From a virus, in the IMG/VR virus record IMGVR_UViG_3300027816_000180, positions 1 to 41,376 of that record: a DNA stretch of 41,376 bases; one strand, 5' to 3'. The first letter of the stretch is position 1. Every line of letters starts with the position of its first letter. The notes under the pieces are model-generated. The model had not been told where the DNA came from and did no database searches. It saw nothing but the letters and a program-made list of their open reading frames with translations. The position numbers and the translations under genes are program-made. Positions 1 to 41,376 of this stretch are shown here, one piece after another.

Positions 1-123
1 TCGGTCAATGTATTATCTATAAATATTTTATATTGCTCACCATTCTTTGCTGTAAAATCAATTCCAGCTTCACTTACTTTCTTCTGATACAATTCCTTAG
101 CGCCGCCAACAGCCTTTTGCATA
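1..123. repeat. Exact 123-bp copy of 41051-41173
   Basis: Bases 1-123 are identical to 41051-41173 and begin at the very first base. Identity then drops sharply: 124-326 and 41174-41376 still align without gaps but differ at about 39 of 203 positions (about 81% identity). Both copies are read in the same minus-strand frame. This pattern fits a circular genome whose ends overlap, with a variant at one end, or an internal domain duplication that broke the assembly. Confidence 0.95.
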
Positions 124-2432
124 AACAGCTTGCCAAGTCTTTTGACAGCTCGGTATCCATGGAACTCTAACATTTTAATAGCTTGAGTTTTATTTTTCCC
201 AAACGATTTTGAATTAAAAACAACTAAAGGTGATCCGTTATCAACAGCCAACTTCTCAGCTGTCTCAAGTAAGGCTGCAGTGTTTGAGGTAAGTTCTGGA
301 TCATAATTAAACTGGTTCACGTCAACGACTGCAGTTCCATCCATGCCTCTTGATAAGCGCATGTTCATAGATGATTTACCATCAAGTGATTTAAATGTTA
401 CTGATTCGTCCTCTTGAACTTCAGTTGTTAGAACTTCATTTGCGCCTTGATTATAGATGGTCGCGATATCAATGTTCGGCATATCAGCTTTTGAATTAAA
501 GAAGTTAATCTTAACGCCGTACTCTTTATAGATATCTGCAGGCATTTGACCTGTCTTATACCCAAGCATCTCAAGCTGCTTACTAAATACAATCGCATTA
601 TTCTTAGCCTCTTTAGGTGACATGCCGCCATTTCGAAGCTGCTCTTCGACGCTCTTTAAAACTTCTTTGGCTGAGGATTCAACAGTCGCGATCTCTTCGT
701 CTGACTTTCCCTCTTTGGCCTTATTGTATTCAGCCTCGACATCAGCCTTGTCTTGCTCGATCTGCTCTTTCATTTCATTTGGAGTCATGCCGTCAACTTT
801 AAACTTAACGTCATTCTTAATGCCTTGATAGTATTCAGTGCCAGCGACTTTATCAGCCATGATAGATGTCTTAACTTCAATGACGCCGCTCTCTGATTCA
901 GATGCTTTTGAGAACTCTTGGTTTATTCCCATCTCTAAAGCAAGCTGCTCTGGAGTCTTATTCATACTCTGAGCGTAGGATTTAAACCCATCCTGATTAA
1001 TGTAAATACTTTCTATTGAGCCATCTTTAGTCATCTGCTCAACGAGCTCTTTGTATTTCTCTGGAGATCTCTTTTTTAAATTTGAATCAACAGCGTTATT
1101 CTCAAGCGCTTGATACATCTGTTGATCAGCCTTCATCTCTTTAACTTGAGACATCTTTCGAACTGCATCAGCAACAGCGACAGGTCCAGTGATGCCGCCT
1201 CCCATAACAGTACCGATAGAGGCTGAGGTTAAGAACTGTTTACCGATATCATCTAAAGCATTCTCATCAATGCCAGTGACAACTTTACCAGATTGCTGAG
1301 CGACTGTGGTTAAGCCCTCGCCAAGACCTTCAATCCCAGCGCCTATACCTAATGATCCAAGTCCGCTAATAATAATCTGCTTTGCTGTTTTCTCTCCGAC
1401 AATCTTTTTAACAGAGTTTTCCATGAGCTTAAATGCTTTAACATTTGTCATGCTCTCAAAGACTGTTTCAGCTGTCCCTGATATTGTAGCTTGAGCAAGG
1501 GCTGCGTCTGCGTTCTTTCCTTTTTCCATGGCCTCAGCAAAATCACCTGATGCCGTTGTAACACCTGCTCCAGCAAATCCTACAGCGCCGTAACCAGTCG
1601 CATATGCCAATGCTAGACCGACAGTCATCGGAGCTTGAGATGCCGCTTGAACAAATAATATTCTGCCAGCCTCTGCGATGTTTCCATTCTGAGCTTCAGC
1701 GATAAAGTCTTTTGATAATGTGGGCGCTGATTCAGTTAGAGTCTTTGCGTAAGTATCAAGGGATCTGGTTAATGGATTATCTCGAAATACCTTTGTGGCC
1801 TCTGCGACCTTTGTCGGATTAAAACCAAAATCCTCTTCTCGTCCAGCAAAAAACACACTGTTCTTATCTGTCTGAGATTTTCCTGTTGGATCTTCGAATT
1901 CAAATCCAAGATCCTTCATTCTTTGAATTTCAGCCTGGCGACCGAACTCACTCAATGCCCCTGCAATATATGAAGGCGACTTCAATAAATTAGATCCAAT
2001 GTCTCGAACAACTCCAGCCATTAATCCTTTGCCAAGATCAGACCATGTGGATGTTTCTTGAACCTTATCTTCAAGCTTAAAGTATTTATCAAGCTCGTCT
2101 TTGGTTAAAGCTAAGTTGTCTGGATCTGAAACGTATTCAACAGTCTTTGGTTTATCTAGTTTGTTGTCATCGAGCTTTTGTTTTAATAAGGCAGCCTCAC
2201 GCCTTTTCATTAATGAGTCATAGTTTTGTTCGGCAAAATCAGATTTTACACCTAGAGCTTGAGCAAGGCTTGTGACCTTACCATGTTGGTCTGGATTTTT
2301 TTTTGCAGCTGATTCTGATGCAGAATAGATCTCCGATTTTTGCTGCTCTTTAATCGCATTCTCGTAAGGATTATCGTCTACTTCATCAGGTATGCCGTTT
2401 TGAATCGCCTCTAAAAAAGAATTATTTTCCAC
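1..2432 (-). CDS. Giant internal virion/DNA-ejection protein, N-terminal part (runs off the left end)
   Basis: This is the first 810 codons of a very large protein; the reading frame is still open at base 1 and continues in frame at 41050 if the window is circular. The start is a GTG at 2432: the in-frame codon five positions upstream is a stop, and GAGA lies just before the GTG. It overlaps the stop of the gp15-like gene by 11 nt. The N-terminus is charged and helical. Three Gly/Ala-rich hydrophobic stretches follow at roughly residues 258-295, 351-378 and 401-425, of the kind expected in proteins that insert into or cross membranes during DNA ejection. A charged helical region and a GNAT-like segment around residues 720-790 (motif FHGYRAVKR) come next. 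Its position after gp14- and gp15-like genes matches T7 gp16, but the full protein would be about 2,161 aa, far larger than gp16. The role is inferred from position and composition. Confidence 0.85.
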   Translation of the reverse strand, partial: MENNSFLEAIQNGIPDEVDDNPYENAIKEQQKSEIYSASESAAKKNPDQHGKVTSLAQALGVKSDFAEQNYDSLMKRREAALLKQKLDDNKLDKPKTVEYVSDPDNLALTKDELDKYFKLEDKVQETSTWSDLGKGLMAGVVRDIGSNLLKSPSYIAGALSEFGRQAEIQRMKDLGFEFEDPTGKSQTDKNSVFFAGREEDFGFNPTKVAEATKVFRDNPLTRSLDTYAKTLTESAPTLSKDFIAEAQNGNIAEAGRILFVQAASQAPMTVGLALAYATGYGAVGFAGAGVTTASGDFAEAMEKGKNADAALAQATISGTAETVFESMTNVKAFKLMENSVKKIVGEKTAKQIIISGLGSLGIGAGIEGLGEGLTTVAQQSGKVVTGIDENALDDIGKQFLTSASIGTVMGGGITGPVAVADAVRKMSQVKEMKADQQMYQALENNAVDSNLKKRSPEKYKELVEQMTKDGSIESIYINQDGFKSYAQSMNKTPEQLALEMGINQEFSKASESESGVIEVKTSIMADKVAGTEYYQGIKNDVKFKVDGMTPNEMKEQIEQDKADVEAEYNKAKEGKSDEEIATVESSAKEVLKSVEEQLRNGGMSPKEAKNNAIVFSKQLEMLGYKTGQMPADIYKEYGVKINFFNSKADMPNIDIATIYNQGANEVLTTEVQEDESVTFKSLDGKSSMNMRLSRGMDGTAVVDVNQFNYDPELTSNTAALLETAEKLAVDNGSPLVVFNSKSFGKNKTQAIKMLEFHGYRAVKRLGKLFMQKAVGGAKELYQKKVSEAGIDFTAKNGEQYKIFIDNTLT

Positions 2433-4050
2433 TTTGATTTCTCGTCAGTATGTAAGCTTTTAAAATGTTCGCCTCGTTTACAGGTTTTCCGGTAGCCTTA
2501 AGCCCCTGAACTACTCTCTCTCTGTCTTTGTCAGAAATATCATCCATCTCATAAAGAGGCTTATCCAATCCCCAAGGAACCACCATTTCGGAAACATATT
2601 GATTGGCAATATTCTGAACTTCATCGTCTGTTAAATTTCTGCCTTTTTCTTTTTTCGCACGAGCAATTGAGCTGTTAACCTTCAGCTCATACTTAGCTAT
2701 TTTTTCTTTATTATCGCCAAGGCCAGCTGACTTATAAACTCTCTGCATTATTTGAAGATCACTAAATGCGCCGTCTAACTCTTTGCCGACAGAATCCTTA
2801 CCTTCTCTAATGTTTTTCTGAAGAGCTAATAGCTTTTCAAAACGAGGACCAGACAAGTTTGGAAGGTCTTTGGTTAATTCATAAGCTGCAAATTTTTCTC
2901 TAGATTCTGGATCAGATGCCATTTTGTAAAGCTCAGAATATAAAACACCATCATCTCTTAATGGGTTTCTATTTATATGCGCCTCTAGTTTTGCTTTAGT
3001 TTCTGGTCTTAGCCCTGCAATCATATTTGCGTTCTTAGGAGCTACTGATCCAGTCTTGTCGAATTCAGTTGCAAGTCTTGTAACAATATCCATTTCTCTA
3101 TCGTAGTCAGCTTGTCTTTGTTGACCATAAACTCTTGGAATTTTTGATTCAGCTAATTCTCGAAGTCTTGGGTTTTCAATTTTACTCGCCTCTTTCAAAG
3201 CAGCCTTTTCATCCAATCCTTTTTTCATTACATCATCAGTAAACCTTTGAACGAAACCAAGGCTTGAACTTTCTCTAACTACCTCTTCAACTTTTTCTCT
3301 ACCATGGACAATGAGGTCTTTGTTTTCTTTGTAATATGTTTCGGCTGTCAAATCATCGCCGTTGGCTACCATCCTAGAAATAACTCCAGCATGAGTTTGA
3401 GATTCTGCCATCTGTATGTTGAGCTTCATCGTCTCTGCATCCCAGCCTTGATTCTCTCCAAACTTCTGAATTTCTTCTTTTTGCCGAATTATAGATTTCT
3501 TAACAGCTTTTGGATCTTGGTATGTATTTATCGCAGATTGCCTTTCAGACTGCATGTAGGATTTAAATGTATCGGCTTGATACTTCTCAATTTCATTGCC
3601 GACGTGCTTTTGAATTTGCCTATCGATCATTTGTTTTTTTTGTAAAGCTCTTTGTTCAAAAATAGCCTTTTGTCTTGGTCCAGACATACCAGATATAATC
3701 TCAGTTTGAATTTTTGAGAATGCTTCATTTGTCATTTTTGGAACTTCAAATGCGTCTTTTCCTCGCTTATAAAATGCGCCCTGATTTTTTCGAACACCAG
3801 TGCCGTCATCTTCTCCAGGATTATATAAAAATTGAGTTTCCCAATCATTAAGTTTTCTCTCAGCTTCCATGACTGCAATCTCATCAGCCCTATCCATTAC
3901 ACTTTCTGTAAGATTTTCTAAGGCTCCACCAACTTGAGCAAGACCTCTACCGCCCCCAAAACTTTCAATTCCTTGCTCTTCTCTTACTCTTATATTTGGC
4001 CCTAATACTTCTTGAGTTTGAGCAACGCCGTAACGTGGAACGCTTGGCAT
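2422..4050 (-). CDS. Internal virion protein, T7 gp15-like (ejectosome component)
   Basis: The protein is 542 aa, almost entirely charged alpha-helix, with no signal peptide or obvious membrane segment. The N-terminus (PSVPRYGVAQTQEVLGP) and the helical body with repeated Lys/Glu/Gln patterns resemble the large helical inner-core proteins of T7-like podoviruses. These are carried in the capsid and form part of the conduit that carries DNA into the cell. The start is an ATG at 4050 with a strong ribosome site (AAGGAGG, 7 nt spacing). It follows the gp14-like gene by one base and overlaps the giant protein gene by 11 nt, so the three ejection proteins are translationally linked. The assignment rests mainly on gene order plus overall character; no catalytic motif is visible. 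Confidence 0.75.
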   Translation of the reverse strand: MPSVPRYGVAQTQEVLGPNIRVREEQGIESFGGGRGLAQVGGALENLTESVMDRADEIAVMEAERKLNDWETQFLYNPGEDDGTGVRKNQGAFYKRGKDAFEVPKMTNEAFSKIQTEIISGMSGPRQKAIFEQRALQKKQMIDRQIQKHVGNEIEKYQADTFKSYMQSERQSAINTYQDPKAVKKSIIRQKEEIQKFGENQGWDAETMKLNIQMAESQTHAGVISRMVANGDDLTAETYYKENKDLIVHGREKVEEVVRESSSLGFVQRFTDDVMKKGLDEKAALKEASKIENPRLRELAESKIPRVYGQQRQADYDREMDIVTRLATEFDKTGSVAPKNANMIAGLRPETKAKLEAHINRNPLRDDGVLYSELYKMASDPESREKFAAYELTKDLPNLSGPRFEKLLALQKNIREGKDSVGKELDGAFSDLQIMQRVYKSAGLGDNKEKIAKYELKVNSSIARAKKEKGRNLTDDEVQNIANQYVSEMVVPWGLDKPLYEMDDISDKDRERVVQGLKATGKPVNEANILKAYILTRNQSGK

Positions 4051-4051
4051 T

Positions 4052-4552
4052 TTATTCCTCCTTATACGCTCTATCGAAATATCCCTGTTTGTTTAATGTC
4101 CTTGCCGCAGAGATTCCTCCAGATAAAATAGACTGGCGACCTTGGCTCATGGCAGTTGTCATCCCAATTCTAGCGGCTCTCGATCTTTCTTCAGCCTCGG
4201 CCTGATATCCCATAGCAGTGAGAAACGCATTATTTCTAATTGTTTCAATTTCTTCAACACCCGCAGCAAATGCTTCCTCTTGAATCAAAGCTGCCGATCC
4301 TGTTCTTACATCAATTCCTTGCGCTGCAAATCCAGCTCTCTGAGATCCAACAATTTGATTGATTTTTTTCTGGGCTCTAATCGCATCAATCCCGCCTTGC
4401 CTTAAAATTTTTTGAGCTTGAAGCTCGGCATTTCGCTGATTAATTCTAGACATTTCATTTTGATAGTTAGCTTGAGCCTCCATTGAGGTCGCCTGTGCGA
4501 TACCTTGACCTAATTGCAAACCAGCCATTGCCGCAGCAAATTGCCAAGCCAT
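4052..4552 (-). CDS. Internal virion protein, T7 gp14-like
   Basis: The protein is 166 aa with an Ala/Gly/Gln-rich N-terminus (MAWQFAAAMAGLQLGQGIAQ) followed by a long helix rich in Gln, Ala and Arg. A central GxxAQGIDVRTGSA stretch is typical of the gp14-like family in podoviruses. In T7, gp14 leaves the virion and sits in the outer membrane to start the DNA channel; the same role is inferred here. It lies between the tail tubular protein B gene and the gp15-like gene, exactly as in T7-like late operons, separated from both by at most one base. The N-terminal amphipathic, small-residue helix would suit membrane insertion. Confidence 0.8.
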   Translation of the reverse strand: MAWQFAAAMAGLQLGQGIAQATSMEAQANYQNEMSRINQRNAELQAQKILRQGGIDAIRAQKKINQIVGSQRAGFAAQGIDVRTGSAALIQEEAFAAGVEEIETIRNNAFLTAMGYQAEAEERSRAARIGMTTAMSQGRQSILSGGISAARTLNKQGYFDRAYKEE

Positions 4553-7204
4553 TTAAGAACCTCCAGGAAATGGAATATAACCAGTGGGCGCAATACTTAA
4601 AATTGAACATGGAACAGGATCGGTCTGACGAATAAAAACCCGTCCATTGTTGTTCCAAGTCGCCTCTGTAATAATATCAATCGGATCTGTCTCAAGATCA
4701 ACAGGACTGTCATAAGGCTCATCTTCTCTTATTTTTAACTCTGTAAGCCCATCAAGAAATGAAACAGATTCATTTGGTGGCCTCGTGCCAGCCCAAAGTC
4801 CACGAGTGTTTTCAACAAACATTGACACTTTCGAAATAAGTTTGTTTCGATCAATCATTGTTGATGAACCAGGCATATCAATGTTTAACGTCTCAATGTC
4901 TGATGTAATCGGAATCCCTACATAAATGACAGCATAATTTTCTGTTAATGTTATTTGTCCATTTGTAACAGTAACTTGAACATAGGCGGGGTTATTTGGA
5001 TTTGCCACTACAAGACCATCGGAATAAACAGAAACAGATTGACCTTCAAGATGCCAAAGTCCGCTCAAAACATCCACGGCTCTCGCCCATTCATTTACGG
5101 CAACAGATCTTAAAGTGGTTGGAACAGTTCTATTTGGCCGTCCAGTTACAACGGTGCCAGACGTATAGGAATCAATTGTAAATCTAATTACTGAACCGTC
5201 AGTATCTATAAGTTGAATTTCATTTCCTACATCAGCCGTCGTAAAATAAGACGTGCTAGACGTTAAAGTCAAAGTATCCGTATAAAGCCAGCCAGACCCA
5301 GAAAGAGTCATTGTATGTGATCCGTTTGTATTTCTACCGTCATAAGATAAATGAGAATCAAGGATCGCAATGTCTCTGACATCTGAAATTTTTCTTGTGA
5401 CAAATTTTTCAATATATCTTCTTGTTTCTCCATTAACCACTCTTCGTATTGATAAATATAAAGTATCTTCTGAACCCTCAGGAATAGAACAAACACTCTC
5501 AACTACTCCATTTTCAAAATCATGCTGATGCCATGCAAGCATTTGCTGCTCTCTAATGTATGTCATGCCAAGCATCGTGCCGTCATCTCGAACCATCCAA
5601 AGTATTGAGTGAGGTATTTGCTGATAAGCCCAATCTAAAAGAGTGTAGTCATCAACCAAATGAGAACTATAAATTGAAAGTTCATCGCCAGTATAGTCAT
5701 TAGATTCAAATTTAAAATTGATGTCCCTAACATTATTGCCACGAGCTTGAACATATACCGCGCTATTTCCAATAACAATCGGAGATAAACGAGCATTAGA
5801 TCCATTGTAAGATGACTGTCTGGTATTGATAGCAGACGGCGTAAGCGTCCCACCATTATCACCATTTGCAACAAACTCGCCCGATTCTGTAAACATAAGA
5901 AGAACGCCAAGATCAACCAAGTGATGGACCTCATTAACCTGACGCCCAGATAAATTAAAAATAATAGCGTCATCATCTTGTATCGGATTAGAAGTTGAGA
6001 AGTCATAAAATGACGCTGTTTTTGATGCATAGACTTTTTCTATATCGTTATTTGTATTGGCTAAAACAAGCCTTTGTTGATAATAAGTAATGGCCGAAGG
6101 ATAATCCCCAGATGCATTAAAATCCTCTGTTATCCTTGGAGGAGTGTCAGCCGTGTTTATATCATAACCAATATCAACAAATGAAGTAACGCCGGATGCA
6201 ATACCAATAAAACCGAAAACTCCGTTTGTTTCTCTGTATATATTAAAATCTAATTGAGAAGCCGTAAATCCATAAAGCGAAGTCAAAGACCATGAAACTG
6301 TAATTGAGTTTGTCGAGCTAAGAGTGGCATTTCCATTTGTAACTGTCGCAAGATAAGCACCACTAGGAGGGACTGTTTTCAAAGTCGTCTCTTGTCCTGT
6401 TAGAGGATTAAATGCTGTTACTGTATATTTATAAGTCCTTGCGCCAGTCGTTCCATTTTGAACTGCAGTAATTGATGTAGGATAATCAATCTGAGCTTCA
6501 AATGTTATTGCAGCCAATGTCCAGCTTGCATCGCCAGTTCTGGACAAATTCTGAGGTGCATGTCCAGGGTGAACGATTGTCAGGACATCAGCAGATTGAA
6601 CAAACTTTAATTCTGATAAATCATTTTCAGAATACGGAGTTGTTATTTCATAAATCTCTTCAATTGTTCCGCCTGAAGTATACGCTCCAAATGAAGTTGA
6701 ATTCACATTTGTATTATTCATGTAGTGAATGTGAAATGTATTTGCAGTTGTATTCACATTCTTAACTATAAACTGTCTATTGTTTAAATAATTTCCCATC
6801 GGTCCAGATATGCCAGACAATAAAATATGATCATCATTTGCATAATTGTCCGCGCCTGAATAAGTAATTACAGCCGGATTCGCATTTGTAATTCCTGTTA
6901 TTGATTGACCATCTCTTTTTATATATTCGCCATTCTTAATTACGCGCATATAAAATCGGCCAAATTCTAGGCAATATGTTTGATTAACATTAAAAACAAA
7001 AGGGATTAATCTTACAGTTCTGTTTTGGTTTTTTGCCTCACCAACAAACTGAGTTCCCGGTCTGTTTGATACTCCGCCATGTCTCATGACATAAAAATTA
7101 CGACAAGTCCTTAATGCATTTTGATATTTTGCAACATCAGTTCGAGCATAAAGAGAAGGGCTCAACTCACCAGATGAGAAACTTTTTTGCATAATGGCCG
7201 TCAT
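4553..7204 (-). CDS. Tail tubular protein B / nozzle (T7 gp12-like)
   Basis: At 883 aa it is close to the usual length for gp12-like nozzle proteins. The N-terminus is diagnostic: QKSFSSGELSPSLYARTD, then a segment with CRNFYVMRHGGVSNRPGT and FVGEAKN, a pattern conserved across gp12-like proteins. The rest is beta-rich with Thr/Asn-rich loops, consistent with the beta-propeller fold of the nozzle. It forms the distal tail tube to which fibres attach and through which DNA leaves. The start is ATG at 7204, directly after the stop of the small upstream gene, and it is followed immediately by gp14-like. Nothing is missing or frameshifted. Confidence 0.93.
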   Translation of the reverse strand: MTAIMQKSFSSGELSPSLYARTDVAKYQNALRTCRNFYVMRHGGVSNRPGTQFVGEAKNQNRTVRLIPFVFNVNQTYCLEFGRFYMRVIKNGEYIKRDGQSITGITNANPAVITYSGADNYANDDHILLSGISGPMGNYLNNRQFIVKNVNTTANTFHIHYMNNTNVNSTSFGAYTSGGTIEEIYEITTPYSENDLSELKFVQSADVLTIVHPGHAPQNLSRTGDASWTLAAITFEAQIDYPTSITAVQNGTTGARTYKYTVTAFNPLTGQETTLKTVPPSGAYLATVTNGNATLSSTNSITVSWSLTSLYGFTASQLDFNIYRETNGVFGFIGIASGVTSFVDIGYDINTADTPPRITEDFNASGDYPSAITYYQQRLVLANTNNDIEKVYASKTASFYDFSTSNPIQDDDAIIFNLSGRQVNEVHHLVDLGVLLMFTESGEFVANGDNGGTLTPSAINTRQSSYNGSNARLSPIVIGNSAVYVQARGNNVRDINFKFESNDYTGDELSIYSSHLVDDYTLLDWAYQQIPHSILWMVRDDGTMLGMTYIREQQMLAWHQHDFENGVVESVCSIPEGSEDTLYLSIRRVVNGETRRYIEKFVTRKISDVRDIAILDSHLSYDGRNTNGSHTMTLSGSGWLYTDTLTLTSSTSYFTTADVGNEIQLIDTDGSVIRFTIDSYTSGTVVTGRPNRTVPTTLRSVAVNEWARAVDVLSGLWHLEGQSVSVYSDGLVVANPNNPAYVQVTVTNGQITLTENYAVIYVGIPITSDIETLNIDMPGSSTMIDRNKLISKVSMFVENTRGLWAGTRPPNESVSFLDGLTELKIREDEPYDSPVDLETDPIDIITEATWNNNGRVFIRQTDPVPCSILSIAPTGYIPFPGGS

Positions 7205-7206
7205 GA

Positions 7207-7563
7207 TTAGTCCTCGTCTTCAGTTTCGCTTTCTCCATAAAGCGCCTCACTTGGATCTTTAAGTTTTTTATCTGAATCTGATTCAAGTTCCATTTCAATG
7301 ATTTGAATTTCCATGGTCTTTGCACCTTCATCTAATCGCTGGCCAACAACCATGACAGTCGCTTCCATGCTCATCTTAGATCCAATCGAAGGGAGCTCTT
7401 TAAGTCCCAGCATATCTAACTCGCTTTGGCTTAAATACAAACGAAGACAATAAGGATACTTTGGCTCACTCGGTTTTTCAGCAAGACCTTTGTTTGAGTA
7501 GCCAACATTTGCGACAACCTCGTCACTCATCGCCATCATTTTATTTAATGCCATGCTTTTCAT
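7207..7563 (-). CDS. Small conserved phage virion protein (YPY-type)
   Basis: The protein is 118 aa. I place the start at the ATG at 7563, two bases after the gp11 stop, because AAGGG lies 7 nt upstream; a longer frame starting at 7620 would overlap gp11 by 56 nt. The core reads PKYPYCLRLYLSQSELDMLG followed by short beta strands and an acidic tail ending ESETEDED. Small proteins with this YPY-L-L pattern are common beside head and tail genes of phages and are usually annotated as virion or capsid-associated; the molecular role is not established from sequence. Its place between the gp11- and gp12-like genes supports a structural role. Confidence 0.7.
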   Translation of the reverse strand: MKSMALNKMMAMSDEVVANVGYSNKGLAEKPSEPKYPYCLRLYLSQSELDMLGLKELPSIGSKMSMEATVMVVGQRLDEGAKTMEIQIIEMELESDSDKKLKDPSEALYGESETEDED

Positions 7564-7564
7564 T

Positions 7565-8170
7565 TTAATCCCTTGCTGCAATTGATTCAGTGTCTTGTCT
7601 AGTTGAGGAGTTGTCCTCATTGAATTTATTTGCGCTGGCTTTGCTTATTTCTATTTCATATTTTTGCATTGCCTTGTCACTAAGATTAAACGGATCACCC
7701 GCCGTAAGTCTTGGCCCTATATAGTGTGCAAGCCTATAACTAAGAGCAATAACAAAATCACTTGGAAATAAATCAGCCGATTCTTCGTTTTTCGTGTATT
7801 CAATTTGTGCATCCTGTTGATCCGTATAAATCAAAAGACCTTGGTCATCTTGAACTATTTTGTAAACAACTTTTGTTGCCTCAGTGTCATCTCTAAATCC
7901 TGACAAAATCCTTCTCACAAAAAGGCAATCAACAGGATATCTGTATGAGTAAGCCCATTCAGTTGTTGGATCTTCTTCGACTAAACCTAGATTTACAAAC
8001 CTAGTTGAAAATGGCCATGGATAATCATTGAGAACAGCTTTTCTCGCCTCATCATAAAACCTACGACAAGCCGCTGCTTCTTTCGATTGCTCAGTTGTTA
8101 CATTAGCAATTTCTTTTGAAATACCTAAATGCGATATTGCAATGTTGCAAATATCTGTCTTTGAAGCCAT
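7565..8170 (-). CDS. Tail tubular protein A / adaptor (T7 gp11-like)
   Basis: The protein is 201 aa, matching the family length. The N-terminal signature is classic for gp11: KTDICNIAISHLGI, then ACRRFYDEARKAVLNDYPWPF, then a region with YRYPVDCLFVRRI. These proteins form the dodecameric ring between portal and nozzle that closes the head after packaging. The start is ATG at 8170, overlapping the preceding stop as TAATG, which implies coupled translation. The C-terminus is helical, as in the family. No unusual features are seen. Confidence 0.92.
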   Translation of the reverse strand: MASKTDICNIAISHLGISKEIANVTTEQSKEAAACRRFYDEARKAVLNDYPWPFSTRFVNLGLVEEDPTTEWAYSYRYPVDCLFVRRILSGFRDDTEATKVVYKIVQDDQGLLIYTDQQDAQIEYTKNEESADLFPSDFVIALSYRLAHYIGPRLTAGDPFNLSDKAMQKYEIEISKASANKFNEDNSSTRQDTESIAARD

Positions 8171-8478
8171 TAGAACCTACCAATAGCTAGAACAGAAACA
8201 CCTGCAGCTGTTGTTATTTTCCAACCTGGAGAAGTCGCATTTCTGCAAACGGCTCCAATTATTACAGAGTATGTTCCAATTGGAGTATTGTTAGGAACAA
8301 TCGTTATTGCAGTGCCGTTTCCATCTTTTATTTGAACTTGAGCGGTGGCCGCAGTTGTAACATTCACGACAAGTCTTTCAAGAATTTGACCTACGGCGGG
8401 AGCAGATGAAACAGCAGCGTCGGTCTGAGATGCGGCAACGGCGGTGTATGTTGTATTAAAATCATAACGTGGCCCCAT
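8170..8478 (-). CDS. Small beta-rich virion protein, unrecognised
   Basis: The protein is 102 aa with alternating hydrophobic and Thr/Ala residues throughout, suggesting a beta-sandwich. There are no Lys-rich or nucleic-acid-binding motifs. The start is ATG at 8478 with GGGAG 6 nt upstream. It is the first gene after the terminator at 8493-8516 and is coupled (TAATG) to the gp11-like gene. Position and composition suggest a head decoration or head-tail joining protein, but I do not recognise the family. Confidence 0.65.
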   Translation of the reverse strand: MGPRYDFNTTYTAVAASQTDAAVSSAPAVGQILERLVVNVTTAATAQVQIKDGNGTAITIVPNNTPIGTYSVIIGAVCRNATSPGWKITTAAGVSVLAIGRF

Positions 8479-8492
8479 AATTATCTCCCAAG

Positions 8493-8516
8493 AAAAAAGG
8501 GGAGCGAACTCCCCTT
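8493..8516 (-). terminator. Intrinsic terminator with UUCG tetraloop
   Basis: Read on the minus strand, an 8-bp stem AAGGGGAG/CTCCCCTT closes a TTCG loop and runs into six T residues. Four-base UUCG loops are exceptionally stable. It lies just below the 73-aa gene and above the small beta-rich gene, so it would cut transcription between head genes and tail genes, much as T7 terminates after its capsid gene. Confidence 0.85.
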
Positions 8517-8521
8517 AGTTT

Positions 8522-8743
8522 TTAGATCACTTCGTCGCTAGACGATTTTGGTAACTCGATCTTTTCTTTTGATTTCTGAGCAGCTTTTTTTTCGTCAACA
8601 GGCACACACCACAATGGAGCAATCTGTACGCCGTTGCTATCGTATTTAAAAAACTTCTCATCGATATCAAAGATCTGTCCTTCTCGAACTCTTCTGTGAT
8701 CGATATAACCTAACTTAGTAGCCTTAGCTTTAATCTTAGCCAT
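8522..8743 (-). CDS. Small basic/acidic protein beside capsid genes, unrecognised
   Basis: The protein is 73 aa. The N-terminus is Lys-rich (AKIKAKATKLGYIDHRR), the middle resembles a small beta barrel (VREGQIFDIDEKFFKYD, then PLWCVPVD), and the C-terminus is charged. Short SH3-like proteins of this type are often encoded beside phage capsid genes. The ATG at 8743 has AAGGAG 8 nt upstream. It sits between the cement gene and a strong terminator. No function can be assigned. Confidence 0.65.
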   Translation of the reverse strand: MAKIKAKATKLGYIDHRRVREGQIFDIDEKFFKYDSNGVQIAPLWCVPVDEKKAAQKSKEKIELPKSSSDEVI

Positions 8744-8755
8744 CTAACGATCTCC

Positions 8756-9181
8756 TTAAGAAACAACAAATCCATCTGGATAAACGTAATCATTTTGAAC
8801 CATACTCATTGGCATCAAATGAGTAGTTACCGTGATGGTAGGAGTAGTTCCACCCATTGTATAGTTAACACGAATGTAACGCTCTGTCGCAACACCTGGA
8901 GGTATTGGCAAAACATATTTCGCGCCAGCTGCAAAAGATGAAAACGTAGGGCTCACTACAACAGATGTTGCAGATGAAAAGCCAGCATTGTCATCAGATT
9001 GCAAAGTCGCAATCATAGTTGGCGTAGTTCCAGCCATTGCAACGTCACATCCAATAACAACACACATTGGCTCGCCTACTCCAAGACGGCGTTCTTGTCC
9101 AAGATCAATAAGATCTGTGGAAGCTGCAGTCACAGTCAATGCTTGTGCATTTGAAAATAAATTCTCTCTATCAACGAACAT
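8756..9181 (-). CDS. Capsid cement protein, Bbp16 family
   Basis: The protein is 141 aa. I place the start at the ATG at 9181, preceded by a perfect AAGGAG with 7 nt spacing; a longer frame from 9217 would begin inside the terminator hairpin. The N-terminus (FVDRENLFSNAQALTVTAAS, then DLGQERRLGVGEPM) is characteristic of the Bbp16 capsid cement family first described in Bordetella phage BPP-1, where trimers of it stabilise the shell. The C-terminus is beta-rich with a conserved YVYPDG end. It lies directly after the Bbp17-like capsid gene, as in BPP-1, separated by a terminator that may set a lower cement-to-capsid ratio. Confidence 0.85.
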   Translation of the reverse strand: MFVDRENLFSNAQALTVTAASTDLIDLGQERRLGVGEPMCVVIGCDVAMAGTTPTMIATLQSDDNAGFSSATSVVVSPTFSSFAAGAKYVLPIPPGVATERYIRVNYTMGGTTPTITVTTHLMPMSMVQNDYVYPDGFVVS

Positions 9182-9203
9182 AATAAACTCCTTTTTAAAA
9201 TTG

Positions 9204-9227
9204 AAAAAGGGGAGCAAAATGCCCCCC
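9204..9227 (-). terminator. Intrinsic terminator after the capsid gene
   Basis: On the minus strand an 8-bp stem (GGGGGGCA with TGCTCCCC, one G-U pair) closes a TTT loop and is followed by five T residues. It begins 8 bases after the capsid stop and ends just before the ribosome site of the cement gene. It probably works as a leaky attenuator. Confidence 0.8.
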
Positions 9228-9234
9228 GATTAAA

Positions 9235-10233
9235 TTAGACCAAAGCTTCTGTTTCAATAATTGCATCACACGTTCGAACTGGAATTCCTCGAAATGAAGG
9301 GATGAGCTTGCCATCAACATCATTGTAAACCAAAGATCCACCTGATTGAACATCGTCACGTCGCTGAATATCGAGCATTTGCTTAACAGTACGATTCATG
9401 TAGAACGCGCACTTGCCCATGCCCATAGTCGGGATTCTGTGGTAAGCACGGATCATTAATTCCGTAAGGTCAGCCGCACTTGATTTGGAAACCAAGTTAG
9501 ACACGTCGATAGAACCAATTCGAACTGCATATCTCCAGTCACGAACTGCAACGCCGCACTTCCATTGCCATTGATCTTGGTATGCTCTCATGCGTTGACC
9601 AGCAACACCTGCAGTCGTCTCAACAGTAACTTCGCCATGATCTTCATGAATCAAGCCAGCCTTAGATCCTTTAGGGAAAATACCGTGAACAGTATTAGCA
9701 CCCCAACAGATCAGCCAGATTGAAGTATTGTCAGATCCTGAACCGCCAGCATCCAAAACATTTTGTCCGTTTACAGCTGCAGGATCAGAGTATCGAACTG
9801 ACAAGCCTGTGAACTCTTCAGCCGCAAGACCAGAGTTTCCATAAAACAATGTTTGAGCCATTTCCTGATTCATTGCTTCAATGAATGCTTGTGCTTCAGA
9901 CAAACGAAACGCTGGAGTGTTTCCGTTCAACAAAGCCAAGTCTTTATCAACTTCAGACCATGCTTCAAGCATTCCACACTGCTCATCGATCTGCGCAGTT
10001 GTCGATTTTGAAGGCTGAACACCGTTGTTAAGCAAGCGCCATGCAACAGTTGGAAGTCCAGTTCGAACAGTCGTTCTGTGACCAGTTGGCAAATTGCCTT
10101 CCACCCACAACATGTCTTGCAAGATTTCATTTGTTTGTGCCAACAGTTCCACGATAGATGGAACCTTTCCTTGAGGATCAAGACGCTTTGCCCAGTCAGC
10201 AAGCGTTAGTGCATTTGCTCCAATTGTAGCCAT
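9235..10233 (-). CDS. Major capsid protein, Bbp17-like HK97 fold
   Basis: At 332 aa it matches the Bbp17-like family. The N-terminal part (NALTLADWAKRLDPQGKVPS, then ILQDMLWVEGNLPTGHRT) and the middle (MAQTLFYGNSGLAAEEFTGL) are typical of this podovirus capsid group. It builds the icosahedral shell. The ATG at 10233 has AAGGAG 7 nt upstream in an A/T-rich leader very like that of the cement gene, consistent with high expression. The scaffold gene lies immediately upstream and the terminator and cement gene downstream. Confidence 0.93.
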   Translation of the reverse strand: MATIGANALTLADWAKRLDPQGKVPSIVELLAQTNEILQDMLWVEGNLPTGHRTTVRTGLPTVAWRLLNNGVQPSKSTTAQIDEQCGMLEAWSEVDKDLALLNGNTPAFRLSEAQAFIEAMNQEMAQTLFYGNSGLAAEEFTGLSVRYSDPAAVNGQNVLDAGGSGSDNTSIWLICWGANTVHGIFPKGSKAGLIHEDHGEVTVETTAGVAGQRMRAYQDQWQWKCGVAVRDWRYAVRIGSIDVSNLVSKSSAADLTELMIRAYHRIPTMGMGKCAFYMNRTVKQMLDIQRRDDVQSGGSLVYNDVDGKLIPSFRGIPVRTCDAIIETEALV

Positions 10234-10250
10234 TTAAAACTCCTTTTTAA

Positions 10251-10874
10251 TTAATTTTGTTTACTTCCATAAAAAATATCTTCAATAGATTTTTGACCGC
10301 CAGTGTTTACATTCCCACCGATGATCTTGGCCTCTCTCATTGCTTGTCCAATTCTCGCGAATACTCGGACAAGTTCTGGGTGATTGCCGTATCCTGAAGA
10401 GTCGAGAGCAGATACAAACTGTGGAGTGCTGAACTTCTCAAGCGTTCGCTTTGCTAGCTCTGCGTTCTCAGCAAATTTCTCGCCACCTATTTCTGGATCA
10501 GCGATTGTTTGTTGTTTCCACTGTTCTTTAACCTGTTCCCATTTTTGAATCTGTGAATCGTAATAACTCTTTCTTGCAGTCTCTTCTCTTTGAAGTAACT
10601 CTTGCGCTTGATCTTGAGAGAGTTTCTTTTCCTTCGCGTAGGCTTCGAAACTTTCAAGGTAAGCAGAATCTATCAAAGACTCCTCTTGCAGCTTAAGCTC
10701 GTACTTTTCTGGTACGACTGGCTCAGCTGGTTTTGGTGCATCCTGCGTAGTTTGAGTTTGTTGATTCGCTGTTGCTGCATCAGTATTGGCACTTGCCTCG
10801 ACTTTTGCTGCATCATTTGCTTGAACCGCATTCGGTGTTTCTGTAGCGGCTGTTTGCACAGTTTCTGTAGACAT
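10251..10874 (-). CDS. Capsid assembly scaffold protein
   Basis: The protein is 207 aa. The first 50 residues are Ala/Thr/Gln/Asn-rich and disordered. A conserved VPEKYELKLQEESLIDSAYL block follows, then a long coiled-coil helix (about residues 75-140) and a C-terminal helix with the LVRVFARIGQAMREAKIIGG pattern. This layout is typical of phage scaffolds, whose C-terminal helix binds the capsid protein. It lies directly upstream of the capsid gene. No protease motif is visible. Confidence 0.85.
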   Translation of the reverse strand: MSTETVQTAATETPNAVQANDAAKVEASANTDAATANQQTQTTQDAPKPAEPVVPEKYELKLQEESLIDSAYLESFEAYAKEKKLSQDQAQELLQREETARKSYYDSQIQKWEQVKEQWKQQTIADPEIGGEKFAENAELAKRTLEKFSTPQFVSALDSSGYGNHPELVRVFARIGQAMREAKIIGGNVNTGGQKSIEDIFYGSKQN

Positions 10875-10877
10875 TGC

Positions 10878-11177
10878 TTATTCCCCCTTATTGCTTTTAA
10901 TCATTTTTAAATAGCTGTCAGGATCAACTCGCATGATGTCTGACATTAACTTTAATCCTATATTGCGCTGTCCCTCAAGGAAAAAAGTTTCACTAGACCC
11001 TGTAAAGCTTGATTTAAATACTCCGCACTTCTCTAGCATGTTCCAAATAAATCTTCGACCTTGGTCTGATGCGAGTAAAAACTTAAGATCATTATCCTCG
11101 GTATCTTGTTTGAATTTGTTTTTCTCTCTATCGATCTTGATCTGATTCTCATCAGCTGCGTTCTTAACTTTACTCAT
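10878..11177 (-). CDS. Bbp19-like virion morphogenesis protein
   Basis: The protein is 99 aa. The conserved core, DLKFLLASDQGRRFIWNMLE followed by CGVFKSSFTG and TFFLEGQRNIGL, matches the Bbp19-like domain found between portal and scaffold genes of BPP-1-type podoviruses. The biochemical role is not established to my knowledge. The ATG at 11177 overlaps the stop of the preceding 45-aa gene as ATGA, and the stop is 3 nt from the scaffold start. It supports grouping the head module with BPP-1-like phages. Confidence 0.85.
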   Translation of the reverse strand: MSKVKNAADENQIKIDREKNKFKQDTEDNDLKFLLASDQGRRFIWNMLEKCGVFKSSFTGSSETFFLEGQRNIGLKLMSDIMRVDPDSYLKMIKSNKGE

Positions 11178-11311
11178 AATCGTCTAGGCCTTCGTCTAAA
11201 TAATATTGGATATGGAAAACTATCTGTATCAATAGGAGGTACTGTCCCAGTAACTGGAGGCCAATAAGTAGATTTAAAATATACTGGCGCAAAAAAACCT
11301 TTTGGAAACAT
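11174..11311 (-). CDS. 45-aa Pro/Tyr/Arg-rich small phage protein
   Basis: This short frame is tightly fitted between two genes: its ATG overlaps the upstream stop (TAATG at 11309-11313) and its stop overlaps the next start (ATGA at 11174-11177). The product begins MFPKGFFAPVYFKSTYWPPV and ends in an Arg-rich tail. Very short proteins with this FFAP-YF-YWPP pattern are often seen in phage structural operons. Translational coupling on both sides makes it likely to be real; the function is unknown. Confidence 0.7.
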   Translation of the reverse strand: MFPKGFFAPVYFKSTYWPPVTGTVPPIDTDSFPYPILFRRRPRRL

Positions 11312-12090
11312 TAAGACTCGCTTACGTCATAAGTTATAGATGTACGATTTCCGTTTGAATCCACGGTAGCAACAATTCTATCTTTGTCATCAACAATATT
11401 TCTAAACGTAATGGTTGTTGTCTCTGCGCCGCTGACTTTGCCAGCAACAGATGAAAGAACTAGACGAAGGGCTTCGCGCAAAGAGTAACCTGTTTCGATA
11501 TCTTGATTGTCTAAGAGCTCTGCAGTTAATCCCTCAGGACTTAATGGCGTTGCGCCTCCAGCTTCGGCAATCATAAATGCAAGTGCTGTATTAATAGCAT
11601 TAGAAGATAACAGCATTGTAGTAGTAGCTTGGACAGGAATAATCCCACCAAGAATTGCACTGCTAGAAATTACAATAAACCCACTTGCATCTGCTGATAC
11701 ACCAGCAGACAAATTTGCATTTGAAACTGCTATTGCAAAAGATGCAGATCCTATAAGAGCAATAATTTGATCAGCCTGAGCGTTTGTTAAAGTTAAAACT
11801 AAAAACGCAGAGGCCGTCATGTTTAAACCCATTTTTGCGTCGGCATTTGATTTAACAAGACTTAATATCGCTGGATTATAGGACGACATTGCGCCACCAA
11901 CATTAGGAAGAACCCAGCTGACAGGTGCTAAATATCCATATGGCGTGCCAGATATTTGTCCATATTTAGAAAGTCTATTTTTTAAACTTGCTGGAGGGGA
12001 GTAATTGAACGCAGTCATAGACGTTGCAGTACCTGCAAATGTCCTAATCGATGTTCTATTTAATAGAGTGTAGTTCCCTATTAAAGCCAA
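11311..12090 (-). CDS. Virion-associated protein with conserved C-terminal beta domain
   Basis: The protein is 259 aa. Residues 1-90 are Ser/Tyr-rich; a central Ala/Ile/Ser-rich part reads like an extended or beta-helical segment (about residues 95-175). The C-terminus (LREALRLVLSSVAGKVSGAE, then TITFRNIVDDKDRIVATVD) is a module repeatedly seen in phage structural operons, generally on proteins of unknown position in the virion. It lies between the tandem paralogue pair and the small 45-aa gene. A head-fibre or tail role is possible but not shown. Confidence 0.7.
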   Translation of the reverse strand: MALIGNYTLLNRTSIRTFAGTATSMTAFNYSPPASLKNRLSKYGQISGTPYGYLAPVSWVLPNVGGAMSSYNPAILSLVKSNADAKMGLNMTASAFLVLTLTNAQADQIIALIGSASFAIAVSNANLSAGVSADASGFIVISSSAILGGIIPVQATTTMLLSSNAINTALAFMIAEAGGATPLSPEGLTAELLDNQDIETGYSLREALRLVLSSVAGKVSGAETTTITFRNIVDDKDRIVATVDSNGNRTSITYDVSES

Positions 12091-12093
12091 AGC

Positions 12094-13377
12094 TTACCCC
12101 CAAGCCGATTCAATGTGACCAATAAATGTAGTGCTCGCTGCAGTCGTGCTACCTGCCACATAAATTAAACCAAGAACAGCTCCGTCTACAATTTGCTCAA
12201 GACTTGGCATCATGTTAACAAAATCTCGCTCATAGTAAATGTTGGCAGCTGGCAAAGGAAGCATAGCTAGCTCTTTGTACAGGTACATATGATAATAAGT
12301 ACCGGCAGTACCAGTCGCTGCAGATAATTGAATCGACTGAATCGACCTAATACCTGCATCATTATTTGCTAATGGAAGTGGGAAATAATTTGAAGCTGCC
12401 ACACCCGAATGAGTGATATGCCCTTGAATTGCCGATGAAGTACAAGCAACGGTGACTGGCATTTGACGAGATCCAGTGCCGCCTGAATTCGTGTAAGTCA
12501 TCGCAACGTTGTGTGCTACTGCCCCGACAGTTGTTGGCGCTGCATTTGATATCACATAACCAGTTCCACCTGAGGCCATAAAGGCCCGAACACCTGCTCC
12601 GGTTGTGTATCTGGTAAGTGTATTTGTATTACTGCAAGTTTGAGCAAGCGCAGAGTTGGCATCGATATAAGGATATGATCCAAGTAAATCAACTAAATAA
12701 AATTGACCTATACCTGTCGCTGCAGTTGTCATAAGACCCATGTTTAAAAGTGATTTTAAATCAGTAGAAACTGAGCCACCGTGAAACAATGCTGGCGAAT
12801 TTGCCGTAGTAAACGGCTGAAACATTGGCGTAATAGTGCCAGAAGATGATCCCCATTCAACGACAGAAATGTTCGATACTGAAAACACACCTGTACTAAC
12901 AGATGCTTGCAACACAAAGCCAGCTGTTGATGATGCTGTTATTACCTCAACAAAAGTCCCTATTGCCGCTCGGACAGTTCCCGTAGCACCGCCAAGTGTG
13001 AAATTAACATTCGAAGATGTCCATGCAGAAATCGTATATTGAACACGATAAAAACGACCTGCAACAATACCTATATTTAAAGAATCAGCCGTTAGAGTTG
13101 TCGCGGTACCAGATGTCTTAGCAAAAGTATTAGCTGTTGCTGCCCATCCTGTACCATTTGGAGTCCAGTTAAATAAACTAACTGGAGCAAATGAATTTAT
13201 AAGATGCTCACCTGGTCCCATTCGATCAGGAGATCCAGGCAATATAGATAAATCATAAGCACGGCCTGCAGTATATGCAGTTGTGATACCAGTAACTTTG
13301 TTTATCTGCGATCTAAACTTTTTACCATTCGTTGTAATCTCATTTATTAAATCATCTGTACCTGAAAAACCTGGCAT
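12094..13377 (-). CDS. Virion surface protein, long member of a tandem paralogue pair
   Basis: The protein is 427 aa. I chose the ATG at 13377, two bases before which the upstream gene stops; the longer frame from 13434 would overlap that gene. The N-terminus (PGFSGTDDLINEITTNGKKF) is followed by a carbohydrate-binding-like beta region (about residues 85-180) that the shorter paralogue lacks. The rest parallels the 283-aa neighbour in order: LVDLLGSYPYIDANS, NTNTLTRYTTGAGVRAF, then FPLPLANNDAGIRSIQS, then YKELAMLPLPAANIYYERDF, and an IESAWG end. Such proteins are probably displayed on head or tail; the exact position is unknown. Confidence 0.75.
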   Translation of the reverse strand: MPGFSGTDDLINEITTNGKKFRSQINKVTGITTAYTAGRAYDLSILPGSPDRMGPGEHLINSFAPVSLFNWTPNGTGWAATANTFAKTSGTATTLTADSLNIGIVAGRFYRVQYTISAWTSSNVNFTLGGATGTVRAAIGTFVEVITASSTAGFVLQASVSTGVFSVSNISVVEWGSSSGTITPMFQPFTTANSPALFHGGSVSTDLKSLLNMGLMTTAATGIGQFYLVDLLGSYPYIDANSALAQTCSNTNTLTRYTTGAGVRAFMASGGTGYVISNAAPTTVGAVAHNVAMTYTNSGGTGSRQMPVTVACTSSAIQGHITHSGVAASNYFPLPLANNDAGIRSIQSIQLSAATGTAGTYYHMYLYKELAMLPLPAANIYYERDFVNMMPSLEQIVDGAVLGLIYVAGSTTAASTTFIGHIESAWG

Positions 13378-13378
13378 A

Positions 13379-14230
13379 TTAACCCCACGTTGTTTGAATG
13401 TTACCGTAAATTGGAGCCGATGCGATTGAAGCATTCGGCAATACTAAGAAAGAAAGATAAGCACCGTCTGGAATAATTGGCATATTTAAACCAGTATCAA
13501 TTAAGAAATCTTTTTCTGCTGGTACATTGGCTTCTCTAATCGAAAGATTTCCTAAATCTTTACACAATACAAGAGCGAAGATCCCACCATTTGCACTTAG
13601 AAACGTAAACGATTGAACTGATCTTATTCCAGTATCGCCGTCTGCTAATGGAATAAACCAAGCGTTAGACATTGCTCCCGATGAAGCGCCACTAGATATT
13701 ATTGTTCCTGCAGTTGTTGCAAGATTACTTCGGCATAACTTGCTCGTGCGGCCTGAAACCCCAGCTTGATTTGTGTATGTAATAAAAAACTCAGCGCCGC
13801 CAATGTATGTTCCTTGAGCTACGACATACGCATTAACGCCTACCCCAGTAGTTTCTCTGGTTAGAGAATTTGTATTATCAAAGACCTGCTCATCTGTAGA
13901 ATCTCCATCAATAAATGGATAATACAAAAGTGAGTCTATAAATAATAAATTAACTGGAGCAACAGAACACATCGCAGTCACTCTCTTTAAATGCTTTTGG
14001 TCAGAAGAGACATTTGATCCATGCTGAATTCCCTCCCTAGCAAGTAAGTATTCAGCCTTGAGAGGAGTTGATGCGTAGAAGTTAGTTACTGGATGTCCCG
14101 ACATATTTGAACCATCAAACCAAACTCCAGCTGTTGTGACTACAGTCGTTGTCTTACGAAAGGTCGAAGAGTGAGTCTGGCCACCTATCACAACTTTATT
14201 GCTGTAATCACTCAAGCTTATAAAACTCAT
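13379..14230 (-). CDS. Virion surface protein, short member of a tandem paralogue pair
   Basis: The protein is 283 aa and follows the same plan as the downstream gene: FIDSLLYYPFIDGDS, NTNSLTRETTGVGVNAY, FIPLADGDTGIRSVQS, a CKDLGNLSIREANVPAEKDF block and an IQTTWG end. The conserved block order and the matching final motif show an ancient tandem duplication, with the second copy gaining an inserted beta domain. The start is ATG at 14230. It is a structural protein by context, with no enzyme motif. Confidence 0.75.
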   Translation of the reverse strand: MSFISLSDYSNKVVIGGQTHSSTFRKTTTVVTTAGVWFDGSNMSGHPVTNFYASTPLKAEYLLAREGIQHGSNVSSDQKHLKRVTAMCSVAPVNLLFIDSLLYYPFIDGDSTDEQVFDNTNSLTRETTGVGVNAYVVAQGTYIGGAEFFITYTNQAGVSGRTSKLCRSNLATTAGTIISSGASSGAMSNAWFIPLADGDTGIRSVQSFTFLSANGGIFALVLCKDLGNLSIREANVPAEKDFLIDTGLNMPIIPDGAYLSFLVLPNASIASAPIYGNIQTTWG

Positions 14231-14233
14231 TTT

Positions 14234-14392
14234 TTAATCTTCTTCATCTTTAATAAAAAGTTTTTTTAAATACTCAAACTTCGCAGTCTGAGCTTCGTCT
14301 AATGGAGTGCCCTCTTCAAGCTGAGCCAAGTACATCTTAAAAAGCTGTAAAGGTTTTGATTTCATTAGAGCCAGTTCTTCAGCCTGAGTCAT
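14234..14392 (-). CDS. 52-aa helical small phage protein
   Basis: A short frame filling the gap between two virion genes, 3 nt from each. The product is 52 aa, all helix: MTQAEELALMKSKPLQLFKM, then YLAQLEEGTPLDEAQTAKFE and a Lys/Asp/Glu tail. The tight fit, phage-like codon use and helical pattern support a real gene. Function unknown. Confidence 0.65.
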   Translation of the reverse strand: MTQAEELALMKSKPLQLFKMYLAQLEEGTPLDEAQTAKFEYLKKLFIKDEED

Positions 14393-14395
14393 CTA

Positions 14396-14803
14396 TTAAT
14401 CCAGAGTGAATGACAATGCATTCGCTGCGAACTGAGGCTGAACTCCAGTTGATACAGTGATCGATGAATTTAAAGCTGCTCGAACAATAATATTCCCAGC
14501 GCCTGATGCGGTATCAACAATTGAAGCATGAGTAATTATATTCGATCCAGATGTACAAGCTGCAAATTGCTCTAAGTTAGCGTTAGATACTGTGTTTCCA
14601 GATACCGTAAAGTCAGTCGCACGAGTTAAAACAACACGCGCATAACCTCCGTATGTCGCCTCAGATGTTACAGCTGTGCCTGCTTCACCTGGATCTGCTG
14701 TGTGAAGTGCAAGCCACAAGTTTGTGTTTCCATTCCAGCTTAATGCAGTGCCGACGAACACCTGATTTAAGACTGCTGTCTCTGCTGTATTACTAAATGA
14801 CAT
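14396..14803 (-). CDS. Conserved phage structural protein (LHTADPGEAG family)
   Basis: The protein is 135 aa. The signature LWLALHTADPGEAGTAVTSE, then YGGYARVVLTR, is highly characteristic of a widespread phage family usually annotated as tail-fibre or head structural protein. The C-terminus is beta-rich and ends in a conserved FAANALSFTLD motif. The start at 14803 has AGGAG in its leader. Its position between portal-proximal genes and the paralogue pair is typical. The fold is probably a small beta sandwich; the exact virion location is not known. Confidence 0.8.
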   Translation of the reverse strand: MSFSNTAETAVLNQVFVGTALSWNGNTNLWLALHTADPGEAGTAVTSEATYGGYARVVLTRATDFTVSGNTVSNANLEQFAACTSGSNIITHASIVDTASGAGNIIVRAALNSSITVSTGVQPQFAANALSFTLD

Positions 14804-14807
14804 ATGC

Positions 14808-15155
14808 TTATCTCCTAACTAAAGTGATTATATTTATGCTAGTGCCAGATCCACCGCTAACACTTGGCCGAATGTATCTAGTTATTTCCATTACCTGTTC
14901 AATTTTTGCTGATGTCAACGCGATGTTATTACCTTGAGGATCTGTTAACAAAGACCAGTTAGTCCCATTATTTGATCCCTCAATATTAACAGTCGCACCG
15001 CCGAACGTGCCTGTAACTTGAATCGACCTATCAGCCCATCCTGTCATCTCTAATGGACGGCCAGTGTCGCCTGTCGTAAGTCCAGTCCATGTAATAATGC
15101 TTGCCCTGTCTCGCCATGTGTTCAGAGTTTCCACAGAGTAATCCACAACAGCCAT
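14808..15155 (-). CDS. Small beta-sandwich virion protein
   Basis: The protein is 115 aa. The middle (RPLEMTGWADRSIQVTGTFG, then VNIEGSNNGTNWSLLTDPQG) is a pattern common in small phage structural proteins encoded after the portal, and the end reads SINIITLVRR. It starts at ATG 15155 overlapping the portal stop as TAATG. A decoration or head-tail joining role is likely but unproven. Confidence 0.7.
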   Translation of the reverse strand: MAVVDYSVETLNTWRDRASIITWTGLTTGDTGRPLEMTGWADRSIQVTGTFGGATVNIEGSNNGTNWSLLTDPQGNNIALTSAKIEQVMEITRYIRPSVSGGSGTSINIITLVRR

Positions 15156-16876
15156 TAGATACCTGCATTCGCAAGGCCTAGCATTGCTCCGAGCGCCTTA
15201 TCTTCTGAGAGATCTGTCTGACTTAAATCCTTGGCCGTCTTTGCAGCTTGCATTTCCATTTGAGCTTGCTGCGCCATTTGTTGCTGTCTTGCTCTTTGAG
15301 ATCTAATTTCAGCAACCTCTTCGTCTGTTCTAACAATAGAAGGAGGAAGCGAAATAGTATCCGCATAAACGTCAAGAATTTGATCTGTTTTAATCTTATC
15401 CAAAACCGAAGGATCAACCCCAGCGACTTGACCCGCAAAGCCTGTAAATCTCTCAATAGCAGAAACTCCCAAAAGCTTTTGAGCTTGAGCCATAATAGAA
15501 ATGTACTCGACTTTTAAATCAATACCCTGAAGCTCTTGAGGCGGCGGCGGGATTAAACCTTGTTTTACATGAATATCAAAAACAATATCTGTCATGGGAT
15601 CTAATAGATCTTGATTCAATTGCTCTAATACTGGTCCAAGAGCTAAGAGTTTCTCTTCATGCCGCTCTTCAATCTCTCTTGCTGTGATTTGCCTTCTATC
15701 TGTATTTGCAAGCATTAAAAACAAGTCCTCATAGAACGCTCGTTGAATTCGACTTCGAACTTGATTTTGCTTCATTTCCATTTCTTGAATTCTAAAGTTG
15801 ATTTCATGAGATGGCCGAAACCCTTGCTGTCCAGATACCGTGTCAACATAAGTAATATCGCCCGGCAATATACTTGCTGCTGAGTTTTTTAAAGATGTTG
15901 GCCCTGTCATAGGAGGCCGGACCATTTTATCAACAGCCTCCATAACTCGCTTCTCGCCATGCTGAAGCTGCTTCACGTCCCCTAAAGCTTCCATGCCAGG
16001 ACAAGACGTTCCATATACATCCTCACCAGTTGTCTCCCATCTCGGACATAGGATTGGAAAATAATCGAAGCCCCCCTCTTCAAGCAATCGATCTTCGTAT
16101 GTGGAATCCATTCCGGAATTTGTTCCGGTCTCGTAATAATATGAAATAAACTTTTTGAATTTAGGAAAAGGATTGTTTCTTTTATAGTCTTTATTCGGCA
16201 TGATAACATGAGTCACGTCTATCCAAGACTGATACATCCCTTGATCATATAAATTTCTTACATGAACTGAAAATTTAGACCAGTCTGGCTTGCCTGTTTT
16301 TTCATCAACCTTGCCGAACTGCTCAATAAGCTGAGCCACTGTCATTCTAAATTCTCTGTAAAAAGTATTTACCCTGCCGTTTTGACCTTTCGCAATCATG
16401 TAAGATCCAACAGGAAACGATTTAAAATGAATCACTTCCCCAGTAAAATCCTCTTCAATAGAAACAGGAGCAGTACCAAAAACACCAAGGTCTCCATACA
16501 TAACAGGTAATATATTATAAAGATTCGATTTTAAATAAGACGTGGCCATAATTCTTTGAACGTCATCGAGCCATTTTTTAACTGCTCCGAACTCTGCAAG
16601 GTCTGGGTCTGGCGTAGTCAAACGAAACCAAGGCCGAGCAGGTGAAGTTATACCTGCCATCATTCCAGATCTTAAAGTTCTAGCTGCAAGTGTTGCAGTT
16701 GAATCAATAATCTTTTGATTTTTTTTCTCGCCCCTATTTGCTTCCGTAATGCTAAACCTAGATCGGCGGGGAAGTATATAATCAGAAATATCTCTCCAAT
16801 GAGAAATAAATGAAGATCTTTCAGAGTCTAATTGATTTTTAAGAATGTCTAAATGATGACGTTTTGATTTATACAT
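15155..16876 (-). CDS. Portal protein (podovirus head-to-tail connector)
   Basis: The protein is 573 aa, right for T7/BPP-1-like connectors. Typical blocks are LDSERSSFISHWRDISDYIL near residues 15-35, RTLRSGMMAGITSPARPWF near 65-85, YGDLGVFGTAPVSIEEDF, and a clip/stem region with MTGPTSLKNSAASILPG. The C-terminus is a Gln/Ala-rich barrel helix (RQQQMAQQAQMEMQAAK). It forms the dodecameric ring through which DNA is packaged by the terminase encoded upstream. The start directly abuts the previous stop. Confidence 0.93.
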   Translation of the reverse strand: MYKSKRHHLDILKNQLDSERSSFISHWRDISDYILPRRSRFSITEANRGEKKNQKIIDSTATLAARTLRSGMMAGITSPARPWFRLTTPDPDLAEFGAVKKWLDDVQRIMATSYLKSNLYNILPVMYGDLGVFGTAPVSIEEDFTGEVIHFKSFPVGSYMIAKGQNGRVNTFYREFRMTVAQLIEQFGKVDEKTGKPDWSKFSVHVRNLYDQGMYQSWIDVTHVIMPNKDYKRNNPFPKFKKFISYYYETGTNSGMDSTYEDRLLEEGGFDYFPILCPRWETTGEDVYGTSCPGMEALGDVKQLQHGEKRVMEAVDKMVRPPMTGPTSLKNSAASILPGDITYVDTVSGQQGFRPSHEINFRIQEMEMKQNQVRSRIQRAFYEDLFLMLANTDRRQITAREIEERHEEKLLALGPVLEQLNQDLLDPMTDIVFDIHVKQGLIPPPPQELQGIDLKVEYISIMAQAQKLLGVSAIERFTGFAGQVAGVDPSVLDKIKTDQILDVYADTISLPPSIVRTDEEVAEIRSQRARQQQMAQQAQMEMQAAKTAKDLSQTDLSEDKALGAMLGLANAGI

Positions 16877-17209
16877 TTAACTACCTAATAAAGTTTTGCC
16901 AGATTGAGGAGCAGCTGAATCGACAGGAGTTCCAAGCGGAGAGGTCAGGATTGTCGAAGATCGACCTTTCCCTGACATCATTCGCTGTCTGTTTTTTGCC
17001 GTAGCAAATTTAGATTGCTCTTGAGATTTAGCCTCTTGCTCGGCCATTTGCTTTTCTCTTTTTTCTTGAGCAATCCCTGCCTTTCTTGACTCTTCTTTCA
17101 TGGCTTCCTTTTGTTTTGTTCCGGTAAATACTTCACCAACATCGCCAAGACTTTGATTTACAAAATTCTCTAGTGAATCAAAATATCCGCCGCCGCCACT
17201 GCCGCCCAT
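16877..17209 (-). CDS. Gly-rich small phage protein before the portal
   Basis: The protein is 110 aa. It has a Gly-rich start (MGGSGGGGYFDSLENF), a central Lys/Glu/Gln-rich helix (about residues 35-75) and a Ser/Thr/Pro-rich tail. Proteins with this layout commonly sit next to the portal gene of podoviruses. The ATG at 17209 has AAGG 7 nt upstream and is 2 nt from the preceding stop. The function is unknown; the exposed helix and flexible ends suggest a virion or scaffolding accessory. Confidence 0.65.
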   Translation of the reverse strand: MGGSGGGGYFDSLENFVNQSLGDVGEVFTGTKQKEAMKEESRKAGIAQEKREKQMAEQEAKSQEQSKFATAKNRQRMMSGKGRSSTILTSPLGTPVDSAAPQSGKTLLGS

Positions 17210-17210
17210 A

Positions 17211-17669
17211 TTAAACCTTCTTTCCTAGCAATAAATCGACGGGCTTATATCCCATCTTTTCTAAGAGTTTTGAATATCCATTGTCATAATCAACAGGAGC
17301 CCCACATAAAAAGTATTTAGCGCCATAGTCTTTCAGAACATTTTCAGCATACTTTATGAGCTTTGGAGCTATTCCTCTTTTTGTTTTTCTATATTCTGGC
17401 TTTATATAAATCACATCTTGATAAGCCTGTTTTGCATTTACATGAGGATGGCGATTCAGGAAAAATGTGGTGTAGCCGACTAGCTCTTTATTAATTCTCG
17501 CAGTAAACGCGAACCAGCACTTACCTATTTCAAGTGCGTCCATAAGATCAGTATTAAGATCAAGGTCGAGATTATTATGCCATGAAGTCTCTTTGAAGTT
17601 CTCGTATATTAACGGCATAACTTCATAACGAACATCGCTGAATTTCTCTTGCTTGATTTCTATTTCCAC
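17211..17669 (-). CDS. GNAT-family N-acetyltransferase-like protein
   Basis: The protein is 152 aa, standard for a single GNAT domain. Strands beta-2 to beta-4 read WFAFTARINKELVGYTTFFL and AYQDVIYIKPEYRKTKRGIA; the latter contains the acetyl-CoA pyrophosphate-binding turn RxxGxA. The C-terminus carries the usual GYSKLLEKMGYKP element. The start is GTG at 17669, as no ATG lies upstream in frame after the terminase stop. GNAT genes between terminase and portal recur in podoviruses; the substrate is unknown. Confidence 0.85.
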   Translation of the reverse strand: MEIEIKQEKFSDVRYEVMPLIYENFKETSWHNNLDLDLNTDLMDALEIGKCWFAFTARINKELVGYTTFFLNRHPHVNAKQAYQDVIYIKPEYRKTKRGIAPKLIKYAENVLKDYGAKYFLCGAPVDYDNGYSKLLEKMGYKPVDLLLGKKV

Positions 17670-17694
17670 TTTTCAAAGCGTCATTTAATTTTAT

Positions 17695-19122
17695 TTAAGA
17701 ATCAACCTCTTTATCGTAATCCATTGGATTATATTCGGACTTTAGTCGAATAGGTTTTTTCATAAGCATTTGATCAAAAGATCCTGCAGCCTCATCCAAA
17801 GCAAATGTGAGGCACAGAGCGTCGGCAAGATCCGGCGAATAACCAAGCCGCTCTTTGATAAGGTCCTTTGATTCAAGCTGAAACTTCCCATTCTGAAATG
17901 TGTACTGAGGGGCAGTGAGTTCACGAGCAAGCTCTGGCATATTAGGAAGTGCGCCTCCTCGCTTGATCCATTCAGCCATCTTAAACCACATCTCGCTGCG
18001 TTTGTTAAAGTATGCTGGATCTGTAGCCTTACCAGAGAAGTGAATCTCTAATGGCGAACCTCCGGCTTGAATTAATTGATCAACAACCCCGGACCCATAA
18101 CCTCCAGTGCCGTCAATGAATTCAATTTCAGACTCCCATTTAATTTTAGCTTGCATGACTCTGGCTGCTATTTCTTGAGTCCTTGCACCTTGCATGATGG
18201 CTGGCTTGAATGCCCTTAATCCTTGGCGCGGGAATATAACAGTGCGATCACTCCCGAATCTTGATACGTCCACACCGATTCTCTTCTGAGACCACATGAA
18301 ATCCTTTTCATGGTACTCGCGCTGCATGGCTATTGAGACCTCATGCGGACCAAGCAATGAGTTAATAGATGAAGGTGGAAACCTACCTAAGACGTTTACG
18401 ATATACCATGGAGAGTCTGCGCCGTACTTATCACGCTGCTCTTTAGCCCACTGAAGAGACACCCTCGTTGAGCGTTTAGGATTATCAGGATCAGATGTGA
18501 TCTCAGTCACATGCCATAAGTGCCGCTCGTTTGTTGCAGCCCTATATAATGGACCTTCAAGATGCGTAGGATTTCCAGCCATGATGATCTTGGTCTCTAT
18601 ACCAGATGCAAGACCTGCCTCAGCTGCAGCCATTACGCCGTCCGGTATGCCCCCGACTTCATCCAAGACAAAGAGAACAAAGTCAGCATGAATACCTGCA
18701 AGGCTGTCCGCCTGTGAGTTTGAATCGCCGGACCTAGACCATGTACGAGCCGACATATACCAAGTCTCTGGATGATCCTTAGAGAATATCCGAGTCTTAG
18801 TCCATTCGAACTGAGCCTTAAGCAGTGGAGATTTGTTCAGCCAGTTGGCCATCTCAGTCCATAGACCATCGGCTAAGTTGTCATAGGATATCGAGGTCGC
18901 AACAATCTTGGGATGAGGTCGAGTGAGTAAGAAGTTCCACGCGCACCATGATAATAGGGCTGTCTTGCCTGTCCCTTTTGAGGACTGCATGGCAAGGCGC
19001 TGATTCTTTGGGAACGCAGCAAGCACATCACACTGCCAAGGATCTGGCTCAACGCCAAAAACCTCACGCACAAATGAGATTGGATCTTGTCTCCATTTAG
19101 TTAATACCGCTGTTGAGTTCAT
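17695..19122 (-). CDS. terL: Terminase large subunit (ATPase and nuclease)
   Basis: The protein is 475 aa. The ATPase domain has Walker A SSKGTGKT at residues 47-54 and Walker B FVLDE with Asp154-Glu155; the coupling motif follows near AGNPT (182-186). The RNase H-like nuclease domain shows the expected acidic residues: VDVSRFGSD (Asp285), EFIDGTGGYG (Asp337) and SPDLADAL (Asp431 or Asp434). It pumps DNA into the procapsid through the portal and cuts the concatemer. It starts as TAATG overlapping the 45-aa gene. All key residues are present, so it should be active. Confidence 0.96.
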   Translation of the reverse strand: MNSTAVLTKWRQDPISFVREVFGVEPDPWQCDVLAAFPKNQRLAMQSSKGTGKTALLSWCAWNFLLTRPHPKIVATSISYDNLADGLWTEMANWLNKSPLLKAQFEWTKTRIFSKDHPETWYMSARTWSRSGDSNSQADSLAGIHADFVLFVLDEVGGIPDGVMAAAEAGLASGIETKIIMAGNPTHLEGPLYRAATNERHLWHVTEITSDPDNPKRSTRVSLQWAKEQRDKYGADSPWYIVNVLGRFPPSSINSLLGPHEVSIAMQREYHEKDFMWSQKRIGVDVSRFGSDRTVIFPRQGLRAFKPAIMQGARTQEIAARVMQAKIKWESEIEFIDGTGGYGSGVVDQLIQAGGSPLEIHFSGKATDPAYFNKRSEMWFKMAEWIKRGGALPNMPELARELTAPQYTFQNGKFQLESKDLIKERLGYSPDLADALCLTFALDEAAGSFDQMLMKKPIRLKSEYNPMDYDKEVDS

Positions 19123-19259
19123 TACTTAGATTTTTTTTTGGTCTTTCCTGCTTTTGATAAAGCTATGGCTATGGCTTGTTTTTGAGGCACACCCTCTTTA
19201 ATTTGTTTTCTTATATTAGATGAAACTGTTTTCTTTGATGTTCCTTTTTTTAAAGGCAT
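19122..19259 (-). CDS. Small Lys-rich protein, DUF6496-like
   Basis: The protein is 45 aa. The start is ATG 19259 with AAGGAAG about 6 nt upstream; a longer frame from 19319 would overlap the small terminase. The sequence [20 protein letters not shown], then a [14 protein letters not shown] block, closely follows the DUF6496-type small proteins found in many phages near terminase and portal genes. The basic character suggests nucleic acid contact; no function is known. It is coupled to terL by TAATG. Confidence 0.75.
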
Positions 19260-19278
19260 AAGACTTCCTTGTTTTTGG

Positions 19279-19812
19279 TTACTCTTTAGTTTTTTGCGTA
19301 TCCATAATAAGATCGTCAAGAGTTACCTTACCAGTATGCTCGACCTGCTCAGTCAAGAGCTTCAGGTTCTTGGCCTGCATCTCAATGGCCTTAACTTTAT
19401 CGATGAACTTAATCTTTTTCATGAAGCCAGTTTGAATGCGCTCTTGGCCTTTGCCTTCGAACATGTCGGCGACATCGACTCCGACAACAGCTTTAGCTAT
19501 TTCATCGGGCCATTCTTTTGGCGGCAGCACTGAGCCATCATCGGCCAGGATCTTTCTGATATCGAAGAACGAGAGCTCTCTGATCTCTTTCAAGATTCTT
19601 TCACGCGCCCATTCTTTGCGGTCCTCAAGAGCTTTATTATAAAGGTCAAGCTTTAACGCATCTTGCTCTATCCATTTCTTAATGGTCGTGTATCGAATGC
19701 GATGCAGAGCAGCAACATCAATTAATGATCCGCCTTCAGCAACAAATATACAAATTTTGTTTATCATATCTGGATCTGAAAAGAAGTCGTACTCGCGCTC
19801 GATTTGATTCAT
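19279..19812 (-). CDS. terS: Terminase small subunit
   Basis: The protein is 177 aa. The N-terminus carries a helix-turn-helix ([20 protein letters not shown], about residues 30-50). The oligomerisation and C-terminal part ([20 protein letters not shown], then [11 protein letters not shown] and [13 protein letters not shown]) matches Terminase_2-type small subunits. It recognises packaging DNA and regulates the large subunit two genes downstream. It is the first gene of the late operon; a promoter-like sequence and the iteron region lie just upstream. Confidence 0.88.
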
Positions 19813-19818
19813 CCAAAA

Positions 19819-19846
19819 ATTGTATCAAGGTGAGTCAAAAATTCAA
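19819..19846 (-). promoter_or_regulatory. Sigma70-like promoter for the late operon
   Basis: On the minus strand TTGAAT (19846-19841) and TACAAT (19824-19819) are 16 nt apart; the -10 differs from consensus at one base. The predicted start is within a few bases of the terS ATG at 19812, so the message could be leaderless or nearly so. It lies 14 bp from the first iteron, which could therefore control it. Confidence 0.45.
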
Positions 19847-19859
19847 GGTTCAAAAAAAC

Positions 19860-20149
19860 GGTCACGGATGGTCACACTAGTCACACATAAAATCCATATA
19901 GGAATAAAATACGAGAATGCATGTGCAGTAACCGGCTTTATGGCGTGAGCACCGTGTTAGCGTGGGGCGTTATACAGCACTAGTAAATAAATTCTTAAAT
20001 CTTATAATTTATGTGTGACTATCTGTGACTCCGTGACCATACTATAAAATCAACTACTTAACGCACCGTAGTTATCCGTGACCTATGTGTGACCTATGTG
20101 TGACCTTTTAAAATTTGGTCACGGATCGGTCACGGATCGGTCACACATA
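19860..20149. promoter_or_regulatory. Iteron-rich non-coding region: candidate origin or master operator
   Basis: Bases 19813-20182 hold no convincing gene. They hold twelve GTGAC/GTCAC elements in four groups of three: GGTCAC-type at 19860-19889, GTGAC-type at 20011-20038, GTGACC-type at 20073-20105, and GGTCAC-type at 20117-20149. The outer two groups are spaced 8-10 bp, the inner two exactly 11 bp. The consensus is (T/G)AT(C/G)(C/T)GTGACC. A TATAAT box is at 20003-20008, and a GC-richer stretch lies at 19921-19980. The region separates replication and packaging genes. Confidence 0.8.
20073..20149. repeat. Inverted 3+3 iteron array with 11-bp period
   Basis: Three head-to-tail 11-mers (TATCCGTGACC, then TATGTGTGACC twice) occupy 20073-20105. 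An 11-bp AT-only spacer (TTTTAAAATTT) occupies 20106-20116. Three 11-mers in the opposite orientation (GGTCACGGATC twice, then GGTCACACATA) occupy 20117-20149. The whole is exactly seven 11-bp units, about one helical turn each, so bound proteins would line up on one face of the DNA. Confidence 0.92.
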
Positions 20150-20182
20150 CAGTTTTTTCAGAAACATGCCGATAAATTAAGC

Positions 20183-20413
20183 ATGAGACTAATTAACACA
20201 CTGTGGTATTCGTACATAATCCAGGCCGCTGACAAGAGTAAGCGTGGACCAATTTGGGAAATAACATCACTCAAAAATGAATCTGATGAAGATAAACAAA
20301 TTATATTGAGTCGATTAAATAGCTTGGCAAAGTCAGAATTCTATATTAATTCTGAAGGTTGGCTTTATTCTAAGAATTATCTGTTTCATCAGAAATCTGA
20401 GTCCACACCCTAA
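20183..20413 (+). CDS. Possible small plus-strand protein beside the iteron array
   Basis: An open frame of 76 aa begins at ATG 20183, 34 bp beyond the iteron array, and ends 44 nt inside the 3' end of the convergent primase-helicase gene. The product (MRLINTLWYSYIIQAADKSK at the start; NSEGWLYSKNYLF near the end) has a mixed helix-strand pattern with aromatic residues, as in a small winged-helix domain. No good ribosome site precedes it. A frame extending upstream to 20096 would run through the iterons and is unlikely. If real, it is a candidate iteron-binding regulator. Confidence 0.4.
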   Translation: MRLINTLWYSYIIQAADKSKRGPIWEITSLKNESDEDKQIILSRLNSLAKSEFYINSEGWLYSKNYLFHQKSESTP

Positions 20414-22625
20414 TAACTTTCTTGTCTGTATTTTTAATAAACCTCTGCTCATATCCCAAAGCCTTAAGAGATTTCGATATAGATTTCTGAGCCCTAATAT
20501 CAAGCCTTGATGGATCACCTTGAAGGCCATCTATCCATACATCAGTTGTTGAGAATCTTTCTTTGCGGCCCTCCCATGGCTTCATAGGATTGCCAGTCTC
20601 AAGCCATTTAATTATTAACTCCTCGTATGGATCTTGCTCGCGTCTAGCCTCTTGCTCTTCTTTCGCCTGATCAGGCACCTCATGCCATGTGCATCCTTGT
20701 TCATACAGCCATAGAGCCTCAGCAAATAACTGATCACGGTTATCCTTTATGTATTCAATGTCACAGACTTTAACTCTGATCGGCCAAAACCTTCGACCTC
20801 CAGTTTCATCTTGCAAGTATTTATCTTTATTTGTGGTGCCGACAAAGACGCACGTCCTTGGAATATCCACAACTGATCTGCCATATGATGGCCTGTAGGT
20901 ATCAACCGAACAGCTTAGTTTTTTCTTAATTAAGGTCGAGTCTGATTTCCTGAACTGATCAAGCTCACCGAACTCGACTATCATTCTACCGACAAGACCT
21001 TGCTCGAAGTCCTTTGAATCAAGGGATGAGTTAGCCTCAGCGAACCAGTCACCTGCTAGGATCTTTAATGATGTGGATTTAAACGTCCCTTGGCCGCCCT
21101 CAAGTATGACCATCGTATCAACCTTGCAACCTGGATTCATGACCCTTGCAACAATAGAGATAAAGAAGTTTCTTGATACAGCTCTTGCATAATCTGAATC
21201 CTCAGCGCCCATCGCCTCTTGAAAGAACATCTGAACCCTTGGCGTTTGATCCCATCTGTGAGAGGTGATGTATTCCTTCACTTCGTTTCTTGGATTCTGA
21301 TAGGCAGCTATTTGTATTGCATCCCAGACGGTATCCTTTTTTAAGGTCGTGAGCTCATAGAACCCTTGAAGTCTTGCCGTGATCTGAAGCCATGAGATGT
21401 CATTAAGAGGACGGCGCTCGCCATTCCAGTCCATAAAAACTCTGTGATGAAAGGTATCAAACCAGATGTGAGATTTGAACTCATCCATGTAACATAATAT
21501 TTTTGCGATATTATCTGAAGAGATGGCGACCTTTCCGGTTTTCTCATTCATCTTAAGGCCTGCTTCGATGTACATTAAAGTCAGATTTCTTGAGACCTTA
21601 ACCTCAGTCTCAGATGCCTGCTCGTTTGGATTGCTTGGTTTTGCAGGCTCAGGATCTAGGACCTCAACGTTTGAATAGGTCTGAGGTTTTGTAATAGTTC
21701 GAACTAAAGGCTTAGCCCATGAGATAAGGCCCGCATGATCCATACCCTCTGATAAGGCATCAGCTGCATCCCAGCCGTCCGATTTATCCGTATCAATGAT
21801 TTTAACTTCGGCGCAATGATCGGCTAACAGAGAGGCGATATAGGCCATTGCCTTAATCCCTGCATCATCAGCGTCGGGCCATAGGAGTATCTTGCGGCCA
21901 TAGACAGATGTGAAATCAGCCTTAGATGCAGACTGAGATCCATTCGGCCAGGTCGTTGCTACATAGGCCGACGTGATTTTCATAGCAGCGTCTGCAGCCT
22001 TTTCCCCCTCGCAAATAAGAATAGGTTTGTCAGGATTTTTAAGAATTAAATCTAAGTTATATATAGGCCTTGGACTAGGCCATGCTCTTTGTACCCACCG
22101 GCCTGAGGTATCATAGCTGAAAGGCTTAAACTCCTTAGATCCATCGGGTAAATTGTACCTATAAATGTAGAATAGAGGATCACCTTGACCATCCCTGTAG
22201 CACCATGTATGACTCGGCCCAGATCCTAAATGGATTTGTTGTGGAGGGGCCGCGTTTGGTGGTGGTTTTATCAAAGCGGTCTTCTCTTTTTTAACGACCG
22301 GATAATTTAACTGCGGTCTAGGTTTATCACCAAGATATTTTTCCTTAAGTTCTCTGGCGGCCTGTCCGTTATTTAAGTTCTTACATTTTGCATAGTAAGA
22401 AATAATATCATGCCCTCTCTGGTTCGCATCAGCAAAGTCTGCCCACTTGCCAGAGGTTAAGTTAATTCTAAATGAGGTTCCTTTGCCGCCGAGGATACTT
22501 GCTGCAACGTACTCATTCCCCTTGATCTCGCCGCCTGGACATAGATCAAAGACAATAGAATTTATATGAGGACGCAGCTGTTCTGCGATCGCTTTAAAAT
22601 CAAAGTTCTGATTTTGGTTTGTCAT
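20370..22625 (-). CDS. Primase-helicase: TOPRIM plus VirE-type ATPase
   Basis: The protein is 751 aa. Residues 1-100 resemble a primase N-terminal domain (KGTSFRINLTSGKWADFADA) without a clear zinc site. A TOPRIM domain shows ICEGEK (Glu206) and WPDADDAG (Asp251, Asp253). The C-terminal half is a VirE-family P-loop ATPase: Walker A GGQGTFKS at 510-517, Walker B-like MIVEFGELDQF near 548-558, and the sensor region VFVGTTNKDKYL followed by GGRRFWPI. It would make primers and unwind DNA. The start overlaps the nuclease gene by 26 nt. It is the largest replication gene and ends 221 bp from the iteron array. Confidence 0.92.
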   Translation of the reverse strand: MTNQNQNFDFKAIAEQLRPHINSIVFDLCPGGEIKGNEYVAASILGGKGTSFRINLTSGKWADFADANQRGHDIISYYAKCKNLNNGQAARELKEKYLGDKPRPQLNYPVVKKEKTALIKPPPNAAPPQQIHLGSGPSHTWCYRDGQGDPLFYIYRYNLPDGSKEFKPFSYDTSGRWVQRAWPSPRPIYNLDLILKNPDKPILICEGEKAADAAMKITSAYVATTWPNGSQSASKADFTSVYGRKILLWPDADDAGIKAMAYIASLLADHCAEVKIIDTDKSDGWDAADALSEGMDHAGLISWAKPLVRTITKPQTYSNVEVLDPEPAKPSNPNEQASETEVKVSRNLTLMYIEAGLKMNEKTGKVAISSDNIAKILCYMDEFKSHIWFDTFHHRVFMDWNGERRPLNDISWLQITARLQGFYELTTLKKDTVWDAIQIAAYQNPRNEVKEYITSHRWDQTPRVQMFFQEAMGAEDSDYARAVSRNFFISIVARVMNPGCKVDTMVILEGGQGTFKSTSLKILAGDWFAEANSSLDSKDFEQGLVGRMIVEFGELDQFRKSDSTLIKKKLSCSVDTYRPSYGRSVVDIPRTCVFVGTTNKDKYLQDETGGRRFWPIRVKVCDIEYIKDNRDQLFAEALWLYEQGCTWHEVPDQAKEEQEARREQDPYEELIIKWLETGNPMKPWEGRKERFSTTDVWIDGLQGDPSRLDIRAQKSISKSLKALGYEQRFIKNTDKKVIRVWTQISDETDNS

Positions 22626-23037
22626 TTATCGTCTCTGCTCGTTGTTCATTTAAATCATCCAATGAATAAATAATCTTCCCGATGCCGCCAGCTTTTTGAA
22701 CGGCATTGATAAACGCGATCTGCTCAGGGCTCGCTTTAAACCCTAGAGTCTTGCATTCGATAGCTGTAAAGACTGCGACCTTAGTACCGACCATGTCTGG
22801 AGTAATTGTTTTCGTCGTCCAGCCAATAAGATCGGAGCTCCCTTTACAAAGGCCAGCATGAAGAGGACGTGCGTTTTTTATAATGACATCTTGAGGTGTG
22901 ATTCTCACTGAGGTTTCCATCGGAGGCTTAAAGAATTTATTTCCTACCCAGCCAAAACCAGTGTTTTGTCTAAAGATCCTGTTTCCTGTTTCAGTAAAGT
23001 AATACTGAACAAGGTTGATAAGTTCTTTTTCGCTCAT
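22600..23037 (-). CDS. VRR-NUC domain nuclease
   Basis: The protein is 145 aa, the size of a lone VRR-NUC domain. The PD-(D/E)xK residues are visible: GSSDLIGW (Asp69) and AIECKT (Glu94, Lys96), followed by the family's ASPEQIAFINAVQKAGG motif. These act as structure-specific or Holliday-junction nucleases in phages. It is coupled to the gene before it (ATGA) and overlaps the primase-helicase start, so it probably works in replication or recombination intermediate processing. Confidence 0.9.
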   Translation of the reverse strand: MSEKELINLVQYYFTETGNRIFRQNTGFGWVGNKFFKPPMETSVRITPQDVIIKNARPLHAGLCKGSSDLIGWTTKTITPDMVGTKVAVFTAIECKTLGFKASPEQIAFINAVQKAGGIGKIIYSLDDLNEQRAETINDKPKSEL

Positions 23038-23354
23038 AAAGAAGCCTCGTAATCACGAATGTTGCCAAGCAAATCTTCAGCAAATCTAATTTCTGATTCA
23101 CTCACAGTGCCAGATATTACCGCCGTCAAAAAAGATCTCATTGAAGGAGGATAATTTTTCAAACCCCTTAAGCTTAAAGCTTTTACGATTAAAGGCTTTC
23201 GAAGATTTTCATAGGCGACCTGTCCTAAAGTATTATCGTCACCTTTATACCCGGCCAATCTAGCGGCTTCAGTTCCATTACCCTCATAAAAATTAACAAA
23301 GAGCTGTTGTTTTACAGTCAGCCCGATCTTATTTACAGACACACTAGCCCCCAA
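23034..23354 (-). CDS. TerS-like helix-turn-helix protein
   Basis: The protein is up to 106 aa. The first half (LTVKQQLFVNFYEGNGTEAA, then RLAGY and LRKPLIVKA) is the DNA-binding signature of Terminase_2-type small subunits. The second half (about residues 65-106) is short and helical, without the usual oligomerisation region. The start is uncertain: TTG at 23354 or GTG at 23342, both weakly supported. It sits among replication genes, far from the large terminase, and the phage has another TerS at 19279-19812. It may be a DNA-binding regulator or a displaced packaging factor. Confidence 0.7.
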   Translation of the reverse strand: MGASVSVNKIGLTVKQQLFVNFYEGNGTEAARLAGYKGDDNTLGQVAYENLRKPLIVKALSLRGLKNYPPSMRSFLTAVISGTVSESEIRFAEDLLGNIRDYEASL

Positions 23355-23365
23355 CTAAAGAGATG

Positions 23366-24766
23366 TTATTTATTTAATTTCTTGCGCTGCCTTGATTGCA
23401 TCACATGATGAGCCCATCTGTGAGGATGGCTGTAACCACGAGATATTCCGAGTGCGACAAGTTCATCTTTAGTTTTGGCCTTGGCCCTGTCTACATCTAT
23501 TTTTGTTTTTCTGAACTGCGTCTTGTCGATTTCTTTTAATTCAGTCGCGTCAAATTCTGGCAAAGCATTTTGAGTTTGTTCCTTAATGAAGCTATGCCCA
23601 CATTCTTTGCACGTCTTTGCAAGCGATGGCATCGCGGCAAAACAAACAGGGCATACCTTTACAGATCCAATATCATCTTTTGGTTTTTTCTTAACGCCAT
23701 CAAGTGACCACTCCCTATGATCATCGGGTAGCCCATGCTTTTTAAACAATCCTACATGATCTAAGTAAATGATATGATCTTTACCTGGATGTGGACGAAG
23801 GCCTCGGCCCATCATTTGAATAGCAAGAGATGTTGACTGAGTAGGTCTTAGAAAAGTAATACACTCAATCGCAGGGATATCTAGACCAGTTGTTACAAGA
23901 TCAACAGAAGTTAAAATCTTAAGTGATCCTGCTTCAAATCTTGCCAGGGATTCTTTTCGATCCGACCTATCTGTCTTTCCATCTATGTGCTCCGCATAAA
24001 TACCTTCAGATATAAAAAAATCGCGAACAAATATTGAGTGCTCAACCGATGCACAGAAAACAAGATTCCTTTTTCCACTACATTTTGTTTTATATTCAGC
24101 AACAGCGTTGCCAGTGATTGATTTATCCATCATCTTTTCTTCAATATCTGACTTTACATAATCACCCATCCTAACTTTCAGGCTTGAAGAGTCGAATTCT
24201 CTTGGCGCAAAAGCCCTGTAGTCACAAAGAAATCCATTTTGAATTAACCATGAAACATCAGGACCATTAACCATATGAGTAGCGAACAGCCTAAATCCTT
24301 GCCCATCTAGCCGGCAGGGAGTAGCCGACATTATAATGTGATACGCGCTATGGAAGTACTCATAAACAGTGGCCCATGTTCGAGCTTGTATTGAATGTCC
24401 CTCATCCCAAAAAATTAAATCGGGCCGAGGTAATTCTGCAAATCGTCTATACAAAGTTTGAATAGAACATATCTGAATAAGGCAGTTTTTATCTTGAGCA
24501 AATCCTGCTGCAATAAATCCAAAAGATAAACCAATCTTATCTAAAGCCCTGGCTGTTTGAAGAACAAGCTCAACTCGATTACAAATAAACCAACATCTTG
24601 TTTTTTTTAATGAAGCAAGACGAATCATCTCTGCAGCAATGGCAGTTTTTCCAGACCCAGTGACGCTCTGAAGAATTATAGCGCGATGTCCTTCGCGCAT
24701 TGATTGCTTAATCTCTTCAATTATTTTTATTTGATAATCTCTTAAGACCAAATTGATTTCTTCCAA
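23366..24766 (-). CDS. SF2 DEAD/DEAH-box helicase with zinc ribbon
   Basis: The protein is 466 aa. It starts almost directly with the Q-like LRDYQ motif. Walker A SVTGSGKT is at 34-41, DEGH at 121-124, SATP at 147-150, and the arginine-finger motif QMMGRGLRP at 317-325. Four cysteines (372, 375, 386, 389) form a zinc ribbon. Phage helicases of this UvsW/RadD-like layout act on replication forks or recombination intermediates. The annotated TTG start at 24766 lies inside the HNH gene; a second in-frame TTG at 24751 has GGAAG 8 nt upstream and is a good alternative. Confidence 0.92.
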   Translation of the reverse strand: MEEINLVLRDYQIKIIEEIKQSMREGHRAIILQSVTGSGKTAIAAEMIRLASLKKTRCWFICNRVELVLQTARALDKIGLSFGFIAAGFAQDKNCLIQICSIQTLYRRFAELPRPDLIFWDEGHSIQARTWATVYEYFHSAYHIIMSATPCRLDGQGFRLFATHMVNGPDVSWLIQNGFLCDYRAFAPREFDSSSLKVRMGDYVKSDIEEKMMDKSITGNAVAEYKTKCSGKRNLVFCASVEHSIFVRDFFISEGIYAEHIDGKTDRSDRKESLARFEAGSLKILTSVDLVTTGLDIPAIECITFLRPTQSTSLAIQMMGRGLRPHPGKDHIIYLDHVGLFKKHGLPDDHREWSLDGVKKKPKDDIGSVKVCPVCFAAMPSLAKTCKECGHSFIKEQTQNALPEFDATELKEIDKTQFRKTKIDVDRAKAKTKDELVALGISRGYSHPHRWAHHVMQSRQRKKLNK

Positions 24767-25205
24767 TCACAGGCTCAACGTTAATTATATCTTCAATTGT
24801 CCATCCATAGCGAAACCGTGATCTTGCCGCGTAGTATTTAATATTATGCTCTTCGCAAAAGTGAGATAAGGATCTGTACTCTTTCCCATTATAAAAAATC
24901 TTTTTGCATTTTCTAGTATTCTTTCCTTGATCTTCCATTAAAATAAATCTGCAATTTTCTGGGTAATAGTTTTTGTTTGAGTCAATCCTATCTATAGACA
25001 GACCCTTTCTATAACCGCTCAAAATTGCCCAGTTGTAAAAAGCTTCAAAACTTTCAAGCCATTCTTTACATACAGAAATGCCGCGATCACCATAGAACCT
25101 ATAGTCCTTTGATCTTTTGTCGTAGCATCTGTATTTCATTTTATGAAGAACGTCGTAAAGTCTTGTAGAATCAGGACTGAAGTTTTTCTTCATGCTTAGC
25201 TTCAT
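24717..25205 (-). CDS. HNH/AP2-type homing endonuclease-like protein
   Basis: The protein is 162 aa. The conserved block MKYRCYDKRSKDYRFYGDRG, then ISVCKEWLESFEAFYNWA and LSIDRIDSNKNYYPENCRF, is the standard signature of phage HNH homing-type nucleases. The C-terminus (YRSLSHFCEEHNIKYYAARS) is a DNA-binding repeat of the type linked to these enzymes. Its 3' end overlaps the helicase start by 50 nt, and short unassigned frames lie upstream, which suggests a mobile insertion. The start may be 25205 or 25193. Confidence 0.88.
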   Translation of the reverse strand: MKLSMKKNFSPDSTRLYDVLHKMKYRCYDKRSKDYRFYGDRGISVCKEWLESFEAFYNWAILSGYRKGLSIDRIDSNKNYYPENCRFILMEDQGKNTRKCKKIFYNGKEYRSLSHFCEEHNIKYYAARSRFRYGWTIEDIINVEPVIGRNQFGLKRLSNKNN

Positions 25206-25272
25206 CGGTTTTCAATACAGTGAGAGTCGATGGGCGAACCTGCTTCATAATAAAATCATGAGCAAAGATAGA

Positions 25273-25380
25273 TCATTGAACAAACTTATCGATGTCCTCA
25301 CGCTTAATCGTAGTCTCTTGTGATGTCATTACATAATGGCCAGCTGCTAGATTTCTAAAGTCGTCTCGCTTAATTTCCAT
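25273..25380 (-). CDS. 35-aa small protein coupled to recT
   Basis: A 35-aa frame starts with an ATG that overlaps the recT stop as TGATG. The product (MEIKRDDFRNLAAGHYVMTS at its start) is plausible as a small folded peptide, and codon use resembles its neighbours. The stretch 25206-25272 below it holds only a 25-aa frame (25171-25248) with no good ribosome site. Function unknown. Confidence 0.45.
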   Translation of the reverse strand: MEIKRDDFRNLAAGHYVMTSQETTIKREDIDKFVQ

Positions 25381-26270
25381 CATAAAGGTATCTCTCCGTT
25401 ATCCGCACCTGGCGCATGGTTAAATGGTTTTTGTTTAATGTGTGGTAAGTCTTTGGCTCTTGCTTTAACTTCGTCATCATCGACGATGACCTCAGCTTCA
25501 GTCTCAACTTGATTGCCAATGAGTTTTTCTAACCTTGATGTAGGCTGAACAGTTTTTTCTTGAGGCACTTGTTCTTCTTGCTGCATCTCTGGAGTTAAAT
25601 CATAAGTCTCATCGTCTGCTCTTAATGCGCCGTCAAGATCTGTGGAAACAGGGAGGCGTTTAATCAATCGTCTGAGTGCAGTTTTCTTATACATCTCATG
25701 CTTAAATGCTCCAGCCCATGGACCTTTGTCTTTAGATCTTGATACGTTTTTAACCGCATTGATCTCATCCATAGTTAGGACTTCAATATAGACTGCATTA
25801 TCTTTTGTCTTGGCCAGTGCGTAACAGCCTATGACTTGGCCTCGATCAATGAACATGTTCGGCTCATGATTTAAATGCTCACCGTCTGAATCCACCCAGT
25901 ACTTGAACTTGTCTTTTTCATAAATGATTTGAGACGTGATGGATGAGAGCTCGCCAGAGTTTCTCACAAGCTTAAGTAATCCGCTGAGCATAGGCATATA
26001 CTGAACCTGTATAGTATCGTCCTTACGTTTAAACGTAACGAGTGCTGCCTCTTTACCGTCAAGCTGTAGGCCCTGGCTTGCGGCCTTCATGCATGCAGCA
26101 AAGAGAGAGTTTCGATCTGCTTGGACAATATCTGGCGTTTGTTGAATGGCAGTTAGAACTGTTCGGATAAACCTATCAGTTGAAACATGTGAAGGGAGGG
26201 CCATTTTAAATTGAGACTCGAGAGCTTTAATTGAATGCTTAAGCGATTCAATCGGCGTGATGTTAGACAT
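25380..26270 (-). CDS. recT: RecT-family single-strand annealing protein
   Basis: The protein is 296 aa. The start is ATG 26270 with AGGAG 6 nt upstream. Family blocks are clear: FAACMKAASQGLQLDGKEAA, then VQYMPMLSGLLKLVRNSGEL, then YKKTALRRLIKRLP. The C-terminal 80 residues are acidic and flexible. RecT proteins anneal complementary single strands exposed by a partner exonuclease, here probably the YqaJ enzyme at 28624-29541, although ten small genes or elements separate the two. Both genes share the same unusual leader just before the start codon, suggesting matched expression. Confidence 0.95.
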   Translation of the reverse strand: MSNITPIESLKHSIKALESQFKMALPSHVSTDRFIRTVLTAIQQTPDIVQADRNSLFAACMKAASQGLQLDGKEAALVTFKRKDDTIQVQYMPMLSGLLKLVRNSGELSSITSQIIYEKDKFKYWVDSDGEHLNHEPNMFIDRGQVIGCYALAKTKDNAVYIEVLTMDEINAVKNVSRSKDKGPWAGAFKHEMYKKTALRRLIKRLPVSTDLDGALRADDETYDLTPEMQQEEQVPQEKTVQPTSRLEKLIGNQVETEAEVIVDDDEVKARAKDLPHIKQKPFNHAPGADNGEIPL

Positions 26271-26380
26271 TTTCAACTCCTAAATGTTAGACTTGTTGCT
26301 TAATAACTATTGCCCTAGGCCAAAGATGTAATCAACAAAAAACAATTCTTAATTTTTAATTATTTTATTTAAGATAATTT

Positions 26381-26545
26381 ATGATTAAAAAAAATTCTAA
26401 GCACTGGGATTTTGATAAATCAGATCATCACTATTCTAGTCCTAAATATAAAGCTAGGCATCGAATTAATAAGACTCCAAAAAAACACAGTCTTAGATTT
26501 AAAAAACAAAAAAGAAACCTAGAATCAAATAAAATTAATTCTTAA
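26381..26545 (+). CDS. Possible 54-aa basic plus-strand protein
   Basis: A frame of 54 aa begins at ATG 26381 with only a weak AAGA upstream. The product is very rich in Lys, Arg, His and Ser (MIKKNSKHWDFDKSDHHYSS, then KTPKKHSLRFKKQKR). This would suit a nucleic-acid-binding peptide, but AT-rich DNA gives Lys/Asn-rich frames by chance. It is on the opposite strand to its neighbours. Low confidence. Confidence 0.3.
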   Translation: MIKKNSKHWDFDKSDHHYSSPKYKARHRINKTPKKHSLRFKKQKRNLESNKINS

Positions 26546-26752
26546 ATATTCCAGCTCCCGCTCCTGCTCCTGCTCCAGCTCCAGCTCCAGCTCCCGCTCC
26601 AGCTCCTGCTCCAGCTCCAGCTCCCGCTCCTGCTCCCGCTCCTGCTCCTGCTCCCGCTCCCGCTCCTGCTCCTGCTCCAGCTCCAGCTCCCGCTCCTGCT
26701 CCTGCTCCTGCTCCCGCTCCCGCTCCCGCTCCCGCTCCAGCTCCTGCTCCAT
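26525..26752 (-). CDS. Possible Glu-(Arg/Gln/Leu) repeat protein
   Basis: A 75-aa frame covers the hexanucleotide tract, starting at ATG 26752 and ending with EYLRINFI. Nearly every second residue is Glu and the rest are Arg, Gln or Leu, as expected for a long charged single helix. No ribosome site is visible before the ATG. The absence of G at the variable repeat base means that Pro, which would break such a helix, never occurs. Another frame from 26835 reads through the tract as Ser-rich and is less plausible. Confidence 0.3.
   Translation of the reverse strand: MEQELEREREREREQEQEQERELELEQEQEREREQEQEREQERELELEQELERELELELEQEQERELEYLRINFI
26554..26751. repeat. 33 tandem GCTCCN hexanucleotides
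   Basis: Thirty-three uninterrupted 6-bp units read GCTCCN on the plus strand. The sixth base is A in 10 units, C in 11 and T in 12, and never G. The first five bases are invariant. The tract is far more GC-rich than the AT-rich flanks. It would encode Ala-Pro repeats on the plus strand, and Gly-Ala, Ser-(Arg/Gly/Trp) or Glu-(Leu/Arg/Gln) repeats on the minus strand. Confidence 0.97.
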
Positions 26753-26782
26753 GCTGCTTTAAGTATTGTTTGATTTTGCATT

Positions 26783-27103
26783 TTATTTTTGTTTTGTGAT
26801 TGGTGATGGAATTTCTGTAACATCAAGCAAAGCACCTCTCGAAATTACTACGGGCCTTTTGTATGGCTCGGCTTCTTTATGCGCGCCAGTATCGACAAAA
26901 TCCGCCCATCTTTCTGTTTCTGGAATCCATGCGGCTTCATCAACTAACAACTCAAGATTATTTATTGCTTTTAATCTTCCGGTATAAATCATTGTCACTG
27001 TTCTAAAAGCGTAAACTTTACTAATTTCTAGAAAAGATTCATTGCTTTCTTGTTGTGTTTTATCTTCACTAATTAACATTTTAATAAGATCAAATTTGTT
27101 CAT
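26783..27103 (-). CDS. 106-aa conserved phage hypothetical
   Basis: The start is ATG 27103 with AAAGGA 7 nt upstream; the longer frame from 27199 lacks support. The product contains FRTVTMIYTGRLKAINNLEL, then AAWIPETERWADFV and KRPVVISRGALLDVTEIPSP, which looks like a small mixed beta fold. Similar short proteins occur in phages of varied hosts with no known role. It is in the run of small genes between the exonuclease and recT. Confidence 0.7.
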   Translation of the reverse strand: MNKFDLIKMLISEDKTQQESNESFLEISKVYAFRTVTMIYTGRLKAINNLELLVDEAAWIPETERWADFVDTGAHKEAEPYKRPVVISRGALLDVTEIPSPITKQK

Positions 27104-27149
27104 TTGTTTTTCCTTTTGTTGTTTATTTAATTTTAATTTAAAATTTTTC

Positions 27150-27515
27150 TTAATTTTTCTCATCCTCCGCAAGTGCTTGTCTGGCTTTAATAATTGCAAG
27201 AGTTAATGCTGATGTGTCTTTGTGAGGAAATTGTAAATGAGCCTCAGCGTGACCAATCAAGTCTTTTAAAAGACTCTCAAGCTCCGCGACGATTGCGAGA
27301 TGGTCTTCTTTCGGGATAACCTCAAGCCATTTTGTCATTTGCGAAACAGAATTAGTGCCTGGATTTACAGATTGAACAATTGTATATATCCATCTGTCTT
27401 CGCCTTTAACGGTTAAATCAATGTCGCCAAGTTCAGGTTTAAATCTGACAGGAACATCTCTTTGATTTCCTAGTGCTTTTACCCAAAAAGTCCTGACCTG
27501 CTTTTCAGTTTTCAT
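27150..27515 (-). CDS. 121-aa hypothetical protein
   Basis: The start is ATG 27515 with GAGG in the leader. The product begins MKTEKQVRTFWVKALGNQRD and has a beta-rich first half and a helical second half (HLAIVAELESLLKDLIGHAE). The first 20 bases of the gene are copied near 27714-27735 (see findings). It overlaps the preceding gene by 11 nt. Function unknown. Confidence 0.65.
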   Translation of the reverse strand: MKTEKQVRTFWVKALGNQRDVPVRFKPELGDIDLTVKGEDRWIYTIVQSVNPGTNSVSQMTKWLEVIPKEDHLAIVAELESLLKDLIGHAEAHLQFPHKDTSALTLAIIKARQALAEDEKN

Positions 27516-27702
27516 TTTCAACCTCGAAACACTTCGTCACATAACATATTCCAAACAACCAATAACCCTCACAGTAATAACCTTGAGATATTCCAAAATC
27601 TTTCTTACCAAGCACTCTCCAAACCATTGCTTTCCACCATGGGAAATCGTCACCAGTGCGCATTCTGAATTCGTTTGGCTCAATGACTTTACCCACCCTC
27701 AC
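27505..27702 (-). CDS. 65-aa Trp/aromatic-rich hypothetical protein
   Basis: The frame starts at GTG 27702 or GTG 27696; the latter has GGAGTGAGG just upstream. The product is rich in Trp, Tyr and Phe (DDFPWWKAMVWRVLGKKDFG, then YYCEGYWLFGICYVTKCFEV), with a possible short membrane or beta segment and three cysteines. Overlap with the next gene suggests coupling. Function unknown. Confidence 0.5.
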   Translation of the reverse strand: MRVGKVIEPNEFRMRTGDDFPWWKAMVWRVLGKKDFGISQGYYCEGYWLFGICYVTKCFEVENEN

Positions 27703-27722
27703 TCCACTTTTTAACCTGCTTT

Positions 27723-27884
27723 TCAGTTTTCATTTAGAGCCTTTGAGAAAGTGTCGTGATATTGCCACAACTTTTTCAGGTTGTTTTTATCTTGCTCATC
27801 GAGCGTACCAAAGTTTTGAGATTCATAAATCCAAATCCCAAAAGATATTATTTTTAAACCAATTTTTGCTTTAAGTTTTTTCAT
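27723..27884 (-). CDS. 53-aa hypothetical protein
   Basis: The ATG at 27884 overlaps the stop of the preceding gene as ATGA, with GAGTGAGGG upstream. The product is 53 aa (MKKLKAKIGLKIISFGIWIY at the start; then a charged helix with DEQDKNNLKKLWQYHDTF). Coupling on one side and regular codon use support it. Function unknown. Confidence 0.55.
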   Translation of the reverse strand: MKKLKAKIGLKIISFGIWIYESQNFGTLDEQDKNNLKKLWQYHDTFSKALNEN

Positions 27885-28183
27885 CCCTCACTCCACTTTC
27901 TAAGCCGCTCGATGGCTTGATTGTTTTTAATCCAAATTCCTTCCCACTCAATGTAAGTTGGATACCCTCTTGTGACTTGTCGATGTGTTGTTTCCAATGC
28001 TTCCACACATTCCAGCAAAATAGGCAGCACTTCTTTCATGGCGGAATCGTAACCAGCTCTAAATTCATCAGAACACAACGAATGATAAAAACTTACTTGT
28101 TTAGTTGCGTAGTCATTAGCTAACTCATTTTTATTATTTTTTCTGTGCTCAATCTTTTCTTTTAGTGTGGCATTTGAAATCAT
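27881..28183 (-). CDS. 100-aa hypothetical protein
   Basis: The start is ATG 28183, overlapping the upstream stop as ATGA; the longer TTG frame from 28213 is less likely. The product is helical (LKEKIEHRKNNKNELANDYA, then EFRAGYDSAMKEVLPILLEC) and ends ERLRKWSEG. Small phage proteins with a SFYHSLCSDEFRAGYDSAM-type core recur in early regions. Function unknown. Confidence 0.65.
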   Translation of the reverse strand: MISNATLKEKIEHRKNNKNELANDYATKQVSFYHSLCSDEFRAGYDSAMKEVLPILLECVEALETTHRQVTRGYPTYIEWEGIWIKNNQAIERLRKWSEG

Positions 28184-28476
28184 AAAATTTCCCGAATAAT
28201 TATTTTTTCCCAAACTTCAGCAGTTTGACCTGGGTCAATCGTACAAAAAGCATTCATGCCTTTATGATACCACACAGTCCACTCTCGAGGATCTTTTGGA
28301 GTTTGATATATTTCCCACTTTAATCTCATTTCAAAAACAGAAATATATGTTTCCATTTCTCTTTGATTTTCCAACACTCCATGTTTATTTAAAAAAACAT
28401 ATTCAAACTTGTCCCATCCATCGCATCTTACTTTATGGCCATCTAATAGCGCTTGCATTGCCTGTGTAAAAGTCAT
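28180..28476 (-). CDS. DUF2829/Tad2-like N-terminal motif protein
   Basis: The protein is 98 aa. The start is ATG 28476 with GGAG 6 nt upstream. The N-terminus MTFTQAMQALLDGHKVRCDG, then W and YVFLNKHG, resembles the start of DUF2829 proteins, some of which (Tad2) sequester Thoeris signalling molecules. The second half (RLKWEIYQTPKDPREWTVWY) does not clearly follow that family. I infer a ligand-binding small protein; an anti-defence role is a possibility only. Confidence 0.5.
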   Translation of the reverse strand: MTFTQAMQALLDGHKVRCDGWDKFEYVFLNKHGVLENQREMETYISVFEMRLKWEIYQTPKDPREWTVWYHKGMNAFCTIDPGQTAEVWEKIIIREIL

Positions 28477-28495
28477 GTTATGCTCCAACAAAAAA

Positions 28496-28551
28496 GCGCC
28501 CCAAGAACAACGGCGGTGCGAAAGGATACCTTGTAATTCAAGAGGCGCTTA
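28496..28551 (-). terminator. Structured element / possible terminator
   Basis: On the minus strand AAGCGCC pairs with GGCGCTT across about 40 nt, extended by two more pairs, and the right arm runs straight into TTTTTT. The long loop itself contains the hairpin AAGGTATCCTT. It lies between the 23-aa gene and the DUF2829-like gene. It could be a terminator, or a small structured leader of the downstream genes. Confidence 0.5.
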
Positions 28552-28555
28552 AATT

Positions 28556-28627
28556 TTAGTATTTACCTTTTGGTTTTGCTTTTGGCATTGGCTTTTTTGA
28601 GCCAGCTTTTTTTCCTGTTTTTTTCAT
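28556..28627 (-). CDS. 23-aa Lys/Pro-rich peptide coupled to the exonuclease
   Basis: A tiny frame whose ATG overlaps the exonuclease stop as ATGA. The product is highly basic (MKKTGKKAGSKKPMPKAKPK, then GKY). The coupling and the extreme composition suggest a real nucleic-acid-binding peptide; it is too short for certainty. Confidence 0.45.
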   Translation of the reverse strand: MKKTGKKAGSKKPMPKAKPKGKY

Positions 28628-29541
28628 AACCCCTCCTTTGGCTTTTTGAATGTTATCTTAAAGTTTCTGTAACCGTCACGCTTAACCATATACTCAGATG
28701 GTCCGACGAGCCCTGCACTTATGCTGTAGCTTAAGCCCTTAACTTTTTCCGCATCCCCAATGATAGTCAAAAGTTCAGCTTTAATGCCATCCTTTTGTGA
28801 ATCAAGAATCCTAATTTGATCCGAAACTTTTTTGTATTCAATCGCAAGCTCATCCATTCTATCTGTAGGATCTAAGATTTTACCAGGCTCAGCATGAGCG
28901 TAAAGTTCTTTAATAAATTCAGCGTCTTTTTCAAAATTAACCTGTGGTTCAATGTTGTTCTCAATGTCATGCCAGAACTTCTCAGCCTTTTTAAAGATCG
29001 CATTCCCTATAGCTGGAGAGTAAGCCCTCTCGATAACAGTCAGGCTATTCCCTCCGACAAGAGCACAAAGATAGGTTTTGTTTTTACCAGACACTAGCAT
29101 TTGATGCTGAACTTGAAGCTCAATGTGCGGAGGAGCTTCTAGGTTTATACCGTCATCAATCCAAGTCTTTGCGTATTGAATGCCGTCAACATTCTTAATT
29201 TCGACAAGAGCATCTTCTGATGGAATGTAATAATCAAACGATGCACCTATGTTTAAATCTTGAATTCTTGCATAATCTTTAAATGGCTCAATATCTGACC
29301 ATCCTTTTTCTTCTGCCACGCCCCTAGCAATAGAATCCTCAAGCCTTGAGCCCCACTTCATTCTTTCGTTTTCTTCTATTAGATGAACTCTTTTTGATTT
29401 CTTTCTATGATACAATTCGAATTCTGTAAGATACGGGGATATTCCAAAAAGTGCGGCGATTTCTGTAGACGTTAAATCTTGAGACCTCATAGTCAGCCAA
29501 TGGTCTCTTGACTCGGGCTTAATCCATTCGCGCTTAAGCAT
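28624..29541 (-). CDS. YqaJ-family exonuclease
   Basis: The protein is 305 aa. The start is ATG 29541 with AGGAG 6 nt upstream. The YqaJ core is present: LTSTEIAALFGISPY at 23-37, WGSRLEDSIARG at 63-74 (Glu68), GASFDYYI (Asp103), ALVEIKNVD (Glu114, Lys116) and a QVQHQMLVSG motif. A C-terminal helical part with a short beta end follows. These 5'-3' exonucleases make single strands for RecT-type annealing. It is the first gene of the early minus-strand run, and the region 29548-29645 between it and the divergent lipoprotein must hold both promoters. Confidence 0.93.
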   Translation of the reverse strand: MLKREWIKPESRDHWLTMRSQDLTSTEIAALFGISPYLTEFELYHRKKSKRVHLIEENERMKWGSRLEDSIARGVAEEKGWSDIEPFKDYARIQDLNIGASFDYYIPSEDALVEIKNVDGIQYAKTWIDDGINLEAPPHIELQVQHQMLVSGKNKTYLCALVGGNSLTVIERAYSPAIGNAIFKKAEKFWHDIENNIEPQVNFEKDAEFIKELYAHAEPGKILDPTDRMDELAIEYKKVSDQIRILDSQKDGIKAELLTIIGDAEKVKGLSYSISAGLVGPSEYMVKRDGYRNFKITFKKPKEGL

Positions 29542-29645
29542 GCTCAACTCCTAAATGTGTTTTGTTGCGAGACGTTTTATGTATTATGTTGAGACATATT
29601 GCAAATAAAATTTCAGTTTTTGAATAAATGCCCGATAATTGTCTT

Positions 29646-30080
29646 ATGAAAAAAATACTATTTATCAAATTAGCCGTTGTTTTATTAAGTGCGTGTCAAC
29701 CCCCGTCAGGAGGTGGATCTTCTAGCGAAAGCGGAGTTTCACAGATTCCAATTGTTTCAAAGTCTTGTGAATCCACCTTGCAAAGAGCATGGGTCAATGA
29801 AGTAAATAATTTAGTTTATGAGTTTCATTCTAGTTGTATTGGATACATCCCTTCTTGCGATGCGCAGTTTGATTACAACATAGATGAAATTGACTACTCT
29901 GGAGGGACCATAAGCGTATCAGTAACTCATTCGGCAAATGTTACGGGATGCCCCTCAGTTGGAGAGCAGGCCGTTTGTACTTTTGACTATGAATCCGTTG
30001 CAGGACAAAGGAGCGGCATGTATGTCAAATGCGGAAATGGACCAGTTGTTTATTATAGAAATAGCCATGGAGTGCCTTAA
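29646..30080 (+). CDS. Small Cys-rich lipoprotein (candidate moron)
   Basis: The protein is 144 aa. The start is probably ATG 29646 (MKKILFIKLAVVLLSACQPP): a basic n-region, hydrophobic core and lipobox LSAC predict a lipoprotein. A Gly/Ser linker follows, then a beta-rich domain with about eight further cysteines that could form disulfides outside the cytoplasm. It is one of few plus-strand genes, sits alone between two divergent or convergent units, and shares only four bases with the convergent lysin gene. Phage lipoproteins of this size often alter the infected cell surface, for example by blocking superinfection; that role is inference. Confidence 0.8.
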   Translation: MKKILFIKLAVVLLSACQPPSGGGSSSESGVSQIPIVSKSCESTLQRAWVNEVNNLVYEFHSSCIGYIPSCDAQFDYNIDEIDYSGGTISVSVTHSANVTGCPSVGEQAVCTFDYESVAGQRSGMYVKCGNGPVVYYRNSHGVP

Positions 30081-30661
30081 AAAGGTTTAAGAAATCCGAC
30101 CAAAACCATTGTCTTGGTTCCCTTTATGGGGCGCTCTGTTCGATAAGAACCGCCTCCATTTCTTTCAATCTCACCATTTGGCTTTAACCCTGAAGTTGTA
30201 TTTCCTTCACAAAGAATCATCTGTCCTGGCTTATGTTCGAATTCTAAAACGCATCCTGTATGACCATTTGAACTCGGTGGATAATTCCAAATTGCAATTG
30301 CACCAGCAGCGGGAATCTTTTTTACTCTTTGTTTTTTAGAAGTCTTGTTCCAAACTGTCATACAATGTTCGCTTGCAAATATAGGTGAATCAATACCAGT
30401 CTTTACTTCAGCATAAGCAAGGCATGATTGAACATAAGACATACACCAAAATTCACCCTGCGCTCGGCCAATAGTTTCTTGAATAAGTTCAACTATAGGT
30501 CCATCATTGCGTCCTGATTTTTCGCGAACACCAACCAAAGACTCACAAGCCAAACGAAACAATGTTCGAGCATCTTTTGTTTTGATTGCCTCTTGAGCTA
30601 AACCATTTAATTTTAATTTTTCATCAATGTATTTAACAAGTTTAGATTCTATTGATCTCAT
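30077..30661 (-). CDS. CHAP-like peptidoglycan hydrolase (candidate endolysin)
   Basis: The protein is 194 aa. The C-terminal 130 residues show a CHAP/NlpC-P60-type layout: catalytic Cys73 in GEFWCMSYVQ, His134 in SNGHTGCVLEFE, and polar residues Glu152 and Asn154 in CEGNTTSG. The N-terminal 60 residues are helical. It lacks a signal peptide, so it would need a holin to reach the wall. It overlaps the upstream small gene by 20 nt. The spanin and holin-like genes are elsewhere (32924-33874), so lysis genes are split. A virion-associated hydrolase cannot be excluded. Confidence 0.78.
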   Translation of the reverse strand: MRSIESKLVKYIDEKLKLNGLAQEAIKTKDARTLFRLACESLVGVREKSGRNDGPIVELIQETIGRAQGEFWCMSYVQSCLAYAEVKTGIDSPIFASEHCMTVWNKTSKKQRVKKIPAAGAIAIWNYPPSSNGHTGCVLEFEHKPGQMILCEGNTTSGLKPNGEIERNGGGSYRTERPIKGTKTMVLVGFLKPF

Positions 30662-30923
30662 TGTCTCGCTCCCTCATTGATCTTTTATTTATATTTAATT
30701 TTTGCCGATGAATAATCATGGCTTGCGGGATGTGAATTGTACAAGAAAAATTATTTGAGGATATATCATGATTAAGAGAAACAGTTATAACTTCAGCAGT
30801 TTCTCTAACAACAATTCCCACGGTTTCAATTGGATGATAATGAGATTCAATTTCGTCTATGTTCTTCCAAGCGTCCTCGGACACGGCATCTTTCCAAAGA
30901 ATGTACTCTATGGCGTACTTCAT
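30642..30923 (-). CDS. 93-aa conserved phage hypothetical
   Basis: The protein is 93 aa. The sequence has W-KDAV-EDAWKNIDEI, a turn with HPIETVGIVVRETAEVITVS, and an IHIPQAMI end: the pattern of a common small phage protein with a split-barrel look and no known function. The ATG overlaps the phosphoesterase stop as ATGA, and its 3' end overlaps the lysin start, so the three genes are coupled. Confidence 0.7.
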   Translation of the reverse strand: MKYAIEYILWKDAVSEDAWKNIDEIESHYHPIETVGIVVRETAEVITVSLNHDISSNNFSCTIHIPQAMIIHRQKLNINKRSMRERDNEINRI

Positions 30924-31681
30924 TTTGAAAACCTTTTTCCATTAACGACACAAGAAACTTCATTGCCAGTTTGAAGTATTGGAATCTTTTGATGATAGAA
31001 TAAACCAGATTCATGCTCAACATAAACTAAACCAAAACCAAGCTGCCATTGATGATGATGCTTAACATATCCAAAAACTTTGTCTTTTCTTTTGTCGCCA
31101 AGCCATCCCACAGAAAAACAAACGTGGTTCGTTCCATCAAGCCCTACAATATGCGACTCCTCAATTCGATGAATGTGACCATAAACAAGCGAGCAAAGGG
31201 CCTTTGACGCTGTCATTTTTGCCGAGCTCGCAAGAGGCTCATGCCTTGCCTTTAAATATGAATCAAGAATCTTGTGGCTTTGATTAGGGCCATAGGGAAC
31301 AAAGGTCCAATTCGGACGGCCTGCTATTTTTAAAATGTGCTCTGTTGATGTAACGCCAAACAATTGAGGACAAACGCTTGAAATAAATCTTTCAAGTCTG
31401 AATTCGTGATTTCCTTCTAAAAAAATTTTCTTTGCATTCGGAACTGTTTTGTCAAACCAATCAAAGCACTCAATAACTTTTTCAACTTCCTCGGTCAAAT
31501 TATGTAACATTTGAGGATGCTTCCCATGCCCATTAACCGCATAGAAATCAGCGAAATCACCAAGGAAAACAATTTCTTTAATATGTGATTTATGGTGTTT
31601 TATTACATCCTGAACAAGTGCAAATGCTTTTTTATGCTCATAGGGAACGTGTGTGTCTGGTATGATAACAGCTAATTCCAC
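30920..31681 (-). CDS. Calcineurin-like metallophosphoesterase
   Basis: The protein is 253 aa. All five family motifs are visible: DTH (Asp9, His11), GDFAD (Asp42), GNHE (Asn91, His92), and the late GHIHR, with the histidine-rich metal sites intact. Phage members act on nucleotides, RNA ends or proteins; the substrate cannot be told. The start is GTG 31681; an ATG seven bases upstream is out of frame. It is the first gene of a three-gene unit and lies 8 bp from a perfect copy of the 11-bp iteron. Confidence 0.9.
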   Translation of the reverse strand: MELAVIIPDTHVPYEHKKAFALVQDVIKHHKSHIKEIVFLGDFADFYAVNGHGKHPQMLHNLTEEVEKVIECFDWFDKTVPNAKKIFLEGNHEFRLERFISSVCPQLFGVTSTEHILKIAGRPNWTFVPYGPNQSHKILDSYLKARHEPLASSAKMTASKALCSLVYGHIHRIEESHIVGLDGTNHVCFSVGWLGDKRKDKVFGYVKHHHQWQLGFGLVYVEHESGLFYHQKIPILQTGNEVSCVVNGKRFSK

Positions 31682-31688
31682 AACTCAT

Positions 31689-31746
31689 GGTCACACATAT
31701 TCACTTAAAGAAAAGCGTTGACTGAAAAATAGGACAAAGGTTTAGT
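31689..31746 (+). promoter_or_regulatory. Divergent promoter region with a lone iteron copy
   Basis: TTGACT at 31718-31723 and TTTAGT at 31741-31746, 17 nt apart, form a sigma70-like promoter for the plus-strand cluster. Just upstream, 31689-31699 (GGTCACACATA) is identical to the outer iteron of the 20073-20149 array. The ribosome site of the first plus gene (AGAGG) follows. Confidence 0.55.
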
Positions 31747-31761
31747 TTCTAAAAGAGGTGT

Positions 31762-31980
31762 ATGGTGGCTAAGGTCGAAATCATCATTGAGGATTTGCCA
31801 GGGGATAAAGTTAAGATAACATCTAATCCAAGTATGGAGACGATGATTAAGATGGAACTCTCGGGATCAAACGAACTTACCTCAGCGCATGGATACGCTT
31901 ATGCATGCCTGAATGAAATTCGAAAACTTTCCAAATCCCAAGATCCAACAAATAAGTTACTCATCCCAAGATTAAAATGA
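31762..31980 (+). CDS. 72-aa hypothetical, first gene of the plus cluster
   Basis: The protein is 72 aa with a good ribosome site (AGAGG, 4-5 nt). The N-terminus is beta-like (VAKVEIIIEDLPGDKVKITS), the rest helical (AHGYAYACLNEIRKLSKSQD). Its stop overlaps the next start as ATGA. Small phage proteins with this EDLPGDKVKI opening are recurrent but uncharacterised. Confidence 0.7.
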   Translation: MVAKVEIIIEDLPGDKVKITSNPSMETMIKMELSGSNELTSAHGYAYACLNEIRKLSKSQDPTNKLLIPRLK

Positions 31981-32174
31981 TGGTCGAGAGCCACATCTCA
32001 GAATGCGGCACTGTCATAATGATCGTCATTAAACAAGACGGCCAAGAAAACATCAATATAGAACTAGAGCAGGACGAATGTCGTAAGCTTATGCTTATGC
32101 TTGGAGACACTCTTATAAGAGCAGGGGTTATGCATGAGTTCCACACCGCCGCCAGACCAAAAGAAAAAAACTAA
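31977..32174 (+). CDS. 65-aa hypothetical
   Basis: The protein is 65 aa: two beta strands (CGTVIMIVIKQDGQENINIE) and a helix (ECRKLMLMLGDTLIRAG). It overlaps the previous gene by 4 nt and the next by 41 nt, showing dense coupling. No function is recognised; the plan is similar to its upstream neighbour, so the two may be distant relatives. Confidence 0.65.
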   Translation: MMVESHISECGTVIMIVIKQDGQENINIELEQDECRKLMLMLGDTLIRAGVMHEFHTAARPKEKN

Positions 32175-32325
32175 TCCCGATAAATTTGGAAAACTTGTGG
32201 TTAAATTAAAACCAAGTCAGCCGCTATTTATAGGCGATGACATAGCCATCATGTATAATAAACACACTGACAATCAAATTAGCTTGCTCGTTATTGCCCC
32301 AAGAGATATCAAAATCAAACGATGA
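32134..32325 (+). CDS. CsrA-like RNA-binding protein
   Basis: The protein is 63 aa. After a Pro/Lys-rich start, residues 21-63 follow the CsrA plan: a first strand LVVKLK, then FIGDDIAIMY (GDDI at 34-37), then [18 protein letters not shown], matching the family's conserved GDDI, NQ and AP+(D/E)(I/V) features. CsrA dimers bind GGA-containing RNA and block or activate translation. The classical first-strand arginines are not obvious here, so RNA binding may differ. The start at ATG 32134 has AGGGG 6 nt upstream and overlaps the previous gene by 41 nt. Confidence 0.7.
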   Translation: MSSTPPPDQKKKTNPDKFGKLVVKLKPSQPLFIGDDIAIMYNKHTDNQISLLVIAPRDIKIKR

Positions 32326-32507
32326 AAATAAATAATAAAGATAAAACCCATTGCCCCAAAGGTCATCCATACTCAGATGAAAATACTTATATTACAACAG
32401 AAGGTGGAAGGAAATGCAGGGCTTGTAAAAAAATAAAGTATCTTATCGACAAGCGTTTGCGTTCTCTATCGCATACTGTTTCACCGCTGCAAATAAAAAC
32501 CCCATGA
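32322..32507 (+). CDS. Lone zinc-finger protein of the HNH-associated type
   Basis: The protein is 61 aa. It carries [20 protein letters not shown] then KCRACKK: a CxxGH...CxxC zinc site identical in plan to the C-terminal finger of the next gene's HNH nuclease. It has no nuclease part itself. It overlaps its neighbours by 4 nt each (ATGA). It could be a DNA-binding remnant or an accessory finger acting with the nuclease. Confidence 0.7.
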
Positions 32508-32950
32508 AGTTAATACTCGATCTTTTTATGAAATTAGTTGATCTACCCACAAATCCAAATGGATGCTGGATTTTTAAAAAACGTAAAGACAGATTTGGCT
32601 ACAGCTCTGTTTCATTTTCTAATTCAAAACCAATGCTTGCTCACAGATTTTCATACGAGCTTTTTAATGGAGATCAGCCAGGGGATCTGTATGTTTGCCA
32701 CAGATGTGACAATAGAGGCTGTGTAAATCCGGCGCATCTATTTCTTGGAACGCCTCAAGATAATATGGATGATATGTATAAAAAGAAAAGAGACTATTCT
32801 AGCAAAATTACTCATTGTAAAAATGGGCATCTTTACGATGAAAAAAATACATATACTAACAATCTAGGCCATAAGCGCTGCAGGACTTGCAATAGAGAAA
32901 GAGCTAGAAAGTTAAAAAGAAAATCACTTGCAAGTACAGTTGTTGATTAA
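32504..32950 (+). CDS. HNH endonuclease with C-terminal zinc finger
   Basis: The protein is 148 aa. The HNH_3 core is clear: [10 protein letters not shown], then [20 protein letters not shown] and [10 protein letters not shown] zinc finger follows ([20 protein letters not shown], then [12 protein letters not shown]). This combination is typical of free-standing phage nucleases that spread by homing. Its 3' end overlaps the convergent o-spanin-like gene by 27 nt. The start overlaps the previous stop. Confidence 0.9.
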
Positions 32951-33196
32951 ATAATCTTTGGCTAAGGCAGTTTCTTTTTGAGATAAACAATAATACCCAT
33001 CAGCTGTTTCAATAGGTACAATATCTGGCTGCCCTAAAGTAAAGTTTTTTTTGTCTATTACTGGATAAACACGCGCCTCGTTTAATTGAAAGTCTACCAC
33101 AGTTGGATGAAAGTCAGGGGCATCGCTGCAAGAGAGCAGACTAGCGCTTGCTAATACCGTTAAACAAATCTTGTTCAAGTTTAATTTTTTCAGCAC
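32924..33196 (-). CDS. Outer-membrane spanin-like lipoprotein (Rz1-type)
   Basis: The protein is 90 aa. The start is GTG 33196 with AAGGAC 8 nt upstream. The N-terminus ([20 protein letters not shown], then SC) is a lipoprotein signal with lipobox LLSC. The mature part is short and ends [11 protein letters not shown]...NNCTCK. It begins inside the 3' end of the preceding coiled-coil membrane protein gene in another frame (56 nt overlap), the arrangement known for Rz/Rz1 spanins. These fuse inner and outer membranes at lysis. Confidence 0.75.
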
Positions 33197-33416
33197 GCAA
33201 TTTGTCCTTTTGTTCTTTTGTTAATCCGCCTTGCTTGTCAGATACTTCATCGTAGGCGAGAATAATTTTTTCGTATTTTTCAATTGTAGTGGCAATGTGC
33301 TCTTTAATTCGAGCCGCAGCTAGCTGTTCTTGTACTTCTTTAGAAGCAACAGACCATAAATACTCTAAGAGTTTTGGAATGATCGCAGCAATAAGACCAG
33401 CCAGCCACGCTTGCAT
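33141..33416 (-). CDS. Inner-membrane spanin-like protein (Rz-type), or holin
   Basis: The protein is 91 aa. The start is ATG 33416 with AGGTGGG upstream, two bases from the previous stop. The N-terminal hydrophobic segment (WLAGLIAAIIPKLLEYLWSV) is followed by a long charged coiled coil (about residues 25-90). One membrane anchor plus periplasmic coil, and an overlapping lipoprotein gene at its 3' end, fit an i-spanin. A holin cannot be ruled out. Confidence 0.65.
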   Translation of the reverse strand: MQAWLAGLIAAIIPKLLEYLWSVASKEVQEQLAAARIKEHIATTIEKYEKIILAYDEVSDKQGGLTKEQKDKLRAEKIKLEQDLFNGISKR

Positions 33417-33417
33417 A

Positions 33418-33627
33418 TTAACCCACCTGAGCTTTTTCGATTTGCTCAATCAATGATTTTTTAAGCAATGGCAAAAGAACAGGAACCAATGCATCGTCAA
33501 TTTTGTTTTCTGATTTTGCTACGACATCCATCAAAGCAGGCTCAGCAATCTCAGCGATAAGATCAACAATCATAGGCTTTGCGTGTTTAACAACAATCTC
33601 AAGTGATTTTTTTCCGATATCGTCCAT
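33418..33627 (-). CDS. 69-aa amphipathic hypothetical in the lysis module
   Basis: The start is ATG 33627 with AAGGA 8 nt upstream. The product is a string of amphipathic helices (HAKPMIVDLIAEIAEPALMD, then DALVPVLLPLLKKSLIEQIE) without a clear transmembrane stretch. Such a protein could associate with membranes. It sits between the membrane protein at 33629-33874 and the spanin pair, suggesting a lysis role, not shown. Confidence 0.6.
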   Translation of the reverse strand: MDDIGKKSLEIVVKHAKPMIVDLIAEIAEPALMDVVAKSENKIDDALVPVLLPLLKKSLIEQIEKAQVG

Positions 33628-33628
33628 G

Positions 33629-33874
33629 TTATTTTCCTTCCTTAGTAGTTTCAAGTTTTGTCTCGATCCTTGTTAGTCTGTCATTGATTTGAATTAATTG
33701 AATCCTAACTTCTTTATTTAACTCTTTTGATTCAGATTTAATTTCTGTAATCTGAGATGCAGAGGAGTTTGAAGTGTATGCAATAAATGATAGCCACATT
33801 ATCCCTCCAATAACTGCAGGAACGCTTGCTATAACTGCCCATAAAGGAATAGTGGTCCTTTCGTTTAGGTTCAT
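33629..33874 (-). CDS. Small membrane protein, holin-like
   Basis: The protein is 81 aa. The N-terminus (MNLNERTTIPLWAVIASVPA, then VIGGIMWLSFIAYT) gives one transmembrane segment, and the C-terminus is a coiled coil with LTRIETKLETTKEGK. Short phage membrane proteins with this TTIPLWAV start and RLxRIE tail are generally annotated as holins. It overlaps the exported fibre-like gene's stop as TAATG. Confidence 0.65.
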   Translation of the reverse strand: MNLNERTTIPLWAVIASVPAVIGGIMWLSFIAYTSNSSASQITEIKSESKELNKEVRIQLIQINDRLTRIETKLETTKEGK

Positions 33875-35592
33875 TATCTTGGTCCCGTAATTGAAACATA
33901 AGCATCAAAATCAGCATTTGGCCCATAAATTATGCACGATGTAGCACTTGAACATGAGCATGATGTTGATTGAACTGTTGCAGATTTTACAGTCACATTA
34001 CAACTATATGGTGTTGCCGAAAAAACTCCAGATGAAATTGTAAGAGCGCATGATGTAGTTGATCTATTTCCAACAGAAAACAAAAAACCAGTTTGATTTG
34101 TAATTGATGACGAAGCATCGCAATTTATATCAGCGGCTTCAAATTTATAAGCTCCATTATAAGCGCTTGTCACCCCACCCACAAGCAGAGGAGCGTTCTG
34201 GTTCTCGATCCAGCCTTGGACTTGTACCCTTGCAAAAATATCAAATGTTTGAGTGTTTCCCCAATCCGTTCCTAACCTTTTTGTGACAGCCGCCGTGCCT
34301 GACGAACTATAACCTAAAGTTAAATAGGTTACGCTCGGCTCAATTAAAGTATACATAGCACCTGCCAAGCCAGTTGTCGCAGATCCCATGTTTCCAGCGA
34401 TTTGGAGAGTAGCAATTGAACTAGATGAAGTAATCCCGGTTGGAAGAGAAACCCTAGCCTCAACCCCAGTATGTGAGCCAGTTGTAAACCTGCATTTTAC
34501 AAACAAGTCTTGACCGTCTCTTTTGTGAAAACAAGTGGGACTTGTCACGGTCCCAAACCCAGTAAAAGTCGGAGTGTATGAAGTCCACGCATAATTCGAC
34601 TGATCCATGCGAATAACATTTCCAACTATCCAACCTTGAATTGGAATTCTTGCAAAAAATGAATATGTATTTCCAGCGACTACAAGTGCATCCCCGTTTC
34701 TTTTTGTAAGACCCGAGGCTGTCGATGCTTGAACACCAAATGTTACATACCCAACTGATTGCTCAACTAATACATAAGTTGAAGATGCGTCCGCAGCAGT
34801 GCCAGTCATCACTCCAACAATCGAAAGAGAAGGCAATGTTGACATAGACAGCAGAGATCCTGGTAATGAAACTCGCGCCTCACTTGCCGCAGGCGAGCCT
34901 CCAATTGTGTAAGTACATCTAAGAAGTAAATCCTGACCTTCTCTTGCATGTTCACAATTTATAGAAGATTGCGAACCCATTGATGTAAAAATAGGTGTAT
35001 ATGAAGTCCACTGATAATTCGCGGAATCTGTTCCAATGTTCCTATTTAATCCAGCATAGAAATTATCAACCTTTATATTTGTCCCAGTCGTTGCATTCGA
35101 ATCAATGACCAAATCATAAGGTCCATCAGTACTCGATCCGCAAGGAGCTTGAACTGTATATCTTTGAACTCTATTTTGTTGCTGAACCATGGCCGTAGAA
35201 GTTCCACTAACCTGAGCTCCGTTATTCTCAAGGTAAACATCATAATGAGGAACAGAGCTTGACGATGTAAAAACATCAACAGAGAATTCGCAGTTTCTAC
35301 CATATAGCTCTCGATCAAATGCCTTTGCTCTAAGCTTAGCAAGACCCGAGGCTGATGTTGCAGTTAAACTCAAGGACTGAGTCCCTTGAAGTCTTTCAGT
35401 TGTAGTTAGTGCGCATGTAGCAAACGAAGTACAAGCTATTCCTGCAAGGTTTTTATCCATGTAAGGATTAACCGCATAGTTCCTAAAGCCTGAGTTATTC
35501 CCATCAATGTAATCAGCGCCTATCGTTCGAACCGTTTGAGCATGCGTAAACTCAGCGAAAAATAAAACTATAAACAATAAATATTTAAACAT
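33874..35592 (-). CDS. Exported Cys-rich fibre-like protein with signal peptide and two repeats
   Basis: The protein is 572 aa. Residues 1-18 (MFKYLLFIVLFFAEFTHA) form a clear Sec signal peptide with cleavage expected after Ala18. Residues 192-322 and about 333-462 are homologous repeats: NYxWTSYTPxFT, then CEHAREGQDLLLRC or CFHKRDGQDLFVKC, then EARVSLP. Cysteines come in pairs, suggesting disulfides formed outside the cytoplasm. The last 100 residues hold a Ser/Cys-rich domain. It directly follows the tail fibre gene (stop and start overlap), so a fibre or host-binding role is likely, yet a signal peptide on a virion protein is unusual. Confidence 0.75.
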   Translation of the reverse strand: MFKYLLFIVLFFAEFTHAQTVRTIGADYIDGNNSGFRNYAVNPYMDKNLAGIACTSFATCALTTTERLQGTQSLSLTATSASGLAKLRAKAFDRELYGRNCEFSVDVFTSSSSVPHYDVYLENNGAQVSGTSTAMVQQQNRVQRYTVQAPCGSSTDGPYDLVIDSNATTGTNIKVDNFYAGLNRNIGTDSANYQWTSYTPIFTSMGSQSSINCEHAREGQDLLLRCTYTIGGSPAASEARVSLPGSLLSMSTLPSLSIVGVMTGTAADASSTYVLVEQSVGYVTFGVQASTASGLTKRNGDALVVAGNTYSFFARIPIQGWIVGNVIRMDQSNYAWTSYTPTFTGFGTVTSPTCFHKRDGQDLFVKCRFTTGSHTGVEARVSLPTGITSSSSIATLQIAGNMGSATTGLAGAMYTLIEPSVTYLTLGYSSSGTAAVTKRLGTDWGNTQTFDIFARVQVQGWIENQNAPLLVGGVTSAYNGAYKFEAADINCDASSSITNQTGFLFSVGNRSTTSCALTISSGVFSATPYSCNVTVKSATVQSTSCSCSSATSCIIYGPNADFDAYVSITGPR

Positions 35593-36950
35593 TAATCTCT
35601 CCTAGAAAATTCAGACCAAACTGTACCATTCCAGTATAAATCCAAAGTGTCGTTGTTATATGAATACCATGGACCATTAAGGCTTAAACCGTTACCATCC
35701 TCAAGCAAAATGTAATTGGCATCAGATGTTCCAACAAGGCGCATCTCTTGGCCGACGATAGTTCCATTTGTTATTTGAGGATTCGCTGAAACATCACTCT
35801 CTCCAGAGATAGATCCTACAACAAACACCATTTGTTTATTTGCAGTCGTTGACATGTGCGATGCGCCAGACGTAATGCCTGTTGCTGCGACTACAGATCT
35901 AGGCGATCCAGTTGATCCAAATAATGTTGAACTACCGCCGCCAGATCCACCGACAACTTGCCATCGTGTGGAGTTATTATCATAAGCCAAGATAATCGCA
36001 GAGCCTGCAAGCATCGTGAGATCTTGATTAGTCCCTGTCAGAATTCTATTTGCAGCCGTGCCGCCAGAGTTATTGATAATCGTAATGGTTGCGCCAGTAT
36101 CATTTTTTAAAACGATGATCTGCCCATCTGCAGGTGAGGCTATATTGTTAATCGAAACAAGAGATGTATTTGTTAAATCAACGAATGATCTTGTCGGCGT
36201 AATGCTTTGATTTGATCCTGTTGTTGTAGAATCAACTTGCTGCTCTAGTCTTAAAAAAGACTGCATGATTAAAGATCCGGTCATTGTATCGCCAGCTTTT
36301 GCGACTCTTGCAGCAATGGCCGCATTTATTGTCGTAAGATCAGAGTCATCGAGCAGTAGAGATGTGTCAGCAATACCATGGATGTTTGTCGTATCAGCTT
36401 CATGGGCTGCAACGGAAACAACAGTAGGACCTGCATCAAGTCCATCGCCTGTTGGATTAACAATGATTGAAGCTCCAGGATTTCCAACTAAGCCAGCTGG
36501 TAAAACACCTGAAAACGTAGATGGATTAACCGTGACAGGTAATTTAAGAGAGCGATCAAGCTCATCTTGTTGTTGCTGATCTATCATCACAAGTTTATCA
36601 AACTGATCTTCATGAATCTCTGGAAAAAATGCGCCCTGATTTCTGATATCAGTTTCTTGAACAAGAGGGATCACTCGTCTGATAGTTAAAACGTAATCGA
36701 CCTTTAAATCACCCTCAGCATCGATCCAGTCAAAAGCGCCATTTACAAGTGGGATAGTTCCACCATTTACTCCGCCAACTCCAGTCACTGAATAATGAGT
36801 TGTCTTAGTTAAAACAGTTTCAACGTCTGAGGTATCTCTGACAATGACTTCAATATCATCGTCGTCAAATATTCGAAACGTGTAGTTGTAGGTATCGACA
36901 GAACCATTCCCGACATAATCATTTCGATTATTTGCATTTGATAACGACAT
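35592..36950 (-). CDS. Tail fibre with T7 gp17-type N-terminal domain
   Basis: The protein is 452 aa. The N-terminus (NRNDYVGNGSVDTYNYTFRI, then FPEIHEDQFDKLVMIDQQQQ and DELDRSLKLPV) is the conserved virion-attachment domain of T7-type fibres. The middle is Ala/Thr-rich coiled or beta-helical, with a Gly-rich linker near residue 345, and the C-terminus is a small beta domain. It is shorter than T7 gp17 and may act as an adaptor for the protein encoded next. The ATG at 36950 has AGG 8 nt upstream. Confidence 0.9.
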   Translation of the reverse strand: MSLSNANNRNDYVGNGSVDTYNYTFRIFDDDDIEVIVRDTSDVETVLTKTTHYSVTGVGGVNGGTIPLVNGAFDWIDAEGDLKVDYVLTIRRVIPLVQETDIRNQGAFFPEIHEDQFDKLVMIDQQQQDELDRSLKLPVTVNPSTFSGVLPAGLVGNPGASIIVNPTGDGLDAGPTVVSVAAHEADTTNIHGIADTSLLLDDSDLTTINAAIAARVAKAGDTMTGSLIMQSFLRLEQQVDSTTTGSNQSITPTRSFVDLTNTSLVSINNIASPADGQIIVLKNDTGATITIINNSGGTAANRILTGTNQDLTMLAGSAIILAYDNNSTRWQVVGGSGGGSSTLFGSTGSPRSVVAATGITSGASHMSTTANKQMVFVVGSISGESDVSANPQITNGTIVGQEMRLVGTSDANYILLEDGNGLSLNGPWYSYNNDTLDLYWNGTVWSEFSRRD

Positions 36951-36996
36951 TTATAAACCTCGACTCATTTCAAAAAAAATTACTTATTTAGTCAAA

Positions 36997-39900
36997 TCAA
37001 TTTCCAGCCTTACCAGTTATTAAACCTCTGCTAAAATCTATAGGTCCAGTAGGCTCAGCCTTGCCAGACTCAACATCCATTAAATAACCTACAGGTCTAC
37101 CCAAAGGTCCAGTTGGTAAGCCAGTCATGATACCGATCATTTGCAAAGAGTCTTTAATGGTTTTCTTTTTTAACTCACCGCGATCAACAGCATCTTTGTA
37201 AATTGCCGCCGGAACCCCTGCCCCTGCTTCAACAATGGATAGCACTGGAGATAAACTTAATCTGTCATCAGCGATATTCTTTGTGAACGCTTTATTGTAG
37301 GCTGCGACTCCTAGTTGTCCAACATACGGCACTGTTGCTGTTGCTGTTTTAAACTGCGAGCCAAAGAATACCTTCATCGCATCATCTAAGTATTCATTGT
37401 CATCGTCATCATCCCAACTGTTTCCCATTGCTCTGACAATAATCTCAGATAAAACTGCAGGCAGCATAAAGGCTGTAAGGTATAAATAAAACCCTCTCCC
37501 CATGCCTTTTCTTAATCCCACGTCTCTTTGAATTCTCTGAATCTCTGAACCATTTAAATTTGCCAACATGTTAAAATAAGAAACAAACTGCTTAAACATC
37601 ATCTCAGTCGGAGTCCCTGTTTCAAACCTTGAAACATCCTCAGGATTTGTTGTCCCTTGAGTTGTTCTGACTGCAGAGTCTGCCATCCTGACAGCTTCAA
37701 GATCAGTCATCTTTTGCTCAATAGCTTGATCATAAGCCCCTCGCCAAACAATAGCATTAACCATGTTTTGCGCATGCATCTGTAAAAAATAAGCGTGCCT
37801 TGATGAGAACTCTTTAGCCTTTTCAAAGGTTGTAGGATTAACAAGGATCTCTTTAACTTGCTGATGTATTTCAAAGATGTTTGATCCTTGAGTTGATTTC
37901 ATCCAGTCAGATTTTTCCATGATCGCTTCGATCATAGCCTTATTATTAACAGTGTACTCAGCCATAGCGTTTCGAATGTACTTCGGCTGAACCTTAGACA
38001 TAGCAACAACTAGACCTGTCACTTGCTGCAGAGTATTGGTCACATTACCCATCATGATCTGCATGGCCACGTTTCGCCGCAATACCCTTGCAGCTGCGTC
38101 CGTTGCCTTACCTAAGCCTGTAGCTGATGGAAGTATCGTCTGTTGCTGAGCAGCCCTTTGAAGCCATGGCACGAGCATTTCAGATGCAATCTGGGTATCG
38201 ATCTTTGAAACAGATTGTCTAAAGCCTGGATCAAGAGCAATCCTTGAGACCTCTTTAACCCTTGGCTCGATGTAAGTAAATCTCAATACACCATCGATAT
38301 GCCCACCTAATAGATTCATATCGAGAGATAATGGAACAGTGTAGCTTTCCACACGAGATTTTGTGAACCCTTTGCCAGTCGTAGGAAACTGAAACGAGTT
38401 ATTGTTATTCTCAAACTGCTCTCTCTCTTGCCTGACCTTTGCGTCCTCATTAGTATAAGGATCTGCTTTTGCTGGGACATAGCCGCCTCGAAACTTAACT
38501 GGACCTTCGCCGAAATCAACCTCAAGCTCTTTGGCCGTGATCTCGTTAAAGTAATACCCAAACATTTCCTTATGAGCCTTTTGAGATTCAGGCTTTAAAG
38601 ACTCCAAAAGATCCCAAACATTTTGCGCGAACTGGAAATCAGCCTTAGTTAAAACCTTTTGCTGAACCATTCTCTTAATGAATCGATCCCAGTTCTCGGT
38701 GTTTAAAGTTCCATCTGCGTTTTGTTCGCCCCATTTGCGACCTAATAGTAATTTCCTAAGATTAGATTCATTGCCTGAGTGGAGAACTGCCATCATGAGC
38801 TCAGCTTTATTTTGAAAATTAAACTCCAAATCATCAGCAACAATTTTATCGTTTGTTAAATTTGATCTGTATCCATCAAGCAAGTCTTTGTACTTTTTAA
38901 GAACTTCATTTTTCTGAAGGCGATACTTTGCCGTCGCATCTGAAACAGGCTGCCAAATATACTTATGGAAAGGACCATTGTCTTGAACGTCCATAGCTTT
39001 TGCCCATGACTCAACTCTTGTCAGAGACGCACGAGCTCCAAGTAAGATCATTTTAATCTTACCCATCTTGGTAACGGTTTCTTCATACTGAGTTTTCACA
39101 TCTGGAGTAATGGCATCGACCTGAGTTAAGAGCTCTTCTTTAACTTTATCAAGGCTCATCTTTTTGCCATCGATTTGAATCTCTCTGCGAGATTTTGCAA
39201 GATCATAAAGAGCGTCTACAGAATCTCTCATCTCAACAAACACATCATAGGTCACGTTCTCATAGTTTCCTTTTTGCGCCGTCGCTGAATCATACAAAGC
39301 TTTAACCATAGAGTAGGTTTCAGGATCATATTGCTTCATAGATTTTAAATACTCTTCAGCTGTCTTATCAGCCCTGACAATTCCAAACTCTGCAAGGATC
39401 GCTTTTGCCGCATTGACTAGATCAACGTCTCGGCTCTTAGCTATGTCCTCATCTTTTCGAAACATTTTTTTAAATTTATCGAGGGATTTTTTAACATCCT
39501 CTTTTGCATCCATCGCTTGAAGATAGAGCTCAAAGTTCAAGTATTCTTTTCTCTTTGCTTCAAATGCTTTTTCAAACTCGCCTTGCTTATAAAATTTCGC
39601 AGCTTGAATAGAGAATTTCTTTTCGCTGTTTCTATAAATATGGGGCTTGATATCTCGAACGTTTGTTGCTGCAATTAATTTAACCGCTTGTTCTTTCACC
39701 GCTTTATCACTTGGCATTCGGCGAATTAGCTTTGACGCTACCGTCTTAAGAACTTGCGGATCATTCGTCGCCAGGTGCTTAAGCTCCATCCTTTTCAGCT
39801 TTCTATAATTCTCATTATGGAGAGCTCTCATCGCCTCTTCAGATAACTCTGGAGATTCTAATAATTCAGGATAGGTTTTCTTGATCTCTTCAGCTGCCCT

Positions 39901-41376
39901 GCCCTCGACATAAGAATCAATTCCTTTTGCATAAGGGGCCATTGCAGATAGCATCTCTTGACCATTAGCGTATCCAAACATCGTCGCTACAACATCAGGA
40001 TGAACACCCTCACCTTTAACAGATGATCCTCTTGGAATGGTTTTCTTAAACTCAGAAAACTGTTGATCGATAATTTCTTTTGATAATTTTAACTCACCCT
40101 TAATCGCAGCCATTGCTTTAAACTCTGGCATGGCCTGAGCTTTTTCTATCTCAGCTGCATAGATCTCATCGTACTTATTCTTGTAAGCCTGATCCTTGGT
40201 CCTGATTAAATCTTTCATGACCTTGGCTCTGAGCTCATCCTTAGCATCCATATTGGCAAATGCTGCAGCTGTCAGGTAGTCAAAAGTTTCTTGCTCAGAT
40301 AAACCTGCTCGTCTTGGATCACCTTGAAAAATAGAGGCTACTCCAAGATTAGATTTGGCAAGATTGATCTCCTCTTCAGTCGCAAGCATTCGATCAAAGA
40401 CTCCCCTGATCTCATCTGTCATTTCAACATTAAGTCCTGAGGCCTGTCTGTAAACAGAGATCAGCCAGTTTTTAAATGTATGAAACACTTTCTTTAAAGC
40501 TTCAGACGGTGATTTACCTTCCATCATGTACGCTTCAAATGATCTTGCAAAAATCTCATGCTGATCAGTGCCTACTTCAGATCTGGATTTAACTCCGACA
40601 TGAGCAAGCATCTTTTGGTAATCATCTTTAATAGACTGAGGCGCATTCTTAGCTTCAGCAAAATCGCCATACACTTCAAAAAAGAAATGGGCAGACTCGT
40701 GAAGGAATGTTGACTCATCTCTTGTTTTAAAAAGATCAATATTAAATTGTCTGTTGTTCCCGAATCTGATTTGACCTCGGATGTCTTGTCTTAAATTTTT
40801 ACCATCTCTAGATTTACGAAAAGCGTTCCCAGCGTCAGTCTGCTCTTTTCCTGCAGTAATTTGTTTTCCCTCTAAAGACTCTACATAATCATATACAGCT
40901 GTGCCAATACCCACACGTTGAGCATTCTTGTTTAGGGTAATACCAATTGGTTCAATTTCACTTTCTTTAACTTGATAAACCATGCTTCCAACAAGCTTTC
41001 CAGAAGCATTTTTAATTGCGACTCTTTTTTTACCTTCAGCTATTGAGTCTTCGGTCAATGTATTATCTATAAATATTTTATATTGCTCACCATTCTTTGC
41101 TGTAAAATCAATTCCAGCTTCACTTACTTTCTTCTGATACAATTCCTTAGCGCCGCCAACAGCCTTTTGCATATACATCTGGTCACGTCTTTTGACAGCT
41201 CGGTAGCCATGAAACCTAAGCATCTCTATTGCCTGCTCTGCATTTGCTCCAAATGATCTTGTGTTAAAAACAACAAGAGGTGATCCGTTATCAACAGCCA
41301 TCTTCTCAGCTGTTTCAAGTAAGGCCGCAGTGTTCGAAGTAAGCTCTGGATCATAATTAAACTGATTTACATCAAC
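36997..41376 (-). CDS. Giant internal virion protein, C-terminal part, with HExxH metallopeptidase motif
   Basis: The frame is open to the right edge; the ATG at 41301 is internal, since homologous coding continues upstream. Joined to 1-2432 through the shared 123 bp it gives about 2,161 aa. Visible parts: a GNAT-like region (RVGIGTAVYDYVESLEGKQI); a zincin motif FLHESAHFFFEV (HExxH at 40701-40687, His928 of the joined protein) with a downstream HEIFARSFEAYM carrying a possible third ligand; long helical segments; and a C-terminal hydrophobic stretch (YLYLTAFMLPAVLSEIIVRA) followed by five Asp. Large podovirus ejection proteins have such modular architecture. The protease domain may process virion or host proteins during entry. 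Confidence 0.85.
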   Translation of the reverse strand, partial: VDVNQFNYDPELTSNTAALLETAEKMAVDNGSPLVVFNTRSFGANAEQAIEMLRFHGYRAVKRRDQMYMQKAVGGAKELYQKKVSEAGIDFTAKNGEQYKIFIDNTLTEDSIAEGKKRVAIKNASGKLVGSMVYQVKESEIEPIGITLNKNAQRVGIGTAVYDYVESLEGKQITAGKEQTDAGNAFRKSRDGKNLRQDIRGQIRFGNNRQFNIDLFKTRDESTFLHESAHFFFEVYGDFAEAKNAPQSIKDDYQKMLAHVGVKSRSEVGTDQHEIFARSFEAYMMEGKSPSEALKKVFHTFKNWLISVYRQASGLNVEMTDEIRGVFDRMLATEEEINLAKSNLGVASIFQGDPRRAGLSEQETFDYLTAAAFANMDAKDELRAKVMKDLIRTKDQAYKNKYDEIYAAEIEKAQAMPEFKAMAAIKGELKLSKEIIDQQFSEFKKTIPRGSSVKGEGVHPDVVATMFGYANGQEMLSAMAPYAKGIDSYVEGRAAEEIKKTYPELLESPELSEEAMRALHNENYRKLKRMELKHLATNDPQVLKTVASKLIRRMPSDKAVKEQAVKLIAATNVRDIKPHIYRNSEKKFSIQAAKFYKQGEFEKAFEAKRKEYLNFELYLQAMDAKEDVKKSLDKFKKMFRKDEDIAKSRDVDLVNAAKAILAEFGIVRADKTAEEYLKSMKQYDPETYSMVKALYDSATAQKGNYENVTYDVFVEMRDSVDALYDLAKSRREIQIDGKKMSLDKVKEELLTQVDAITPDVKTQYEETVTKMGKIKMILLGARASLTRVESWAKAMDVQDNGPFHKYIWQPVSDATAKYRLQKNEVLKKYKDLLDGYRSNLTNDKIVADDLEFNFQNKAELMMAVLHSGNESNLRKLLLGRKWGEQNADGTLNTENWDRFIKRMVQQKVLTKADFQFAQNVWDLLESLKPESQKAHKEMFGYYFNEITAKELEVDFGEGPVKFRGGYVPAKADPYTNEDAKVRQEREQFENNNNSFQFPTTGKGFTKSRVESYTVPLSLDMNLLGGHIDGVLRFTYIEPRVKEVSRIALDPGFRQSVSKIDTQIASEMLVPWLQRAAQQQTILPSATGLGKATDAAARVLRRNVAMQIMMGNVTNTLQQVTGLVVAMSKVQPKYIRNAMAEYTVNNKAMIEAIMEKSDWMKSTQGSNIFEIHQQVKEILVNPTTFEKAKEFSSRHAYFLQMHAQNMVNAIVWRGAYDQAIEQKMTDLEAVRMADSAVRTTQGTTNPEDVSRFETGTPTEMMFKQFVSYFNMLANLNGSEIQRIQRDVGLRKGMGRGFYLYLTAFMLPAVLSEIIVRAMGNSWDDDDDNEYLDDAMKVFFGSQFKTATATVPYVGQLGVAAYNKAFTKNIADDRLSLSPVLSIVEAGAGVPAAIYKDAVDRGELKKKTIKDSLQMIGIMTGLPTGPLGRPVGYLMDVESGKAEPTGPIDFSRGLITGKAGN
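41051..41376. repeat. Second, partly divergent copy of 1-326
   Basis: 41051-41173 equals 1-123 exactly; 41174-41376 is about 81% identical to 124-326 with no gaps, and the coded protein is well conserved (FNTRSFGANAEQAIEMLRFH against FNSKSFGKNKTQAIKMLEFH). The final bases of the window still match the left copy, so the alignment probably continues beyond the edge. Confidence 0.93.

Follow-up and report, generated by a model that had tools for sequence, protein, structure and literature searches.

Repeats set in opposed orientations beside a phage replication gene raise the question of what they serve: the start of replication, the control of the neighboring genes, the packaging of DNA, or merely the folding of a strand. 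Here, we describe such an array in a 41-kb virus contig (IMG/VR record IMGVR_UViG_3300027816_000180, positions 1-41,376), the whole of which was analyzed and is referred to as the window. Its genes include RecET-type recombination genes, nucleases, and head and tail genes, and no DNA polymerase was seen among the window genes scanned. The array lies between a primase-helicase gene of the VapE type and the terminase operon, as an earlier reading of the letters (the first-pass annotation) had placed it. We consider it highly probable that the array is the replication origin of the phage, of the self-loading-helicase type, and that the adjacent helicase binds it as initiator.

Architecture of the array

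The segment first reported, which begins at T3 and ends with T4 (Table 1), consists of seven 11-bp registers over 77 bp: three units, an AT-only spacer, and three units in the opposite orientation. In order, the registers are TATCCGTGACC, TATGTGTGACC, TATGTGTGACC, the spacer TTTTAAAATTT, GGTCACGGATC, GGTCACGGATC and GGTCACACATA. The 3+3 inverted arrangement with its 11-bp period is as the first-pass annotation described it and is far above chance. The ‘seven exact units’ of that description are exact in their 11-bp length and not in their sequence, as the GGTCAC core is the sole invariant part of the T3/T4 units and the outer half is either ACATA or GGAT(C). The reported extent captured a real feature that is half of the structure, with the triplets T1 and T2 overlooked. 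A scan for the core gives the whole as four triplets with 12 GTGAC/GTCAC cores at 19861-20144.

Table 1. Features of the array and its surroundings in the window
Feature	Position	Strand	Description
Terminase small subunit, TerS	19279-19812	-	177 aa; opens the late operon, across the array from the helicase gene
Iteron triplet T1	19860-19889	-	GGTCACGGAT GGTCACACTA GTCACACATA; three reverse units, 9-10 bp period
TATA(N)GG element	19894-19900	-	CCTATATGG on the - strand; distal tract edge, next to T1 and facing TerS
AT-rich tract	19971-20025		Candidate DNA-unwinding element between T1 and T2; least stable duplex of the window
Iteron triplet T2	20010-20038	+	TATGTGTGAC TATCTGTGAC TCCGTGACC; three forward units, 8-10 bp period
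Iteron triplet T3	20073-20105	+	Three 11-bp units; first half of the originally reported array
AT-only spacer T3/T4	20106-20116		11 bp
Iteron triplet T4	20117-20149	-	Three 11-bp units; second half of the originally reported array
76-aa ORF	20183-20413	+	Convergent with the helicase gene, between the helicase stop and the array; kept in L005 and L006
Primase-helicase	20370-22625	-	751 aa; Toprim-like region, VapE AAA+ domain and C-terminal winged-helix-like domain; candidate initiator
Helicase C-terminal domain	20370-20678	-	Residues 650-751; candidate iteron reader

Chance would put 0.30 cores in 284 bp, where 12 are present (P about 9e-16); the richest stretch of this length in 200 shuffles had 5. 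The GTGAC triplet pattern with the T3/T4 spacing occurs twice in the window and never in 100 shuffles. The core scan gave no further cluster elsewhere in the window, and the exact T3 repeat is confined, among viral contigs, to three near-identical contigs. A lone further copy of ATGTGTGACC sits at 31689-31698 on the minus strand, inside the gap that separates two divergent genes (31681 and 31762). T3/T4 starts about 220 bp past the stop codon of the helicase gene, with the small convergent ORF in between; this ORF has no Pfam match.

Duplex stability was obtained from a nearest-neighbor calculation in 40-bp windows, with the whole window as reference. Between T2 and T1, which have opposite orientations, the duplex is at its least stable in the whole window: the tract at 19971-20025 is within the lowest 0.2-0.4% of 40-bp windows. 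The 11-bp AT core had earlier been proposed as a place where the duplex could melt. It is unlikely to be the only such place, because its surroundings are comparatively stable (40-bp windows over the spacer are stabler than about 80-94% of the window) and 19971-20025 is far weaker. At the tract edge next to T1, the TATA(N)GG element is one that recurs beside the array in loci L005, L006, L012 and L044; downstream of the helicase, the whole locus set has 17 such elements against 6.8 in shuffles. This TATATGG is a candidate -10 or melting-edge element.

Origins of the DnaA-dependent iteron plasmid type have DnaA boxes beside the iterons. None (TTWTNCACA) occurs within the array region, and the single match in the window is at 28463. 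The GC skew is uninformative, as its sign never changes across the window.

The adjacent helicase

The VapE AAA+ domain of the helicase matches PF05272 with an E-value of 1e-71. The closest solved structure is 7pds (profile E 6e-87, single sequence E 7e-44), which, from the title of the structure and general knowledge, we take to be PriRep1 of SaPI1 bound to DNA. A fold search against 7pds gave an E-value of 3e-29 over about 450 columns, and the next matches after it were NrS-1, poxvirus D5-type helicases and the PriRep of SaPI5. By these sequence and fold comparisons, the protein is a member of the self-loading initiator-helicase class. The first-pass annotation had seen no initiator of a known class in this phage, a statement that the 7pds match of the adjacent VapE helicase overturns.

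For the C-terminal 100 residues of the helicase, the prediction is three helices followed by a beta-hairpin, a topology like that of winged helices. When the isolated C-terminal domain was searched with Foldseek, winged-helix folds were among the best matches, the best of all having an E-value of 0.07, which is not significant. Across 24 loci, a comparison of the iteron cores with the divergence of this domain gave a Mantel p of 0.33, i.e. no signal of covariation beyond relatedness, and the assignment of the reader domain therefore rests on precedent. The Rep protein of SaPI and Cch2 of SCCmec read downstream iterons through their C-terminal domain (PMC7581432). By analogy, the reader of the iterons in the window is probably the small winged-helix-like C-terminal domain of the helicase.

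Layout and repeat code in close relatives

The helicase is practically identical in three contigs. More distant versions share 82% (L005), 62% (L006) and about 47% (L012) identity with that of the window, and all three loci have an array at the same place, with the core GTGTACA in L005 and GTAGACA in L006 and L012. A counterpart of T1 is also found at the same place in L005 and L006, again with other cores. The gap between T1 and T2 is 124 bp in the window, 125 bp in L005 and 126 bp in L006; that between T3 and T2 is 37, 37 and 31 bp, respectively. As place and gaps are held while the cores differ, it is the layout that is conserved and not the repeat sequence. The first-pass annotation had staked its proposal in part on conservation in related phages, and this expectation is borne out for the layout and fails for the sequence. 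No cultured phage gave a nucleotide match to positions 17-24 kb of the window.

The neighboring genes are kept to different degrees. The 76-aa ORF is retained in L005 (81%) and L006 (36%) and was not found in L012. L005 and L006 also keep TerS, whose HTH is nearly identical between the window and L005. A further relative, L015, has an array after its helicase gene, has no 76-aa gene, and carries TerS 2 kb away.

Within the replication operon of the window, a 106-aa protein (23034-23354, minus strand) contains the N-terminal, HTH-bearing portion of Terminase_2 (PF03592, positions 1-49), in addition to the 177-aa TerS. L005 and L006 lack it at this position and have the VRR-NUC gene directly after that of the SF2 helicase.

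Alternative readings of the array

The array occupies the intergenic space between genes transcribed divergently, a position that would suit a regulatory site, and the conserved TATATGG next to T1 faces TerS. Both features would fit an operator array, at which the 76-aa product or an HTH protein gates the divergent promoters of TerS and the 76-aa gene as an early/late switch, with replication starting elsewhere. We find this improbable, since arrays 3' of the helicase gene persist without the 76-aa gene (L012, L015) and before unrelated genes, the helicase accompanies the array whereas no gene for a regulator was seen to do so, and a simple promoter scan at the array gave nothing above shuffles. 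An operator role could nevertheless coexist with that of an origin. Because T1 adjoins the TATATGG facing TerS, binding of the initiator might, at a weak guess, also damp late transcription, and a side role of the array at the late promoter is thus possible.

The binding sites of TerS proteins are often located within or close to the gene for the protein itself, and here the TerS gene starts 47 bp from T1, which would agree with a packaging site (a pac/cos region) recognized by the product of the adjacent gene. Yet TerS is highly conserved (74-83% identity across the window, L005 and L006) while the repeat core changes, and other loci have the array after the helicase gene and away from TerS, so that we give a packaging site very little credence. 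The same conservation pattern, with the loci that lack these genes, also disfavors TerS and the 76-aa protein as binders. Both had been suggested by the first-pass annotation, and neither is likely, as the array stays with the helicase when they are absent or replaced.

The least credible reading, in our judgment, takes the inverted repeat of T3/T4 as a DNA or RNA hairpin (a terminator or a cruciform) instead of a set of protein sites. The strand does fold better than shuffles (z -3.9), but the GGAT and ACATA halves are not complementary across the axis, so that pairing is essentially limited to the GGTCAC cores. With about 120 bp between them, T1 and T2 form no local hairpin. Moreover, no terminator-like site was found, and the relatives keep the layout with other cores. 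The terminator or hairpin reading was rejected on the grounds that the variable half-units are not complementary.

Comparison with known origins and proposed mechanism

Origins of the self-loading-helicase type have precedents in phage satellites and in a few phages. Phage-inducible chromosomal islands (PICIs) have theirs immediately downstream of rep, as two sets of iterons with AT-rich DNA between them; a plasmid with pri and ori replicates, and both parts are required (PMC6092414). The array of the window resembles the SaPI/PICI origins in lying directly 3' of a gene for a self-loading helicase of the same class, in its short, opposed iteron sets flanking AT-rich DNA, and in an iteron sequence that varies between elements. 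The adjacent VapE/D5-class helicase likewise has a C-terminal domain, winged-helix-like by prediction, with a weak fold match of its own. It differs from them in its four triplets with the GGTCAC core and in the N-terminal Toprim-like region of its helicase. PICIs and other phage satellites are dependent on a helper and are without a full set of structural and terminase genes, whereas the window has its own terminase (TerS and TerL), a head-tail adaptor, and head and tail genes, and is therefore a phage and not a PICI.

The origin of Streptococcus phage Sfi21 is given as a 302-bp non-coding region in a later paper that cites the original work (Foley et al. 1998 as cited in PMC6356513). As annotated, it comes right after a D5/DUF5906 helicase gene; within it, we located AGTAAC iterons that are inverted around an AT tract. 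Sfi21 thus offers a likeness in a phage, with the origin immediately 3' of the helicase gene and inverted iteron sets around an AT-rich tract; it differs in its core, in its host, and in a helicase of the DUF5906/Pox_D5 branch rather than VapE. In P4, crr (4291-4590) is 45 bp 3' of the gene for the helicase-primase alpha (stop at 4636) and has iterons in both orientations. P4 also carries, about 4.7 kb off, another annotated site (ori) with the same repeats (core GGTGAACA), whereas the window showed a single cluster of its core. Origins of the lambda type have iterons beside an AT-rich tract that are read by the phage initiator O. The iterons of lambda are located within the O gene, whose product is not a helicase; in the window, by contrast, the candidate initiator is the helicase itself and the array is 3' of its gene. 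Support for the candidate origin of the first-pass annotation is good, as relatives conserve its position and layout, and helicase-linked origins are known from SaPI/PICI, P4 and Sfi21.

From these analogies, we infer how replication may start at the array. The helicase would bind the four GGTCAC iteron triplets, probably through its C-terminal winged-helix-like domain, and would assemble as hexamers, for which twelve sites would suit two. It would then melt the AT-rich tract between T2 and T1 and load itself there, going on to act as the replicative helicase while a host DNA polymerase copies the DNA. The convergent T3/T4, nearest the helicase gene, may be an additional binding block.

Wider survey of helicase loci

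To place the locus among others, we assembled 80 viral loci and 80 genome loci that encode related proteins, which were reduced to 49 and 68 non-redundant loci, and took the strongest 6-mer cluster of each locus and its position relative to the helicase gene. The proteins of the genome loci are more distant, and many match in the N-terminal half only. The strongest short-repeat cluster was just 3' of the helicase in 22.8 of the 49 viral loci (4.1 expected) and 20.7 of the 68 genome loci (5.8 expected). When only loci with a clear cluster are counted, the figures become 19.7 of 31 for the viral set (2.5 expected) and 19.2 of 42 for the genome set (3.6 expected). About half of the relatives are without the 3' array by the positional test; a 7-mer test misses degenerate arrays such as that of L015.

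Among cultured VapE phages, Pd_22F (Paenibacillus) has eleven GTTGAC-type sites immediately 3' of its helicase gene, and vB_Pae_U5 (Pseudomonas) has triplets one ORF further on. Four others, Mica, Aval, VarioGold and BT638P6, failed the 3' motif test, as about half of the relatives did, and the arrangement is therefore not universal. On direct reading, many loci show two iteron sets with a period of about 9 bp around an AT-rich or purine-pyrimidine tract immediately after the stop codon, with cores such as GTTCC (L053), GTTTCC (L072), GTAAC (L042), CTCGCC (L044), GTTGGGAA (L086) and GTATGGAA (L114). The next recognizable gene after the array differs from locus to locus, being that of the terminase small subunit, of SSB, of a phosphoesterase or of a tail protein, and since the array persists whichever gene follows, it goes with the helicase. 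Satellite-type origins are thus common in tailed phages, 3' of the genes for VapE-type helicases, in support of a replicon that satellites and phages share.

A more speculative idea, which we hold to be rather unlikely as it stands, is that VapE-helicase phages carry an origin module of fixed layout and replaceable code. Between close relatives, the triplets and their spacing would stay fixed as the core of the iterons is rewritten (GTGAC becomes GTGTACA where the helicases are 82% identical). What selects for this would perhaps be an escape from cross-recognition, whether by related phages, by satellites or by origin-decoy resistance. Because layout and spacing are kept and the core is changed, the near relatives offer natural swap pairs for probing concerted change in the specificity of initiator helicase and origin.

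Not every locus has AT-rich DNA between its two inner iteron sets: in L086, L091 and L114, an alternating purine-pyrimidine sequence (CACACA/CGCG), a possible former of left-handed DNA, takes its place.
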